Assembly (NCBI RefSeq): GCF_000185805.1
Contig: NC_014926.1
Coordinates: 1,172,501-1,236,500 of the forward strand
Direction: 5' to 3'
Length of the DNA: 64,000 nucleotides
From: Thermovibrio ammonificans HB-1
GTDB taxonomy: Bacteria > Aquificota > Aquificia > Desulfurobacteriales > Desulfurobacteriaceae
The first letter of the stretch is position 1, and every line of letters starts with the position of its first letter. Position numbers and translations under genes: made by a program. The notes under the pieces are model-generated. The model had not been told where the DNA came from, made no database searches, and saw nothing but the letters and a program-made list of their open reading frames with translations. This document shows positions 1 to 64,000 of the stretch, piece by piece.

Positions 1-1224
<1,224 letters not shown>

Positions 1225-1373
1225 AAGAAATTGGAGTCAAGGTGAAACTCGAATCCGCCCGTAGGAGAACAACCCTACGGAACACCTCAAGGGAAAGCCG
1301 TAAAGGCTTGAGGACTCAGCGCAGGTGCGTGTCCCTTATTCTCCTGTCAAAGACCTCCGTTTGGCGCGGAGGT
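1225..1373 (-). other. 16S rRNA leader with processing hairpins
   Basis: Transcribed spacer between the rRNA promoters and the mature 16S 5' end. Three perfect short stems are visible: 1353-1373 (7 bp, arms ACCTCCG/CGGAGGT), 1285-1313 (7 bp, CCTCAAG/CTTGAGG) and 1259-1280 (7 bp, CCGTAGG/CCTACGG). Leaders of this kind carry antitermination signals and the 5' strand of the RNase III processing stem. The 3' strand would lie outside the window, so that assignment is inference. No protein-coding signal is seen. Confidence 0.6.
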
Positions 1374-1375
1374 TT

Positions 1376-1403
1376 AATTTAGGCTTTCTTCCTCCGCTGT
1401 CAA
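1376..1403 (-). promoter_or_regulatory. rRNA promoter P2
   Basis: On the minus strand a perfect -35 box TTGACA (1398-1403) is followed after 16 nt by TAAATT (1376-1381). It is the promoter nearer to the 16S gene. The matched -35 and the position upstream of an rRNA leader make it convincing; the -10 box is weaker than that of P1. Confidence 0.7.
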
Positions 1404-1435
1404 CCCCTTTCGGGGCTCAAACTTGACGGTGGAGA

Positions 1436-1464
1436 AATATAGGAAGCTCCCATCCGGGTGTCAA
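1436..1464 (-). promoter_or_regulatory. rRNA promoter P1
   Basis: On the minus strand TTGACA (1459-1464), a 17-nt spacer, and TATATT (1436-1441) form a near-consensus sigma70 promoter. It lies only a few bases past the cmk stop codon (1470), so the rRNA operon starts directly downstream of the cmk operon with no separate gap. Confidence 0.75.
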
Positions 1465-1469
1465 CCGGT

Positions 1470-2129
1470 TTAGGGGTCGTTTTTTATCAGTTTTTCTACT
1501 TCTTGTAATACCTCTTCAAGGGTTTTTCCCGTAGAGTCTATGATTACTGCCCCTTCGGGGACTTTAAGAGGAGCAAAGGGACGGTTCTCATCTTTACGGT
1601 CTCGCTCTACTATTTCCTTAAGTACTTCTTCGTAGGAGAGGTTAAATCCTTTCCTTTTAAGCTCTTCAAGTCTCCTCTTTGCGCGCTCTTGAGAGGAGGC
1701 CGTTAGGTAGATTTTCAGCTGGGCTTCGGGGAATATGTAGCTTCCGGCATCCCTGCCGTCTACTACTACTTTTTTTCCACGGGCCAGTTTCCTGAGTATC
1801 TGGACGACAACTTCTCTTACTTCGGGATATTGAGCCACTTGTGAGGCCCACTTACCGGCTTCAGGAGTTCTTATCTGTCGGGTTACATCCTCTCCGTTTA
1901 GGAGAACTTTTCCGTTCTGCAGCTCTACGGAGATTGAACGGGCGACGTTAAGGACTTTTTTTTCGTCTGAGAGGTCTACTCCCCTCTGCACGCAGGCGTA
2001 ACCGATTGTTCTGTAGAGGGCCCCCGAATCCAGGTGAAGGTAGCCGAATTTTTTCGCTATCTCTTTTGCAAGGGTGCTCTTTCCCGCTCCGGCAGGACCG
2101 TCTATTGTGATAATTGTGGGCTCGGGCAT
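1470..2129 (-). CDS. cmk: Cytidylate kinase
   Basis: Phosphorylates CMP/dCMP with ATP in the cytoplasm for nucleotide recycling. The 219-residue product has the P-loop GPAGAGKST at about residues 11-19, the substrate-binding motif LDSGALYRTIG at about 33-43, the VVVDGRDAGSYIFP stretch near 120, and the lid region ERAKRRLEEL; the length is normal for bacterial Cmk. The ATG start directly abuts the TAG stop of the upstream pncB gene, so translation is probably coupled. It is the last gene of a minus-strand run and is followed at once by the rRNA promoters. Confidence 0.96.
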   Translation of the reverse strand: MPEPTIITIDGPAGAGKSTLAKEIAKKFGYLHLDSGALYRTIGYACVQRGVDLSDEKKVLNVARSISVELQNGKVLLNGEDVTRQIRTPEAGKWASQVAQYPEVREVVVQILRKLARGKKVVVDGRDAGSYIFPEAQLKIYLTASSQERAKRRLEELKRKGFNLSYEEVLKEIVERDRKDENRPFAPLKVPEGAVIIDSTGKTLEEVLQEVEKLIKNDP

Positions 2130-3449
2130 CTATCCTCCAAGGAGTTCTTCTTCAAGCTGTTTGTAGAGCTTCAAAACCCCTTCAGATACTTCGGGAAGCC
2201 AGTTCACCTGGGTATAGATGTTCTTCAAAGGTGCAGGAACCCGAGAGAAGAGCTCTATAAAGCGCTCCCTGATTCGGGAGAGGGAGAGAGGAGAGATAAC
2301 CGGAGAACCGTTAATAACTATCTTCTCAAGGAGCGGCTCCCCGGGTGAGCTTTCGGTCACAAGGGTAAGTCTGTCTTTCCAGGTTGAGTAGTCTCTGTAA
2401 ACTTGCTTTCTCCCGGGATACATCTTTTTGCCGGTGCTGGTTTTCATTATCGGTCTTCCTTCAACTTCTACAAGTTTATAGACGAAATCTACGTAAGGTG
2501 CGTCGGAGGAAGTTCCCACTTTCGTCCCAACGCCGAAGGCATCTACGGGAGCACCGGCCGAGAGTACTTGGTCTATTTTGTACTCGTCGAGCCCTCCGCT
2601 GAGGATTATTTTGGCCGAGCGAAAGCCTTCTCTGTCGAGGATTTCCCTGGCAAGCTTCGACAGTTCAACAAGGTCGCCGCTGTCTATTCGGACACCTTTA
2701 AGTTCAACTCCGAGCTCTTTTGCGACCTCAATGGCCCTCTTTATACCCCTTACAGGGTCGTAGGTATCAACTATCAAGACGGAGTGGCTGGGAAAGGTCT
2801 CAAGGTAGGCCCTGAAGGCCTCTTTTTCTGAGCGAAAGGCCATTATGAATGAGTGGGCCACCGTTCCTACAACTGGAACGGAGTAGAGCTTCCCAGCCAA
2901 AACGTTAGAGGTTCCGGCAAATCCCACGGCGTAGCTTGCCTTCGCCACTTTCAAACCGGCATCGGTGCCGTGGGTTCTACGGAGAGAGAAGTCTACTACG
3001 GTTTTACCCCGAGAAACCGCAACCACCCTTGCGGCTTTAGAGGCTATCAGGACGAGGGGGTGGAGCTGGTTCATTAGGAGAGTTTCAAGCAGTTGGGCCT
3101 GGTGTATGGGAGCTTCAACCCTCACCACAGGTTCGTAGGGGAAGAAGAGCTCGCCGTCTTTAAAGGCGTAAACCGTTCCGGTGAATTCAAACTCTTTCAA
3201 GTAGTCGAGAAACCAGTCGGGGAAGAGCTTCAGGGAGTTTAGGTAGTCTATATCGTCGGGGGTGAACCTTAAAGACTCAACAACTTTTAGGATTTCCTCT
3301 CTGCCCAGGAAAACGAGGAAGTTCCTGTTCTTGGGAAGCTCCCGGACGAAGAGCTCAAAGGCGGCCTCTCCGGTTTTCCCGGAGTTAAGGTAGGCGCACA
3401 TCATGGTAAGCTGATAGAGGTCGGTCACAAGGGGAGATAGGTTCATCAT
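2130..3449 (-). CDS. pncB: Nicotinate phosphoribosyltransferase
   Basis: Makes nicotinate mononucleotide from nicotinate and PRPP in NAD salvage. The 439-residue product starts with the family signature [15 protein letters not shown], carries the active-site region [12 protein letters not shown] near 155-167, and has the phosphate-binding C-terminal motif [20 protein letters not shown] near 325. Length and motifs match the PncB2/NAPRTase family rather than quinolinate PRTase. Its start overlaps the nth stop by 4 nt (ATGA type) and its stop abuts cmk, which indicates one transcript. Confidence 0.95.
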
Positions 3450-4105
3450 CTGCTCCTTTTAACGCCCACTTTTTTACACAGGTGCTCTATCGGGCACTGA
3501 GAGCACTTAGGTGATATAGGCCGGCAGATGTGCTGACCGAGAGCTACCAAGAGGTCGTTTATCTCTATCCAGAACTCCTTCGGGAGCTTCTCCCTGAGGG
3601 CAAACTCAGTCTCCTCGGGCGTTTTGGTCTTTACAAAACCCAACCGGTTCATTATCCGGTGAACGTGGGTATCAACGCAGATGCCGGGCTTTTTAAAGCC
3701 TTGAGTAACAACTAAGTTGGCCGTTTTCCTGCCGACTCCGGGAAGTTTGAGGAGCTCTTCCAAGTCGGAGGGCACCTGCCCGCCGTAGTGCTCAACAAGT
3801 ATCCTCGCAATCTCTTTAAGGTTCTTAGCCTTTCGGTTGTAAAAGCCGACCGGGTAAATCAGGGAGGCAATCTCTTCTTCAGAGAGCTTCAGGAGCTTCT
3901 CGGGAGTATCCGCAACCTGAAAAAGCCTTCGGGCCGCCTCCGCCGTAACCTCGTCTTTGGTTCTGAGGCTCAAAACGGTTGCAACGAGTATTTTAAACGG
4001 GTCGGTTCCCATCTGCCCCATAAGGGTCACAACGGGAACCGCCCACTCTTTCTTGGCCTCCCTCAGTATCTCAACGATTCTGGATATCCTCTCCTTCTCC
4101 GTCAA
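3446..4105 (-). CDS. nth: Endonuclease III (DNA glycosylase/AP lyase)
   Basis: Removes oxidised pyrimidines and cleaves abasic sites. The 219-residue product has the helix-hairpin-helix [13 protein letters not shown], with the catalytic Lys in GRKTA, and the catalytic Asp in [15 protein letters not shown]. The C-terminal [4Fe-4S] loop has the exact C-x6-C-x2-C-x5-C spacing ([17 protein letters not shown]). The only good start in frame is TTG at 4105, which overlaps the 3' end of kdsA by 35 nt. The overlap is long, but the N-terminal helix it encodes ([17 protein letters not shown]) fits the family. Confidence 0.95.
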
Positions 4106-4880
4106 AGAGCTCCCCCACGCAGGATTTGAGCTTTATTAGTTTACCAATCAGCTCCCTGAAGCCGTTAAGGGGCACCATGTTGGGGCCGTCGGAGAGGGCT
4201 TTGTCGGGGTTCGGGTGGGTCTCGAAGAAGAGCCCGTCTGCTCCAACGGCTACGGCAGCCCTCGCCAAGTAGGGAACGAAACGGCGGTCGCCCCCGCTTG
4301 CCCTGCCGAGGCCCCCGGGCCTCTGAACCGAGTGGGTGGCGTCGAAGACGACTTTATCGGCAAACTCCTCCATTACCGGAATGGAGCGGAAGTCTACAAC
4401 GAGGTTGTTGTAGCCAAAAGTGGTTCCTCGCTCGGTTACCCAAACCTCCCTGCCGCCGCTCCTTCTCACCTTTTCTACGGCGTTCTCCATATCCCACGGG
4501 GCCATAAACTGCCCCTTCTTTATGTTCACCGTTTTTCCGGTTCCGGCCGCCGCCACCAAGAGGTCGGTCTGACGGCAGAGGAAGGCCGGTATCTGGATAA
4601 CGTCGGCAACTTCGGCAACCTTTTCCGCCTGCCACGGCTCGTGAATGTCGGTTGTAACGGGCAGGCCGAGCTCCTCTTTAACCTCTTTCAGCACCTCAAG
4701 CCCCCTTTCAAGGCCGGGCCCCCTGAAGGAGTCGAGGGAGCTCCTGTTGGCCTTATCGAAGGAGGCCTTGAAGATGAAGGTGTGTTCGGGGTAGAGGGAC
4801 TGAAGCTCCTTAACCGCCCGTGCCACCTCAAAAACCGTTCCTTTATCCTCAATAACGCACGGTCCTGCTATTACTATCAT
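4071..4880 (-). CDS. kdsA: 3-deoxy-D-manno-octulosonate 8-phosphate synthase
   Basis: Condenses arabinose 5-phosphate and PEP to KDO-8-P for lipopolysaccharide inner core, so the cell makes LPS. The 269-residue product has the N-terminal AGPCVIED, the [11 protein letters not shown] loop, DIHEPWQ and the [11 protein letters not shown] motif. The Cys of AGPC together with the His of DATHS and the Glu in FFETHPNPD are the metal ligands of the metal-dependent KdsA class known from Aquifex (family knowledge). The start ATG is preceded by AGAGGTGG. The upstream neighbour is an unrelated PD-(D/E)XK-like gene 11 nt away. Confidence 0.96.
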
Positions 4881-4891
4881 TTAGCCACCTC

Positions 4892-5518
4892 TTAACGTTT
4901 TATGATGCAGGCTAATGCTCCCCAAGAGCTATCCTCATCTCTAACGGTTTTAATTAGTGAGTCCTTAATAAAGGACGGATTACTGAGTTTTGTTCCAGCG
5001 ACTTTATCTATGAGTTTTTCGACGTTACCTATTACCTCTTCCACGCGCTCCTTCGAAGATTTTGTTCTTCCACTGCATCTATCCGTGTAAGCAACTATCA
5101 TTCCAAATTGAACTGTAGAGTCCCTTTTTAAATTGAGAAGGTCGCAAATTCTATGAACATCTTTTTCTAATGGCTTATAGTTTGAGCTCCGAAGGACTTT
5201 AACCTCTACAATACCTCTCAATGTTCCGTCCTTCCACCAAATAGAGAGATCACTCCTTTTGTTTTGAGTTAACCTCTTGGGATATCTTCCTGGGCGGCAG
5301 CTGTTTGAATAGGCTATATTGTTATTCATATCTTCCTCTAAAGTCACCCAAACACCAGCTTTCCCTAAACTCTCAAATATCTTAGAGGTTAAATAGTACT
5401 CGGGGGCAGCCCACAACCACTCTCCCGTTATTTCGTAGTACTTCTTCCATGCCACGGCCACCCCCCTTAAGGCAACATCTACAATAGTTTCCATACTTAT
5501 TTTTCCTGAGCCAGACAT
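4892..5518 (-). CDS. PD-(D/E)XK nuclease-like protein of unknown role
   Basis: The family is not recognised by name. The 208-residue protein has one clear feature: at about residues 88-108 it reads RSDLSIWW, then after a short loop GIVEVKVLRSS. This is the D-x(n)-E-x-K spacing of the PD-(D/E)XK nuclease core (D about 90, E-V-K about 103-105). No fused DNA-binding or methylase domain is seen. The gene is visibly richer in A+T than kdsA and the synthase gene on either side, and it uses AGA/ATA/TTA codons more often. It sits between them with gaps of 11 and 25 nt, so it looks like an acquired gene placed in a housekeeping operon. It could be an orphan restriction-like or DUF-type nuclease; activity is unproven. 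Confidence 0.7.
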   Translation of the reverse strand: MSGSGKISMETIVDVALRGVAVAWKKYYEITGEWLWAAPEYYLTSKIFESLGKAGVWVTLEEDMNNNIAYSNSCRPGRYPKRLTQNKRSDLSIWWKDGTLRGIVEVKVLRSSNYKPLEKDVHRICDLLNLKRDSTVQFGMIVAYTDRCSGRTKSSKERVEEVIGNVEKLIDKVAGTKLSNPSFIKDSLIKTVRDEDSSWGALACIIKR

Positions 5519-5543
5519 AGTGTTTACCCTCCCTGAAACACGA

Positions 5544-6299
5544 TTATCCCTCCTCCTCGAGGCCTGCCGCCTTCTTAAGCCGTTTCACCTCTTCGGGTGT
5601 AAGCTCCCGGTAGTAACCCTTGGGAAGGTCTCCCAGCTTCACGGGGCCTATTGCCACCCTTTTGAGTTTTAAAACTCCGTGGTCGAACCGGTCGAAGAAT
5701 CGCCTGACCACCCTGTTCTTGCCCTGGTCTATGGTTATCTGAACGTAGGTGTTACGGCCCGTTTTACTCGGGTGCAAGAGCTTCACATCAAGGGGCTTTA
5801 TGAAGAACTTCTTCCCCTTGTCGTCAACCAGCAGGGCTCCCTTTTTCATACGCTCAATCTCGGCAGGCTTAACCCTTCCCTTCACCTTGGCTATGTAGGT
5901 TTTGGGAACGTGGTAGCGGGGATGGGCGAGCCTGTCGGCAAGCTCCCCGTCGTTGGTCATTATGAGCAGACCTTCGGTGTTGTAGTCGAGCCTGCCCACC
6001 GGGAAGAGGCGAACCGGGTAGTTCCGGAAGTAGTCGGCAACTATGGGCCTTTTGTCGCCGGGAGCCCTTTCCATTGCGGTGAGAACGCCCTGAGGCTTGT
6101 TAAAGGCTATGTAAACGAACTTATTGGGCAGTCGAACCCTTTCGCCGTCTACTTTAACAACGTCCTTTTTGGGGTCTACCTCAACGGCGGGGGAATCTAC
6201 AACTTGGCCGTTAACCTCTACGCGGCCCTGCTTTATTAGCTCTTCAACCTTCCTTCTGGCGCCAAAGCCGGCATAGGCAAGGAATTTGTTTAATCTCAT
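5544..6299 (-). CDS. RsuA/RluB-family rRNA pseudouridine synthase
   Basis: Isomerises a uridine in 16S or 23S rRNA. The protein has an N-terminal S4 RNA-binding domain (MRLNKFLAYAGFGARRKVEELI), then the catalytic core with the family motif VGRLDYNTEGLLIMTNDGELA, where the Asp is the catalytic nucleophile, and a C-terminal GKNRVVRRFF segment. An in-frame ATG at 6311 exists, but the ATG at 6299 follows GGAGGGAGAG and gives the usual MRLNKFL start (251 residues), so it is preferred. It heads the minus-strand run down to cmk. Whether the target is RluB- or RsuA-type cannot be told from sequence alone; a second paralogue lies at 9553-10269. Confidence 0.9.
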   Translation of the reverse strand: MRLNKFLAYAGFGARRKVEELIKQGRVEVNGQVVDSPAVEVDPKKDVVKVDGERVRLPNKFVYIAFNKPQGVLTAMERAPGDKRPIVADYFRNYPVRLFPVGRLDYNTEGLLIMTNDGELADRLAHPRYHVPKTYIAKVKGRVKPAEIERMKKGALLVDDKGKKFFIKPLDVKLLHPSKTGRNTYVQITIDQGKNRVVRRFFDRFDHGVLKLKRVAIGPVKLGDLPKGYYRELTPEEVKRLKKAAGLEEEG

Positions 6300-6325
6300 C
6301 TCTCCCTCCATAAAACACTATTCCT

Positions 6326-6331
6326 TATAAT
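6326..6331 (+). promoter_or_regulatory. -10 box for the deoC operon
   Basis: A perfect TATAAT lies in the 65-nt divergent gap, 34 nt before the deoC start. No convincing -35 box is found 17 nt upstream. The same AT-rich stretch read on the minus strand gives TTAATC-N16-TATAAG for the opposite operon, so the region probably serves both directions. Confidence 0.45.
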
Positions 6332-6364
6332 AAAATTGATTTATGGATTAACGGAGAAGCCGGA

Positions 6365-7030
6365 ATGAAAAGCAACAAAAAAGAGCTTCTATCTAAAATA
6401 GACTACGCAATTCTAAAGGCCACAACCACGGCGGAGGAGGTTCTCAAAGGGGCCGACGCAACAAGGGAGTACGGCTTTGCCACCCTGTGCGTTTTCCCGA
6501 AGTTCATAAAAGTTGCAAGAACGCTACTGCCCCAGGAGAAGGTGTGCACCGTTGTCGGGTTTCCCCTCTCCCCCTCGCCGCTGGAGGTTAAGCTGGCCGA
6601 GCTCTACAGGTGTTGCGAAGACGGGGCAGGGGAGATAGACGTTGTAGTAGACCTGGGAGCCGTTAAGTCGGGCGACTGGGAAAGCGTAGAGCGGGAGCTT
6701 AAGGAGCTCCGGGAGGCCGCCCCCGATAGGGTGTTGAAGCTGATAATAGAGTGCTGTTACCTGTCGGACGAAGAGAAGAGAACGGTGTGTATGCTGGCGG
6801 CCGAAAACGGCTGGGACTTTGTAAAAACCTCTACCGGCTACGGCACCTACGGAGCAACACCCTGCGATGTTGAGCTGCTGAGCGAGTGCACGGGAGGCCT
6901 GTTGAAGGTTAAGGCGGCAGGTGGTATAAAGAGCCTTGAACAGGTTGAGAAGTTCTTAAAGGCTGGAGCCGACAGGATTGGAACGAGCTCAGCAATCGAA
7001 ATCGCAAAAGAGCTGCTGTTTAGTAGGTAA
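6365..7030 (+). CDS. deoC: Deoxyribose-phosphate aldolase
   Basis: Cleaves 2-deoxyribose 5-phosphate to glyceraldehyde 3-phosphate and acetaldehyde in deoxynucleoside catabolism. The 221-residue protein shows the IDYAILKATTTAEEV start, the GAGEIDVVVDLGAVKSGDW strand, the Schiff-base lysine in FVKTSTGYGTYGAT (near residue 157) and the second conserved lysine in LKVKAAGGIKS (near 185). GGAGAAGCC precedes the ATG. It is first in a plus-strand run, and its last 53 nt overlap the predicted start of ribF. Confidence 0.95.
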   Translation: MKSNKKELLSKIDYAILKATTTAEEVLKGADATREYGFATLCVFPKFIKVARTLLPQEKVCTVVGFPLSPSPLEVKLAELYRCCEDGAGEIDVVVDLGAVKSGDWESVERELKELREAAPDRVLKLIIECCYLSDEEKRTVCMLAAENGWDFVKTSTGYGTYGATPCDVELLSECTGGLLKVKAAGGIKSLEQVEKFLKAGADRIGTSSAIEIAKELLFSR

Positions 7031-7856
7031 GTTCTCGGCACTCCACAGAGGCCACAGGAAGCTCATAGAGGAAGCCAAAAAGCGCTGTTCGGATGTTAAG
7101 CTCGTAACGGTAAAAAGGGGTGAGCAGCTCTTCTCCGGGGAGGAGAGGGAAGAGCTGCTTAAAGAGCTCCGGGTTGAAAGCGTAGAGCTCCCCTTCGAGC
7201 ATATAAAAGAGCTCTCCCCCGAGGAGTTCCTGAAGCTCCTGAAGGAGATGGGATGCTCCGTACTTGTTGTCGGGAAGGAGTGGAGGTTCGGAAAGGGGCG
7301 CTCGGGAACCGCAGAAACGGCTAAGAAGCTGGGCAGGAAGCTCGGCATAGAAGTGGTTACCGTAGAGCCCGTTAAGGAGGGGGAGTCGAAGATAAGCACG
7401 AGCGAAATAGTGAAGCTCCTCAGAGAGGGGAGCATAGAGGAAGCCAACAGGCTTTTAGGCTTCAACTACTTCACGGTAGGCACCGTAGAGAGAGGAAAGG
7501 GACTCGGCAGAAGGCTGGGCTTTCCCACCCTAAACGTTAAGGTAAAGGAGCTTCCGCTCCCTTACGGCGTTTACGCTGTGAACCTGGTAATTGAAGGGAG
7601 AAAACTGCCGGCGGTTGCCAACTACGGAGTAAGGCCAACTGTAGAGAGAGACTCAAAGCCCGTCCTTGAAGTTCACGTTCCCAAAGCACACCTTCCCCAG
7701 CTGTACGGGAAGAGGGTCAGAGTTGAGTTCCTGAAGTTCCTGCGGCCGGAAAAGCGCTTTTCTACCGTTGAAGAGCTGAAAAACCAGATTAAATTAGACT
7801 TAAAAAAATTTCAAACAGTTTTGGAGGAGAGAGTTGGAAGAGAACAGGAAGTTTAG
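6978..7856 (+). CDS. ribF: Bifunctional riboflavin kinase / FAD synthetase
   Basis: Makes FMN and then FAD from riboflavin. The N-terminal nucleotidyltransferase domain has VGKFSALHRGHRKLI (the GxFxxxHxGH motif), LVVGKEWRFGKGRSG and the KISTSEIVKLLREG signature. The C-terminal kinase domain has GLGRRLGFPTLNV and GVYAV. No ATG/GTG lies before the GKF motif; the only candidate is TTG at 6978, inside the end of deoC (53-nt overlap), with ACAGGA just upstream. The start is therefore provisional, but the domain assignment is firm. The first motif reads GKFSALHRGH where GNFDGVHLGH is usual. Confidence 0.92.
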   Translation: MERAQQSKSQKSCCLVGKFSALHRGHRKLIEEAKKRCSDVKLVTVKRGEQLFSGEEREELLKELRVESVELPFEHIKELSPEEFLKLLKEMGCSVLVVGKEWRFGKGRSGTAETAKKLGRKLGIEVVTVEPVKEGESKISTSEIVKLLREGSIEEANRLLGFNYFTVGTVERGKGLGRRLGFPTLNVKVKELPLPYGVYAVNLVIEGRKLPAVANYGVRPTVERDSKPVLEVHVPKAHLPQLYGKRVRVEFLKFLRPEKRFSTVEELKNQIKLDLKKFQTVLEERVGREQEV

Positions 7857-8751
7857 GTCCGGTTACGTTGCCATACTTGGCAGGCCCAACGTGGGTAAGT
7901 CTACCCTACTCAACAGCCTGCTCGGAACGAAGGTGGCCATAGTTACCGACAAGCCGCAAACAACCAGACACAGGATAGTCGGAGTTAAACACCTCAAAGA
8001 CGCCCAGATAGTTTTCCTGGACACTCCCGGAATCCACAAGGAGAAGTTCGAGCTCAACCGCTACATGAACGAAATAGCCTTCAGCGTTGTTCCCGACGCC
8101 GACATCATCCTGTTCCTCATAGACGCCCGTCAGGGGCTTACCGAGGCCGATAGGAAGATTCTCCAGAAAATCGGGGAAGAGAAGCGCAAAGACACTAAAG
8201 TAATCGTGGTAATCAACAAGATAGACGGGGTAAACAAGGAAGAGCTCCTTCCTCTCATAGAGGAGATTCACAAGGAGTTCCCCTTTGTAGACGAGATAAT
8301 ACCCATATCGGCCTCCAGGGGAACAAACCTGGACAGGCTCTTAGAGCTGCTTTTAAAGTACCTGCCGGAAGGCCCCAAGTACTACGAAGAGCACATGGTA
8401 ACCGACCAACCGCTGGAGCAGTTCATAGCCGAGATAATCCGGGAGAAGATAATGCTCCTTACGAGGGAGGAGGTTCCCCACGCAACAACCGTTCAGGTTG
8501 TAAACATCCAGCCCGGAGACAAAAACCCCAACATGCTGGTTATAGACGCAGACATCATAGTGGAGAAGGACTCCCAAAAGGCAATCATCATAGGTAAGGG
8601 CGGGCAGAGGCTTAAAAAGATAGGGCAGCTTGCCCGGGAGGAGCTGGAGCAGCTCCTCGGTAAGAGGGTTTACCTGAGGCTCTGGGTAAAGGTAAAGGAG
8701 GACTGGAGAAGCAGGCCCGAGCAGCTCAGGGGTCTGGGATACTCCCTTTAA
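7834..8751 (+). CDS. era: GTPase Era
   Basis: A ribosome-assembly GTPase that binds the 3' end of 16S rRNA. The 305-residue product shows G1 GRPNVGKST, switch region KPQTTRHRIVG, G3 DTPGIHKEK and G4 NKIDGV, followed by a C-terminal KH domain with IIGKGGQRLKKIG. The start is TTG at 7834, directly after GGAGGAGAG, giving MEENRKFRSGYVAILGRPNVG; it overlaps the end of ribF by 23 nt. Length is normal for Era. Confidence 0.96.
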   Translation: MEENRKFRSGYVAILGRPNVGKSTLLNSLLGTKVAIVTDKPQTTRHRIVGVKHLKDAQIVFLDTPGIHKEKFELNRYMNEIAFSVVPDADIILFLIDARQGLTEADRKILQKIGEEKRKDTKVIVVINKIDGVNKEELLPLIEEIHKEFPFVDEIIPISASRGTNLDRLLELLLKYLPEGPKYYEEHMVTDQPLEQFIAEIIREKIMLLTREEVPHATTVQVVNIQPGDKNPNMLVIDADIIVEKDSQKAIIIGKGGQRLKKIGQLAREELEQLLGKRVYLRLWVKVKEDWRSRPEQLRGLGYSL

Positions 8752-8760
8752 GGAGAGGAG

Positions 8761-9159
8761 ATGAACAGAGAGCTGAAGGCGTTCCTGCTCTATGCCTACA
8801 CCTTTATATTCCTCTACATAGTAAACGGCATAATCAGGTGGCTCTTCATAAGGGGCCACCTTCCTTTTTTGCTGATGGTAGCCGTTGAGGCGGCGGTTAT
8901 GGCCGCGGGGCTGTTTTTCGCCTACAAGCTCCTTGCCGAGAAGTTCTTCGGGGTTTCAGACCTGAAAAGGGTGGTAAAAGGGTGGCTCGTTCAGTTTTCA
9001 CTCTTTGTGGTTCTTGCCTACCTGCTCTTTGCCTCCCTTGCAGCCGTGGTTAAAGTGCCCTCTTTCGTCCTCTTCATCTTTTTAAACGGAAGCCTGCTCC
9101 TCCTTTACTTCACCTACCGTTTTTCCGTTGAGAGGTTTCTCTTGGGAGGTAAAGGGTGA
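8761..9159 (+). CDS. Small integral membrane protein of unknown function (copy 1)
   Basis: Not recognised as a named family. The 132-residue product is almost wholly hydrophobic, with four likely membrane helices at about 8-28, 35-58, 73-97 and 100-118 and short basic loops. The ATG follows AAGGAGAGGAG, 9 nt after the era stop. It is followed with a GTGA overlap by another four-helix protein that shares its order of features, including GLFF[AG][YF]K near the end of helix 2 and FTY...SV.RF at the end of helix 4, so the two appear to be an old tandem duplication. Confidence 0.8.
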   Translation: MNRELKAFLLYAYTFIFLYIVNGIIRWLFIRGHLPFLLMVAVEAAVMAAGLFFAYKLLAEKFFGVSDLKRVVKGWLVQFSLFVVLAYLLFASLAAVVKVPSFVLFIFLNGSLLLLYFTYRFSVERFLLGGKG

Positions 9160-9566
9160 GGTTTCTCCAGGGAGCGGCACTCTACCTGTTCGTTTACCTC
9201 GTTCTTGGGCTTTTCAACTCGGCGGTTATGTACACGGCGGTGAAGTTCCTCCACATAACGCCGGCGGTAGCCCTGGGGCTGATAGTTGTAATAACGGTTG
9301 TGGGGCTCTTTTTCGGCTTTAAGAAGTCTGTTGAGCTCTTTTTCAGGGAGGAGTTTTCAGACTCTAAGCTCCTTATTGCCTGTATAGCACAGGTTATAGG
9401 GTTCGTGGTTGTTGCAACAACGGTAGAGGAGCTTTTGGCACCGGTTATAAAGAGCACAAAGCTGTTTCAGGTGGCCTCGGTTTTCATAAACTTTGCCGCC
9501 TTCTTCTTTACCTACTGGCTCTCTGTAAGGTTCATCCTTCTGAGGAGGAGAGGTGAGGCTGGATAA
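9156..9566 (+). CDS. Small integral membrane protein of unknown function (copy 2)
   Basis: A 136-residue protein with four likely membrane helices at about 8-30, 35-58, 76-98 and 105-125. It starts with GTG inside the stop of the preceding membrane gene (GTGA overlap) and its last codons overlap the GTG start of the following pseudouridine synthase. It resembles the preceding protein (GLFFGFKKSVELFF against GLFFAYKLLAEKFF). The pair may form a heteromeric membrane complex, but no function can be assigned. Confidence 0.8.
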   Translation: MRFLQGAALYLFVYLVLGLFNSAVMYTAVKFLHITPAVALGLIVVITVVGLFFGFKKSVELFFREEFSDSKLLIACIAQVIGFVVVATTVEELLAPVIKSTKLFQVASVFINFAAFFFTYWLSVRFILLRRRGEAG

Positions 9567-10269
9567 GCTACTTGCAGAGGGCGGATTCGGCACACGCTCT
9601 CAGGTAAAAAGGCTCATAAAGAAGGGACACGTTGAGGTGAACGGGGAGGTGGTGAAGGACCCCTCGTTCCAGGTAGACCCCTTAAAGGACGAAGTCACGG
9701 TAGACGGAGAGCCCGTCTACTACGAAGAGGAGTACTACCTGGTACTCAACAAGCCGGCGGGTTACGTAACCTCTACGAAAGACCGGCAGATGACCGTTAT
9801 GGAGCTGGTTGCAGATATCCCGAGGTTCGATAAGCTCTTTCCCGTAGGCAGGCTGGACAAAGACGCCGAGGGGCTGCTGCTGATGACAACAGACGGCGAG
9901 CTGGCCCACCGGCTCACCCACCCCAAGTGGAAGGTTCCCAAAACCTACGTTGTAAAGGTGGAGGGCAGGTTAACCGAAGAAGCGGTTGAGCCGCTGAGGA
10001 GGGGAATAGAGCTTAAGGACTTTAAGGCAAAACCCGCCGAGGTAAGGATTTTGAGAAGCTCTGAAGAGGAGTCGGAAGCGGAGATAACCATAACCGAAGG
10101 GAAGTTCCACCAGGTAAAGAGGATGTTCGCCGCAATAGGACACCCGGTAAAGGAGCTCAAAAGGGTGGCCTTCGGCCCTTTGAAGCTCGGGGAGCTACCT
10201 ACGGGAGAGTACAGACACCTTACCGAGGAGGAGCTTCGGGCCCTCAGAAAGGCCGTTAAGCTGGAGTGA
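9553..10269 (+). CDS. RsuA/RluB-family rRNA pseudouridine synthase (second paralogue)
   Basis: The 238-residue protein has an S4 domain (MRLDKLLAEGGFGTRSQVKRLIKKG) and the catalytic motif VGRLDKDAEGLLLMTTDGELAHRLTHP with its nucleophilic Asp; KFHQVKRMFAAIGHPVKELKR near the C terminus is typical of the RsuA branch. The GTG start overlaps the preceding membrane gene by 14 nt. With the copy at 5544-6299 the window carries two members, consistent with separate small- and large-subunit targets; the GKFHQVKRMFAA segment makes this one the better RsuA candidate. Confidence 0.9.
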   Translation: MRLDKLLAEGGFGTRSQVKRLIKKGHVEVNGEVVKDPSFQVDPLKDEVTVDGEPVYYEEEYYLVLNKPAGYVTSTKDRQMTVMELVADIPRFDKLFPVGRLDKDAEGLLLMTTDGELAHRLTHPKWKVPKTYVVKVEGRLTEEAVEPLRRGIELKDFKAKPAEVRILRSSEEESEAEITITEGKFHQVKRMFAAIGHPVKELKRVAFGPLKLGELPTGEYRHLTEEELRALRKAVKLE

Positions 10270-10337
10270 ACCGGTTGCACTCTTTGGCCTTCCGCCTATT
10301 TTTCTCTCCACCGAAACTCTTACTCAGGAGGTGCACT

Positions 10338-10571
10338 ATGGAACTCTGGGTAAGGGACGGTGAGAAGAGCGTTAAGCTTCAGGGCTCCCTGAAGGCAATT
10401 TACGAGAAGCTCTTGGAGTTTAAGGAATCTCCCCAAATTCTTGCCTACAACGGAACCAAAAGGGAGAGGCGCCGTTTCAAGAGGGAGCTGAGAAGGGCCG
10501 GAAAAGACCTTCTTAAAGCCGCAGAGAACTACCTTAACTGGTACAAGAGCTGCAGGAGGCTCTTTAGCTAA
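10338..10571 (+). CDS. Small basic protein of unknown function (77 aa)
   Basis: A longer reading frame begins at 10266, but the ATG at 10338 sits after CTCAGGAGGTGCACT, a strong ribosome-binding site, so the real product is 77 residues. It is rich in Lys/Arg/Glu, with a central basic run KRERRRFKRELRRAGKD and aromatic residues near the C terminus (YLNWYKSCRRLF). It is predicted to be mostly helical and may bind nucleic acid; no family is recognised. It is last in the deoC-era run and converges on a strong terminator used by the opposite strand. Confidence 0.7.
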   Translation: MELWVRDGEKSVKLQGSLKAIYEKLLEFKESPQILAYNGTKRERRRFKRELRRAGKDLLKAAENYLNWYKSCRRLFS

Positions 10572-10574
10572 GGG

Positions 10575-10722
10575 GAACTAAAACAAAAAGAGGGGGGATT
10601 TCCCCCCCTTCTAAACGGCGCGTGGGGCGAGTTTCCCTCCCGTTTGTAAGGTGCCGGGGAAAATCCCCGGCGAGTTCCCCTGCCCTACCCCTTGGCGAAC
10701 CTGAACGGTTCGCAACTATTAT
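10575..10722 (-). ncRNA. Candidate structured non-coding RNA with its own promoter and terminator
   Basis: In the 190-nt gap between convergent genes the minus strand has TATAAT (10717-10722). It is followed by a 7-bp hairpin GCGAACC/GGUUCGC, a perfect 8-bp stem GCCGGGGA/UCCCCGGC, a third stem closed by AAACGG/CCGUUU, and then a strong intrinsic terminator. The motif GGRAACUCGCC occurs twice. No ORF has a plausible start or composition. It does not show the signatures of tmRNA, SRP RNA, 6S or RNase P RNA, nor of riboswitch classes I can recall. It is probably a free-standing RNA of about 130-140 nt; its class is unknown. Confidence 0.55.
10577..10610 (-). terminator. Intrinsic terminator
   Basis: On the minus strand, AGGGGGG, loop GAAAT, CCCCCCT is followed by CTTTTTGTTTT, a GC stem with a clean U tract. 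On the plus strand the same stem is followed only by TTCTAAACGG, so it mainly ends the minus-strand RNA, although it may also stop read-through from the 77-residue gene. Confidence 0.8.
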
Positions 10723-10761
10723 ACACCTGGTAAAAGTCAAAAGTTGACTCATTTTAAGGGC

Positions 10762-11835
10762 TCAATCACCGCCAAAGAGCTTCACCCTCATCTTTGCAAG
10801 CTCCAAGCCCTTCTCTTTGAAGGCTCTGAACCTTCTAATGTTCTCGGAAAGCTCGTAGGAAAGCCCCCTGTAGCTCCTTTTGAGGTTTTGCAGTTTTGCA
10901 AAGGCAAGGAGGTTTTCGTCGGGGGGAACGAGCTTCAGCGCCTTCTCCATTAGGAACCAGCTCGCAAACCGCTTACCGGTAAAGCCCACGAGCTCAACCT
11001 CTATTCCCTCCTCGGTGCGCCTTGCCCGAACCTGAGAGGGGAAGAACTTTATCCCCCCTTCAAGCTCCCTGTCGGTGGCGTAACCGTGGGGAAAAACGGT
11101 CTTAAAGAGGAACGGAGACTCATCGGGGATTTTGAAGGTCTCCTCCACCTTGGCCATCTTCTCCTCAAGGGTGATTCTGTCGGCCACCGGCTCCCAGAAC
11201 TCTATGCGGCTGACGAGGTAGTTCCTGTAACCTTCGCTGCTGAAGGCCCCAATGTAGAAAAGGCCGTTGTAGGTGAAGAACTTAACGGGGAAGAGCTTGA
11301 AACTCCTGCCCTTGTAAGTCACAAAGGCTCCCCTGTTCTCAAGGAGGGTCGAGAATATCTTCTCAACGAGCTTGTAGTCGAGCTCAACGCCCCTCTCGTT
11401 GGGGTTCGGCACCCGCTCAAAGGTAAACTTGAGGAGCTCCCTTTCCTCTTCGGTAAGCTCCTTCTCGAAGCGGGTTAAGGCGTCGAAGGCCTTCCTGAAA
11501 AAGGGCAAACTCCTGTAGTGGCGGGGAAAAAAGAGCAGAAGAACGCTCAAAGCCACAACCTCCTCCCTCGTATAGGAGGAGAGGAATTTAAACTTCTCGT
11601 TGTTCACGCTCCAGCGCTTCGGGGAGCGGCCGCCGGAGCCTCCCGAGTCTGTAACGTAGTTGAACTCCTTTAAGCTCGCCAGCGCCCTGAGGAGCTTCCG
11701 CCTCTCGACCCTACTGTCGGGGCTCGAAAGGACTCCCTCGTAGTAGAGCTCCCGCTGAAGCTCAGACGTTGTCAGGGGCCTGTTCCTCTTCAGGAGCACC
11801 TTAATAACTTCAACAACAAGCTTAATCTTCTCCAA
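10762..11835 (-). CDS. WYL-domain transcriptional regulator (probable)
   Basis: The N-terminal 60 or so residues look like a winged helix (KIKLVVEVIKVLLKRNRPLTTSELQRELYYEG). A central domain with LEFTY-like strands follows (GAFVTYKGRSFKLFPVKFFTYNGLFYIGAFSSEGYRNYLVSRIEFWEPV), which fits the WYL ligand-binding fold, then a C-terminal extension. The frame opens at an ATG at 11877, but the TTG at 11835, after CACGGGGGCAGC, gives the natural start LEKIKLVVEV and avoids overlap with the pheS promoter region; both remain possible. It is transcribed away from pheST. WYL regulators often sense nucleotides or ssDNA; the ligand here is unknown. Confidence 0.72.
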   Translation of the reverse strand: MEKIKLVVEVIKVLLKRNRPLTTSELQRELYYEGVLSSPDSRVERRKLLRALASLKEFNYVTDSGGSGGRSPKRWSVNNEKFKFLSSYTREEVVALSVLLLFFPRHYRSLPFFRKAFDALTRFEKELTEEERELLKFTFERVPNPNERGVELDYKLVEKIFSTLLENRGAFVTYKGRSFKLFPVKFFTYNGLFYIGAFSSEGYRNYLVSRIEFWEPVADRITLEEKMAKVEETFKIPDESPFLFKTVFPHGYATDRELEGGIKFFPSQVRARRTEEGIEVELVGFTGKRFASWFLMEKALKLVPPDENLLAFAKLQNLKRSYRGLSYELSENIRRFRAFKEKGLELAKMRVKLFGGD

Positions 11836-11851
11836 GCTGCCCCCGTGGCGG

Positions 11852-12921
<1,070 letters not shown>

Positions 12922-12923
12922 AG

Positions 12924-15308
12924 ATGAAGATAACCTACAACTGGCTTAAAGAGTTCATAGAGATAGACGACCTTTCCGCAAAAGAGGTTGCAGACCTCCT
13001 TACAGACGCAGGGATAGAGGTTGACGCCGTTTACAACCCTGCCGAGGAGGTTGAGAAGGTAGTTATCGGGAGAATCACAGAAATCTCCAAACACCCCAAC
13101 GCCGATAGGCTGAGAATATGCCAGGTGGACGTTGGGGATACGGTTCTCCAGATAGTAACGGGAGCCGACAACGTTTACGAAGGTGCGGTTGTTCCCGTGG
13201 CCCTACACGGGGCAAAGCTCCCCGGCGGAGTCAGGATAAAGAGGGCAAAGCTCAGGGGCGTTGTCTCTAACGGTATGCTCTGTTCGGCAGTTGAGCTGGG
13301 GCTTACCGACTCCGCACCGGGGGTGTGGACGCTCCCGGAAGAGCTGGGAGAGAAGGTCGGGGAAGATGCGGTAACCGCACTGGGGTTGAACGACTGGGTA
13401 ATAGAGTACGAGATAACAACGAACAGGCCCGACGCCCTGTCGGTTCTCGGCATAGCCAGGGAGCTCAGGGCGATGCTCGGCAGGCCCGTAAAGCTGCCCG
13501 AAACGGGCTACAGCTGCGGGGAGTTTAACGCAGAAGAGGAAGCCACCCTGAAGGTTCTCGACCAAGGGGCCTGCCCCAGGTACGAGGGCTTCGTGGTTAA
13601 GGGGATATCAAATAGGGAGAGCCCGCTCTGGATGCAGGTGAGGCTCTACCTGGTGGGCCTGAGACCCATAAACGCCGTTGTGGACGTTACAAACTACGTT
13701 ATGTACGAGCTCGGACAGCCCCTACACGCCTTCGACCTCGAGAAGCTCTCGGGCAGAGAGGTTGTAGTAAGGCGCGCAAGGGAAGGGGAGAAGATAGTTA
13801 CACTCGACGGCGTAGAGAGGGAGCTCTCTGGAGAAGACTTGGTTATAGCCGACGCGGAGAAACCCGTTGCCGTTGCGGGTGTTATGGGGGGCCTCGAGAG
13901 CGGAACGACCCTCTCTACAAGGGAGCTCTTCTTAGAGTCTGCCCACTTCGACCCGATGACCGTAAGGAGAACCTCTAAGAGGCTCGGACTCTCCACCGAC
14001 TCTTCTTACAGGTTTGAGAGGGGCGCCGACATAGAGGCGTGTAAGTTCGCCGCAGAGAGGGCGCTACACCTCATCCAGAAGCTCGTAGGCGGTGAAGTGG
14101 CAAAGGGCTCTCTTTCTTTCTACCCGAAGCCCTACACGCCGAAAGTTATAGTTTTCTCGCCGGAAAGGGCGGTAAAGCTGCTGGGGGTAAATATACCTGC
14201 AAGGAAGGCCTTCGAGATTCTCACGGGCCTGGGCTTTACGGTGAAGAAGGAGGCCGACTACATAGTTGTTAAGGTTCCCTCCTGGAGGAAGTACGACGTC
14301 ACAAGGGAGGTTGACCTCATAGAGGAGGTTGTAAGGATTTACGGCATGAAGCGGGTGGTAAGCTCCTTCCCGCTCATGCACTCTGAGGTTCCCAGAGACT
14401 TTACGTTTCTGAGAGTTCAGGAGGTTAAAGAGTTTCTGAGCTCCCTCGGTTTCAACGAGGCGATAAACTACTCCTTTATCGGGAAGAAGCTCTTTGAGAA
14501 GTTCGGCCTACCGGTTGACAGGCTCGTGAAGATTAAAAACCCCCTCTCTGAAGAGTGGGTTTACATGAGGAACTTCCTGTTCCCGAGCCTCGTAAATAAC
14601 GCCGTTAACAACATAAACAGAAACGAAAGGGACGTTTTCCTCTTTGAGGTGGCCCGCACCTTCTCGCCTACGGAGGAGGAGCTCCCAAAAGAGGAGCTCA
14701 AAGTAGCGCTCCTTGCAACAGGCGAGCTCCCCGAGAACCTGTGGCAGTTCAGAGAAGTGGACTTTTACGACATTAAGGGAGCCGTTGAGGCCCTCGGCGA
14801 GTTCCTAGGGCTGGAGCTCCAGTTCGAGAGGAGAGAGTTTCCCTTCCTCCACCCCGGCCAGAGCGGGGCGGTTAAGCTAAACGGCAAGGAGGTGGGCTTC
14901 CTCGGAAGGCTCCACCCGGACGTTGAAGAGCGGTTTGAAGTCAGACAGCCCATCTTCGTAGCGGAGCTCAACCTTGAAGAGCTTTTAAAGCAGTCGGCGG
15001 CCAGAACTGTTAAATTCAAGCCGATTCCCAAGTTCCCGCCGGTAACGAGGGACATAGCGGTAGTCGTTGACAGGAGCACCCCCGTTGCCGAAATTGAAAA
15101 GGTGATAAGGGAATCTGCCCGCTACCTCGAGAAGCTGAAGCTCTTCGACGTTTACGAAGGGAAGGGAATCCCCGAAGGCAAAAAGAGCGTAGCTTTCTCC
15201 CTCACCTTCAGGGCGAAGGAGAAAACGCTCTCCGATGAGGAAGTTAACAAAATTATGGCTGATATAATAGAGGCGCTTCAACGTAGCGGTGCTACCTTAA
15301 GGGCATAA
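12924..15308 (+). CDS. pheT: Phenylalanine-tRNA ligase beta subunit
   Basis: Partner of PheS, providing editing and tRNA binding. The 794-residue length is standard. Domains in order: EMAP-type tRNA-binding domain with HPNADRLRICQVDVG (about 40-150), B3/B4 editing domain (about 210-380), B5 domain (about 400-475), catalytic-like core (about 480-680) and C-terminal ferredoxin-fold anticodon-binding domain with PPVTRDIAVVVD (about 700-794). It is 2 nt from pheS and 9 nt from zapA, in one transcript. Confidence 0.97.
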   Translation: MKITYNWLKEFIEIDDLSAKEVADLLTDAGIEVDAVYNPAEEVEKVVIGRITEISKHPNADRLRICQVDVGDTVLQIVTGADNVYEGAVVPVALHGAKLPGGVRIKRAKLRGVVSNGMLCSAVELGLTDSAPGVWTLPEELGEKVGEDAVTALGLNDWVIEYEITTNRPDALSVLGIARELRAMLGRPVKLPETGYSCGEFNAEEEATLKVLDQGACPRYEGFVVKGISNRESPLWMQVRLYLVGLRPINAVVDVTNYVMYELGQPLHAFDLEKLSGREVVVRRAREGEKIVTLDGVERELSGEDLVIADAEKPVAVAGVMGGLESGTTLSTRELFLESAHFDPMTVRRTSKRLGLSTDSSYRFERGADIEACKFAAERALHLIQKLVGGEVAKGSLSFYPKPYTPKVIVFSPERAVKLLGVNIPARKAFEILTGLGFTVKKEADYIVVKVPSWRKYDVTREVDLIEEVVRIYGMKRVVSSFPLMHSEVPRDFTFLRVQEVKEFLSSLGFNEAINYSFIGKKLFEKFGLPVDRLVKIKNPLSEEWVYMRNFLFPSLVNNAVNNINRNERDVFLFEVARTFSPTEEELPKEELKVALLATGELPENLWQFREVDFYDIKGAVEALGEFLGLELQFERREFPFLHPGQSGAVKLNGKEVGFLGRLHPDVEERFEVRQPIFVAELNLEELLKQSAARTVKFKPIPKFPPVTRDIAVVVDRSTPVAEIEKVIRESARYLEKLKLFDVYEGKGIPEGKKSVAFSLTFRAKEKTLSDEEVNKIMADIIEALQRSGATLRA

Positions 15309-15317
15309 GAGGCGAGT

Positions 15318-15614
15318 GTGAGCTTACCCCAGACAGTAGAAGTGGTAATAAGCGGCCGGAAGTTTAACATAAAGACCGACAGAGACCCTGAGTACGTAAA
15401 GAAGCTGGCCCAGAAAATAGAGAGTATGGTAGAGAGGATTCGGCAGGGCAACAGCAGGGTCACCTTCGATAAGGCCCTGGTTGTTGCCTGCTTCTACCTG
15501 CTTGACGAGAACGAAGCCCTTAAAACCCAGATTAAGGAGCTCGGAGAGGAGATAAAGAGGCTGGAGGAAGGAGCGAAGCTCCTCATCTCAAGCCAGGTTA
15601 AAGAGCTGGATTAA
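15318..15614 (+). CDS. zapA: Cell division protein ZapA
   Basis: Bundles FtsZ protofilaments at the division ring. The 98-residue product has the globular N-terminal domain (VEVVISGRKFNIKTDRDPEYVKKLAQKIESMVERIR), then VTFDKALVVACFYLLDENEALK and a C-terminal coiled coil, the order typical of ZapA. The GTG start follows GAGGCGA. In many bacteria zapA is next to the 5-formyl-THF cyclo-ligase gene, sometimes with 6S RNA between them. That adjacency is kept here, but the 41-nt gap is too short for 6S and holds only a 6-bp stem (CCCCTT/AAGGGG). Confidence 0.9.
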   Translation: MSLPQTVEVVISGRKFNIKTDRDPEYVKKLAQKIESMVERIRQGNSRVTFDKALVVACFYLLDENEALKTQIKELGEEIKRLEEGAKLLISSQVKELD

Positions 15615-15655
15615 GCTCCCTCTTATGCCCCTTACTCTAAGAAGGGGTAGAGGAT

Positions 15656-16210
15656 GTGCATACAAAAGCGAGTTTAAGGTCTTACCTCCTGAAAAAGAGG
15701 TTACAGCTCACCCAACAAGAGCTTCAAGCCCTATCCCGCAGGGTAGAAGAGAACCTGAAACGGCTCCTCCGGGAGCTCTCGCCGAAATCGGTAATGCTCT
15801 ACTGGCCCATTAAAGGGGAGCCCGACCTAACCCCCCTCGCCCGAGAGCTGCTCGAAAACGGCGTTAAACTTTACTTTCCCAAAGTTTTAAAAGAGAGAAT
15901 AGCTGCCGTTGAAGTTGACAACCTCGACCAGCTCTCCCCGGGAGCCTTCAACATCCCGGAACCCCCATACAGCCCCCAGAGGGAGGGAACGCCCGAAGCG
16001 GTTGTAGTTCCCGCCCTGGGCTACGACAAAAAGGGCTACCGGCTCGGGTACGGAGGCGGCTACTACGACCGCTTCCTTGCCTCTGCGCCGGTAAAGGACA
16101 AAATTGGTGTTTGCTTCCACTTCCAACTGCTGGACGCAATTCCCGTAGAGCCCTTCGACCAACCTGTAGACTGGATAGTTACAGATAAAACAACCCTAAG
16201 GAGGACGTAA
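15656..16210 (+). CDS. 5-formyltetrahydrofolate cyclo-ligase
   Basis: Converts 5-formyl-THF to 5,10-methenyl-THF using ATP. The 184-residue product has an N-terminal basic helix ([15 protein letters not shown]), the [18 protein letters not shown] segment, and the signature [27 protein letters not shown] near 120-145, which binds ATP and folate. The GTG start lies 41 nt after zapA behind GGGGTAGAGGAT. The final base overlaps the first base of the rny ATG. Confidence 0.93.
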
Positions 16211-17883
16211 TGGAATCGATACTGGTTGCGATATTTGCAGTGCTCTCGGGCCTTGCCGGGGGCTACGTTGTGGGCACCAAAAGGGGCCAGAAAATCAAGG
16301 AAAACCTTGAAAGGGAAATCGTTGAAAGGGCAAAGGAAGAGGCAAACCAAATCGTAGAAAGGGCCAAGCAGGAGGCCCAGGAGCTCAAGAAGAAGGCCGA
16401 AGAGACCGTAAAAGAGGCCCAAAAGCGCTACGACGAGATGAAAAAACAGGCACTCCTTGAGGCAAAGGAGGAGCTCCTTAAAGAGAGGGAGCGGATAGAG
16501 GAAGAGCTTAAAGAAAAGCGCAGAGAGGTTGCCGAGCTCGAAAAGAGGCTCCTGCGCAGAGAAGAGTACTTAGACAAGAGGGAGTCGGCCCTTGATAAGA
16601 GGGAGGAGAGCTTAGACAAAAGGGCCCAGTTCCTCGATAAGCTCGAGGCGGAACTGGAGGAGAAGAGGAGCGAGGTGGAGAGGCTCGAGGCGGAGCTCCT
16701 CGAGAAGGAGGTTGAGCTGTCGCGGCTCATAGACGAGGAGGTTAAGAAACTCGAAGAGATAGCCCAGATGAGCCGTGAAGAGGCGAAAGAGGAGCTGATG
16801 AAGCGGATGGAGGAGGAAATCCGCAGGGACCTTGCGGTGAAGTTCAAGAGGATAGAGGAGGAGTTTGAGCAGAGCGCCGAAAAACGGGCCAAGAAGATAC
16901 TGGCCACCACAATACAGCGGCTCGCAAGCGACATAGTTGCTGAAACAACCGTAACCGTTGTAGACCTTCCCAACAACGAGATGAAGGGAAGGATAATCGG
17001 AAGGGAAGGAAGGAACATAAGGGCCTTTGAGCTTGCCACCGGAGTAGACCTGATAATAGACGACACGCCGGAGGCGGTAACAATCTCGTGCTTCGACCCC
17101 GTAAGGCGTGAAATAGCCAGAATAGCCTTAGAAAGGCTTGTTGCAGACGGCCGCATCCACCCCGCAAGGATAGAGGAGGTTGTAGAGAAGGTTCAGCAGG
17201 AGATTGAGCAGGAGATAATCAACGCCGCCGAAGAGGTGCTCTTCGAGCTGGGAATAGACAACGTCCACCCAGAGCTGAAGAAACTCCTGGGCAGGCTGAA
17301 GTTCAGAACGAGCTACGGCCAAAACGTTCTCCAGCACGTTAAAGAGGTTGCCTACCTCGCCGGAATGATTGCCGCCGAAATCGGAGCAGACGTCCAGCTC
17401 GCCAAGAGGGCCGGACTCTTCCACGACATCGGAAAGGCGGTAACCCACGAAGTTGAAGGCTCCCACGCCATAATCGGCTCCGAAATCCTCAAAAAGTACG
17501 GCGAGCCCGAGGCGGTTGTTAACGCCGCAGCCGCCCACCACGGAGAGGTGGAGTTCACAACGATAGAGTCGGTGTGTGCTGCAGCAGCCGACGCCCTTTC
17601 TGCAGCAAGGCCCGGAGCGAGAAGGGAGAGCCTTGAGGCCTACATCAAGAGGATAGAGAAGCTCGAGAGTATAGCCGAGTCGTTCCCGGGCGTTATGAAG
17701 GCCTTTGCAATCCAGGCGGGAAGGGAAATCAGGATTATGGTTGAGCCCGACAAGATTACCGACGAAGAGGCGGCGTTCTTGGCACACCAGATTTCCAAGA
17801 AAATCGAGGAGGAGGTTCAATACCCGGGTCAGATTAAGATTACCGTTATAAGGGAAACGAGGGCCGTAGACTATGCAAAGTAA
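16210..17883 (+). CDS. rny: Ribonuclease Y
   Basis: Membrane-anchored endoribonuclease that starts mRNA decay. The 557-residue product has one N-terminal membrane helix (about 2-20) and a long charged coiled coil (about 30-225) containing a local repeat of the type LDKRE(S/E)(A/S)LDKR at about 118-140. A KH domain follows ([31 protein letters not shown], about 258-290), then an HD domain with [14 protein letters not shown] (about 400) and AAHHGEVE. Length and order match the family. It overlaps selB by 11 nt. Confidence 0.97.
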
Positions 17884-19783
17884 AAAGTTCCTCGTTATAG
17901 GAACTGCCGGCCACATAGACCACGGTAAAACGAGCCTTGTAAAGGCTCTCACCGGCGTAGACACCGACAGGTGGGAGGAGGAGAAGCGCCGGGGAATGAC
18001 CATAGACCTGGGATTTGCGAAGCTCGAGCTCCCCGACGGCACGGTGGCCGGTATAGTGGACGTTCCCGGCCACGAGAAGTTCATAAAGAACATGGTTGCC
18101 GGTGCCCACGGGCTGGATATGGTCCTCTTCGTTGTGGCGGCAGACGAGGGGATAATGCCCCAGACAAAAGAGCACCTGACCGTGTGCGAAAGCCTCGGAA
18201 CCAAAAGGGGAATAGTGGTTCTAACCAAAAAGGACGCAGTGGAGCCCGAGTGGCTGGAGCTTGTTAAGGAGGAGGTTGAGGAGTTCACAAAGGGCACCTT
18301 CCTGGAAAAGGCCCCGGTTGTTGCCGTCTCCTCTAAAACCGGTGAGGGAATAGAGGAGCTGAAACGGGTAATAGCGGAAGTGGCCGAAGAGGTAGAGCCC
18401 AAAAGGGCAGAAGGTATCCTGAGACTTCCGGTTGACCGTTCGTTTACCGTGAAGGGATTCGGAACCGTAGTTACGGGAACGCTCCTTTCGGGAAGGTTGC
18501 GGGCGGGAGACAGGCTGGAGCTCCTGCCGGCGGGAAGGGAGGTTAAGGCCCGCTCCGTTCAAGTTCACGGCCGGCCCGTAGAGGAGGCAGTAGCCGGTCA
18601 GAGAACGGCCGTTAACGTTCCCGACCTTAAAAAGGAAGAGGTTAAGAGGGGAGACCTACTTGCAACGCCGGATTACCTGAAGCCTACCGATAAGGTAGAC
18701 GCGGTTTTGAAGCTCTCCAAAGACGCCGACGTTATAGTAACAAGCGGCCATAAAGTTCACTTTCACCACCTTACAAAGGAGGTGGAGGGCGAGGTTTTCC
18801 TCATAGACCGCCAGGAGCTTCTCCCCGGAGAGTCGGCCCTCGTTCAGATAAGGCTGAAAGGGGAAGTTGTCCCCATGTTTAAAGACCGCTTCGTAGTGAG
18901 ACACTACTCTCCCGCAAGGGTCATCGGAGGAGGAGAGATACTCAACCCGCTACCGCCGGGGAAGTTCCGCAGGCGCTTTGCAGAAAAGTGGAAGGAGCTA
19001 CTTAAGCCCTTCACCGAAAAAAACGCAGAGGAAATCGTTTTAAAGCTCGTAGAGGAGCTTCCCGGCAGGCTCTCACCCAGGGAGCTGGTCCAGTTTACAG
19101 CCCTCTCCCCCGAGGAAGTGGAAAGCCTTGTTGAAAGGCTGAAAGGGGAAAAGAGAGTTCTGGTGTCGGAGGAGAAGCTCTACCCGGCAGACCACCTGAA
19201 AGAGCTAAAGGCTCAAACCCTAAAGCTGATAGAGGAGTTTCACTCCAAAACGCCAATCCTGGAAGGGCCCGGCAAAGAGTCGGTCAGGGGCAAGTTAAAG
19301 GCCCCCAAGGAGCTATTCGAAAGGGCCATAAGAGAGCTCAAGGAGGAAGGAAAGTTAGAGGAGCTGGAGGGGAGCCTGAAGCTCACGGGCTTTACCCCGT
19401 CTCCCGAAGGCAGGTGGAAAGGCCTCGTTGAGAGGGCAGAGGAGTCGGTAAGGGAGAAGGGGCTAAAGCCGCCGACCGTAAAAGAGCTCGCAAAGGAGCT
19501 ATCGGTTCCCGAAGAGGAGGCATACGCTGTAGCCTCTTACTTGAAAAGGCACAAAGGGTTCCACAGGTTTGCCGACTTCCTCATGGCTCCCGAGGCCCTT
19601 GAAACGGCCGTAACGGCCCTGAAGGAGCTCTTCTCCGGCCAGGAGAGGATAACCGTCAGCCAGTTCAAAGACAGGCTCGGCATAAGCAGGAAGTTCGCCG
19701 TTCCGCTCCTTGAGTACTTAGACCAGCTGGGATTCACCTGCAGAACGGGAAACGAACGGGTAAGGGGCGAGAAGCTGAAATGA
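17873..19783 (+). CDS. selB: Selenocysteine-specific translation elongation factor
   Basis: Delivers Sec-tRNA to UGA codons that carry a SECIS element. The 636-residue product has GTPase motifs [25 protein letters not shown] and LTKKDAVEP at the N terminus, EF-Tu-like beta-barrel domains (about 175-360), and a C-terminal half of repeated winged helices (about 380-636) that would bind SECIS RNA. The length fits SelB, not EF-Tu. No selA, selD, tRNA-Sec or UGA-interrupted gene is visible in this window, so its targets lie elsewhere. It overlaps rny by 11 nt and the transporter gene by 4 nt. Confidence 0.95.
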
Positions 19784-20667
19784 CCCAGCTGCTCCTCAAC
19801 GTAATCCTTCCCCTCTACCTGCTTGTGGGCCTGGGTTTCCTCATCGGAAAGGCAAAGCCGCAGCTGGAAACAAAGACGATTTCCTTCCTCGTCCTCTACC
19901 TGTTTGCACCGGCTCTCATCTTCTCCTCCTTCAGGGAGGTATCCGTTAGCCTAAAGAGCTTTACCTGCATCTTCCTGACCGCACTGGGAGTGTTCGTGCT
20001 GGTCCTTGCGGCGTCGGCAGCCGTAGAGAAGGTGTTCCTGGGCAAGAGAAACCCGGCCTTTGAGCTCTCGGCAACGGTGATGAACGCAGGGTATCTGGGA
20101 ATTCCCCTCATCTACCTGATGTTCGGGGAGCCTGCACTGCCGATAGCGGTCAACTACATGGTTGTAATGGCCGTTCTCCACTTTACCCTCGGAATCGCCG
20201 TTTTAAACAGCGACAACCTTCGAGAGGGCCTAAAGGCGGCCCTCAAAATACCGCTGGTTTACGCAGCAGTGCTCTCTTTCCTGCTCAAAGGGGTTTACCT
20301 GCCTCCGGGAATAGAAAAGACCCTTAAGCTCACCGGAAACGCCACAATGCCGCTTATGCTTGTGTCCATAGGGATTTCACTCTCCAGAATATCGGTTGAA
20401 GAGTTCAAAGAGGCGGTGGCCGCAACGGCGGTAAGGTTCGTAGGGGGAGCGGCATCTGCCGCAGCAGTTGTCTCACTTCTAAAGTGCCCTCCACAGATGG
20501 CAAAGGCGCTGATAGTTCAGTCGGCCCTGCCGTCGGCGATTCTCAACTACGTTCTCTGCGAACAGTTCAACCGCTCGCCCCGGCTTGCGGCATCGGTAAT
20601 CTTCGTATCAACGGTAACCTTTCCCTTCTTCCTGCTAATCCTTCAGGCGGCACTCGGGCGGCTATAA
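19780..20667 (+). CDS. AEC (auxin efflux carrier) family transporter
   Basis: The 295-residue product has about ten hydrophobic helices in two halves of five with a cytoplasmic break near the centre. It carries family features LVGLGFLIGKAKPQL near the N terminus, NAGYLGIPL in helix 4 and GNATMPLMLVSIGISLS in the second half. AEC proteins export or take up small organic anions; the substrate cannot be read from sequence. The ATG overlaps the selB stop (ATGA). Membership in a translation-related operon is probably incidental. Confidence 0.88.
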   Translation: MTQLLLNVILPLYLLVGLGFLIGKAKPQLETKTISFLVLYLFAPALIFSSFREVSVSLKSFTCIFLTALGVFVLVLAASAAVEKVFLGKRNPAFELSATVMNAGYLGIPLIYLMFGEPALPIAVNYMVVMAVLHFTLGIAVLNSDNLREGLKAALKIPLVYAAVLSFLLKGVYLPPGIEKTLKLTGNATMPLMLVSIGISLSRISVEEFKEAVAATAVRFVGGAASAAAVVSLLKCPPQMAKALIVQSALPSAILNYVLCEQFNRSPRLAASVIFVSTVTFPFFLLILQAALGRL

Positions 20668-20695
20668 TTTGGGAAAGCCCTTTAGGGGAGTAAAG

Positions 20696-21307
20696 GTGAA
20701 AAGGTTAGTCGCCCTTCTGTGTTTCTTAGCCTCAACTGCCGCAGCCTACGGAGCGCCGCTAACCGTGAAGGAGGTTTTAAAGGCCTGCGTAGAGGTAAAA
20801 GGGAACAGGCTCGTAATTCCGGTAAAGGTGGTAAGCTTCGGAAGGACAAGGGGAGAGGTTATCCAGGGCCTTCAAGCCCCTCAAGACTACCTAAAGAGAG
20901 ACGGCTTCTCCTTTAAAAGGGTTTCGGTTACGGTGGCACCCGTTGACTCCTGGAGCAGGTACGAGGTGGCCGGCTTCTCCGGAAGGGAGCTCCTGTGGGT
21001 GTTCGTAAAGGACCCTACACTCGAAACGGAGGTGGCCAAGAGTCTGAGCCGAGCCCGGGAGGCCGCAAACTTTACCTTCAGCCTGGGAACCCCCTTCTGG
21101 CAGGTTCCCGAAAAGGAGCTCGAGGCCGCCCGCCAGAAGGTAAAGCGGAAAGCCCTAAAACTTGCGCTTAAAGAGGCAAACGCCGTTAGCAGAGTGTTAA
21201 ACAGACACTGCACCCTAAGTAGCGTAGAGCTGGGAAAACCCAGGCTCACCAAAGGGACCGTTAGTAAAATAGAGCTTAACGCCCGCATAAAGCTAATCTG
21301 CCGATAA
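20696..21307 (+). CDS. Secreted protein of unknown function
   Basis: The frame opens at 20669, but the GTG at 20696, preceded by AGGGGAGTAAAG, begins a clean signal peptide ([20 protein letters not shown], cleavage expected after AYGA). The mature part of about 180 residues is basic and predicted to be alpha/beta, with an [25 protein letters not shown] helix near the C terminus and three cysteines, one close to the end. No family is recognised. It lies 28 nt after the transporter and 13 nt before purT. Confidence 0.78.
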
Positions 21308-21320
21308 CCGGAGGTTCAAG

Positions 21321-22505
21321 ATGAGGATAGGAACACCCCTTGCCCACAACGCAACAAAGGTGATGCTCCTCGGGAGCGGAGAGCTCGGAAAGGAGTTCGC
21401 TATAGAGGCGATGCGTTTGGGCCTTGAGGTGATAGCAGTTGACTCCTACCAGTTCGCCCCGGCCCAACAGGTTGCCCACCGCTACTACGTTATAGACATG
21501 AGGGACGGCCGGCAGATAAGGAACATCGTTTACAGGGAGAAGCCCGACTTTATAGTGCCCGAGATAGAGGCGATAGACACCGACATGCTCGTAGAGCTCG
21601 AGAAGGAGGGGTTCACGGTTGTTCCCTGCGCCCGGGCTACAAAGTTAACGATGGACAGAATAGGCATAAGGAGGCTTGCGGCCGAAGAGCTGGGGCTCAA
21701 AACCTCGGCCTACCGGTTTGCCGAAACGTTCGAAGAGTTTAAAAGGGCCGTAGAGGAGCTCGGCTACCCGGTTGTGGTTAAGCCGGTTATGAGCTCTTCC
21801 GGCAAGGGGCAGAGCGTTGTCAGGGAACCATCACAGCTCGAGTGGGCATTCAGGTACGCAAAGGAGAACGCAAGGGGCAAGGGTAACGCCCTTATTATAG
21901 AGGAGTTCATAAACTTCGACTTTGAGATTACCCTTCTCACAGTAAGGACCAGGAACCAGGGAACGCTCTTCTGCGAGCCCATAGGCCACAGGCAGGTAGA
22001 CGGCGACTACCATGAAAGCTGGCAGCCACAGCCGATGAGCGAGGCCGCTTTAAAGAAGGCCAAGGAGATGGCCAAGGCGGTTACAGATGCCTTGGGAGGC
22101 TACGGAATCTTCGGGTGCGAGTTTTTCGTAAAGGGAGACGAGGTGTGGTTCAGCGAGGTCTCGCCCAGGCCCCACGACACGGGAATGGTAACGATGGCGA
22201 GCCAGAACATGAGTGAGTTTGAGATTCACCTACGGGCCATTCTGGGCCTTCCGATTCACATTGAGCTCATATCCCCGGGAGCCTCTTACTGTTTCCACGG
22301 GACGAAGAACAGCGTTGCCCCGGCCTACGAAGGTGTTGCCCAAGCCCTCGAAGAGCCCAACGTGTGGGTGAGGATATTCGGCAAGCCCACAACAAGGCCA
22401 AGGAGGCGTATGGGAGTTGTGGTTGCCAGGGGCGAAACTGTAGAGGAGGCAAGGAGGAAGGCGAAAGAGGCCGCAGAAAGGATAAAGGTGGTTGAGAATG
22501 GGTAG
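21321..22505 (+). CDS. purT: Formate-dependent phosphoribosylglycinamide formyltransferase (GAR transformylase 2)
   Basis: Makes formyl-GAR from GAR, formate and ATP in purine synthesis. The 394-residue ATP-grasp protein shows [21 protein letters not shown] at the N terminus, [15 protein letters not shown], the ATP-grasp [16 protein letters not shown], the [15 protein letters not shown] loop and [14 protein letters not shown], all diagnostic of PurT rather than PurK. Use of formate fits an anaerobic autotroph. It overlaps msrA by 8 nt. Confidence 0.96.
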
Positions 22506-23055
22506 AGAGGTTGCAACTTTTGCAGGCGGGTGCTTCTGGTGCATAGAGGAGGCCATGAGCAAGGTTGAAGGGGTTGAGAAGGCCGTTCCCGGCTACGCCG
22601 GAGGCCACACCGAAAACCCCACTTACGAGGAGGTGTGTTCGGGGGAGACGGGCCACGTTGAGGCGGTTCAGGTTGTTTACGACCCCGACAAGACCTCTTA
22701 CAAAGAGCTCCTGATTGCCTTCCTCACCTCAATAGACCCGACAGATTCCAAAGGCCAGTTTGCAGACCGGGGAAGCCAGTACAGGCCGGTAATCTTTTAC
22801 CACACAGAGGAGCAAAAAGAGCTTGCCGAAAAGGCCCTCAAGGTGCTCTCTGAAAGCGGCCTGTTTGATGAACCCGTAAGGGTTGCCGTTGAACCGTTTA
22901 AGAACTTCTACCCGGCAGAGGAGTACCACAGGGAGTACTACAAGAAGGAGCCGATGCACTACTTCTACTACAAGGAAGGGTCGGGCAGGAAGCGCTACTG
23001 TGAGATTGTGTGGGAGAGGAAGGGGGGGAGGAAGCTCCTTGAGGAGAAGCTGTGA
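22498..23055 (+). CDS. msrA: Peptide methionine-(S)-S-oxide reductase
   Basis: Repairs oxidised methionine. The catalytic motif GCFWC is at about residues 11-15, followed by [32 protein letters not shown] and [20 protein letters not shown] near the C terminus supplies a possible resolving cysteine. A TTG 6 nt upstream is in frame, but the ATG at 22498 gives [15 protein letters not shown], the usual start. The 185-residue length is standard. It overlaps purT by 8 nt and the nitrilase gene by 4 nt. Confidence 0.95.
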
Positions 23056-23789
23056 AGTTCAGCTGCTATGCGGTTCAGTTTGAGTCTCTGCCGTGCAGGT
23101 TCGAGGCCAATTACAGCAAGCTCCTTACCTTTTTGAACTTCTGTGAGAAGGGCTCTCTTGTGGTTTTTCCGGAAGTTGCGGCAACCGCCTTCTGTTACGA
23201 GGAGATAGAGAGGGCGGTTAAGTTCTCCGAAAGGGTGTTTGAGGAGCTTCAAAACTTCTCCAAAGGCCTTGAATTAACGGTTGTTATCACCGGCTACGAG
23301 CAAATTAACGGGAAGCTCTTCAACAGCGTAAAGGTGCTGGACAGGGGAAGGGAGGTGCTCTCAAGGCCAAAGGTGAAGCTCTTCAAGCCCGGCAGGGAAC
23401 ACATCTTTTTCACCGAGGGTCGGCTATCGGAGGTACAGGTGGCCCAAACCTCGCTGGGAGTTCTCGCCCCGGTTATCTGTTTTGAGCTGAGGTTCTACGA
23501 GGTTTTAAGCAGGCTGAAAGAGCTCGGAGGGGAGGTTTTTACCGTCCCAGCCCAGTGGGGTCGGGCGCGCAGGGAGCACTGGTCGTACCTGCTGAGGGCA
23601 AGGGCAATAGAGCTTCAACGCTTCTTCGTAGGGGCAAACGGCACCGGAAAGGAGATGGGAGGCTGCTCGGCCGTGATAGACCCGTGGGGCAGAATCCTCG
23701 CCGAGTGTAAAGACGCCGAAGGGCTGATTCGGGCAGAGGTTGACACTACAGTAATAGAACAGGTGGAGAGGAAGCTCCCCCTAAACTAA
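23052..23789 (+). CDS. Carbon-nitrogen hydrolase (nitrilase superfamily)
   Basis: The 245-residue product carries the catalytic Glu-Lys-Cys triad: Glu in VVFPEVAATAF (about 37), Lys in RPKVKLFKPGREH (about 109) and Cys in APVICFELRFYE (about 142). The alpha-beta-beta-alpha pattern and WSYLLRARAIELQRFFVGANGTG fit a small omega-amidase-like enzyme. The natural amide is unknown. The GTG start overlaps the msrA stop. It is the last gene of the pheS-to-23789 run and converges with a 4-nt overlap on the UPF0280 gene. Confidence 0.88.
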   Translation: MKFSCYAVQFESLPCRFEANYSKLLTFLNFCEKGSLVVFPEVAATAFCYEEIERAVKFSERVFEELQNFSKGLELTVVITGYEQINGKLFNSVKVLDRGREVLSRPKVKLFKPGREHIFFTEGRLSEVQVAQTSLGVLAPVICFELRFYEVLSRLKELGGEVFTVPAQWGRARREHWSYLLRARAIELQRFFVGANGTGKEMGGCSAVIDPWGRILAECKDAEGLIRAEVDTTVIEQVERKLPLN

Positions 23790-24520
23790 ACGAGCTTCAC
23801 AAACCTTAAATCCCCCGCAAAGACGAACTTCCCCTCTATCAGCACAACGCCGCAGACTTTCAGCTCCCTGTAGAGTCTCTCCGCCCTTTGGCGGGCATCT
23901 TCGGGGGAGGTTGAGTTTCCCAAGTAGGTGGCACAGCAGTCGCTCAGAACCGGGTCGGGGCACACGGCAGTTGCAAGGCTTGCGTTTCCGAGGCTCAAGG
24001 AGTGACCTATCCTCCTTGAGGAGGTTGAGATACCCCAGGTGCCGGAGGGAAGCTCCAACCCCAAGGTGAGCCTCACCGCCCCGGGGGGAAAGAGGGCAAC
24101 GGTAAAGGGCTGCCGGCGGTGAACGTAAACGTCGCCGCCGTTTTCAACGATAAACTCCTCTGCGCCGAACTCCTCAAAGAGGTCTGCAAGGAAGAAGTTG
24201 ATAGCCCCTGCAACGCCCGCCATAGGCCCAACGCCCACCCGGGCCGCTTCGGAAGCCATCTTCCTAACAACTGCAGGAGCAAAAAGCGGAACCTCAACCG
24301 GCTCAAGGGAAGTAATGAACTCCCTGCGCCTTCTCCCGAACTCCTCAATCTGAGCTCTAACCTGCAAGAGGCGTTCCAGAAGGGCCTCTCTCAACGGGAC
24401 AACCGGAACGCCTTTCGGAACAGCAATCCAGAGGTCGCTCTCTCCGGCAGCAATCTCGAAAGAGGCAAACCCTTCCGGCTTTTGAAAACGCCTGTAGAAC
24501 CGAATTTCGGGCCTAACCAA
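23786..24520 (-). CDS. UPF0280 family protein (ApbE-like fold)
   Basis: The 244-residue product has the hallmark APVVRKMASEAARVGVGPMAGVAGAINFFLADLF followed by FIVENGGDVYVHRR, matching the UPF0280 family, which is related in fold to ApbE flavin transferases. Its biochemical role is not established. The start is TTG at 24520, inside the proC stop region (8-nt overlap). It is co-transcribed with proC and ends in a 4-nt convergent overlap with the nitrilase gene. Confidence 0.85.
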   Translation of the reverse strand: MVRPEIRFYRRFQKPEGFASFEIAAGESDLWIAVPKGVPVVPLREALLERLLQVRAQIEEFGRRRREFITSLEPVEVPLFAPAVVRKMASEAARVGVGPMAGVAGAINFFLADLFEEFGAEEFIVENGGDVYVHRRQPFTVALFPPGAVRLTLGLELPSGTWGISTSSRRIGHSLSLGNASLATAVCPDPVLSDCCATYLGNSTSPEDARQRAERLYRELKVCGVVLIEGKFVFAGDLRFVKLV

Positions 24521-25334
24521 GGCTCTTCTCTATAAGGTCCGAAATCTCCTTGGAGCGCCTGCAGGCGGCCGACACCGCCTCTATGATGGAGGCCCTCACC
24601 CCGCCCCTCTCAAGGGCAAAAAGCCCCTCTATCGTTGTTCCGGCGGGAGAGGTAACCCTGTCTTTGAGAACCTCGGGATGCTCGTCGGCGGCCATTTTCA
24701 CACACCCTTCAAGGACCTTCAAAACCATCTCCTTGGCCACATCCCGGGGCAGCCCCACCTTTACGGCGCCGTCGCAGGCAGCCTCTATAATGGCGAAGAA
24801 GAAGGCCGGTGAGCTTCCGGCAACAGCGGTAACGGCGTCAAACAGGGACTCGGAGAGCCTAAAGACAGCACCGGTAACTTCCAGAAGGCTCAAAACCCTC
24901 TCCCTCTCCTCATCGAGGAGCCTGCTGTTATCGCAGTAGGCAACAACCCCGCTACGAACCTTCACCATTATGTTGGGCATAATCCTGGCGATTTTCTTAT
25001 CGTCGCCCAAAAGGGCCTCTATGCTCCTCATAGGGAAGCCTGCGGCCATTGAGACAACCACCTGTGCCGGCGTTACAACCTCGGCAATCTCCCTGAGGAC
25101 GGCAGGCATAACTTGGGGCTTAACGGCAAGGAAGAGGATGTCGCTGTTTAAAACAACCTCGCTGTTGTTTAAAGTGGTGTTTACGCCGTAGAGGGTTTGA
25201 AGCTCCTTCAGCCTTTCCGGCCTAACGTCTGAAACGAAGATGTTCCCGGGAGGCAGAAACTCCCCTTCAACAAAAGCGGAAATAAAGGCCTCGGCCATAT
25301 TCCCGCCGCCGATAAAACCGACCCTATAGTTCAT
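24513..25334 (-). CDS. proC: Pyrroline-5-carboxylate reductase
   Basis: Last step of proline synthesis, using NAD(P)H. The 273-residue product has the Rossmann motif VGFIGGGNMAEAFISAF at the N terminus, FLAVKPQVMPAVLREI, MAAGFPMRSIEALLG and RIMPNIMVKVRSGV, and the C-terminal signature DRVTSPAGTTIEGLFALERGGVRASIIEAV. Length is normal. It is transcribed away from tRNA-Leu and leads the UPF0280 gene. Confidence 0.96.
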   Translation of the reverse strand: MNYRVGFIGGGNMAEAFISAFVEGEFLPPGNIFVSDVRPERLKELQTLYGVNTTLNNSEVVLNSDILFLAVKPQVMPAVLREIAEVVTPAQVVVSMAAGFPMRSIEALLGDDKKIARIMPNIMVKVRSGVVAYCDNSRLLDEERERVLSLLEVTGAVFRLSESLFDAVTAVAGSSPAFFFAIIEAACDGAVKVGLPRDVAKEMVLKVLEGCVKMAADEHPEVLKDRVTSPAGTTIEGLFALERGGVRASIIEAVSAACRRSKEISDLIEKSLG

Positions 25335-25356
25335 AGTTCAGACCCCTTTACCGATG

Positions 25357-25385
25357 TTGAGTTTTAGCGGAAGAATCTCTATATT
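25357..25385 (+). promoter_or_regulatory. Promoter of tRNA-Leu
   Basis: TTGAGT (25357-25362), a 17-nt spacer and TATATT (25380-25385) lie 15 nt before the tRNA 5' end. TATTAT at 25382-25387 is an alternative -10. The spacing and position are right for a tRNA promoter. Confidence 0.65.
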
Positions 25386-25400
25386 ATAGAGGGTCGGAAA

Positions 25401-25487
25401 GCCCGGGTGGCGGAACTGGCAGACGCGGGGGACTCAAAATCCCCTGCCCTTACGGGCGTGCGGGTTCGAGTCCCGCCCCGGGCACCA
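25401..25487 (+). tRNA. tRNA-Leu, anticodon CAA
   Basis: An 87-nt class II tRNA with the CCA end encoded. The acceptor stem is GCCCGGG/CCCGGGC, the D-loop region GGTGGCGGAACTGGCAGACGC, the anticodon loop CTCAAAA with anticodon CAA (reads UUG), the variable arm TGCCCTTACGGGCGT, and the T-loop GGTTCGAGTCC. The long variable arm and AACTGGCAGACGC are typical of bacterial tRNA-Leu. Confidence 0.97.
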
Positions 25488-25488
25488 A

Positions 25489-25599
25489 TTAACGGAAAGA
25501 GCCAAGCAGGAAGGCAAGGCTCACGCCCCCGAAAATCAGGAAGGCCAGAACCAGGAAGAGTAAGGTTTTCAGCAGGAACCTAAACTCAAACCCTTCCAC
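25489..25599 (-). CDS. Small membrane protein, 36 residues
   Basis: This is a short frame easily missed. GTG at 25599, preceded by CGGAGGGGTAAG, opens 36 codons ending in TAA. The product starts VEGFEFRFLLKTLLFLV and continues as one strongly hydrophobic helix (about 9-33) with basic residues at both ends. The ribosome-binding site is near perfect and there is a TATAAT on the same strand just downstream of thiD (about 25633-25638). No homologue is recognised; it resembles other single-helix microproteins. Confidence 0.55.
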   Translation of the reverse strand: MEGFEFRFLLKTLLFLVLAFLIFGGVSLAFLLGSFR

Positions 25600-25647
25600 C
25601 TTACCCCTCCGAATAGCAATTCAACGTTCATTATAGTATCAAAGAGG

Positions 25648-26379
25648 CTAAAGCAGCGGGTAGAGCTGTTTCCAGCCGTTTAAGACAAAGGCGCTTTCCC
25701 TGAGTGAGCCCACAAAGGAGACTGCACCTTCAAAGGCCTCTACAACGCCCTTAGGCTCTGCAAGGAAGGCAGTTAAGGCAGACGAGAAGGCACAGCCGGT
25801 TCCCCTAACAACCCTATCGTCCCTTTTATGGGCCACCCTGGCAACGATTTCCCCTTTAACGATTAAAAGGTCTTCAACCTCTGCTTCTCCCTTAGGAGCT
25901 CCCTTCACAACCACAACCTTTTCACTAAACACTTCCCCGAAGAGCGGCTTGAGCCTTTTGAACTCGGAGTAGTTGGGAGTTACTACGGTGGCAACTTCCA
26001 TTAGGGGCGCTATTGCCTCCGGGTCCTCAACGAACTCCCTGCCGAAAGTGGGGGCCAGAACGGGGTCGAACACAACGGGAACGGCCAAGGACTCTATTCG
26101 GCGGGCTATCTCCCTGTTTACCCGCTCCTCGCGGTGGGGAAGGCCCAGCTTAACCCCTTTGGGGGGGAGCTCCTCGAGAACGGCATCAAGCTGCTCTATC
26201 AGGAAGTCGCCCTCTGTAAACTCAACTCTTTTAACCCCTTTCGTATTCTGAACCGTGTTTGCCGTGATAACTGCACTACCCAGAAAGCCAAAACTGCGGA
26301 AAGTTGCACAGTCCCTTAAAATTCCGGCTCCGCCTGTAGGGTCGAACCCGGCAACGGTAAGGAGAAATCCCTTAGCCAA
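25648..26379 (-). CDS. thiD: Hydroxymethylpyrimidine/phosphomethylpyrimidine kinase
   Basis: Phosphorylates HMP(-P) for thiamine synthesis. The 243-residue ribokinase-fold protein has LTVAGFDPTGGAGILRDCATFRSFG at the N terminus, VITANTVQNTKGV, VVFDPVLAP and the C-terminal anion-hole motif VVRGTGCAFSSALTAFLA. It is slightly shorter than the usual 260-270 residues. The start is TTG at 26379 after CCGGAGGTTTAG. No TPP riboswitch is seen in the 150-nt divergent gap upstream. Confidence 0.88.
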   Translation of the reverse strand: MAKGFLLTVAGFDPTGGAGILRDCATFRSFGFLGSAVITANTVQNTKGVKRVEFTEGDFLIEQLDAVLEELPPKGVKLGLPHREERVNREIARRIESLAVPVVFDPVLAPTFGREFVEDPEAIAPLMEVATVVTPNYSEFKRLKPLFGEVFSEKVVVVKGAPKGEAEVEDLLIVKGEIVARVAHKRDDRVVRGTGCAFSSALTAFLAEPKGVVEAFEGAVSFVGSLRESAFVLNGWKQLYPLL

Positions 26380-26478
26380 CTAAACCTCCGGCAACGATTA
26401 ATAACGGCTATAAAAGCACAGTCGGCCTTTTACGCCCGGCGGCCGAACAGGCGAAAGGGTATCGCACTATGTAGAGCC

Positions 26479-26508
26479 TTAACACTCTACCTACTAATGT
26501 AGGATAAT
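26479..26508 (+). promoter_or_regulatory. Promoter of rpiB-glyA
   Basis: TTAACA (26479-26484) and GATAAT (26503-26508) are separated by 18 nt, 24 nt before the rpiB ATG, with AAAGGAGGTGAG as ribosome-binding site. Confidence 0.5.
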
Positions 26509-26531
26509 ATCGCCACCAAAGGAGGTGAGAG

Positions 26532-26984
26532 ATGAGAATAGCCCTTGCCTGCGACCACGGAGGCTTTAGGCTCAAAGAAGTTATTAAATCGTACCTTGAG
26601 GAGCTGGGAATCGAGTACATAGACTACGGAACTTTTTCTGAAGAGTCGGTAGATTACCCCGATTTCGCCTACAAGGCCGCCAAGGGAATAGTCAACGGAG
26701 AGGCCGACAGGGGAATTTTTATCTGCGGAACTGGAATAGGAATTTCAATTGCGGCAAACAAGGTTAAGGGAATTCGGGCGGCACTGTGCTACAACGTTTA
26801 CGCCGCCGAGATGAGCAGGCACCACAACGACGCAAACGTCCTCTGTTTAGGGGGAAGGGTTATAGGTGAAGAACTCGCAAAGAGGATTGTAAAAGCATGG
26901 CTCGAAACTCCCTTCGACGGCGGAAGACACGAAAGAAGGATAAAGAAAATCTCTGAAATCGAGAAAAACGAATGTGGAGGATAG
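26532..26984 (+). CDS. rpiB: Ribose 5-phosphate isomerase B
   Basis: Interconverts ribose 5-phosphate and ribulose 5-phosphate. The 150-residue protein begins with [16 protein letters not shown] and contains the [13 protein letters not shown] strand, the active-site motif [17 protein letters not shown] (catalytic Cys) and [15 protein letters not shown]. Length and motifs are standard. glyA follows after 4 nt; the rpiB-glyA order is common in bacteria. Confidence 0.96.
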
Positions 26985-26988
26985 TTAG

Positions 26989-28245
26989 ATGAAACACCTT
27001 AAGGCCGTTGACCCTGAAATTTTCGACGCCCTCAAGTGTGAGTTTAAAAGGCAGAACGAGCACCTTGAGCTGATTGCCTCGGAGAACTTTACCTCTCCGG
27101 CAGTTATGGAGGCCCAAGGAAGCGTTTTAACCAACAAGTACGCCGAAGGTTACCCGGGTAAGCGCTACTACGGAGGTTGCGAGTGTGTAGATATCGCCGA
27201 GGAGCTTGCGATAAAGAGGTGTAAAGAGCTTTTCGGCGCCGAGCACGTAAACGTTCAGCCCCACTCCGGCTCTCAGGCGAACCAGGCCGTATACCTTGCA
27301 ACTTTAAAGCCCGGCGACACTATTCTTTCGATGAACCTCTCCCACGGAGGTCACCTCTCCCACGGTTCTCCCGTAAACATGACCGGTAAGTACTTCAACG
27401 TTGTTCAGTACGGGGTAAGGAAAGACACGGAAACGATTGACTTCGATCAGGTTTACAGGCTTGCCAAAGAGCACAAGCCGAAGATGATAATCTGCGGAGC
27501 TTCCGCCTACCCCAGGGTCATCGACTTTGATAAGTTCAGGGAGATTGCAGACGAGGTGGGAGCGTACCTCCTTGCGGATATTGCCCACATTGCAGGCCTT
27601 GTTGTTGCCGGACTTCACCCTTCACCGATAGAGGCCTGCCACTTCGTTACCACAACAACCCACAAAACCCTAAGGGGCCCAAGGGGCGGCGTTGTAATGT
27701 GCAAGGCAGAGTTCGCAAAAGAGATAGACAAGGCCGTTTTCCCGGGCCTTCAGGGAGGCCCCCTAATGCACGTTATAGCCGCAAAAGCGGTAGCCTTTAA
27801 AGAGGCCCAGTCGGAGGAGTTTAAGAAGTACCAGGAGCAGATTGTTAAGAACGCAAAGGCAATGGCAGAGGAGCTTCAACGCCAGGGCTTCAGGCTCGTA
27901 TCCGGCGGAACCGACAACCACCTTATGCTCGTTGACCTTACCGATAAAGGCATTACCGGAAAAGAGGCCGAGGCGGCCCTCGGCAGGGCGAACATTACGG
28001 TTAACAAGAACACAATCCCCTTTGACACCCGCAGCCCCTTCGTAACGAGCGGTATAAGAATAGGAACCCCGGCGATAACCTCAAGGGGCATCAGGGAGGA
28101 CGAGGCAAGGCGAATCGCCCAGCTCATAGCCGAAGTTCTCAAGAACATTAACGACGAAGGGGTAATAGAGAGGGTAAAAGCAGAAGTCCTCGAAATCTGC
28201 GGCAAGCACCCCCTATACCCCGACCTTAAAGAGCTCTACAGCTAA
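26989..28245 (+). CDS. glyA: Serine hydroxymethyltransferase
   Basis: PLP enzyme that interconverts serine and glycine and supplies one-carbon units as methylene-THF. The 418-residue protein has [21 protein letters not shown], the [17 protein letters not shown] region, [11 protein letters not shown] and the PLP lysine in [15 protein letters not shown] (about 230). Length and start are standard. Confidence 0.97.
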
Positions 28246-28251
28246 CCCTCC

Positions 28252-28269
28252 GGCCGGGGCCTCCCGGCC
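28252..28269 (+). terminator. GC hairpin after glyA
   Basis: A perfect 7-bp stem GGCCGGG/CCCGGCC with loop GCCT lies 7 nt after the glyA stop. There is no U tract after it (TTCACCC), so it could be a weak terminator or an mRNA-stabilising 3' stem. Confidence 0.5.
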
Positions 28270-28353
28270 TTCACCCTCCTCACCAAATAATTAAGGCTCA
28301 TTAACCATCTTCCCCCTGTTATACTTAGCCAAAATCTAAGAAAGGGGGGAAGC

Positions 28354-29169
28354 ATGGAAAGCTACATCTCCATCGCCGTAGGCTACGCGGTAAAAATCCT
28401 CGGAGCCTTGGCGGTATTCATTATCGGAAGGTGGGTGGTAAGGAAGCTCGCCGACCTGCTCGAAGTTGCCTTAAAGAAGGCCGACGTAGACGAAACCCTG
28501 GTTAAGTTCCTCGGGAACGCCGCCTACTTCCTGCTCTTAATCCTCGTAATCATCGCGGCCCTCGGAACCCTCGGAATCAACACAACATCTTTTGCCGCCA
28601 TAGTAGGCGCCGTAGGCTTGGCGGTGGGCCTTGCCCTTCAGAACAACATGTCCAATATAGGAGCCGGCGTTCTAATACTCTTTTTAAAGCCCTTTAAGGT
28701 GGGCGACTTCATAGAGGCAGGAGGGGTAAGCGGAACGGTTGAAGCTCTTGGGATAGTTAATACAACCTTACGGACACCCGACAACGTCAGAATTTTCGTT
28801 CCCAACTCTTCGATAACTTCCGGGAGCATAAAAAACTACTCTGCAGAGCCCATAAGGAGAATCGACCTGGTTATCGGCATAGGTTACGACGACGACATCA
28901 AGAAGGCGAAGGAGGTTCTCTACGAGATTCTAAACAGCGACCCGAGGATTTTAAAGGAGCCAGCCCCTTCCGTTTCGGTGGCCGAGCTTGCAGACAGCAG
29001 CATAAACCTCAACGTAAGGCCGTGGGTAAAGAGGGAAGATTACTGGGCTGTAAGGAGCGACCTGCTCGAGAGGATTAAGGAGCGGTTCGACGCAGAGGGC
29101 ATCTCGATTCCCTATCCGCAGATGGACGTTCACGCAGACGTGAAGCTCTTAGACCGGAAGGTGTCTTAA
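28354..29169 (+). CDS. mscS: Small-conductance mechanosensitive channel (MscS type)
   Basis: Opens under membrane tension to protect against osmotic downshock. The 271-residue product has three N-terminal membrane helices. The pore helix TM3 contains the Gly/Ala-rich FAAIVGAVGLAVGLALQNNMSNIGAGVLILFLKPFKVGDFIE (about 80-125). The beta domain and C-terminal alpha/beta domain follow, ending near IPYPQMDVH. The length matches E. coli MscS. GGGGGGAAGC precedes the ATG. It has its own gap upstream and shares a terminator with groL. Confidence 0.95.
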   Translation: MESYISIAVGYAVKILGALAVFIIGRWVVRKLADLLEVALKKADVDETLVKFLGNAAYFLLLILVIIAALGTLGINTTSFAAIVGAVGLAVGLALQNNMSNIGAGVLILFLKPFKVGDFIEAGGVSGTVEALGIVNTTLRTPDNVRIFVPNSSITSGSIKNYSAEPIRRIDLVIGIGYDDDIKKAKEVLYEILNSDPRILKEPAPSVSVAELADSSINLNVRPWVKREDYWAVRSDLLERIKERFDAEGISIPYPQMDVHADVKLLDRKVS

Positions 29170-29189
29170 GAACCGTTTATCAGGTAAAT

Positions 29190-29220
29190 AAAAAAGGGGG
29201 GCTTAAAGCCCCCCTTTTTA
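29190..29220. terminator. Bidirectional terminator between mscS and groL
   Basis: AAAAAGGGGGGC, loop TTAAA, GCCCCCCTTTTT is nearly palindromic, so it gives a stem with a U tract on either strand. It ends both convergent genes. Confidence 0.9.
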
Positions 29221-29236
29221 TTCGCCAAACCCGGCC

Positions 29237-30883
29237 TTAGAACTCGGGCATTCCGCCTGCCGGGTTCTTCTCCTCCTTCTCGGGAATCTCGGTTACCGTA
29301 GCCTCGGTGGTGAGCAGGAGGCCTGCTGCAGAGGAGGCGTTCTGGATTGCAACCCTCTCAACCTTGGCAGGGTCGATAACGCCGGCCTCTACCAAGTTCT
29401 CAAACTCACCCTTACGGGCGTTGAAGCCCCACTCTACACCTTTCTCCTTGATGAGCTCCTTCACTTTCTCTACGATAACTTGTCCGGCGTATCCTGCGTT
29501 GTCGGCAATCTGCCTGAGCGGAGCCTCTACGGCCTTCTTCACAATCTCAACGCCGTGCTTCTTGTCGATTTCGCCCTTCTCGTCGAGCTCCTTAACGAGG
29601 TCGTCGAGCTTCATTGCAGCGGCGATGAGAGCAGTTCCACCACCGGGAACGATACCCTCTTCAACTGCGGCCCTTGTAGCGTGGAGTGCGTCTTCTACGC
29701 GAGCCTTCTTCTCCTTAAGCTCGGCCTCGGTAGCGGCACCAACCTTGATGATTGCTACGCCGCCTGCAAGCTTGGCAAGCCTCTCCTGGAGCTTCTCCTT
29801 ATCGTACTCGGAAGTAGCCTTTTCAAGCTCGGCCTTAATCTGCTTAATCCTTGCCTCAATCTCCTCGGGCTTACCCTTACCGCCGATGATTGTGGTGTGC
29901 TCCTTGTCAACCACAACCTTATCGGCCTGACCGAGCATGTCGAGCGTAACGTTCTCGAGCTTGATGCCGAGGTCTTCAAGGATTGCAGTTCCGCCTGTGA
30001 GAACCGCAATGTCTTGGAGCATAGCCTTCCTTCTCTCACCGAAGCCGGGAGCCTTAACTGCACAAACCTGGAGTGTTCCCCTGAGCTTGTTAACTACGAG
30101 GGTAGCAAGAGCTTCACCCTCTACATCCTCGGCGATGATGAGGAGGGGCCTTCCTTCCCTTGCAACCTGCTCGAGAACCGGCAGAAGCTCCCTGATGTTG
30201 CTGATTTTCTTACCGTAAATCAGGATGTAGGGATTCTCGAGAACGCACTCCATCTTCTCGGGGTCGGTTACGAAGTAGGGAGAGAGGTAACCCCTGTCAA
30301 ACTGCATACCCTCTACAACTTCGAGGGTGGTCTCAAGGCCCTTAGCCTCTTCAACGGTGATAACACCCTCTTTACCTACCTTGTCCATAGCTTCGGCGAT
30401 GAGCTCGCCGATTTCCCTGTCGTAGTTTGCAGAAATGGTAGCTACCTGAGCAATCTGCTCCTTGGTCTCTACCGGCTTGGCAATCTTCTTGATTTCGTCA
30501 ACGATTACCTTAACGGCCTCGTCGATTCCCCTCTTAACCTCGATGGCGTTGTCGCCTGCAGTGATGAACTTGAGGCCGTCGCCGTAAATGGCCTGAGCCA
30601 GAACGGTAGCGGTGGTTGTTCCGTCACCGGCCTTGTCGGCAGTTTTCTGGGCAACCTCTTTTACAAGCTGAGCGCCGATGTTCTCTACCGGGTCGGGAAG
30701 CTCAATCTCCTTGGCAACGGTTACACCGTCTTTGGTAACTACAGGAGAGCCGAACTTCCTCTCAAGAACAACATTCCTTCCGCCAGGACCCATTGTAGCC
30801 TTAACGGCGTTTGCAAGCTTATCTACACCAGCCTTTATCTTCTGCCTTGCCTCATTGCTGAAGAGAATCTCTTTTCCAGCCAT
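29237..30883 (-). CDS. groL: Chaperonin GroEL
   Basis: The 548-residue ATP-driven folding chamber subunit. It shows [30 protein letters not shown], the [18 protein letters not shown]-binding motif, the apical and intermediate domains, and [16 protein letters not shown] near 405-420. The C terminus is NPAGGMPEF, only a single GGM instead of the usual (GGM)n tail. groS lies 25 nt upstream. The long antisense frame over this gene is a base-composition artefact. Confidence 0.98.
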
Positions 30884-30908
30884 CCCTCACCTCCTTTTTG
30901 TGGTTTTT

Positions 30909-31199
30909 TTACTCTTCAACGATTGCGAGGATGTCTTCCTCGCGGATTACGAGAAGCTCTTCGCCGTCGATTTTAACCTCGTTTCCGGCGTACTTGCTGA
31001 AGAGGACCTTATCGCCCTCTTTAACCTTAAGAGGCCTTATCTCGCCGTTCTCAAGGAGTCTTCCCTCTCCTACGGCGATAACCTCTCCGATTTGGGACTC
31101 TTCCTTAGCGGTATCGGGCAGAATGATTCCTCCGGCAGTCTTCTGCTCCATCTCTATCTTCTTTACAACAACCCTGTCGTAAAGCGGCTTCAGCTTCAT
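30909..31199 (-). CDS. groS: Co-chaperonin GroES
   Basis: The 96-residue lid of the GroEL chamber. It begins [16 protein letters not shown] and has the mobile loop [17 protein letters not shown], the [12 protein letters not shown] roof loop and [31 protein letters not shown]. Length is standard. It is preceded by GGAGGGTGAGG and by the CIRCE operator. Confidence 0.98.
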
Positions 31200-31222
31200 C
31201 CCTCACCCTCCTTCTCTGGTTT

Positions 31223-31249
31223 TTAGCACTCACTTTTAGTGAGTGCTAA
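31223..31249 (-). promoter_or_regulatory. CIRCE operator (HrcA binding site)
   Basis: The sequence TTAGCACTC-N9-GAGTGCTAA matches the CIRCE consensus in all 18 arm positions. It lies between the groS promoter and start codon, so groSL should be repressed by HrcA and released by heat shock (family knowledge). hrcA is not in the window. Confidence 0.97.
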
Positions 31250-31261
31250 TCGCTGGTAATA

Positions 31262-31289
31262 AATGTATGAGAGGAGAGCGGTTTGTCAA
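31262..31289 (-). promoter_or_regulatory. groSL promoter
   Basis: On the minus strand TTGACA (31284-31289), a 16-nt spacer and TACATT (31262-31267), just upstream of CIRCE. This is a sigma70-type promoter rather than a sigma32-type one, consistent with HrcA/CIRCE control. Confidence 0.75.
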
Positions 31290-31317
31290 GGGGGAAAAGG
31301 GCCGAACGGCCCGAAGA

Positions 31318-32232
31318 CTACCTGAGCTTCTCAACAAAGAAGTAGGTTTTAACTCCCGTAGGGACAGGATGAAGGTCTATCTCTTCGTAGGCCTTGTACA
31401 TGTAGTTGAGCCTATCGCCGTGTTGCGGGGGATTGAGCAGAAGGTCTCTCCCCCGGGTCATCCCTATTCTGTGGTCGTCAAGGTGGCCGAAGTAGTAGTC
31501 CCTCTTCCTGGGGTTCTTTGCCGCCTCGGAAGCGTCTATCCCGTAAACGTAACCTTTGGGAAAGGCAAGAACCCAACAGTGGTAGCCTTTAACAAGGCCG
31601 CTCCTGTTAACGGGGATACCTATCTCGAAAACGGCCGGAATACCTACGGCCCTGCAGAGGGCTATAAAGAGGGAGTGAAAATCGGTGCAGTTCCCCCTCT
31701 TTGCGTCGCAGGCCCAAACTGCGTCTCCCCGGCCCCACCCTTTTCCAGACTTATCGTACTTCATGTGGGTAACAACGTAGTTGTAAATGGCCCTGAGCTT
31801 CTCAAGGTCGGTCTTCTTACCGGCGGTTATCTGCCGGGCCAGCTCCTTAAACTTCTCAACGGGAACGAGCCTGTCGGACAGGTAGTAGCGTAGGGGAACC
31901 GGGCAACCCCTTTTGGTAGGTGAGACCTCGCTTCTTTCAACAACGGCAGTTACCCTCACCCTAACCGGCCTTTTAAGGGGCCCTTCCCACCTTAAGTAAA
32001 GGTAACTATTCCCGTACTCTTCCCCTTTCTTAAGGATGAAGCCTTCGGGAGCTTCAACTTTTAGCTCCTTCAACTTCTGCCACCTGTTCTGGTAGGGCAC
32101 CGGAATCCAGAGCTCCACAAGCCGTGCATCGGGTTGAGGCTTCAAGTCTACGGTTTCGGTAAGCCTGTAAACCGCCCCGAAGGCGCTCTGAGCCGTTAAA
32201 ACGGCGGCTAAAAGGGCAAGAAACTTTCTCAT
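31318..32232 (-). CDS. Secreted transglutaminase-like protein
   Basis: The 304-residue protein has a signal peptide (MRKFLALLAAVLTAQSAFGA) and a beta-sandwich-like N-terminal half. The transglutaminase core has the Cys of AKRGNCTDFHSLFIALCRAVGIPA (about 184), the His of VKGYHCWVLAF and the Asp of YGIDASEAAK, a complete Cys-His-Asp triad. Bacterial members are usually periplasmic proteases or peptide hydrolases; the substrate is unknown. The ATG overlaps the stop of the upstream membrane gene by 1 nt, making it the last gene of the reductase operon. Confidence 0.85.
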   Translation of the reverse strand: MRKFLALLAAVLTAQSAFGAVYRLTETVDLKPQPDARLVELWIPVPYQNRWQKLKELKVEAPEGFILKKGEEYGNSYLYLRWEGPLKRPVRVRVTAVVERSEVSPTKRGCPVPLRYYLSDRLVPVEKFKELARQITAGKKTDLEKLRAIYNYVVTHMKYDKSGKGWGRGDAVWACDAKRGNCTDFHSLFIALCRAVGIPAVFEIGIPVNRSGLVKGYHCWVLAFPKGYVYGIDASEAAKNPRKRDYYFGHLDDHRIGMTRGRDLLLNPPQHGDRLNYMYKAYEEIDLHPVPTGVKTYFFVEKLR

Positions 32233-32600
32233 TAAACACCTCCGTAAGCCCGTTTAAGGAGAAAAAGGCCCACTAAAAAAGAGATAAAGGAAATCATCAG
32301 CGGTATGTAGGGCCTCTCTTTAAAGGTGCGGGCAAGCCCTCCCACGCGCTCGGGAAAGGCCAGCCTGTAGAGTCCGGTCAGAAGGAAAACGCCCCCTATG
32401 CCCATCTCAAGGCCGTCCCCTCCGAAGGCAATCGACAGAGCCCCCAAAACAACGGAAAACCAAGCGGAAACAATAACAAAAGAAGGGTCCTCCATCATGG
32501 AGAGGACCCTTTTGCAAACCTGCGGACGTAAAAGGTAAACGCCGCTAACGCCCGTAAGGGCAATTCCCCAAAAGGCGGTTATCTCCTTCAACCCTACCAC
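32232..32600 (-). CDS. Small membrane protein of unknown function
   Basis: The 122-residue product has about four hydrophobic helices (about 8-24, 40-60, 65-82, 97-116), with charged segments RPQVCKRVLSMMEDP and PERVGGLARTFKERPY between them. No family is recognised. It starts on the base after the porin stop and overlaps the transglutaminase gene by 1 nt, so it is certainly co-transcribed with both. Confidence 0.78.
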   Translation of the reverse strand: MVGLKEITAFWGIALTGVSGVYLLRPQVCKRVLSMMEDPSFVIVSAWFSVVLGALSIAFGGDGLEMGIGGVFLLTGLYRLAFPERVGGLARTFKERPYIPLMISFISFLVGLFLLKRAYGGV

Positions 32601-33788
32601 CTAAAAGAGAAGCTGAAACTCTGTAGTCAGGAGGTTGTTCGCCGTTCCGGAGCCGTGACGCTCATGGGCAAAGGTGTAAGAGGCTCTGAGAGCCGTCTGC
32701 CAGCCGTGAATCAGGTAGTAAAAGCCAAAGGTGGTGTAATCTACATCGTAGGAGTCGTCTACGTTGTCGTTGGGGTCAACCCAGGAGTAGCGGCCAACAA
32801 GGTGGAGCTTCGGGTCGAAGAAGGTTCCCCAGTCTACCTGAATGTAGTAGCCCTTTGCATTCCCGAGGAATACGGAAGCTCCGGTGCTGCTTTTGGCATC
32901 TGTAGGGTTGTCAAACAGGTAACCGCCCATGAAAGTAAGACCGTAATCCTTCAAAGAGAGCTCCGTTTCGGCATCTATAAGGTGGCGCTTAACAGAAACG
33001 GCGCCGTACTTGGTGTAAACCAGCTTGGGAGAGTGGTCCGTTCCGCCTTCGTAGCCGAGCCTGAACCTTAAACCATAGCTGTCGTTTGAAACGAGCTTGG
33101 CGTCTGCCGCAAAAACGTAAGCGTACTTACCGTCCTGGTTGTAGATTTTGGAGCTGTTCCAGCCGTCGCCGTTAATAACGGCCGCGGTGAACTTCACGCC
33201 GTAAAGGGGTTTCGTTTGGAGGGCAACTCCAACATCGCGCCAAACGGGTGCAATCCAGTTAACGGCAACCGGCCTTTCGGGCAGCGAGAGCTTGGTTCCG
33301 CTCTTTAAGTAGCTGAGGGAAAGGGGAACCTTAAACAGTCCCATCTTTACACCGAAGGGGAGGTAAGAGGGGGAGTAGGTTAAATGGGCATCCCACAGCT
33401 CAACCGGAGCCCCCCTGTCGGCCCTTATCATAATCTTAAACTTGGTATCGTCGTTCACCTTGCCGCTTACAAAGAGGCGCGCCTTACGAACGGTAAAACC
33501 GTTAGCAGGGTCTCCCCAGATGGTTTTCCCCTCGTTCTCAGAGTAAGTGCCCCTAAAGAGAACCCTTCCACCAACCTTTAAACGGTCGGTTGTGCTCCTT
33601 CCGGGAGAAACGGCATACCCTCTTTCGGAAAGGAGTTTCCTCAGCTGGCGGTTCTCCTTCTCAAGCTGCTGGACCTTCTGCTCAAGAGCCTGGAGCTTCT
33701 GAAGAATCTCCTGAGTGGAAACCTCTTGAGCCCCTGCACCGGTGGAGGCAATAAGAACGGCCGAAAGTGCGAGCAGCGCTTTCCTCAT
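32601..33788 (-). CDS. Outer-membrane porin (OprO/OprP-like)
   Basis: The 395-residue protein has a signal peptide ([20 protein letters not shown]) and a short coiled coil (about 25-50: EILQKLQALEQKVQQLEKENRQL). A long beta-barrel with alternating aromatic/glycine strands follows and ends in a C-terminal Phe (TTEFQLLF), the BAM recognition signature. KVGGRVLFRGTY and the TYSPSYLPFGVKMGLFKVPLS region resemble phosphate-selective porin O/P-type barrels. It follows the reductase by 9 nt, suggesting uptake of the anionic acceptor; that role is inference. Confidence 0.85.
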   Translation of the reverse strand: MRKALLALSAVLIASTGAGAQEVSTQEILQKLQALEQKVQQLEKENRQLRKLLSERGYAVSPGRSTTDRLKVGGRVLFRGTYSENEGKTIWGDPANGFTVRKARLFVSGKVNDDTKFKIMIRADRGAPVELWDAHLTYSPSYLPFGVKMGLFKVPLSLSYLKSGTKLSLPERPVAVNWIAPVWRDVGVALQTKPLYGVKFTAAVINGDGWNSSKIYNQDGKYAYVFAADAKLVSNDSYGLRFRLGYEGGTDHSPKLVYTKYGAVSVKRHLIDAETELSLKDYGLTFMGGYLFDNPTDAKSSTGASVFLGNAKGYYIQVDWGTFFDPKLHLVGRYSWVDPNDNVDDSYDVDYTTFGFYYLIHGWQTALRASYTFAHERHGSGTANNLLTTEFQLLF

Positions 33789-33797
33789 ACCACCCTC

Positions 33798-36700
33798 CTA
33801 CACCTTTTCTATCTTAACCCTGGTACTGCTAAAGTCCGGAATGCCGGAAATGGGCTCAACAAGGGGCAAATCAAACATCTTAGGGTCTCTCCTTGTGAGC
33901 CTGTTCATTGTAACTCCAACACCCCTCCTGGGGTCAACCTTGGTCCAGTTGCCGTTACACACCTTGGTGCCGCCGAGCATCACAGAACTTGCGTTCTCTA
34001 TGTAAACGGGGGAAGCCCCGTGCTGCCAGTGGCCGAAGTGGTGGGAGTAGGCAACCGTTCCCGGACGAACAAGGTTCGTGACCTTAACCGTAGTAACCAC
34101 CCCTTTCCTGTTGGAGCGGGAGAAAACTCTAACCCTATCACCGGTTTTAAGGCCGAGCCTTTCGGCATCTGCAGGGTTAATCTTCAAGCTGAAGTCGGGC
34201 TCGTAAACAAGGGCCTGGTTGTAGCAGATTGTCCTCGACTGGGTGTGGAGGGCAGACTTATAGGTAATAACGTTAAACGGATAGTCTCTGTCGAGCTCCT
34301 CTACGGGCTCCCCGAAGTAGTCGGTGGAAGGATAAAACCTCAAAGTTCCCCAGTTCCTCTCGCCGGTAAGGGAGTTCCTGCTGGTTCCGAGCCTCTCGTT
34401 CCAGATATGGACCTTCGGGATACCGAACTTAAAGTTCCCCTTAGAGTCAAAAGTCTCCTCTATGGGCCTGAACACCCCGCCCCTAACAAGGAGCGTACAT
34501 ACCTTCTTCCACTCACTTTCAGAGAGAATCCCTTTAAACTTAGCAACGGGGTAGTTCTCCTCAACGAACCTAATCTCCTCTTCAGAGGCCTCCTTCAGGC
34601 CGGCATTCTCGGCGAGGTTGGCAATACCCCGCAGGTAGTAGTCCTCGGCCCTTATAAGGGGATAAAGCTTGCCGTTTTTTCCGGGTATGGCCCTTTCGCC
34701 GTAACCGGGCAGTTTCAAGTGGCGGGCAACATCTATGAGGAAAGTCTCAAGGCAGAAAGGCCTGCCGTCTTTGGTTTTACCTACCAGAGGTTCAACAACC
34801 GGAGTTCTAACGGCGGTGAACCAACAGCCGGGAGCGTGGGGGGTTAAAAAGCCGTAATGGCCCTCAAGGTAGGTTACGTCGGGCACTATGTAATCGGCGT
34901 AGATGTTGGTTTCGTTAATGGTAGTATCAACCGAAATGTAAAGGGGAACTTTATCGGGGTCTTTAAGGGTCTCTATGAACCGCCTGCCGCCGGGCATACT
35001 GTAGATTAGGTCGGAGAAATAGGTAATTACCACCTTAACCGGGTAAGGGTACTTCTGGTCTATCCCCGAAATGGCAGAAACCGAAAGGCCGCCTTTGGTG
35101 AAGGGGAACCACGGAAGCTTAGAGGGATACCCCTTCTCCTTAAACTCCCTGCTCTTTTCGTAAACGGCCTTTTCACGGGAAATCTTAACGCCCTTAGGCT
35201 TTTTAGCGCCGGGGAAGCTCTTAAGGTTGTAGAGCCCCTTCTGCCAGCTGGCGGCCCCTTTACCCCTACACAGATAACCTCCTTCCCTGTTAATGTTGCC
35301 CACAAGGGCGTTCATCATAGCAAGGGCGTAGCTGGCGTAAAGGCCTCCAACGTAGTTACCCCCTCCGTGGTAGGCGAAAGCAACCGAGTAGGGGGCGTGC
35401 TCCCAGAACTCCTTGGCAACTTTCTTAATCTTCTCCTCGGGAATGCCCGATTCCCGGGCGTAGAAAGAGAGCGGATGCTTCATAACGCTCTCTTTCATAA
35501 TCTTGAAAGCGGTTTTAACCTTAATCCCGCCTACCTCTCCTTCCCACTCCAGAAGAGCCCTATCCACCTCAGAGGCGGCAACGGGTCTGCCGCTTTTGGG
35601 GTCTATAACAACCTCTTCGTTTGGACTCCCCTTAAGGCCCTCTACGTCTTTAACCCTTAAGAACCTACCTACCTCCGGGTGGTTTTCATCAACAATAACA
35701 AGGTGGGTAGCGTTGGTAAAAACGTTCCTACCGGCCTTTTCGGCCGCCTTCATAGAGGGAATGGAGAGGAAGTCCTCATCGAACCAGCCATTCTCCAGCA
35801 TAACCCTTATAAAGCCCATGGCCAGCGGGCCGTCTTTGGTGGGCTTTACCGGAAGCCAATCGTGGGCATGAGCTATAGCCTTGGGAGCCCTCGGGTCAAC
35901 GAGAACCAGTTTAAGCTCACCTGCGGCTATTCTACGGGCAATAATTGCACCGGAGGTATTAACTCCGGGCTGCTGGGCGGAGTAGACATTGGAACCGAAA
36001 ACCAGCATATACTTTGCCTTCCAGTAGTCGGCCTTAAACTCAACCTGCTTACCGTCGGAAAGGGCGTAGTTGCCCATTCTAAAGCCGATACCGCAAATAT
36101 CGGTGTGGGCTATGTAGTTCTTTGAGCCTATAGCCCCGAAAACCCAGCGCTTAATAAAGTGGCTCCTACCGGCCTGGGAACGGCCGGTGAACCAAACCAG
36201 CTGGTTCCTTTTAGTACCAAGGTAGGGGTCGGCAGGGTCAACCGGTTCATCGGAGAGAACGTCTTTTATTCCGGGATAGTAACGGTTATCGCCTATCTCC
36301 TTAAACAGGTATCCGCCCTCCGAAACCTCCCTTATAAGCTGCTCCCAGCTGATAGGTTTGAACTTACCCTCCCCTCTTTTTCCTATCCGCTTTAAAGGCC
36401 GGGTAATCCTGTAGGGGTTGTAAAGATAGTCGTTATCCATTTGAGGTTTAGCACAGGTTGTAGCTACGGCCTTGAAGCTCTCTTTCAAGGAAGTGGTGTA
36501 GGGAATCTCTCTACCGGAACGGTTGTAAGGGTGGTAAGGATTTCCGTCTACCTGAACAAGCTTCCCATCTTTAACGGCCACCCTTAAACCGCAACGGGCG
36601 TTACAGGCCAAGCAGACAGTATTTACAATCCTGTCGCCCTTGGGCTTTTTAGTTTCGGGGTAAAGGTAAGGATTCCCCCTTTCTACCGCCGGAACCAGCT

Positions 36701-37316
36701 CGGCGTGATGGCTCTTTAAAAGAGCCTTAGCTACTTCGGGTCTATCTTTCAACAGCTGAGCCAAGGGCCCGGAAGGTTTATAGAGGTTCCCGAAAACCAA
36801 AGCGCCGCTCGGGCAAACCGCCACACACCTGGGAACGTCTCCTCCCTTTACGGTACGCTCAAAACATATATCGCACTTACGCGCCTTGTTCCCCTTATCC
36901 ATAACAATGGCGTTAAACGGACAGGCAGGTACGCACTTTTCACAGCCGGTACACTTAGAGTCGTCTATAACAACTACGCCGCCGCGGCCAACAGAAATGG
37001 CGTTAAACGGACAGGCGGAAACGCAAGGGTGCTCAAAACACTGCTTACAGATTTTCTCCTGAGAGAATATGAGCTTCGCCTTCGGGTACTCCCCGAGCTC
37101 CTTCTCCTCAATCCAGAACAGGTTAATTTCAGGGGTCTCGTTAAGGCCGTGCTCAAGCTGGCAGGCCGCCATGCAGGCCTTACAGCTCATACACTTACCC
37201 TGGTCAAATATTAAAACGGGCTTGAAGAGCTCTTTTCCTTCAGCCCCTTTAACCTCTACGCCTAAACCAACAAGAACGGTCAATCCGGCAACTTTTAAAA
37301 ACTCCCTTCTCTCCAC
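33798..37316 (-). CDS. Fused iron-sulfur/molybdopterin oxidoreductase (TtrB-TtrA-like single chain)
   Basis: A 1172-residue protein joining two subunits that are normally separate. It starts at GTG with AAGGAGGTGG upstream and has a Tat signal (ERREFLKVAGLTVLVGLG). Residues about 35-200 form a four-cluster ferredoxin with 16 cysteines (CMSCKACMAAC, CKQCFEHPCVSAC, CTGCEKCVPAC, CDIC...CVAVC), like TtrB/PsrB. From about 235 a molybdopterin catalytic subunit follows, with CLACNARCGL plus a distal Cys (ATTCAKPQ) for its own cluster. GKRGEGKFKPISWEQLI and HTDICGIGFRMG, where the Cys is the probable Mo ligand, resemble tetrathionate reductase TtrA. The C-terminal MopB domain (GLKTGDRVRVFS) is present. 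No NrfD/TtrC membrane anchor is nearby. The acceptor may be tetrathionate, thiosulfate, another sulfur species, or arsenate/selenate. Confidence 0.9.
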   Translation of the reverse strand: MERREFLKVAGLTVLVGLGVEVKGAEGKELFKPVLIFDQGKCMSCKACMAACQLEHGLNETPEINLFWIEEKELGEYPKAKLIFSQEKICKQCFEHPCVSACPFNAISVGRGGVVVIDDSKCTGCEKCVPACPFNAIVMDKGNKARKCDICFERTVKGGDVPRCVAVCPSGALVFGNLYKPSGPLAQLLKDRPEVAKALLKSHHAELVPAVERGNPYLYPETKKPKGDRIVNTVCLACNARCGLRVAVKDGKLVQVDGNPYHPYNRSGREIPYTTSLKESFKAVATTCAKPQMDNDYLYNPYRITRPLKRIGKRGEGKFKPISWEQLIREVSEGGYLFKEIGDNRYYPGIKDVLSDEPVDPADPYLGTKRNQLVWFTGRSQAGRSHFIKRWVFGAIGSKNYIAHTDICGIGFRMGNYALSDGKQVEFKADYWKAKYMLVFGSNVYSAQQPGVNTSGAIIARRIAAGELKLVLVDPRAPKAIAHAHDWLPVKPTKDGPLAMGFIRVMLENGWFDEDFLSIPSMKAAEKAGRNVFTNATHLVIVDENHPEVGRFLRVKDVEGLKGSPNEEVVIDPKSGRPVAASEVDRALLEWEGEVGGIKVKTAFKIMKESVMKHPLSFYARESGIPEEKIKKVAKEFWEHAPYSVAFAYHGGGNYVGGLYASYALAMMNALVGNINREGGYLCRGKGAASWQKGLYNLKSFPGAKKPKGVKISREKAVYEKSREFKEKGYPSKLPWFPFTKGGLSVSAISGIDQKYPYPVKVVITYFSDLIYSMPGGRRFIETLKDPDKVPLYISVDTTINETNIYADYIVPDVTYLEGHYGFLTPHAPGCWFTAVRTPVVEPLVGKTKDGRPFCLETFLIDVARHLKLPGYGERAIPGKNGKLYPLIRAEDYYLRGIANLAENAGLKEASEEEIRFVEENYPVAKFKGILSESEWKKVCTLLVRGGVFRPIEETFDSKGNFKFGIPKVHIWNERLGTSRNSLTGERNWGTLRFYPSTDYFGEPVEELDRDYPFNVITYKSALHTQSRTICYNQALVYEPDFSLKINPADAERLGLKTGDRVRVFSRSNRKGVVTTVKVTNLVRPGTVAYSHHFGHWQHGASPVYIENASSVMLGGTKVCNGNWTKVDPRRGVGVTMNRLTRRDPKMFDLPLVEPISGIPDFSSTRVKIEKV

Positions 37317-37465
37317 AAACCACCTCCTTCAAAAGTTCCCCTATAATTCTAAAAAGCTATTCGTAAAATAGAAAATCACTATCAAGAAAGTCCCTCTTAT
37401 CAGAACTTTCAAACGTTTACTCTTTTGTTACAATTGAAAACCAACACCAACCCAAGGAGAGTGCG

Positions 37466-38212
37466 ATGAAGAAAAAGGCGTTAGGCATTTTAGCCCTGGC
37501 AGCTTTCTCAACCGCCGCCGTAGCAGGCTGTGGTAAAGAAAACACCTCTATGAACACCCAAGAGAAAACCCAGGAACAAGCCCAAAAGGAAGCGCTTAAA
37601 CCCCAACCTCTAACAGCCTTAGAAAACAACAAAAACTCCCAACTCCCTCCGGGACACCCGCCGATAAACGGAAACGAAAAACTCCCGCCCGGACACCCGC
37701 CGATAAACAGCGGCATGAGCGGTATGCAGATGCCTCCCGGACACCCCAACGTGGGAGTAACCGGCGGGAACTCTACCCTCCCTCAGGGACACCCACCAAT
37801 CCACGGAGGAATGGGTGGCGACTTAATGGCAATGCACTCGGGTAAGAACTTAACAAAGTTCGACAGGCCGATAAACATTCCTCCGGAAGTTCAGAAAACT
37901 TGGAAACACGCAACTATAGATATAGTTGATAAAACTACAGGAAAAGTTGTTAAAGAGTTCAAAGTTTCCAAAGGACAAACGGTCAACTACGGAGGGCTCG
38001 AGATTAAGATACTGTACATTGTGCCCCATCTTGTTCTCGATAATGGCTACACTTCCGCATCTAACGAGCCCCAAAACCCTGCAATACTGGTAGAAGTGAA
38101 GGAAAACGGAAAAACCATATATGCCGGCCCCATATACCAGAAGTTTCCCACAATGTACAACATCAACCATCCCCGGTACGAGCTGATACTTAAAAACATC
38201 TCTAAGCAGTAA
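37466..38212 (+). CDS. DUF2155-type lipoprotein with PxGHPxx repeats
   Basis: The 248-residue protein has a signal peptide with lipobox (AVAGC, Cys at about 22), a polar linker rich in Gln, Asn and Thr, then four copies of a PxGHP unit (PPGHPPING, PPGHPPINS, PPGHPNVGV, PQGHPPIHG) between about 65 and 115, with a Met/His-rich segment MGGDLMAMHSG. The C-terminal domain (about 145-248: TWKHATIDIVDKTTGKVVKEF ... GQTVNYGGLEIKILYIVPHL) fits DUF2155. The His and Met spacing suggests metal binding, which is inference. It is transcribed away from the reductase operon. Confidence 0.75.
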   Translation: MKKKALGILALAAFSTAAVAGCGKENTSMNTQEKTQEQAQKEALKPQPLTALENNKNSQLPPGHPPINGNEKLPPGHPPINSGMSGMQMPPGHPNVGVTGGNSTLPQGHPPIHGGMGGDLMAMHSGKNLTKFDRPINIPPEVQKTWKHATIDIVDKTTGKVVKEFKVSKGQTVNYGGLEIKILYIVPHLVLDNGYTSASNEPQNPAILVEVKENGKTIYAGPIYQKFPTMYNINHPRYELILKNISKQ

Positions 38213-38218
38213 ATCTTA

Positions 38219-38245
38219 TTAGGAGGGGAGGTTTTCCCCTCCTAA
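38219..38245 (+). terminator. Hairpin after the DUF2155 gene
   Basis: A perfect 10-bp stem TTAGGAGGGG/CCCCTCCTAA with a 7-nt loop starts 6 nt after the stop codon. The downstream sequence is AT-rich but lacks a clean U tract. Confidence 0.65.
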
Positions 38246-38525
38246 CTCCAAATATTCTGAATTTTTGCTCAAATTTATTCCTAAAACCCCACTTTTAAAT
38301 AAGTTAAAGGTAGCGCAAAAAGACCGATTTTTACACAAAATCTACCCCAGTTGAAAAGGACAAAGGGAACCATTAAAATTAGAAATAAGGTCGGTCTTTC
38401 AAAATCGAATAGGCTTTTTGTTAGGGTTATCTAACTTGTACTGGACCAAGGTCTTGGGAACCAAGAGTATGAAACTCAAGCCCAAAATGAATACCTTGGC
38501 TTGTAATAGCTATTACCCATCAAGG
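38246..38525 (+). other. CRISPR leader region (gene-free)
   Basis: About 280 nt, AT-rich, with no convincing gene. It lies on the side of the array with identical repeats, as a leader should. It contains a 9-bp inverted repeat AAAGACCGA (38319-38327) / TCGGTCTTT (38391-38399), a shorter one GTTAG/CTAAC near 38419-38434, and CCAAGGT/ACCTTGG near 38447-38498. No clear -35/-10 pair was identified. Confidence 0.6.
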
Positions 38526-39634
38526 GTTGAAATGCCCGAAAAAGTAGACGGGATTGCGACTGGACCTCTCTACGATATAGAGGTTCCACCCTTGGGAGTC
38601 TTTGTTGAAATGCCCGAAAAAGTAGACGGGATTGCGACGCAGGGAGGGTCACCTTGAAAGCTTCGGCTACTACCTTGTTGAAATGCCCGAAAAAGTAGAC
38701 GGGATTGCGACCGTGTCTGAGTACTGGGTGTTCTCCTCCCATCTTCTATCTTCATAGTTGAAATGCCCGAAAAAGTAGACGGGATTGCGACAATCTAAAA
38801 GATATGAATCAAAGGTAATAGTATAGCTACTGTTGAGTTGAAATGCCCGAAAAAGTAGACGGGATTGCGACTTTCTGCTTTCCTCACTACTCTCATTCTG
38901 CACCTCCGTTGAAATGCCCGAAAAAGTAGACGGGATTGCGACAGTCCTTTGTCTTTGAGTTGAGAGGCTACCCTGAGTAGTTGAAATGCCCGAAAAAGTA
39001 GACGGGATTGCGACTCATGTTCCACCTCCTCTTGATTTTTAGATTTCGGGAGCTAGGGTTGAAATGCCCGAAAAAGTAGACGGGATTGCGACCAAAATCC
39101 TACAACAGATAAAATTGAAATCAAACACTATCCGTTGAAATGCCCGAAAAAGTAGACGGGATTGCGACCTGGGCCTCCAAGGCTGTCCTGCCTTCGGCGG
39201 TAAAGAATCCTAGGTTGAAATGCCCGAAAAAGTAGACGGGATTGCGACGCAATCCGCGTACTGGGTGTTCTCCTCCCACCTCCGTTGAAATGCCCGAAAA
39301 AGTAGACGGGATTGCGACATCATATTGATGGGGGTAATATTCTTCTATTATTATTTCCTGTAAGTTGAAATGCCCGAAAAAGTAGACGGGATTGCGACTT
39401 TTCAACACCACTTCCTTTATTTCGGAAGTGGTGGTATCAAAGTTGAAATGCCCGAAAAAGTAGACGGGATTGTGACGATTGCGACGCCCAATATCCTACG
39501 TCGATTCCAAGAAAATCTGCCTCTCTTGTTGAAGTGCCCGAAGAAGTAGATGGGATTGTGATGTAAACCAGCCTTTTCATTTCTGTTCCTCCTTTTGTTT
39601 TATAAGTTCTCGAAAAAATAAGCGGGATTGCGAC
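38526..39634 (+). CRISPR. CRISPR array: 15 repeats of 35 bp, no adjacent cas genes
   Basis: The repeat begins GTTGAAATGCCCG, has AAAAAGTAGA in the middle and ends CGGGATTGCGAC (35 nt; short CCCG/CGGG dyad). Twelve copies are identical (starts 38526, 38604, 38677, 38757, 38837, 38908, 38980, 39058, 39134, 39214, 39284, 39364). The 13th (39442) has one change, the 14th (39528) five, and the 15th (39600-39634) is badly decayed. Spacers are 35-45 nt, except a 51-nt one near the end. The decayed end is on the right, so transcription should run left to right, and the crRNA handle would be ATTGCGAC, close to the ATTGAAAC type. No cas gene lies within the window. Confidence 0.97.
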
Positions 39635-39751
39635 ATTTCCCCTTTGCCCTCAGGGTTTTCGAACGGTGAAACGTTCGTGGACGCGGCAGGCCTGCCTCTC
39701 GGGAAGGCATTAAATTAAGAGTTGAGGATGAACTTCTAAGAGAGGTGGAGC
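39635..39751 (+). promoter_or_regulatory. Structured leader before the CBS-scpA genes
   Basis: The sequence between the array and the CBS-domain gene holds CCCT/AGGG, a 6-bp hairpin CGAACG-GTGAAA-CGTTCG (39660-39677) and a perfect 12-bp palindrome GGCAGGCCTGCC (39685-39696), then GCCT/AGGC and AT-rich sequence before AGAGAGGTGGAGC and the ATG. It could be a 5' leader with regulatory structure or protein-binding sites. No known riboswitch motif is recognised. Confidence 0.4.
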
Positions 39752-40156
39752 ATGCCGGTAAGGGACTTAATCAGGAGGAAGGTGGTAGTTATTGAGCCCG
39801 ACGACACTGTAAAGCTTGCCGCCCAAAGGATGGAAGATAAAATGGTGGGCAGCTTGGTGGTTATAGAGGGGGATAGACCGGTAGGCATAATAACAGACAG
39901 GGATTTAGCCCTAAGGGTTATAGGAAGAGAGCTTCCCCCCGACACCCCGATAAAGGAGGTGATGACAAGGGACCCGATAACAATAAGGGAAGACGCCTCT
40001 TTCTTTGAGCTAACAAAAACTTTCCGCGAAGCAGCAGTCAGAAGGTTAATTGTTGTTGACAAAGATGGTAAACTGGTGGGGCTTATCTCCATAGACGACA
40101 CTATGGAGCTTCTGACCACCGAGTTTGCCAACCTTATAGCTGCAATCAGAGGGTAG
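39752..40156 (+). CDS. CBS-domain protein
   Basis: The 134-residue protein is just two CBS motifs: VRDLIRRKVVVIEPDDTVKLAAQRMEDKMVGSLVVIEGDRPVGIITDRDLALRVI, then IKEVMTRDPITIREDASFFELTKTFREAAVRRLIVVDKDGKLVGLISIDD. Such stand-alone pairs bind adenine nucleotides and act as regulators. Its TAG stop abuts the ATG of scpA, so the two are translated together; a link between energy state and chromosome condensation is possible but only inferred. Confidence 0.9.
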   Translation: MPVRDLIRRKVVVIEPDDTVKLAAQRMEDKMVGSLVVIEGDRPVGIITDRDLALRVIGRELPPDTPIKEVMTRDPITIREDASFFELTKTFREAAVRRLIVVDKDGKLVGLISIDDTMELLTTEFANLIAAIRG

Positions 40157-40885
40157 ATGATAAAGGTAGAAACACCGGTATTCGAAGGGCCCTTCGACCT
40201 TTTACTCTACCTGATAAGGAAGCGGGAAGTAAGTATATACGATATCCCCATAGCCGAGATAACCGAGGAGTTCCTGAACTACATCTACCAGATGCAGGAG
40301 CTCAACATCCCCGTAGCCTCCGAGTTTCTACTTATGGCGGCAACGCTTGCAAGGATTAAGTCGGAGTACCTGATTCCCCGGGAAGAGAGCGAAGACCCAA
40401 GAAGAGAGCTCGTCCAGATAATAGAGGAGTATTTAAAGTCTAAAAAGGCCGCTCAAGAGCTTGAAAAGCTTCAAGAGAAGGCAAGCCGTCTCATTCCCCA
40501 CGACCCTTCGGAGTTAATCTTCCAGTTTCAGGAAAAGATAAAAATAGCCAACACAGCAGAAGACCTTAAAAGGGCATTCGAAGAGGTTTTAAGAAGGCGC
40601 AACGAGAAGGGCCTGCGGATAAAGGTGGGATTAACCATCTCCTCTGAGGCGTTTAAGGTTTCAGACAAAATGGGAGAGATTAGACTCCTAATGAGGGAGA
40701 AGTTCCTAATCCCATTCAGCAGCCTCATAGAGAAGGCTTCGTGCAAGCTGGAGGTTATCACCTACTTCCTTGCCGTTCTCGAGCTTGCCAAGCTCGGGGA
40801 GATTTCAACTTTCACAGACGGAGAGGAGATTTACATCTCAAAGGTTTTACCGGTTAAGTCTTCTCCTTCAGGCTCTTTTCAATAA
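40157..40885 (+). CDS. scpA: Segregation and condensation protein A
   Basis: Kleisin subunit of the bacterial SMC-ScpAB condensin. The N terminus reads VETPVFEGPFDLLLYLIRKREVSIYDIPIAEITEEFLNYI, followed by ASEFLLMAATLARIKSEYLIP, the standard ScpA start. The C-terminal winged helix (VITYFLAVLELAKLGEISTFTDGEEIYI) that binds SMC is present. The 242-residue length is normal. scpB is not adjacent. Its last 32 nt overlap the convergent Xer-like gene. Confidence 0.93.
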   Translation: MIKVETPVFEGPFDLLLYLIRKREVSIYDIPIAEITEEFLNYIYQMQELNIPVASEFLLMAATLARIKSEYLIPREESEDPRRELVQIIEEYLKSKKAAQELEKLQEKASRLIPHDPSELIFQFQEKIKIANTAEDLKRAFEEVLRRRNEKGLRIKVGLTISSEAFKVSDKMGEIRLLMREKFLIPFSSLIEKASCKLEVITYFLAVLELAKLGEISTFTDGEEIYISKVLPVKSSPSGSFQ

Positions 40886-41645
40886 CATCGGCCTTACTCT
40901 GAAGGTTCAAAACTCTGTTTATGTAAGAGACCCTCTCAAGGCTCCTTCCCGAGTACTCAACAACGAGGTCTATCGGCAGTCCCCTCTTTAAGAGCCTTGC
41001 AACGTAGTTGTCTTTAAAGTCGGCCACAGTGTAGTCTCTGTCGAGCTGTTTCATTATCCGGTGAAAGGTAACTTTTATCGTTGAAGGGGTGGTGGAAAGG
41101 AGCGGGGAAATGGGGAGCTTCTCCTCCTTTATCTTGGAGAGCCTCTCTTCAACCTCCGGGTTAATCACAAAACGTTTTATCTTGTTTTCTTGAAGGACCG
41201 GAATCCCCATAAACCTGCCGAAGGAGCTCACCTTCAGTTTACCTATCTCCGAGGGAGAAAGGCCCAGGTGGACTATGAGCAGCATAGCCGTTTGGAGGTC
41301 TTGGGAGCGCAGGCTGCTCAGGGCAAGCTCTATACGCTTTATCTCGTCGTCGGTTATCGGGCGGAACTCTTTAAACTCGGCGTTTTCGGGCGGAACGAAC
41401 CTGAGCCTCCGCTTTATCCCTTTAAACTTAAGGTAGTGCTGGATTGCAGACATGGCGGTGCGGAAGCTCTTTTCTGTTTTATACCGAACGGAGAAATAGC
41501 CGCAGAGTTTATCTTCGTCGAAGTCGGTAAGGTCGTAGTTATACAGGCTCAGAAAGGAAAAGAAGTATCTCAAAACCCTCCTGTAGGTGTCTATGGTGTT
41601 TTTCTTATAACCGTCCTCTATCAGCGACTGGAGAAAATCCTCCAT
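40854..41645 (-). CDS. Xer-like tyrosine recombinase with degenerate active site
   Basis: The 263-residue protein has the overall XerC/XerD layout: a SAM-like N-terminal core-binding domain (DFLQSLIEDGYKKNTIDTYRRVLRYFFSFL) and a C-terminal catalytic-like domain. The catalytic set is mostly lost. The Arg of TGLRxSEL is Ser (LGLSPSEIGKL); HxLRH reads ADFKD, with His to Ala and Arg to Lys; the LGHSS His is Arg (YSGRSLE). A Tyr (SYINRV) remains. It overlaps the slt gene by 25 nt and converges on scpA. It is probably a DNA-binding, catalytically dead relative rather than a working integrase. Confidence 0.8.
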   Translation of the reverse strand: MEDFLQSLIEDGYKKNTIDTYRRVLRYFFSFLSLYNYDLTDFDEDKLCGYFSVRYKTEKSFRTAMSAIQHYLKFKGIKRRLRFVPPENAEFKEFRPITDDEIKRIELALSSLRSQDLQTAMLLIVHLGLSPSEIGKLKVSSFGRFMGIPVLQENKIKRFVINPEVEERLSKIKEEKLPISPLLSTTPSTIKVTFHRIMKQLDRDYTVADFKDNYVARLLKRGLPIDLVVEYSGRSLERVSYINRVLNLQSKADVIEKSLKEKT

Positions 41646-43255
41646 TCCTTACCCGTTCCATAGAGGTTGGAGTAGTAGTAAAGGTTAACAAAGGTTCTCT
41701 TAACGTAATCCCTCGTTTCCTCAAAGGGCAAGTACCCGTCTGTAAGAATAATTAGGTCGGCAGGCGAGTTTACTGGGCCGTATAACCTCAGAGCTTTTGC
41801 AACTCTGCCAGGGCCACCGTTGTAAGCGGCGGCGGCAAGTGGGAAGAGCTTGAACCTCTTCATAAGGGAGTGGATGTAGTAGGTGCCGAACTTAACGTTA
41901 ACGTTCGGGTTGAAAAGGTGGTGGACTTTGAAGCTCCTCACTTTGAGTTTCCTGGCAAGGTATCGGCCGGTTGTGGGCATTATCTGCATGTAACCGATTG
42001 CTCCGCTACGGGAGTAGGCCCTCCGGTTGAACAAACTCTCCTGCCGGGCAATTGCAAGGGCGTAAACGTCTCCGCCGAAAATCTCGGGAGCCGGATAGAG
42101 AACCTTCAAAAGGTAAGGGTAGCGGTGAAGCCTCTTTTTGAAGAGGGCGGCAATCTTTATCCCCCTTCGGTAGTAGCCGCACCTATACTGGGCAAGGGCG
42201 TTTTGCGGAGTTTTATCCTCTATGAAAGAGACCGCGTAGCAGGCTCCCCTTTCCACAAGGAGCTTCAGCCCCGAATCCTTAAAAGAGGGAGCAAACACCT
42301 CCTCCTTCTTAAAGGGGAAGCTCTTAGGGGGCTTTAAAAGCAGCGAGTAGAAGTTTACTCCCCTTCCCTTGAAAGGAACGCCCAAGCAGACAGAGCGCCA
42401 GGCAGAAAAGGGAAGCTCAGGGCGCCTCGGGACCCTTTTACACTCGCCGGTAAAAAGGTAGTAGCGCCCCAAGTAGTAACCGTAAAGGCGCGGGAAGAAG
42501 GGCTTCACCGTTTTCAGCACCTTCTTGAAAAAGCCCAAATCCTTCCTAAAAGAGTAATCGAGAAGGTAAACGGAAAGCCTGCGCTTTGCGGCTCTGCTCT
42601 TGCCCTCTTTAAGGTAGCGTTTAAAGTAGGAAAACTTCTCCGGTAAAGACCTTGAAAGGTAAGTGAGAAAAAGGTATCTTCTGGGAATTTCCTCGGCAGA
42701 CTTAAACAGGGAAACGGCCTCTTTCCTCTTGCCCGATTTTAGAAAGGTGTAGGCAAGAAGGTAGGTGTAAAACCTATCGCCCCTTAAAAAGGAGAGGTAA
42801 AAAAGAGCCTCGTCGGTATTGCCCCGGGCGGCAAGCCGCCAAATCTTAACCCTTAAAACATTGGGAGTGAGGAGCGATTTGTAGGCGGAAGCTCCAACTG
42901 CCAAGGCTATATCTTCGTCGAAAGAGTCGGTCAGCTTCAAAACTCGCTTAAACAGAGGCAGCGCCTCCTTTCTTCTGCCGTTTTTAAGGAGCGCCTCGGC
43001 CCTCAGGAAAAGCTCAACCGCCCCTTTAGGACGCTCCGACGGCAGAGGAAACCTACCGCCCCGGCCAAGGCAGCTATCGTAGTAGAGAAGCCGGGAAAGC
43101 CTCTCGAGGGAAGTTCCTTTAAAGGAGTTTAAAAACTTTAGGGAGCAGAAGTCACCAGATTTTAAGTAGTTGAGGAAAAGAACAGCCCTATCCTTCGGGA
43201 GGGCAAGGGCATTTAAAGGGATTAAAAAAATCGCCAGAAGAAGTAAAAGCCTCAT
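41621..43255 (-). CDS. Soluble lytic murein transglycosylase (Slt70-like)
   Basis: Periplasmic enzyme that cleaves peptidoglycan to 1,6-anhydromuropeptides. The 544-residue protein has a signal peptide (MRLLLLLAIFLIPLNALA), a long superhelical domain of basic/aromatic helices (about 20-385) and a C-terminal goose-lysozyme-like domain with the catalytic Glu in LAIARQESLFNRRAYSRSGAIGYMQIMPTTG and then NVKFGTYYIHSLM and AAAYNGGPGRVAKAL. TATAAT lies 12-17 nt before the ATG, which would give a very short leader. Confidence 0.92.
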   Translation of the reverse strand: MRLLLLLAIFLIPLNALALPKDRAVLFLNYLKSGDFCSLKFLNSFKGTSLERLSRLLYYDSCLGRGGRFPLPSERPKGAVELFLRAEALLKNGRRKEALPLFKRVLKLTDSFDEDIALAVGASAYKSLLTPNVLRVKIWRLAARGNTDEALFYLSFLRGDRFYTYLLAYTFLKSGKRKEAVSLFKSAEEIPRRYLFLTYLSRSLPEKFSYFKRYLKEGKSRAAKRRLSVYLLDYSFRKDLGFFKKVLKTVKPFFPRLYGYYLGRYYLFTGECKRVPRRPELPFSAWRSVCLGVPFKGRGVNFYSLLLKPPKSFPFKKEEVFAPSFKDSGLKLLVERGACYAVSFIEDKTPQNALAQYRCGYYRRGIKIAALFKKRLHRYPYLLKVLYPAPEIFGGDVYALAIARQESLFNRRAYSRSGAIGYMQIMPTTGRYLARKLKVRSFKVHHLFNPNVNVKFGTYYIHSLMKRFKLFPLAAAAYNGGPGRVAKALRLYGPVNSPADLIILTDGYLPFEETRDYVKRTFVNLYYYSNLYGTGKEWRIFSSR

Positions 43256-43264
43256 CGTCCTCTA

Positions 43265-43420
43265 ATTATAGCGAAGGAGGCCCCCGAAAGGGGGCTCTCA
43301 GACCGCACGCAGTGCGGCCGGGGGGACGGCTTGTTGTGGGGCGTCGGGAAAGGCTACTTTCCAGACTGAGAGAGATTATCGGAACTACCCGTCAGTAGTT
43401 AAGACGGGTTAACCTTTTTC
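43265..43420 (+). ncRNA. Candidate structured non-coding RNA with a four-way junction
   Basis: The 153-nt gap between two minus-strand genes is dense with perfect stems, read on the plus strand. CCCCC-GAAA-GGGGG (43281-43294) is a GNRA tetraloop hairpin. CTCTCAG/CTGAGAG (43295-43301 with 43366-43372) encloses three hairpins: CCGCAC/GTGCGG (43303-43317), GACG/CGTC (43325-43345) and GGAAAG/CTTTCC (43347-43362). A stem ACCCGTC/GACGGGT (43387-43409) followed by TAACCTTTTT then looks like a terminator. The GNRA loop and U tract fix the strand. No known class is recognised, and a good -35/-10 pair was not found. Confidence 0.6.
43387..43420 (+). terminator. Terminator-like stem of the candidate RNA
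   Basis: ACCCGTC/GACGGGT (7 bp, 9-nt loop) is followed by TAACCTTTTTC. An alternative stem AACTAC/GTAGTT (43383-43400) shares the same bases and excludes it. On the opposite strand the region covers the stop codon of the polyferredoxin gene. Confidence 0.5.
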
Positions 43421-44251
43421 GTTAGAGGAGCGGCTAAAGAGGGGACCGAAGTCGGGAGTTCTAAGGTTAACAACCGGGCAGACCCTTACGCAGTTAAGGC
43501 ACCGCAAACAGGCGGGCGAGTTTGGGTCTTCGTATATCGGGTAGTTAACGGGGCAGGACTTCTTACAGAGGTTACACTCTATACACCCCTTTTTATCTAC
43601 CGAGAAGTCAACGATGCTGAGCTTGTTAAAGAGGGAGAACAAGGCCCCCAAGGGGCAAACGTACCTACAGAAGGGACGTTTTATGAAAATCGAGCCGTAG
43701 AGGAACATACTGCCGAAGGCGAGCTTAAATAGGAAAAAGGCCCCGGCCATGTTGGCTATCATAGAGCTTACGGCAACCCAGTATATACCGGCCTCTAAGG
43801 TTCCCGTAGGGCACACCATACAGAAGTAGTGCTCCTTAAACAGGAAGGGGAGAATCACAACCCCCAGGGCAAGCATCAGGTACTTTAAGTAAACAAAGGG
43901 GCGGGGGAGCTCAAACTTCATAGAGGGAATTTTGTAAAGGAGGTCTTGAAGCAGGCCGAAGGGGCAAACCCAGCCGCAAATCCACCTGCCGAAAGAGGCG
44001 GAAACGGCAGAGATGATACCGAGGGTCATAAGGGGGAGCTTGTTTATAACCAAGAAATGGGAGATGGTTCCTATCGGACAGGAGTAAAGGGCAGCCGGAC
44101 AGGCGTAACAGTTCATTATGGGCAGGGGTATCGATTTGAGCCTGCCGGTGTAGAGTTTGGCAGTGACGAAGTTGTAGAGGGGAAGGTTTGCAAACAGGGC
44201 CGTTAACAGCTGCGACAGACGCCTGTTCTTCCACAGGGGCACTCTAAGCAT
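43409..44251 (-). CDS. NapH/NosR-like membrane polyferredoxin
   Basis: The 280-residue membrane protein has about five hydrophobic helices, with cysteine motifs at the membrane face (NCYACPAALYSCPIG, GWVCPFG, YFCMVCPTG, YVCPLG). The last part has two [4Fe-4S] motifs, CIECNLCKKSCP and CLRCLNCVRVCP. This is the NapH/MauM-like arrangement that passes electrons from quinol to periplasmic enzymes. The frame opens with GTG at 44254, but the ATG at 44251 overlaps the preceding stop as TGATG and is preferred. It is third in an operon after an Mrp ATPase and a small CXXC protein. Confidence 0.88.
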   Translation of the reverse strand: MLRVPLWKNRRLSQLLTALFANLPLYNFVTAKLYTGRLKSIPLPIMNCYACPAALYSCPIGTISHFLVINKLPLMTLGIISAVSASFGRWICGWVCPFGLLQDLLYKIPSMKFELPRPFVYLKYLMLALGVVILPFLFKEHYFCMVCPTGTLEAGIYWVAVSSMIANMAGAFFLFKLAFGSMFLYGSIFIKRPFCRYVCPLGALFSLFNKLSIVDFSVDKKGCIECNLCKKSCPVNYPIYEDPNSPACLRCLNCVRVCPVVNLRTPDFGPLFSRSSNEKG

Positions 44252-44388
44252 CACTTTATCCCTATACAGGTGAGGCAGAGAATCCTGCCGTTGCTCCAGA
44301 TTATCTGTGGCTCTCCCTTTAAAGCTCCGTAAAGGGTAAGGAGAAGGGCCGCCGCAAGCACGGCCCCGGCTATCGCCTTCTTAAGCAT
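44251..44388 (-). CDS. CD1871A-like CXXC small membrane protein (45 aa)
   Basis: A very short gene. The 45-residue product begins [21 protein letters not shown], a single membrane helix, and ends [10 protein letters not shown] with a CxxC. This length and pattern match the CD1871A family of CXXC-motif proteins, which are found beside 4Fe-4S membrane proteins in anaerobes (family knowledge). Its ATG overlaps the end of the Mrp gene by 8 nt and its TGA overlaps the polyferredoxin ATG, so the three genes form a translationally coupled set. Confidence 0.82.
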
Positions 44389-45265
44389 TTACCTTCTCTC
44401 CAAGCTCTTCGAGGAGCTTCTCAACAACTTCCGCAAAGGCCTTTGCGGAAGCGCTTTCGGGGTGAGAAATCACAATGGGAACGCCCTTATCTCCGGCCTC
44501 TACAACGGCGGGCTCTATGGGAATTCTCCCCAGGAAGGGAACATCCAGCTCCTTGGCTGCCTTCTCTCCGCCGCCGCGCTTAAAGAGGTCTATCTCTTTG
44601 CCGCAGTGGGGGCAGATAAGGCCGCTCATGTTCTCCACAATACCCAAAACGGGAACGTTCATCATCTTAGCAAAGCTGATGGACTTCCTGGTGTCCAGAA
44701 GGGAGACCTCTTGGGGTGTGGTAACGATTACAAAACCGTCCATGGGCTTTATGAGCTGAGCAACGCTCAAGGCCTCGTCTCCGGTTCCGGGGGGCAGGTC
44801 AACAATGAGGAAGTCTAAATCTCCCCAGTCTATTTCGGCAAGGAACTGCTTTATGGCCTGGTGCTTTAAAGGCCCCCTCCAGATAACCGGCTGGTCGGGG
44901 TTTTCAAGCAGGAAGGCCATGGAAACTATCCTGAGGTTGGGCATTCCCAAAGGAATGAAGGGCTTTATTGTCTGGCTGTTGGGGTCTGCAAAGAGGCGCT
45001 GCCCCTCTGCACCGAACATCTTGGCAACGTTGGGGCCGTGAAGGTCTGCATCGAGCAGACCGACCTTGTAACCGCGCTTTGCGAGCTCGGCGGCAAGGTT
45101 GGTGGCAACGGTGGTCTTACCTACTCCCCCCTTACCGCTGAGGATACCTATCTTGTGCTTTATCTTAGAGAGGTTACAGGTCAGTTTAACGTCCATAGGG
45201 TCTTGGGCGCTCTGGCAGGTGCTCTTGTGGGCACACCCTTCACATTTTTTCTCGTCAAAGGCCAT
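44381..45265 (-). CDS. Mrp/NBP35-family P-loop ATPase (iron-sulfur carrier)
   Basis: The 294-residue product has a Cys-rich N terminus ([12 protein letters not shown]), the deviant Walker [43 protein letters not shown] and, near the C terminus, the CPHC motif ([13 protein letters not shown]) that holds the bridging cluster at the dimer interface. Such proteins load [4Fe-4S] clusters onto apo-targets. It leads the operon with the CXXC protein and the polyferredoxin, whose many clusters make it an obvious client; this pairing is inference. GGAGGATTGAG precedes the ATG. Confidence 0.93.
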
Positions 45266-45276
45266 CTCAATCCTCC

Positions 45277-46056
45277 TTAGGTAAGGTGTCTCTGAACTAT
45301 CTTCAAAAGCTCCCCGTGGGTGTTGGGAGAAGCTCCAACAATGTTGCCGCTGGAGAGGAAGCTCCTGCCGCCCTCAAAGTCTGTAACCACTCCGCCTGCC
45401 TCCTCTACAAGGAGAATGCCGGCGGCTATATCCCACGGGTGGAGGGACATCTCCCAAAAACCGTCGAAGACCCCCTTTGCAGTGTAGGCAAGGTCGAGCG
45501 CTGCAGAGCCGCAACGCCTGAGGCCCGACACGGAGAGGAAAACCTCTTTAAAACACTTCAGGTAGCTGTCGAGCATCTCCTTGCCCCTGAAGGGGAATCC
45601 GGTGGCCACAAGGGCCTCTTCAAAGGGCCTGGAGCTGACCTTAAGCTTCACGCCGTTACAGAAGGCTCCGGCCCCCTTCTCTGCAACGAAGGTCTCTTCA
45701 AGCAAGGGCGCCTTAACCACGGCGGCAACCAGCTCACCTTTATAAGCAACCCCTATGGAGACGCAGAACATGGGTAGCCCGTGTATGAAGTTCTTAGTCC
45801 CGTCGAGGGGGTCTATGAACCACTGCCAGCTGCCGCTGCCGTGGGAACCGCTCTCTTCCGCAACTATAGCGTGTTGCGGGAACGATTCCTGTATAGTCTT
45901 AATAATAATCATTTCCGATTTTTTGTCAGCCTCGGTAACGAAGTCGTTTCGGGCCTTCTCCTCTACCTTTAGTTCTCTTAAACGGCCGAAGTAGTCCAGC
46001 AAAACTTCCGAGGCCCTTTCGGCGGCCAAGAGGGCAACGTCAATAACCTTCTCCAT
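45277..46056 (-). CDS. suhB: Inositol monophosphatase family protein
   Basis: The 259-residue Mg-dependent phosphatase shows the family motifs [47 protein letters not shown] (metal-binding Glu, Asp, Asp) and [25 protein letters not shown]. The frame is open to 46086, but the ATG at 46056, after GGGAGACATCT, gives the natural [15 protein letters not shown] start. SuhB members also act on fructose-1,6-bisphosphate or as ribosome-assembly factors, so the physiological substrate is open. Its first codons overlap the end of the upstream 84-residue gene by 17 nt. Confidence 0.9.
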
Positions 46057-46294
46057 AGATGTCTCCCGGTGTAGGTCTGTAGGCAATTGAGATGAGGTTC
46101 CCGTTCTCGAGGAGAAATTCTACTTTAAAGGCGTAGTGGTAGGAGAGGTAATCCACTCCCCTCTCTGAGATTGCGCTCTTTGTGTGGAATATCGCCTCGT
46201 CCCAGGTTTCAAGGTCTCTGAACTCTACCTTCAGGTCGAAACCTTTAACGGTGAAGGCCTTTTCCACTGCGGCTATAAACTCTTCCGACAGCAT
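46040..46294 (-). CDS. Hypothetical protein (84 aa)
   Basis: A small acidic alpha/beta protein of unknown family. It starts MLSEEFIAAVEKAFTVKGFDL and ends [13 protein letters not shown], with alternating strands in the middle (DYLSYHYAFKVEFLLENGNLISIAYR). The last 17 nt overlap the start of suhB, which suggests co-translation. It is the first gene on the minus strand after the divergent gap shared with the response-regulator gene. Confidence 0.7.
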   Translation of the reverse strand: MLSEEFIAAVEKAFTVKGFDLKVEFRDLETWDEAIFHTKSAISERGVDYLSYHYAFKVEFLLENGNLISIAYRPTPGDIYGEGY

Positions 46295-46354
46295 CTTTTA
46301 CCTTTCCTTAACGAATTTGGAACTATTTTAATTTAAGCAGTTTAGGAGGCGGCT

Positions 46355-46993
46355 GTGAAAATCGCCCTTGTAGAGGACGACCTCTCTATTTTAAACCTCC
46401 TAAAGAGGGTGCTTTTAAGCGAGGGGTTTTCGGTAAGGGAGTTCTCCACGGCAGAGGCCTTTATGAACGCCGTGTTTGAGTATGGCGAGGAGTTTGACCT
46501 TGTGATTCTTGACGTTATGCTCCCGGGAACCGACGGGGTAACGGCCTGCTCCTTCCTGAGGGAAAGGGGGTTTTCGGCACCCATTCTCATGTTAACGGCC
46601 CTTTCGGAAGAGGAGGAGAAGGTAAAGGGGCTCGACAGCGGCGCAGACGACTACCTTACAAAGCCTTTCGGGATAAAAGAGCTCCTTGCACGCATCAGGG
46701 CACTCCTCAGGCGCAGCGAAAGGGGGTTCACCCGCGAAGGGGAGTTCAGGTTTACAGACGAAGGGGTGGTTGTAGAGGGAAGAGAGGTGAAGCTCACCCG
46801 CAAGGAGAAGGAGATCCTGAAGGTTTTAGTGGAGAACCGGGGGAAGGCCGTTTCAAAGGAGGAGATAGTTGCAAAGGTGTGGAAGGGAGAGCAGGTAAAT
46901 AAGCGGGTTGTGGACGTTCACGTGAAACACCTCAGAGATAAGCTCGGAGACAGGATAAAAACGGTATGGGGAGTGGGATATAAGGTTGTATAG
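46355..46993 (+). CDS. OmpR-family response regulator
   Basis: The 212-residue two-domain regulator has a receiver domain with VEDD (acidic pair), the phospho-acceptor Asp in [16 protein letters not shown] (about 51), the conserved Thr in MLTAL and the Lys in LTKPFG. The winged-helix effector has [27 protein letters not shown] and [28 protein letters not shown]. The GTG start follows TTAGGAGGCGGCT. The kinase gene overlaps it by 8 nt and is its likely partner. Confidence 0.95.
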
Positions 46994-47897
46994 GAAGCTA
47001 TCGGAGCTGTTTGAAGAGCTTCTCTTCGTTGAGCCCGACGGAACGGTTGTGGGAAGCGGCAAGAAACTGTGGGAGCTTTACCCCTTCCCCGAGGCAATAG
47101 CCGCACTCGAGGAAGCGAGGGAGAGGGGGAGAAGCTCCTTCCAGGCCGAGGAGCGGGGGAGGTCTTTTACCTTCCAGCTTGCAAGACTCCCAGACGGAAC
47201 GGTTGCAGTTTTAAAACGGGACGACACCCTGGCAAAGGAGTTCGACTCTGTAAAGAGAGAGGTGGTTTCAACCCTTTCCCACGAGATAAAAACCCCCTTA
47301 ACCGTTATAAGGGGTAACGTTGAGTTCCTCCTCCACTACGGCGACTGCAACGACAAGGAGGTTCTAAAAGAGACCCTGGAAAAGGTGGAGAAGCTGGAGA
47401 GGATAGTTTCGGGCATAGGCAGGCTCTTTAAGAAGAGCAGTCAGATGGCAGCACTCAACCTCAGGCCGCTAACGGAAGAGGTGGTGGAGAGCTTCACCCC
47501 CAAAGCCGCCGGGAAGGGAATCGCCCTAAAAACGGAGCTTGAAGACACAAACACCGTGGCCGACGCCGTTTTGTTCCAACAGCTGCTCCGGAACCTACTG
47601 GACAACGCGGTAAAGTTCACAAAAGAGGGAGAGGTGAGGGTAAAGCTCACGGAAGAGTTCCTCGAAGTTTCCGACACCGGCAGGGGGATACCCCGGGAGA
47701 AGCTGAGCAGGGTTTTTGAACGCTACTACCGCGAGGGTGAAAACAGCGGCCAGGGAATAGGGCTCTCGGTGGTAAGGGAGATTGCAAAGCACCACGGCTG
47801 GAAGGTTGAGGTTGAGTCGGAAGTCGGCAGGGGTTCACGTTTCAGGGTTGTGTTCTACCCCGACGAGAACATCGGCAAGGAAGCCGTTAAAGAGTAA
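46986..47897 (+). CDS. Soluble sensor histidine kinase
   Basis: The 303-residue product has no membrane helix. An N-terminal PAS-like segment of about 85 residues ([26 protein letters not shown]) is followed by HisKA with the phospho-accepting His in [20 protein letters not shown] (about 99), then HATPase boxes N ([16 protein letters not shown]), G1 (VSDTGRGIP), F ([10 protein letters not shown]) and G2 (GQGIGLSVV). Architecture is PhoR-like without the membrane part, so it should sense a cytoplasmic signal. The TTG start at 46986 overlaps the regulator gene; its 3' end converges with a 63-nt overlap on the next gene. Confidence 0.92.
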
Positions 47898-48839
47898 GAG
47901 CTTGAGGAAGTTCTCCCGCGTTCCGAACTCTACGGCAACACCGTGTTGAATGGCGTGCCGGTTTAAAGTCCCCTCCCTGTAGTCGATAAACGGGTGCCAG
48001 TCGAGGAACGACGGTATATCTGAAATCGAAAGGAGGCGCTGAAGCAGCAGTTTCAAAGCGTACTGTATGGTTACAAACTTTCTGTTACGCTTCCTTATAA
48101 GCTCCTCAAGGCGTTTCTCAAGGGGATTAAATCTTACAAGGGTATCCCACACCGCCCCTTCTGCAAGGGGGAAAAGGGCGTAAATGGCAAGCTCCAGCCA
48201 ACCGGAGGCGAAGGCACCTGCAACCTGCTTAAGGATTTTAGAGCGCCTGCGGTAGGCCGGCAGGGCCTCCCACCTTAAAAGCTCCTCCTCAACGGCAAAA
48301 GGGGAAAATTTCTCCAAGGCCCAGGGCCAGAACTCATCCGGAGACGGCAGCTCCTCCAAGACCCAAAGGGGGAGGAGAAGCTCCTCCCTGCGGTAAAGCT
48401 CAAAGGCCACCTCGAGCCTTGGGCCCGAGGCCTCCCTGTAGAGGCTAACGCACCTATCCAGCTGAGCTTCAAGCTCGGAGCGCCAGTTCTCCAAAACCGC
48501 CTCCCACTCACGCTCTACCGCTTCCCGCTCCTTCCTCTCAAAGGCCTTAAAGAGGGCAGTATAAAGGCTTCCCGCATCGGGATTGAAAAAGGGCTCCAGG
48601 CCGTTGTCCCTTACTATCGCATCTATAAAGGGCTTGTGCTCGAGCCTTTTCAGCTCCTTCGGGCCGAGCCGTCCGCCGGTAATCCCTTCAACCAGCAGGA
48701 AGAAAAAGTCCCGGGTGCTTTTGGCACGCCTTGCGGCGGCCAGAAGCTCCTCACCTACAGCCCAACTACCCGAGAACGTGTTTGGGGAGGACGAAACAGG
48801 TAAACTCCCCTTCGAAAACCCTCTCTCCGGAGCGCTCAC
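47835..48839 (-). CDS. Hypothetical protein with a C-terminal RHxxxH (HEPN-like) motif; start uncertain
   Basis: The family is not recognised. The frame opens with GTG at 48839, well inside the thioesterase gene (74-nt overlap), and the natural-looking start (about GEELLAAARRAKSTRDFFFLLVEG, just after 48766) has no ATG/GTG/TTG; only CTG and ATT are available there. The protein is helical, acidic and rich in Leu/Glu/Arg. Near the C terminus it reads [30 protein letters not shown], in which R-x4-H (about 294-299) resembles the HEPN RNase motif, though similar strings occur in other uncharacterised families. It may be co-translated with the thioesterase. Confidence 0.6.
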   Translation of the reverse strand: MSAPERGFSKGSLPVSSSPNTFSGSWAVGEELLAAARRAKSTRDFFFLLVEGITGGRLGPKELKRLEHKPFIDAIVRDNGLEPFFNPDAGSLYTALFKAFERKEREAVEREWEAVLENWRSELEAQLDRCVSLYREASGPRLEVAFELYRREELLLPLWVLEELPSPDEFWPWALEKFSPFAVEEELLRWEALPAYRRRSKILKQVAGAFASGWLELAIYALFPLAEGAVWDTLVRFNPLEKRLEELIRKRNRKFVTIQYALKLLLQRLLSISDIPSFLDWHPFIDYREGTLNRHAIQHGVAVEFGTRENFLKLLLFNGFLADVLVGVEHNPET

Positions 48840-49149
48840 CTACAACCTCAACAGTCCGCTTCTTTCCCTCCCGGTTAACCTCCCGTGCCGTAAAGAGCAC
48901 CTCGTCGCCCACCTTAACGGGGCGCAGGAACTTAACGGAAGCACTCCCCAGAACAACGGTAGGCTCGTTAACGGCCAGCATGGCGGCGTAGTCGGCGGCG
49001 GAAAAGAGAAACCCTCCGTGAACAAGGCCCTTACCGTCGGCAGCCATTACCGGCGCAGTCTTCAGCAGAACCTTAGAGTAACCCTCCCCGAGCTCAACCG
49101 GCTCCCCGGAAAGGGAGCGGTCTATCAGTTTATGGGTCTTTACCTCCAT
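48766..49149 (-). CDS. PaaI-like hotdog-fold thioesterase
   Basis: The 127-residue product fits a single hotdog domain: KVLLKTAPVMAADGKGLVHGGFLFSAADYAAMLAVNEP, in which HGGFLFSAAD is the PaaI-type active-site segment, followed by long strands SVKFLRPVKVGDEVLFTAREVNREGKKRTVEVVG. It probably hydrolyses acyl-CoA thioesters; the acyl group is unknown. It lies 8 nt after the Cys-rich lipoprotein gene. Confidence 0.85.
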   Translation of the reverse strand: MEVKTHKLIDRSLSGEPVELGEGYSKVLLKTAPVMAADGKGLVHGGFLFSAADYAAMLAVNEPTVVLGSASVKFLRPVKVGDEVLFTAREVNREGKKRTVEVVGERSGERVFEGEFTCFVLPKHVLG

Positions 49150-49157
49150 CGCCCCTC

Positions 49158-49751
49158 CTACTTACAGTTACTTACACATATCCTTTCGGGAATGAGCTTC
49201 CCCCCGCACCCGGTAAAACAGGCGTTAAACTGCTGCTTACAGCCGCAGTCTCTAACGCAGGTAACCGAAAGCTGACGGACAAAATCGGAAAGCTTCGGAG
49301 GTTCCGGCCTTTCCGGAGGCAAAGGCTTCTTCTCGTTCAGAGTATCGAGGGCCTGCTCAAGCTGATACTTGCGGGAGCAGGCGTAGTAGTCCTTACTCTT
49401 CTTACAGGCCCTCTTGAAAAAGAGGTAATCTCGGTAGAGCTGCCTGTAACTGTTAGACCAGCTCAAAAGCCTGTTCTGGTAAGTGGCGTAAGCCGCCCTG
49501 TAGGCAGAGAGTTCCCTGTTGTAAACCGCAAGAGCCTGCCTGTACAGCCTTTCGGCCCTGCTTCTCACCTGAGCCATGCAGGCGTTGTAAGAGTCCTCGC
49601 AGCTCTCTTTACAGGATTTAAACGACTCGTAACAGCCGCTCAAACAGGCCCTGTTGTCGGCAGGAGGTTCGTACCTGTAGGAGACCGCAAACTCCGGTCC
49701 TCCGCACGAGGCAACAAACAGGGCCGCAACGCATAAAAGGAGCTTTTTCAT
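49158..49751 (-). CDS. Cysteine-rich lipoprotein of unknown function
   Basis: The 197-residue product has a lipoprotein signal (MKKLLLCVAALFVASC, lipobox FVASC). The mature part has cysteines in two clusters: an N-terminal one with CLSGCYESFKSCKESCEDSYNAC (spacings 3, 6, 3, 6) and a C-terminal one with CVRDCGCKQQFNACFTGCGG and CVSNC. Between them is an Arg/Tyr-rich helical region (RAERLYRQALAVYNRELSAYRAAYATY). The CxxxC helical-hairpin pattern resembles disulfide-rich twin-CX3C-like folds. No family is recognised. Confidence 0.75.
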   Translation of the reverse strand: MKKLLLCVAALFVASCGGPEFAVSYRYEPPADNRACLSGCYESFKSCKESCEDSYNACMAQVRSRAERLYRQALAVYNRELSAYRAAYATYQNRLLSWSNSYRQLYRDYLFFKRACKKSKDYYACSRKYQLEQALDTLNEKKPLPPERPEPPKLSDFVRQLSVTCVRDCGCKQQFNACFTGCGGKLIPERICVSNCK

Positions 49752-49830
49752 CTTTTTGGCCTCCGGGGCTTGATTAAACTATTCTACCCTTCTATCGTTT
49801 AAAGTGCAGAAAACCCAATCGGGGGAGCAG

Positions 49831-50928
49831 ATGGAGAAGGCCATAGAGAGCAGGCTCGAGAAGATAGCGAAGAAGTTTAAGGAGATAGAGGAGAACTTAG
49901 GGAAGCCGGAGGTGATAGCCGACCAGAAGAAGTTCCAGACGCTGGCCAAGGAACACAAAGAGCTTCAACCCATATACGACACCTACATGGAGTACAAGAA
50001 AACCCGCCAGGGGATAGAAGAGGCCCTGGAGATTATCGAAGCGGGCGAGGAAGAAGAGCTGGTAGAGCTTGCAAAGGAAGAGAAGAAGGAGCTCGAAAAG
50101 CGGGCGGAGGAGCTAGAGGGTGAGCTCAAAAAACTCCTCATTCCTAAAGACCCCAACGACGAAAAGAACGTAATCCTCGAAATCCGTGCAGGAGCCGGCG
50201 GAGAGGAAGCGGCCCTGTTTGCCCAAGACCTTTTCAGGATGTACTGCCGCTACGCAGAAAGGAAGGGTTGGAAGGTTGAAATCCTCTCCATGAACGAAAC
50301 CGGCCTCGGGGGCATAAAAGAGGTTGTTGCAACCATCTCCGGCAAAGGGGCGTACTCGAGGCTCAAGTACGAATCGGGAGTTCACAGGGTTCAGCGGATT
50401 CCGGTAACCGAATCGGGCGGCCGCATCCACACCTCCACCGCCACCGTAGCCATACTGCCCGAAGCGGAGGAGGTTGAAATAGAGATAAAGGAGAGCGACC
50501 TGAAGATAGACACCTACCGCTCCTCCGGAGCAGGCGGACAGCACGTTAACACAACCGATTCCGCCGTACGGATTACCCACCTGCCAACCGGCATAGTAGT
50601 AACCTGCTCAAACGAGCGCTCCCAGATTCAAAACAGGATAAAGGCGATGAAGATACTCAGAGCCCGCCTGAAGGAGCTCTACGAGAGGCAGCAGAAGGAG
50701 AAGATGGACTCTGCAAGGAAGGCCCAAGTAGGTTCGGGAGACAGAAGCGAGAAGATAAGAACCTACAACTTCCCCGAGGGCAGGGTAACCGACCACAGGA
50801 TAAAGCTGACCCTTTACAACCTTCAGGAGTTCCTCGACGGCGACCTGGACGAGATGATAGACGCCCTTGCAGCGGCCGAACAGGCCAAAAAGATTGAGGC
50901 CCTTATGGACGAAGAGGGGCAGGCTTAG
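49831..50928 (+). CDS. prfA: Peptide chain release factor 1
   Basis: Releases the chain at UAA and UAG. The protein has an N-terminal helical domain, the PVT tripeptide of the stop-codon recognition loop ([21 protein letters not shown]1 type, not the SPF of RF2) and the catalytic GGQ in [29 protein letters not shown] at 49804 is in frame, but the ATG at 49831, after GGGGGAGCAG, gives the standard start [12 protein letters not shown] (365 residues). Its stop overlaps the convergent DUF2628 gene by 4 nt. Confidence 0.96.
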
Positions 50929-51404
50929 AACCTGCCTCCCCTCATAGACACCTCAAGGGCAGCACCTACAAGGCTGAAGAGGATAGCCATAATAAACACA
51001 ATAACTACGCCGCCTATAGAGGTTCCCCCCTTCTTTATCACCATCAGCTTGAAGGTCTCTTCGTCGGGGTACTCCTCTTTAAGCTGAACCAGAGTCTCGT
51101 AGGTATACCTGCCGTAGAGGTAGTTCCCCAGCATCGCCACGCCGAACCACAGGGCAAGGGCAACGAGCAGCCCCACAACCGGCAGGTAGTCGAGAATGGA
51201 CAGGGCCAAAACTATGGCGGAGTAGAGGTACATCTTCCTGTAGCCCATCCAGAAAACCCCGAACGCAAAGGCAGCCCAGTTCCAGGAAATCTTTGAACCG
51301 GTTTTCGCCATGAGCTTCCACTTGGAAACGTAGTAGTCGGCGTTCTTCTGAACGAAAGAGCGAACGGTCTCCTCTCCGAACTCCTCAAACAGCCTGTTTA
51401 GCAC
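50925..51404 (-). CDS. DUF2628-type membrane protein
   Basis: The 159-residue product begins with a cytoplasmic segment, then [27 protein letters not shown], the hallmark DUF2628 stretch in which the protein turns into the membrane, followed by helices at about 65-98 and 128-150. Function is unknown in the family. It converges on prfA with a 4-nt overlap. Confidence 0.82.
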
Positions 51405-51486
51405 CAGACACCCCCGAAGTTATAATTTGTCTACTGTATAGAATTATCGTTATTTTAACTACCAATTCAAACCGCAGGAGAAGAGA

Positions 51487-52617
51487 ATGGGACAGAGAGA
51501 GGAGTTCATACCCAAGTGGGTGGCTTGGGAGATAACGAGGCGCTGTAACCTCCAGTGTATCCACTGCCGCTCGGCCTCAACCATGGAGTCGGAGCAGGGA
51601 GACTTCTCAACGGAAGACGGCAAAAAGCTCCTTGACGACATAGCGAAGCTCTCAAAACCCACCGTAGTTTTAACCGGCGGAGAGCCCCTCCTCAGGGAGG
51701 ATATCTGGGAGCTTGCCGAGTACGGAACGAAACTGGGATTCAGAATGTGCATAGCCACAAACGGCACCCTTGTAGACGACGAAGTGTGTCGCAAGATGAA
51801 AGAGGTAGGCATAAGAATGGTCTCCCTCTCCCTCGACGGCTCAACGCCCGAAATCCACGACGACTTCCGGAAACAGCCGGGAGCCTACGAAGGGGTGATA
51901 AAGGCGGCGGAGCTCTTTAACAAACACGGGATTCCCTTCCTCATAAACTCCTCGTTCACAAAGAGGAACGCCCACGACATTCCCAACGTTTACAAAAAAG
52001 CCAGGGAGCTGGGTGCCAAGGCCTGGTACATGTTCCTCGTTCTCCCGGTAGGAAGGGGAGAGGAGGCAAACGCCGAGCTACTCAATGCAGAGGAGGCCGA
52101 GTACTGGCTCAACTGGCACTACGAGCTCGAGAAGGAGCTCATCCTCAAGGGCGACAACACAATCCTTGTAAGGCCCACCTGTGCCCCCCACTACTACAGA
52201 ATCTTCTACCAGAACGCAAAAAGGGACGGACTCGACCTTAAAAGGCGCAACCTGGTGTTCGGAACCGGAGGGGGCAAAGGGTGCGTAGCGGGCCAGTCGA
52301 TAGCCTACATCGACTGCCACGGCTGGCTCAGACCCTGCAGTTACTTCCCCATATCCGACGTTAACGTTTTCGACGTTCCGTTCCACGAGGCGTGGTTCAA
52401 GTCTAAGATAATGCAGGACATGAGGAGGTTCGACCAGTTTAAGGGGCGCTGCGGCCAGTGTGAGTTCCTGAAGATATGCAACGGCTGTAGAGTAAGGGCT
52501 TACTGGGAGCACGGCGACTACATGGAGGAAGACCCCATCTGCCGCTACGTACCCGTTAAGATGAGGGTCGGGGTTAAGAACACGCTTTCCCTCTTAAAGG
52601 ATGGAGAAAACGGCTAA
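51487..52617 (+). CDS. Radical SAM/SPASM protein, AhbD-like heme synthase (probable)
   Basis: The 376-residue protein has the SAM-cluster motif CNLQCIHC (about 20-27) within [23 protein letters not shown], then [11 protein letters not shown] and [18 protein letters not shown]-terminal SPASM-type Cys set follows ([33 protein letters not shown] and a last Cys near the end). The WxxWEITRxCNLxCxHCR start is typical of AhbD, the Fe-coproporphyrin III decarboxylase of the siroheme-dependent heme pathway; AhbC/NirJ or PqqE-like relatives are the alternatives. It overlaps the next membrane gene by 17 nt. Confidence 0.75.
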
Positions 52618-53524
52618 GGAAACGGTAAAACTCTTGGAGGCCCTGCTCTCCGATTCCCTACTGAAAGGAGGGCTGGCCCTCTTTTTAATCGTTGTAGCAG
52701 ACGGGTTCTGGAGCCTCGTTTTCAGGCTACTGGGGGGAAACGGAGAGAGCTTCCTCTTCACCTCCGAAACCCTCTCCAAGCTCAAAGAGCTACTAAGCTA
52801 CACCTGGGGAAGCGAACCGGCGTCGGGGGTTGTCTCGCTCATCACCTTCTTCCTGCTCTACTTAACCCTCTGGTCTGTGGGAACCGTTATCCAGGTCCTC
52901 CGTCAGCCCCTCGTTTACGAAAAGCTGAAAACCTCCTACAAGCCCTGGCTTTTAATCGAAACCTCCGTTGTTAGAAGGTACTACGAGCTTGTAGAGAGGG
53001 TGGTTCCTACACTGGGAACCGCAGGGGAGTGCCAGCAGCCCGGGAAGTTACTAACCACCTGCTACGGTTACAGCGACTACCTCCTATACCAGCTGCTCGC
53101 CGTAAAGGGCTTTAAGCCAAAAGAAAGGGCAGCCGAGGAGTTCGACTCCCTCTCCTTCCTGTGGAGCGGATCGGCCCTGGTTGTGCCGATAACCCTCATC
53201 CCCTACATAAGGGGCTGCCCGGGGTTAACGGTGACCTTTTCGCTGGTGTTTGCACTCTTAGTGATGGTGGCCCTGCTGCCCGCCGAAGCTCCGCCGATGG
53301 AGCCCGTTACCTTCACGGCGGTAACCTTTCTGGCTGCGGCAGTCTTTATCCTGCTTGCAAAGCTCAACGGCTCCCCCTTACCCCTTACGGTATCGGCAGC
53401 GTGCCTCTTCCTTACCCTGTGGCAGCTGGGAGTTAGCCTAACGGCCCACAGACTGCTGAGCAGAAACCTAAGACAGCTCATAGCCTACTGCTATAATAGC
53501 TCCAACCAAAAGCAGGAGGGGTAA
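52601..53524 (+). CDS. Membrane protein of unknown function
   Basis: The 307-residue product has about six hydrophobic helices: about 22-45, 78-98, 185-203, 208-225, 232-250 and 258-276. A soluble segment between the second and third helices (about 100-180: [34 protein letters not shown]) looks helical. No family is recognised. The ATG follows AAAGG within the end of the radical SAM gene and dapD starts on the base after its stop, so the three genes are one unit. Confidence 0.75.
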
Positions 53525-54343
53525 ATGGAAGAGCTTAAACAGCTGATAGAGGAGGCCTGGACAAACAGGGAGCTCCTTAAAGAGGAGAAATACAAAGAGG
53601 CCGTAAGGGCGGTAATAGAGCTCCTCGATAAAGGCAAGGTAAGGGTTGCAGAGAGAATAAGCGTCGGTAACTGGAAGGTCAACGACTGGGTAAAGAAGGC
53701 GATTCTCCTCTTCTTCCCCATATCAGAGATGAAGGTTATGGAAGTGGGGCCCTTTGAGTACTACGATAAAATCCCACTGAAAAAAGGGTGGGAGAAGCTC
53801 GGCGTTAGGGTAGTTCCGCCTGCAACTGCCCGTTACGGCTCGTTCATAGAGCCCGGAGCAATCCTCATGCCTTCTTACGTTAACATCGGAGCCTACGTAG
53901 GTTCCGGAACCCTTGTAGACACTTGGGCCACCGTAGGTTCCTGTGCCCAGATAGGTAAGAACGTTCACCTGTCGGGCGGTGTCGGAATCGGAGGAGTTTT
54001 AGAGCCACCCAACGCCACCCCAGTTATAGTAGAGGACAACTGCTTCATAGGCTCAAGGTGCATAATAGTGGAAGGTGCGGTAATCGAGGAAGAGGCGGTC
54101 TTAGGAGCAGGCGTGGTTATAACCTCCTCCACCCCCATAATAGATGTAACGGGAGATGAGCCGGTAGTTTACAAGGGTAGAGTTCCGGCAAGGAGCGTTG
54201 TGATACCGGGAACAAGGGTCAAGAAGTTCCCCGCGGGAGAGTACCACCTCCCGTGCGCCCTCATAATAGGAAAGAGGAAGGAGTCTACAGATAAGAAGAC
54301 CTCCCTCAACGAAGTTCTCAGAGAGTTCAACGTTCCTGTGTAG
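53525..54343 (+). CDS. dapD: 2,3,4,5-Tetrahydropyridine-2,6-dicarboxylate N-succinyltransferase
   Basis: Succinylates tetrahydrodipicolinate in lysine and diaminopimelate synthesis. The 272-residue left-handed beta-helix protein has hexapeptide repeats over about 110-215 (GAYVGSGTLVDTWATVGSCAQIGKNVHLSGGVGIGGVLEP, the family signature), preceded by RVVPPATARYGSFIEPGAILMPSYVNI. The ATG follows AGCAGGAGGGGTAA. It indicates the succinylase route to DAP rather than the aminotransferase route. Confidence 0.95.
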   Translation: MEELKQLIEEAWTNRELLKEEKYKEAVRAVIELLDKGKVRVAERISVGNWKVNDWVKKAILLFFPISEMKVMEVGPFEYYDKIPLKKGWEKLGVRVVPPATARYGSFIEPGAILMPSYVNIGAYVGSGTLVDTWATVGSCAQIGKNVHLSGGVGIGGVLEPPNATPVIVEDNCFIGSRCIIVEGAVIEEEAVLGAGVVITSSTPIIDVTGDEPVVYKGRVPARSVVIPGTRVKKFPAGEYHLPCALIIGKRKESTDKKTSLNEVLREFNVPV

Positions 54344-54347
54344 AATC

Positions 54348-54365
54348 GGGGGGCTTCTGCCCCCT
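54348..54365 (+). terminator. Hairpin after dapD
   Basis: GGGGGC-TTCT-GCCCCC directly follows the dapD stop and is followed by TTCC. It is a strong stem with a poor U tract and lies in the 65-nt gap before metG. Confidence 0.55.
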
Positions 54366-54408
54366 TCCATAAATTCCTGCCGAAAACCAAACTCAAGGAG
54401 GCTCGGTC

Positions 54409-55989
54409 TTGAGCGAGAAGTTCTACGTAACAACCCCAATATACTACGTTAACGATAAACCCCACCTGGGACACGCCTACACAACAACGGCAGCCGACGT
54501 TGTTGCAAGGTTCAACAGGTTCCTCGGAAGGGACGTATTCTTCCTGACGGGAACCGACGAACACGGCCAGAAGATTCAGCAGGCGGCCGAGAAGATGGGG
54601 ATGTCTCCCAAGGAGTTCGTAGACCGGCTCGTGCCTGTTTTTAAGAAGCTCTGGGAGGTTCTCAACATCTCCTACGACCACTTCATAAGAACAACCGACC
54701 CGGAGCACGTAAAGGCGGTTCAACACATCTTTATGAAGTGTTACGAGAACGGAGACATATACCTCGGTGAGTATGAAGGGTGGTACTGTATCCCCTGCGA
54801 AACCTACTACACCGAAAAAGACCTCATAGACGGTAAACTCTGTCCCGCCTGCAAGAGGGAAGTAACGAGGGTAAAAGAGGAAAGCTACTTCTTCAGGCTC
54901 AGCAAATACCAAGACAAACTCCTTGAGCTCTACGAAAAGAACCCCGACTTCATAGGGCCCGAGTTCCGCAGGAACGAAGTTATCAACTTCGTTAAACAGG
55001 GTCTCAAGGATTTATCAATCTCAAGGACCAGCTTTAGCTGGGGCATTCCGGTTCCCATAAACGAAAAGCACGTTATCTACGTGTGGTTCGACGCCCTCAC
55101 GAACTACCTTACCGCAGTAGGCTACCCGGACGATACAGAGAGACTCAACCGCTACTGGCCGGCCGACCTCCACTTGGTCGGTAAAGACATTTTAAGGTTC
55201 CACGCCGTTTACTGGCCGGCGTTCCTGATGTCCGCAGGCCTTCCGGTTCCGAAGAGGGTCTTTGCCCACGGCTGGTGGACTGTTGAAGGCGAGAAGATGA
55301 GTAAATCTAAGGGAAACGTGGTAGACCCCTTCGAGGTTGTGGAGAAGTTCGGCGTAGACCAGGTCAGGTTCTTCCTCTTCAGAGAAGTCTCCTTCGGACT
55401 CGACGGCGACTTCAGCTACGAGAAGCTGGTGGCAAGGATAAACGGCGAACTTGCAAACGACCTGGGCAACCTGTTCAACAGAACCCTCTCTATGCTGAAG
55501 AAGTACAGGAAGAGCGTTGTCCCCGAGCCGAAAGGGGAGTTTGACGAGCTCGATAAGAAAATAGCGAATAAAGCCCTTGCAACGCTGAAGGCCCTCAAAG
55601 AGCTTATCCCCAGGGCCGAGCTCTCAAAAGCCCTGGACGAGATATGGCAGTTTGTGGGCTTTGTTAACTACTACATAGACAGAAGGGCACCCTGGAGTCT
55701 GAAGAAGGAGGGGAAAGACGCAGAGCTTGACACGGTTCTCTACAACATGGTTGAGGCCCTGAGGTTCATCACCGCCTTCCTCTACCCGTACATGCCAGCT
55801 TCAGCCGAGAAGATGGTTCAGCTCCTCAAACTGGATACAAAGGCCCAAGAACTCCGGGCGGAGCAGTTTGAGAGCTGGGGCGGAATAGAGCCAGGAAGGG
55901 AAGTTGAGAAGGGAGGAATCCTCTTCCCGCGCATAGAGTTCAACCCCGAAACGGGAGAAGTTAAGCTGGCAAAAACAAAAAAAGGTTAA
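54409..55989 (+). CDS. metG: Methionyl-tRNA synthetase
   Basis: Class I enzyme of 526 residues. It shows the HIGH-type motif in PHLGHAYTTTAADVVARF, the zinc knuckle CIPCETYYTEKDLIDGKLCPAC (two CxxC pairs), the KMSKS motif in GEKMSKSKGNVVDPFEV and an anticodon-binding helical domain. The C-terminal tRNA-binding EMAP domain seen in dimeric forms is absent, as in other short forms; a separate beta subunit may exist elsewhere. The TTG start follows CAAGGAGGCTCGGTC, an excellent ribosome-binding site. Confidence 0.95.
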   Translation: MSEKFYVTTPIYYVNDKPHLGHAYTTTAADVVARFNRFLGRDVFFLTGTDEHGQKIQQAAEKMGMSPKEFVDRLVPVFKKLWEVLNISYDHFIRTTDPEHVKAVQHIFMKCYENGDIYLGEYEGWYCIPCETYYTEKDLIDGKLCPACKREVTRVKEESYFFRLSKYQDKLLELYEKNPDFIGPEFRRNEVINFVKQGLKDLSISRTSFSWGIPVPINEKHVIYVWFDALTNYLTAVGYPDDTERLNRYWPADLHLVGKDILRFHAVYWPAFLMSAGLPVPKRVFAHGWWTVEGEKMSKSKGNVVDPFEVVEKFGVDQVRFFLFREVSFGLDGDFSYEKLVARINGELANDLGNLFNRTLSMLKKYRKSVVPEPKGEFDELDKKIANKALATLKALKELIPRAELSKALDEIWQFVGFVNYYIDRRAPWSLKKEGKDAELDTVLYNMVEALRFITAFLYPYMPASAEKMVQLLKLDTKAQELRAEQFESWGGIEPGREVEKGGILFPRIEFNPETGEVKLAKTKKG

Positions 55990-55994
55990 ATTTG

Positions 55995-56014
55995 CGGCGG
56001 GGCCATCCCCGCCG
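55995..56014. terminator. Hairpin between convergent metG and the GH114-like gene
   Basis: A perfect 8-bp stem CGGCGGGG/CCCCGCCG with loop CCAT. Read on the minus strand it is followed by CAAATTTAACCTTTTTTTG, which resembles an intrinsic terminator, so it most likely ends the minus-strand operon and may also serve metG. Confidence 0.65.
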
Positions 56015-56015
56015 A

Positions 56016-58080
<2,065 letters not shown>

Positions 58081-59091
58081 CTATCTCTTTATGACTCTGG
58101 CAAGCTCTTTGATTTTCTGGTAAAGCTCGGGAAGCCTGTCTACAAGGGCCTGGATTCTGCGCCACTCCTTGTAAGGCCTTGCCGGAAAGCCTGCATAGGT
58201 GCCCGGCTCCTTAATGCTCTTTGTGATACCGGCCTTTGCGGCAACGGTTACGTTGCTGGCTATCTCTATATGGCCGGCAACCCCCACCTTACCGGCAAGA
58301 GTAACAAAGTCGCCTATTTTCGTGCTCCCCGAGATTCCAACCTGGGAAACGATAAAACAGTACCTACCTATCTTAACGTTGTGGCCTATCTGAACGAGGT
58401 TGTCTATTTTGGTGCCCTCGCCGATTACCGTATCACCAATCGTTCCCCTGTCTATGGTGGTGTTGGCCCCTATCTCGACGAGGTCCTCTATAACAACGCC
58501 GCCGGTTTGGGGGATTTTGTATATCTTCTTCTCCTCCTTGCTGAAGGCGTAGCCGAAACCGTCGGAACCTACAACCGCGCCGGCGTGAATCCTTACGGCC
58601 CTGCCTATCTTCACCCGGTCGTAAATTTTTACCCCGGGGAACAGAACGGTTCCGTCGCCTATACGGCAGTTACGCCCCACGTAGACCCCGGGGAAGAGGT
58701 AAACCTCTCTGCCTATAACGGTTCCCTCGCCGATGTAAACGTTGGGGCCTATGTAACAGTCTTTCCCGATTTCTACACCTTCGCAGATGTGGGCGCTGTC
58801 GGACACGCCCGGGGCGGGCAGAGTTTCCGGGTTGAAAAGGTCTAAGAGCTTGGCGAAGGCCACGTAAGGCTCTTTACAGACGAGCTGAGGAAGCTCAAGA
58901 CCTTCTATAGGCTCGCCGACGAGAACGGCCGAAGCCTTTGTGCTTTTAAGGAATTTTCTGTACTTAGGATTTGTCAGGAAAGTTATCTGCCCAGGCCCGG
59001 CAGAGTGGATTTCGGCAACGCCTTTTATGGTAACGGAGTCGTCGCCTATAACCCTGCAGCCGAGAACCTGGGCTATCTCCCCTAACCTCAT
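58081..59091 (-). CDS. lpxD: UDP-3-O-(3-hydroxyacyl)glucosamine N-acyltransferase
   Basis: Third step of lipid A synthesis. The 336-residue product has the N-terminal LpxD domain ([44 protein letters not shown]) and a long left-handed beta-helix of hexapeptide repeats. The catalytic His is expected in [11 protein letters not shown] (about 240), and DGFGY near 185 is the acyl-binding region. It overlaps the ompH gene by 4 nt. Confidence 0.95.
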
Positions 59092-59621
59092 CTTCCCGCC
59101 TGCTGATTGTAGAGTTTAATTATGGTATCGGTAAGGTCCAACTTCGGGTCGGCGGCTATAACGCCGGCCTCCCTCGGGTCCAGTATAACGGGGATGTTTT
59201 TTTCCTTGCGGTACTTGCGGATAAGCTCCACAAGTTCCTTGAGTATCTGGTTGGTGTACTTCTGCTCGAGCTGGGCTATTTCGAGCTGGGTCTCCTGCTT
59301 GAACTGCCTTATCTGGCTGAGTTTCTTCTGAAGCTCAAGCTCTTTCTTGTCTTTCTCGGTTTGGCTGAGAACGGGGCTCTGAAGCTCCTTCTGGAGCTTC
59401 CTTACCTCGGCCTCCATCTGCTTGAGCTTCTGCTTCGCCTTGGCTATCTTCGCATCTATCAGGGCCCTTGCCTGCTTACCCTTGTTAGACTCGTTAAGGG
59501 CCCTCTGAAGGTTAACAAAGTAGACTTCGTACTTAACGGCCTCGGCAGCACAAACGGTCGAGTAGGGCGCAAACGTTCCTGCCAAAACCGTAACGGCAAG
59601 TGCCAAAAGCGCTTTTCTCAT
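59088..59621 (-). CDS. OmpH/Skp-family periplasmic chaperone
   Basis: Holds unfolded outer-membrane proteins on the way to BamA. The 177-residue protein has a signal peptide ([25 protein letters not shown]), then [27 protein letters not shown], a long basic/Gln-rich coiled coil ([20 protein letters not shown]), and a C-terminal strand segment with [15 protein letters not shown], as in Skp. It sits between bamA and lpxD, the classical order. Confidence 0.93.
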
Positions 59622-59640
59622 ACTCTATCCTCCAATCTCG

Positions 59641-61935
59641 TTAGAAGTAGCTTCCCATGCCGAAGTGCCACTCGGAGGCACTCTCTCCGGGCTTCCTGTC
59701 GAGCTTCCAGCCCAGGTCGAGCCTTATGGGCCCCATCGGCGTCAGTACCCTGAGGCCAACACCGGCCGACTTCCTGAGCCTGCCCAAGTCGTACTTATCC
59801 CACCAGCCTCCTCCAACATCTACAAAGGCTATAAGCCTGAGCATCTTGGTAACGTCGTAACCCAGCTGGAAGTTGAAAATGAGCTCCCTGTTGGCTCCCT
59901 CGGGGTCACCGTTGGAGTCCTTCGGGCCGGCCTCACCCCACTTGAATCCCCTTATAGTGGTATCGCCGCCTACGTAGAACCTGTAGTCTATCGGCAGCCG
60001 GCTCGTTCCGCCGAAGGCGCTCGCGTAGCCGATGCGGGCGTGAACCGAGGCGACGAAGGGAAGTTCCCAGTCAACGGGCAGGTCGTTTAAGTTGAAGTAG
60101 TAAGCGTAGTCGCCAACCAGCTTGTAAAAGTCCCTGTCTCCGCCGAAAACGTTACTGGCCACCTGCAGGGTAGTGCGGAAGTAGGTTCCCCTGTGGGGGA
60201 GGAACCTGTTATCCCTGAGGTCCCGGGAAACAAAGGTGGTAACCATTCCTATACGGTGGGTCCCCTCTTCGCTCTTTACAATGTCGGGGGCCGTATCGCT
60301 TATGTCGGTAATCTTATCCCTCTCTATGAGGTAACCCAGACCTACGTTCCAGTCTTCCCTCCAGCGGCGGCTTACAAGGGCGGAAAAGCCGGTCTTCTTG
60401 GTCGTGTAGGTGAAGTACTCGTACCTGTTGTGGTAGAGGCCCAGAGAGAGGGTCTGGGGCCTGTCGAGCCACCACATATGGTTATAGGAAAGGGAGAAGT
60501 CGAAGACCCTTGAACCGGCCTGCAGGCTGATGGAGCCGGAGTCTCCGGTCCCGAACAGGTTCCCCTTAGAGATGCTCGCCATCGCAACCAGCTTTGAAAC
60601 AGAGCTGTAGCCCGCACCTATAGAGAAAACGCCAGTCAGGCGCTCCTTAACGTCAACGTCTACATCAACCTTGTTAGTTCCCTCAATAACTTTAGGCTTA
60701 ACCTCAACGTTCTCAAAGTAGCCGGTGTTAAAGAGCCTCCTGACGGAGCGCTCAAGGCGAACCGTGTTGAAAACGCCGGTCTCGTAAAGGTCGAGCTCCC
60801 TCCTTATAGTCCTATCCCTCGTAGCCACGTTGCCGTGAATCCTTATCCACCTGATATAGGCCCGCTCACCTTCGTAAATGTGGAAGATAACGTCGGCCGT
60901 GTGCTTATCCGGGTGAAGCCTCACCTCGGGGTTTACAACGGCAAAGATGTAGCCCAGCTCTCCGTACTTTCTGATTATGCGCCTTTTGAGCTCCTCTATA
61001 GCCTTCTGGTTAAACCGCTTACCGGGCCTAACCTTCTTATCAAGCTTCAGGAAATCACGGGCACTGAAGAGCCTGTTGCCCTCAAAGAGTATCTTGCCGA
61101 ACCTGTAGGGCTTACCCTCGTGTTTTATAACGTAAACAACTTTGTAGCAGTTGCCCTTCTCGTGAACAACAACCGGCTTACCCACCTCCACATCGAGGTA
61201 GCCGCGGCTGTAGTAGAGCTTCTTTATCCTCTCCACGTCCTTTTTAAGGTTCTCCTTGGAAAGGGGAGCTGTAAACCGCAGGTGGAGTATAGACTTCTCC
61301 TTGGTAACAAGCACATCCTTTATGTCGCTGGCAGATATGGCCTTGTTGCCCTTTATCTCTGTGTCGCAAACGGTGGCCTGCTTACCCTCGTTTATCACGA
61401 AGGTTGCAACCGCCTTCGTGGGGGAAACCCTCTCTATCGTGTAGTAGACCTCCGTTCCGGAGAAGCCGTGCTTGGCGTAGTAGGCCTTTATCTTCTGAAC
61501 GAGTTTATCGAGGTACTTGTAGCTCAGAGGAGTCTGAAGTTTTGTTTCTTCTCCCTCCTCGGTAACAAGCCCGAGGGCCTTCTTAAGCTTCCGGGAGGAG
61601 ACGTGCTTGTTCCCCTTAAAAACGATGTCGGTAATTATGGGCTTCTCCTTAACAAAGTACCTCAGGATAACGCCCTTTTTACCCTGCTTTACGTCAACCG
61701 ATATGTTCTCGAAGTAGCCGAGCTTAAAGAGGGTTCTTATATCCTTGGCAACCTTCTCGGGTGAAAAAGTTGTTCCGGGCTTTTCGGATATGTAGTAGAG
61801 AATCGTGCTCTTCGGAACGAGCTCGTTGCCTATAACCTCTACTTTCTCAACCTTCTCGCCGACGAACTGCTCTTTAGCAAGGGAAGGGACAAAGAGCGCA
61901 CAGAGAAGGAAAAGGCATAAAAACAGCTTCTTCAT
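59641..61935 (-). CDS. bamA: Outer-membrane protein assembly factor BamA
   Basis: Inserts beta-barrel proteins into the outer membrane. The 764-residue protein has a signal peptide (MKKLFLCLFLLCALFVPSLA), five POTRA repeats over about 25-430 (for example VEVIGNELVPKSTILYYISEKPG and IVFKGNKHVSSRKLKKALG), and a C-terminal Omp85 barrel with the conserved RFYVGGDTTIRGFKWGEAGP, the RGF motif of loop 6, and the terminal strand signature WHFGMGSYF. It leads the bamA-ompH-lpxD-ahcY-GH114 run. Confidence 0.97.
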   Translation of the reverse strand: MKKLFLCLFLLCALFVPSLAKEQFVGEKVEKVEVIGNELVPKSTILYYISEKPGTTFSPEKVAKDIRTLFKLGYFENISVDVKQGKKGVILRYFVKEKPIITDIVFKGNKHVSSRKLKKALGLVTEEGEETKLQTPLSYKYLDKLVQKIKAYYAKHGFSGTEVYYTIERVSPTKAVATFVINEGKQATVCDTEIKGNKAISASDIKDVLVTKEKSILHLRFTAPLSKENLKKDVERIKKLYYSRGYLDVEVGKPVVVHEKGNCYKVVYVIKHEGKPYRFGKILFEGNRLFSARDFLKLDKKVRPGKRFNQKAIEELKRRIIRKYGELGYIFAVVNPEVRLHPDKHTADVIFHIYEGERAYIRWIRIHGNVATRDRTIRRELDLYETGVFNTVRLERSVRRLFNTGYFENVEVKPKVIEGTNKVDVDVDVKERLTGVFSIGAGYSSVSKLVAMASISKGNLFGTGDSGSISLQAGSRVFDFSLSYNHMWWLDRPQTLSLGLYHNRYEYFTYTTKKTGFSALVSRRWREDWNVGLGYLIERDKITDISDTAPDIVKSEEGTHRIGMVTTFVSRDLRDNRFLPHRGTYFRTTLQVASNVFGGDRDFYKLVGDYAYYFNLNDLPVDWELPFVASVHARIGYASAFGGTSRLPIDYRFYVGGDTTIRGFKWGEAGPKDSNGDPEGANRELIFNFQLGYDVTKMLRLIAFVDVGGGWWDKYDLGRLRKSAGVGLRVLTPMGPIRLDLGWKLDRKPGESASEWHFGMGSYF

Positions 61936-61968
61936 TCTGCCCCCACAGTGCGTGGTGGGTAAATATTA

Positions 61969-63123
61969 TCACACGCCCCTTTTCGGAAGGTAAACGCGGA
62001 AACAGGTTCCCTCCCCCTCGCGGGTCTCAACCTCAACCTTACCTCCCATCTTGTCAACGGCCAGCTTCACTATCGAGAGGCCGAGCCCCGTTCCTCCCAG
62101 CTTCCTCGACCTCGAGCGCTCAACCCGGTAAAACCGCTCAAAGATGAAAGGCAGGTGGGACTTAGGAATACCGTAACCGGTATCGCAAACCGATATCTCA
62201 ACCTCCTTGGCGTGCTCCCTGAAGGAGATTTCAATCTCTCCACCGTCCCTGTTGTACTTTATGGCGTTATCTATGAGGTTCTTCAAAACTGCATAGAGCA
62301 TCTTCTCGTCGGCGTAAACGGCCGCCTCCTGGGGAACCGAGAGCTTCACCTTCAGCTGCTTCCTCACTATAAAGTCGGAGAGCCCCTTCAGTATCTCTCT
62401 TACAAGGGGGAGAAGCTCAACTTCCTGGAGCTTCACCGTAAGGTTTGTACTGTCGAGCCTCGAGAGGGTCAGGAAGTCCTCTATGAGCTGCTCCATGAAA
62501 GTAATCCTCTCAAGGGCCCTCTTAACGAAGTGGGAGGCCTTAGGGTTGTTACCACACTCCTCCTCAAGGGCTTCAAGGGAGAGCTTCAGGGCCGCAAGGG
62601 GCGTTTTGAGCTCGTGGGAGGCGTTGGCTATAAAGTCCTTTTTCAGGTTCTCATACTGCTTTATGGGCGTTAAGTCTATGAGGAGCAGAACCTTCTCGTC
62701 CATATCGGAGCCGAAAATTATCTGAACGTAACGGTCTTTAACCTTTTTCTCCTGCCACACCTTGTACTTCTCGTTAAAAGCCTCGTTTATGAGGGAGACT
62801 ATGTCGAAGTTCTTTATCGCCTGGTAGAAGAACTTACCGGTATCCTCGGGCTTTATATCAAGGAGCTCCCTCGCAAACCGGTTGGTGAAAACAATCCTGC
62901 CGTAAGGGTCCATTATCACTATTCCCTCGCGAATGAGCGAGAGGGCACGGGCAAGGAGCTTAGAGCGGTCTACGGGGGGCTCCCGGCGTCGGAGCTCCCG
63001 CCTCAGCCGGCGCATCTGGTTCAGAAGCTCCCTCCTCTTACGCCTCTCGTAGAGAAAAGCAAGAGTGGCAACGGAGAAAAGCAGCACGAGAAATATGACC
63101 AGGGCGGTCAGAACACCTTCCAA
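61969..63123 (-). CDS. PhoR-like membrane sensor histidine kinase
   Basis: The 384-residue protein has one N-terminal membrane helix (about 5-25) and a basic stretch, then a PAS domain (LSLIREGIVIMDPYGRIVFTNRFARELLDI, about 60-175). HisKA has the phospho-accepting His in DFIANASHELKTPLAALKLSLEAL (about 194), and HATPase has boxes NLIDNAIKYNRDGG, CDTGYGIP, FERFYRVE and GGTGLGLSIVKLAVDKMGG. The form is that of PhoR with no periplasmic sensor loop. No response-regulator gene is adjacent in the window. It is divergent from gap. Confidence 0.94.
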   Translation of the reverse strand: MEGVLTALVIFLVLLFSVATLAFLYERRKRRELLNQMRRLRRELRRREPPVDRSKLLARALSLIREGIVIMDPYGRIVFTNRFARELLDIKPEDTGKFFYQAIKNFDIVSLINEAFNEKYKVWQEKKVKDRYVQIIFGSDMDEKVLLLIDLTPIKQYENLKKDFIANASHELKTPLAALKLSLEALEEECGNNPKASHFVKRALERITFMEQLIEDFLTLSRLDSTNLTVKLQEVELLPLVREILKGLSDFIVRKQLKVKLSVPQEAAVYADEKMLYAVLKNLIDNAIKYNRDGGEIEISFREHAKEVEISVCDTGYGIPKSHLPFIFERFYRVERSRSRKLGGTGLGLSIVKLAVDKMGGKVEVETREGEGTCFRVYLPKRGV

Positions 63124-63136
63124 GCCCTAACCCCTT

Positions 63137-63165
63137 TTGAGATTTCACCGTTTAAAGGTTATTAT
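63137..63165 (+). promoter_or_regulatory. gap promoter
   Basis: TTGAGA (63137-63142), a 17-nt spacer and TATTAT (63160-63165) lie 33 nt before the gap ATG, which is preceded by AGGGAGGAGCT. The spacing is ideal. Confidence 0.7.
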
Positions 63166-63188
63166 TGTAGAAAACCAACTATCCATAG

Positions 63189-64000
<812 letters not shown>

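Follow-up and report, generated by a model that had tools for sequence, protein, structure and literature searches.

Two diverged spacers in one CRISPR array of Thermovibrio ammonificans HB-1 probably derive from homologous protein-coding genes of two related mobile elements

A 64-kb stretch of DNA from Thermovibrio ammonificans HB-1 (64,000 nucleotides, referred to here as the window) was analysed. At 38526-39634 the window holds 15 repeats of 35 nt (GTTGAAATGCCCGAAAAAGTAGACGGGATTGCGAC) and 14 unique spacers of 35-51 nt, the regular arrangement of a CRISPR array. Twelve of the repeats are perfect, and the last three carry 1, 5 and 9 mismatches. The features of the region are as follows.

38395..38525, + strand, leader, conserved upstream of all three arrays in an alignment of the three leaders
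38526..39634, + strand, CRISPR array of 15 repeats and 14 spacers
38712..38756, + strand, spacer 3, 45 nt, minus-strand reading YEDRRWEENTQYSDT
38721..38741, 21-nt block in spacer 3, identical to 39258-39278
38872..38907, + strand, spacer 5, with a ribosome-binding site and ATG on the complement
39015..39057, + strand, spacer 7, with the start-site motif AGAGGAGGTGGAACATG (motif class AGGAGGTGGAA) on the complement
39249..39283, + strand, spacer 10, 35 nt, minus-strand reading RWEENTQYADC
39258..39278, 21-nt block in spacer 10, identical to 38721-38741
39563..39599, + strand, spacer 14, with a ribosome-binding site and ATG on the complement

A leader marks the end of an array at which new spacers enter. 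With its leader at the low coordinate and its decayed repeats at the high end, the array grows at its low-coordinate end. By general CRISPR biology spacer 3 would then be newer than spacer 10, and the crRNAs should carry the + strand. The crRNA of spacer 5, whose complement has a ribosome-binding site and an ATG, would be antisense to a gene start.

The genome measures 1.76 Mb in two contigs of 1,682,965 and 76,561 bases, the smaller of which we take to be the plasmid of the strain. Queries with the repeat identified three arrays. The two outside the window came from a search with repeat plus spacer; the second (C2:571094-571898, 10 spacers) has a variant repeat, and the third (C2:1493917-1494257, 4 spacers) has the same repeat as the array in the window. 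The same genome encodes cas genes, none of them noticed beside the array in the window: a type I-B locus (cas6, cas8b1, cas7, cas5, cas3, cas4, cas1, cas2), a second cas1-cas2 module adjoining the third array, a type III-A locus (csm1-5 and cas6) and a III-B-like locus that carries csx11 together with Cmr-type genes. The crRNAs of spacers 3 and 10 are probably used by type I-B complexes, type III complexes or both; their entry into type III complexes is putative. The I-B cas1 frame (L023:8721-9533) is closed by a TGA some nine codons short of where its Pfam match ends; the product may be slightly truncated, or a sequencing error may be responsible. A reverse-transcriptase domain lies at G000:C2:1393067-1393429 (L123) within an open reading frame about 917 codons long. 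It is the sole such domain over threshold in the 22 genomes of the family, none having been found in the 21 others, and it lies away from both cas1 loci found.

Spacers 3 and 10 have GTACTGGGTGTTCTCCTCCCA in common at positions 10-30 of each (38721-38741 and 39258-39278), which confirms the identical 21-nt block in the same register that the initial annotation described. Overall, 27 of 35 positions are identical (77%), with mismatches at 1, 2, 3, 4, 7, 9, 31 and 34. The longest word shared by any other two of the 28 spacers in the genome is 11 nt. Chance was rejected as the source of the similarity: when the 28 spacers were shuffled 200 times, the longest shared word averaged 9.2 nt and never exceeded 13 nt, and the pair gave a BLAST E value of 4.5e-7 in a 194-spacer set. 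The 21-nt match is far above chance.

The initial annotation had noted that four of the five nearest differences are spaced by multiples of three. Differences 4, 7, 31 and 34 indeed share a single codon phase, and on the + strand both spacers can be read as YWVFSSHL. The same four positions are also third codon positions in the minus-strand frame (YEDRRWEENTQYSDT and RWEENTQYADC), and the pattern by itself is compatible with either strand. Two codons change between the spacers on either strand, which leaves the pair by itself neutral. A codon-usage model trained on 132 ORFs of this genome preferred the minus strand for both spacers, with log-odds of about 4.1 and 2.2.

Further information on strand came from the family. 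The same repeat pattern is present in 14 of the 22 genomes, and harvesting the arrays with listed positions in this genome and 13 relatives gave 186 distinct spacers. The codon model scored the minus strand higher for 130 of these and the plus strand for 56. As the model was correct for 83% of known fragments, about 80% of the spacers are probably antisense to mRNA. A ribosome-binding site followed by ATG was seen on the minus strand of 13 spacers and the plus strand of 3, and 146 spacers were pyrimidine-rich vs 34 purine-rich. Perfect hairpins of 9-10 bp were present in 6 of the 186 spacers vs about 1% of plasmid fragments, weak statistics; these spacers (window 39399-39441; spacer B1 in L010; L074, L083 and L085) perhaps come from terminators or other structured transcripts.

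A translated all-against-all comparison of the 186 spacers recovered four diverged pairs, which are listed here with their minus-strand peptides.

Pair 1: spacers 3 and 10, one array; RWEENTQY(S/A)D
Pair 2: spacer A8 (this genome) with one from the sister species G002; QKEEVVGSLG
Pair 3: two arrays of G004; KQLRRIL(S/N)DLI(K/R), minus strand only
Pair 4: one array of G010; Y(T/S)EVILE(F/Y)W, minus strand only

All four pairs are homologous on the minus strand, and those of G004 and G010 on that strand only. Their minus-minus scores over nine residues were 51, 44, 43 and 39; the best comparable score in 15 shuffled sets was 30-37 in 14 sets and 42 in one. Differences in the minus frame over the four pairs numbered 8, 5 and 21 at codon positions 1, 2 and 3, and residues changed in 7 of 43 codons vs 21.6 expected (per-pair P 0.005, 0.003, <0.0001 and 0.03). 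All four pairs are under purifying selection in the minus frame. In the sister species, two identical adjacent spacers (L068:8788-8965, G002:C18) are homologous to spacer A8 at 27 of 29 positions.

Because the codon model, the antisense bias of the family and the minus-strand homology of the diverged pairs all favour it, the coding strand of the pair is probably the complement of the array, with the peptide RWEENTQY-S/A-D. The initial annotation had read the pair in the forward frame (YWVFSSHL). That choice of strand is probably wrong, since the minus strand scores higher in the codon model and family spacers are mostly antisense.

Identical repeats flank both spacers within a single array, and the two begin in the same register, as they would if one were a duplicate of the other that arose within the array and then mutated or recombined. 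Their lengths differ (45 vs 35 nt), and the six exact spacer duplicates in the family are each 100% identical and equal in length, which argues against a mutated in-array copy. The differences between spacers 3 and 10 also track codon phase and spare the minus-frame protein, as decay within an array would not. We therefore give almost no credence to a duplicate, including the recombinant copy that the initial annotation had raised as an objection to its own reading.

For several spacer pairs in the family a shared start-site motif is the only resemblance, and the block in spacers 3 and 10 could similarly be a conserved non-coding motif (a promoter, origin or start site) in otherwise unrelated genes. 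By the pattern used, the block has no ribosome-binding site plus ATG, and it is flanked by differences of synonymous type. The core, queried as its first 20 nt from TACTGG, had no other site in the genome at up to 3 mismatches, and its in-frame degenerate pattern had no exact match in 198 other genomes. Such a motif is highly improbable as the source of the match.

No protospacer for spacer 3 or 10 was found in the viral, phage, plasmid or genome collections searched, and protospacers of the two in related elements were identified in none of the viral and genome contigs, relatives, phages, plasmids or the plasmid of the strain. The search that the initial annotation had suggested, with both spacers as DNA and in translation against viral and plasmid sequences, located no target; phage and plasmid records gave no match by DNA or by peptide, and no target was mapped for the pair. 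IMG/VR was searched with degenerate patterns for WEENTQY, EENTQY(S/A)D, RWEENTQ, DRRWEENT and the forward YWVFSSH, and no sequence retrieved reads as the same gene. The pattern matches there were rejected because they lay mostly in very short or closed frames, and those in frame were without the flanking residues; eight GTDB contig matches were rejected because the motif was not continued. Looser DNA searches and searches of the family at 3 mismatches gave scattered matches at background level only, and IMG/VR patterns for the peptides of the other three pairs gave nothing convincing.

Targets were located for spacers of another genus. Four to five spacers of G004 match the 76.6-kb plasmid of the strain itself at roughly 76-88% identity, at the following sites of G000:C1: L014:12026-12065, 10114-10149, 14292-14329 and 14397-14437, and L013:13204-13247. 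The individual matches are given below.

G004c_1695: 35/40 identical to an AAA+ ATPase gene, with all 13 encoded residues unchanged
G004d_418: 30/36 identical
G004d_186: 34/44 identical
G004b_1264: 31/41 identical
G004c_1385: at a gene start, 90% over 41 positions with one gap

The coding matches are antisense to ORFs on the minus strand of the plasmid. The flanks of the five matches, where a type I-B protospacer-adjacent motif would lie, end in GAG, CTC, CTC, CCC and GCC, a small sample. A spacer of G006 is related to plasmid positions 76277-76309 at the protein level. The plasmid carries genes for a TraC/TraG-type ATPase and a type II/IV secretion ATPase, and on that basis it looks conjugative. 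The motif class AGGAGGTGGAA, carried by spacer 7, has 12 copies in the plasmid and one in the window. Together with the G004 matches, the motif in spacer 7 suggests that relatives of this plasmid are among the invaders recorded by the family. A plasmid search with the leader region gave no match. Against the plasmid of the strain, spacers 3 and 10 scored no better than shuffled spacers did, and they may therefore come from a different plasmid of this kind or from a virus.

The initial annotation had considered one recurrent, drifting virus or plasmid the probable source of both spacers. Outside the block all five third codon positions differ, and the 77% identity of the pair is similar to that between relatives' spacers and the plasmid (roughly 76-88%); two related elements are the better reading. 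A pair of paralogous or repeated gene copies on a single element, taken up in one encounter or in successive ones, would look the same as orthologues in spacers 3 and 10, and the plasmid of the strain does repeat other motifs, such as the start-site motif. The homologous pair of spacer A8 and G002 is divided between two species and does not need paralogy, and the spacers of relatives show similar divergence from the plasmid. Paralogy on one element is thus unlikely.

The explanation that we consider probable is that spacers 3 and 10 were acquired independently from diverged homologues of one protein-coding gene, borne on the complementary strand by a pair of related plasmids or viruses. Separate sampling of two homologous, diverged coding targets, the central claim of the initial annotation, was upheld by the 21-nt match, the protein-level pair scores and the codon-phase differences. 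The sequence in time, which the initial annotation also claimed, is read from where the two spacers lie in the array, with the leader at the low coordinate and decayed repeats at the high end, and the order would follow from these. The cell would have met a first element and stored spacer 10, which lies farther from the leader and would be older. Later it would have encountered a related element whose copy of the gene had diverged to about 77% identity at the site, and spacer 3 would then have been stored from the same 5' boundary. Both crRNAs would be antisense to the mRNA of the target gene (peptide RWEENTQY-S/A-D).

Six of the mismatches between spacers 3 and 10 lie within the first nine positions. 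Type I complexes have their seed at the first positions of the spacer, and with six of these nine mismatched the older crRNA would probably have given no I-B protection against the variant. A further proposal, in which re-acquisition at the same 5' boundary followed the loss of the seed, the arrays of the family record a plasmid or virus clade of which little has been sequenced, with identical codons sampled repeatedly from its diverging members, and the 21-nt core is under further constraint, seems rather doubtful to us as a whole.

Several observations count against this explanation. The searches located no protospacer for either spacer, the + frame of this pair is conserved as well, and paralogues on one element would give the same picture. 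In addition, of the third codon positions compared between spacers 3 and 10 none of the seven within the block differs, whereas all five beyond it do, a clustering that plain divergence does not predict. Under random placement its P is 1/792, a post hoc value, since it was the block that drew attention to the pair. The cause could be selection bias, recombination with a breakpoint in the targets, or a second constraint acting on the core. The register of spacers 3 and 10 is exact; the other three diverged pairs are offset by 3, 6 and 10 nt.

A survey of mixed type I/III genomes found spacers biased towards pairing with mRNA; the mean coding-strand bias was 65% in type III and 55% in I-B (PMC8482600). 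Antisense bias and the presence of I-B and III effectors together in one genome agree with that survey. The bias in this family is stronger (about 80% after correction for codon-model error) and was estimated from spacers alone, mostly without mapped targets. In Marinomonas mediterranea, III-B and I-F systems cooperate against phage variants; type III backs up type I and can use spacers lost to type I by mutation of the target (PMC5576922). T. ammonificans likewise has several spacers against related invaders. The III-B system of M. mediterranea acquires spacers through an RT-Cas1, whereas no reverse-transcriptase domain was found at either cas1 here. Spacers of Aquificae match Pyrovirus genomes at 80-95% identity (PMC7689252), a comparable case of related thermophiles with spacers that match diverged relatives of known elements. 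The Pyrovirus targets are hot-spring viruses, whereas the only targets located here, none of them for spacers 3 and 10, lie on a plasmid with conjugation-type genes.

As a mechanism, the repeated uptake of spacers from related invaders belongs to ordinary CRISPR immunity; the informative part is the family-wide pattern and the link to the plasmid. Diverged spacer pairs can be recognised without a known target, and they reveal coding strand, frame and selection in mobile elements that have not been seen. The results also tie the arrays of vent bacteria to relatives of a plasmid that the strain itself carries.
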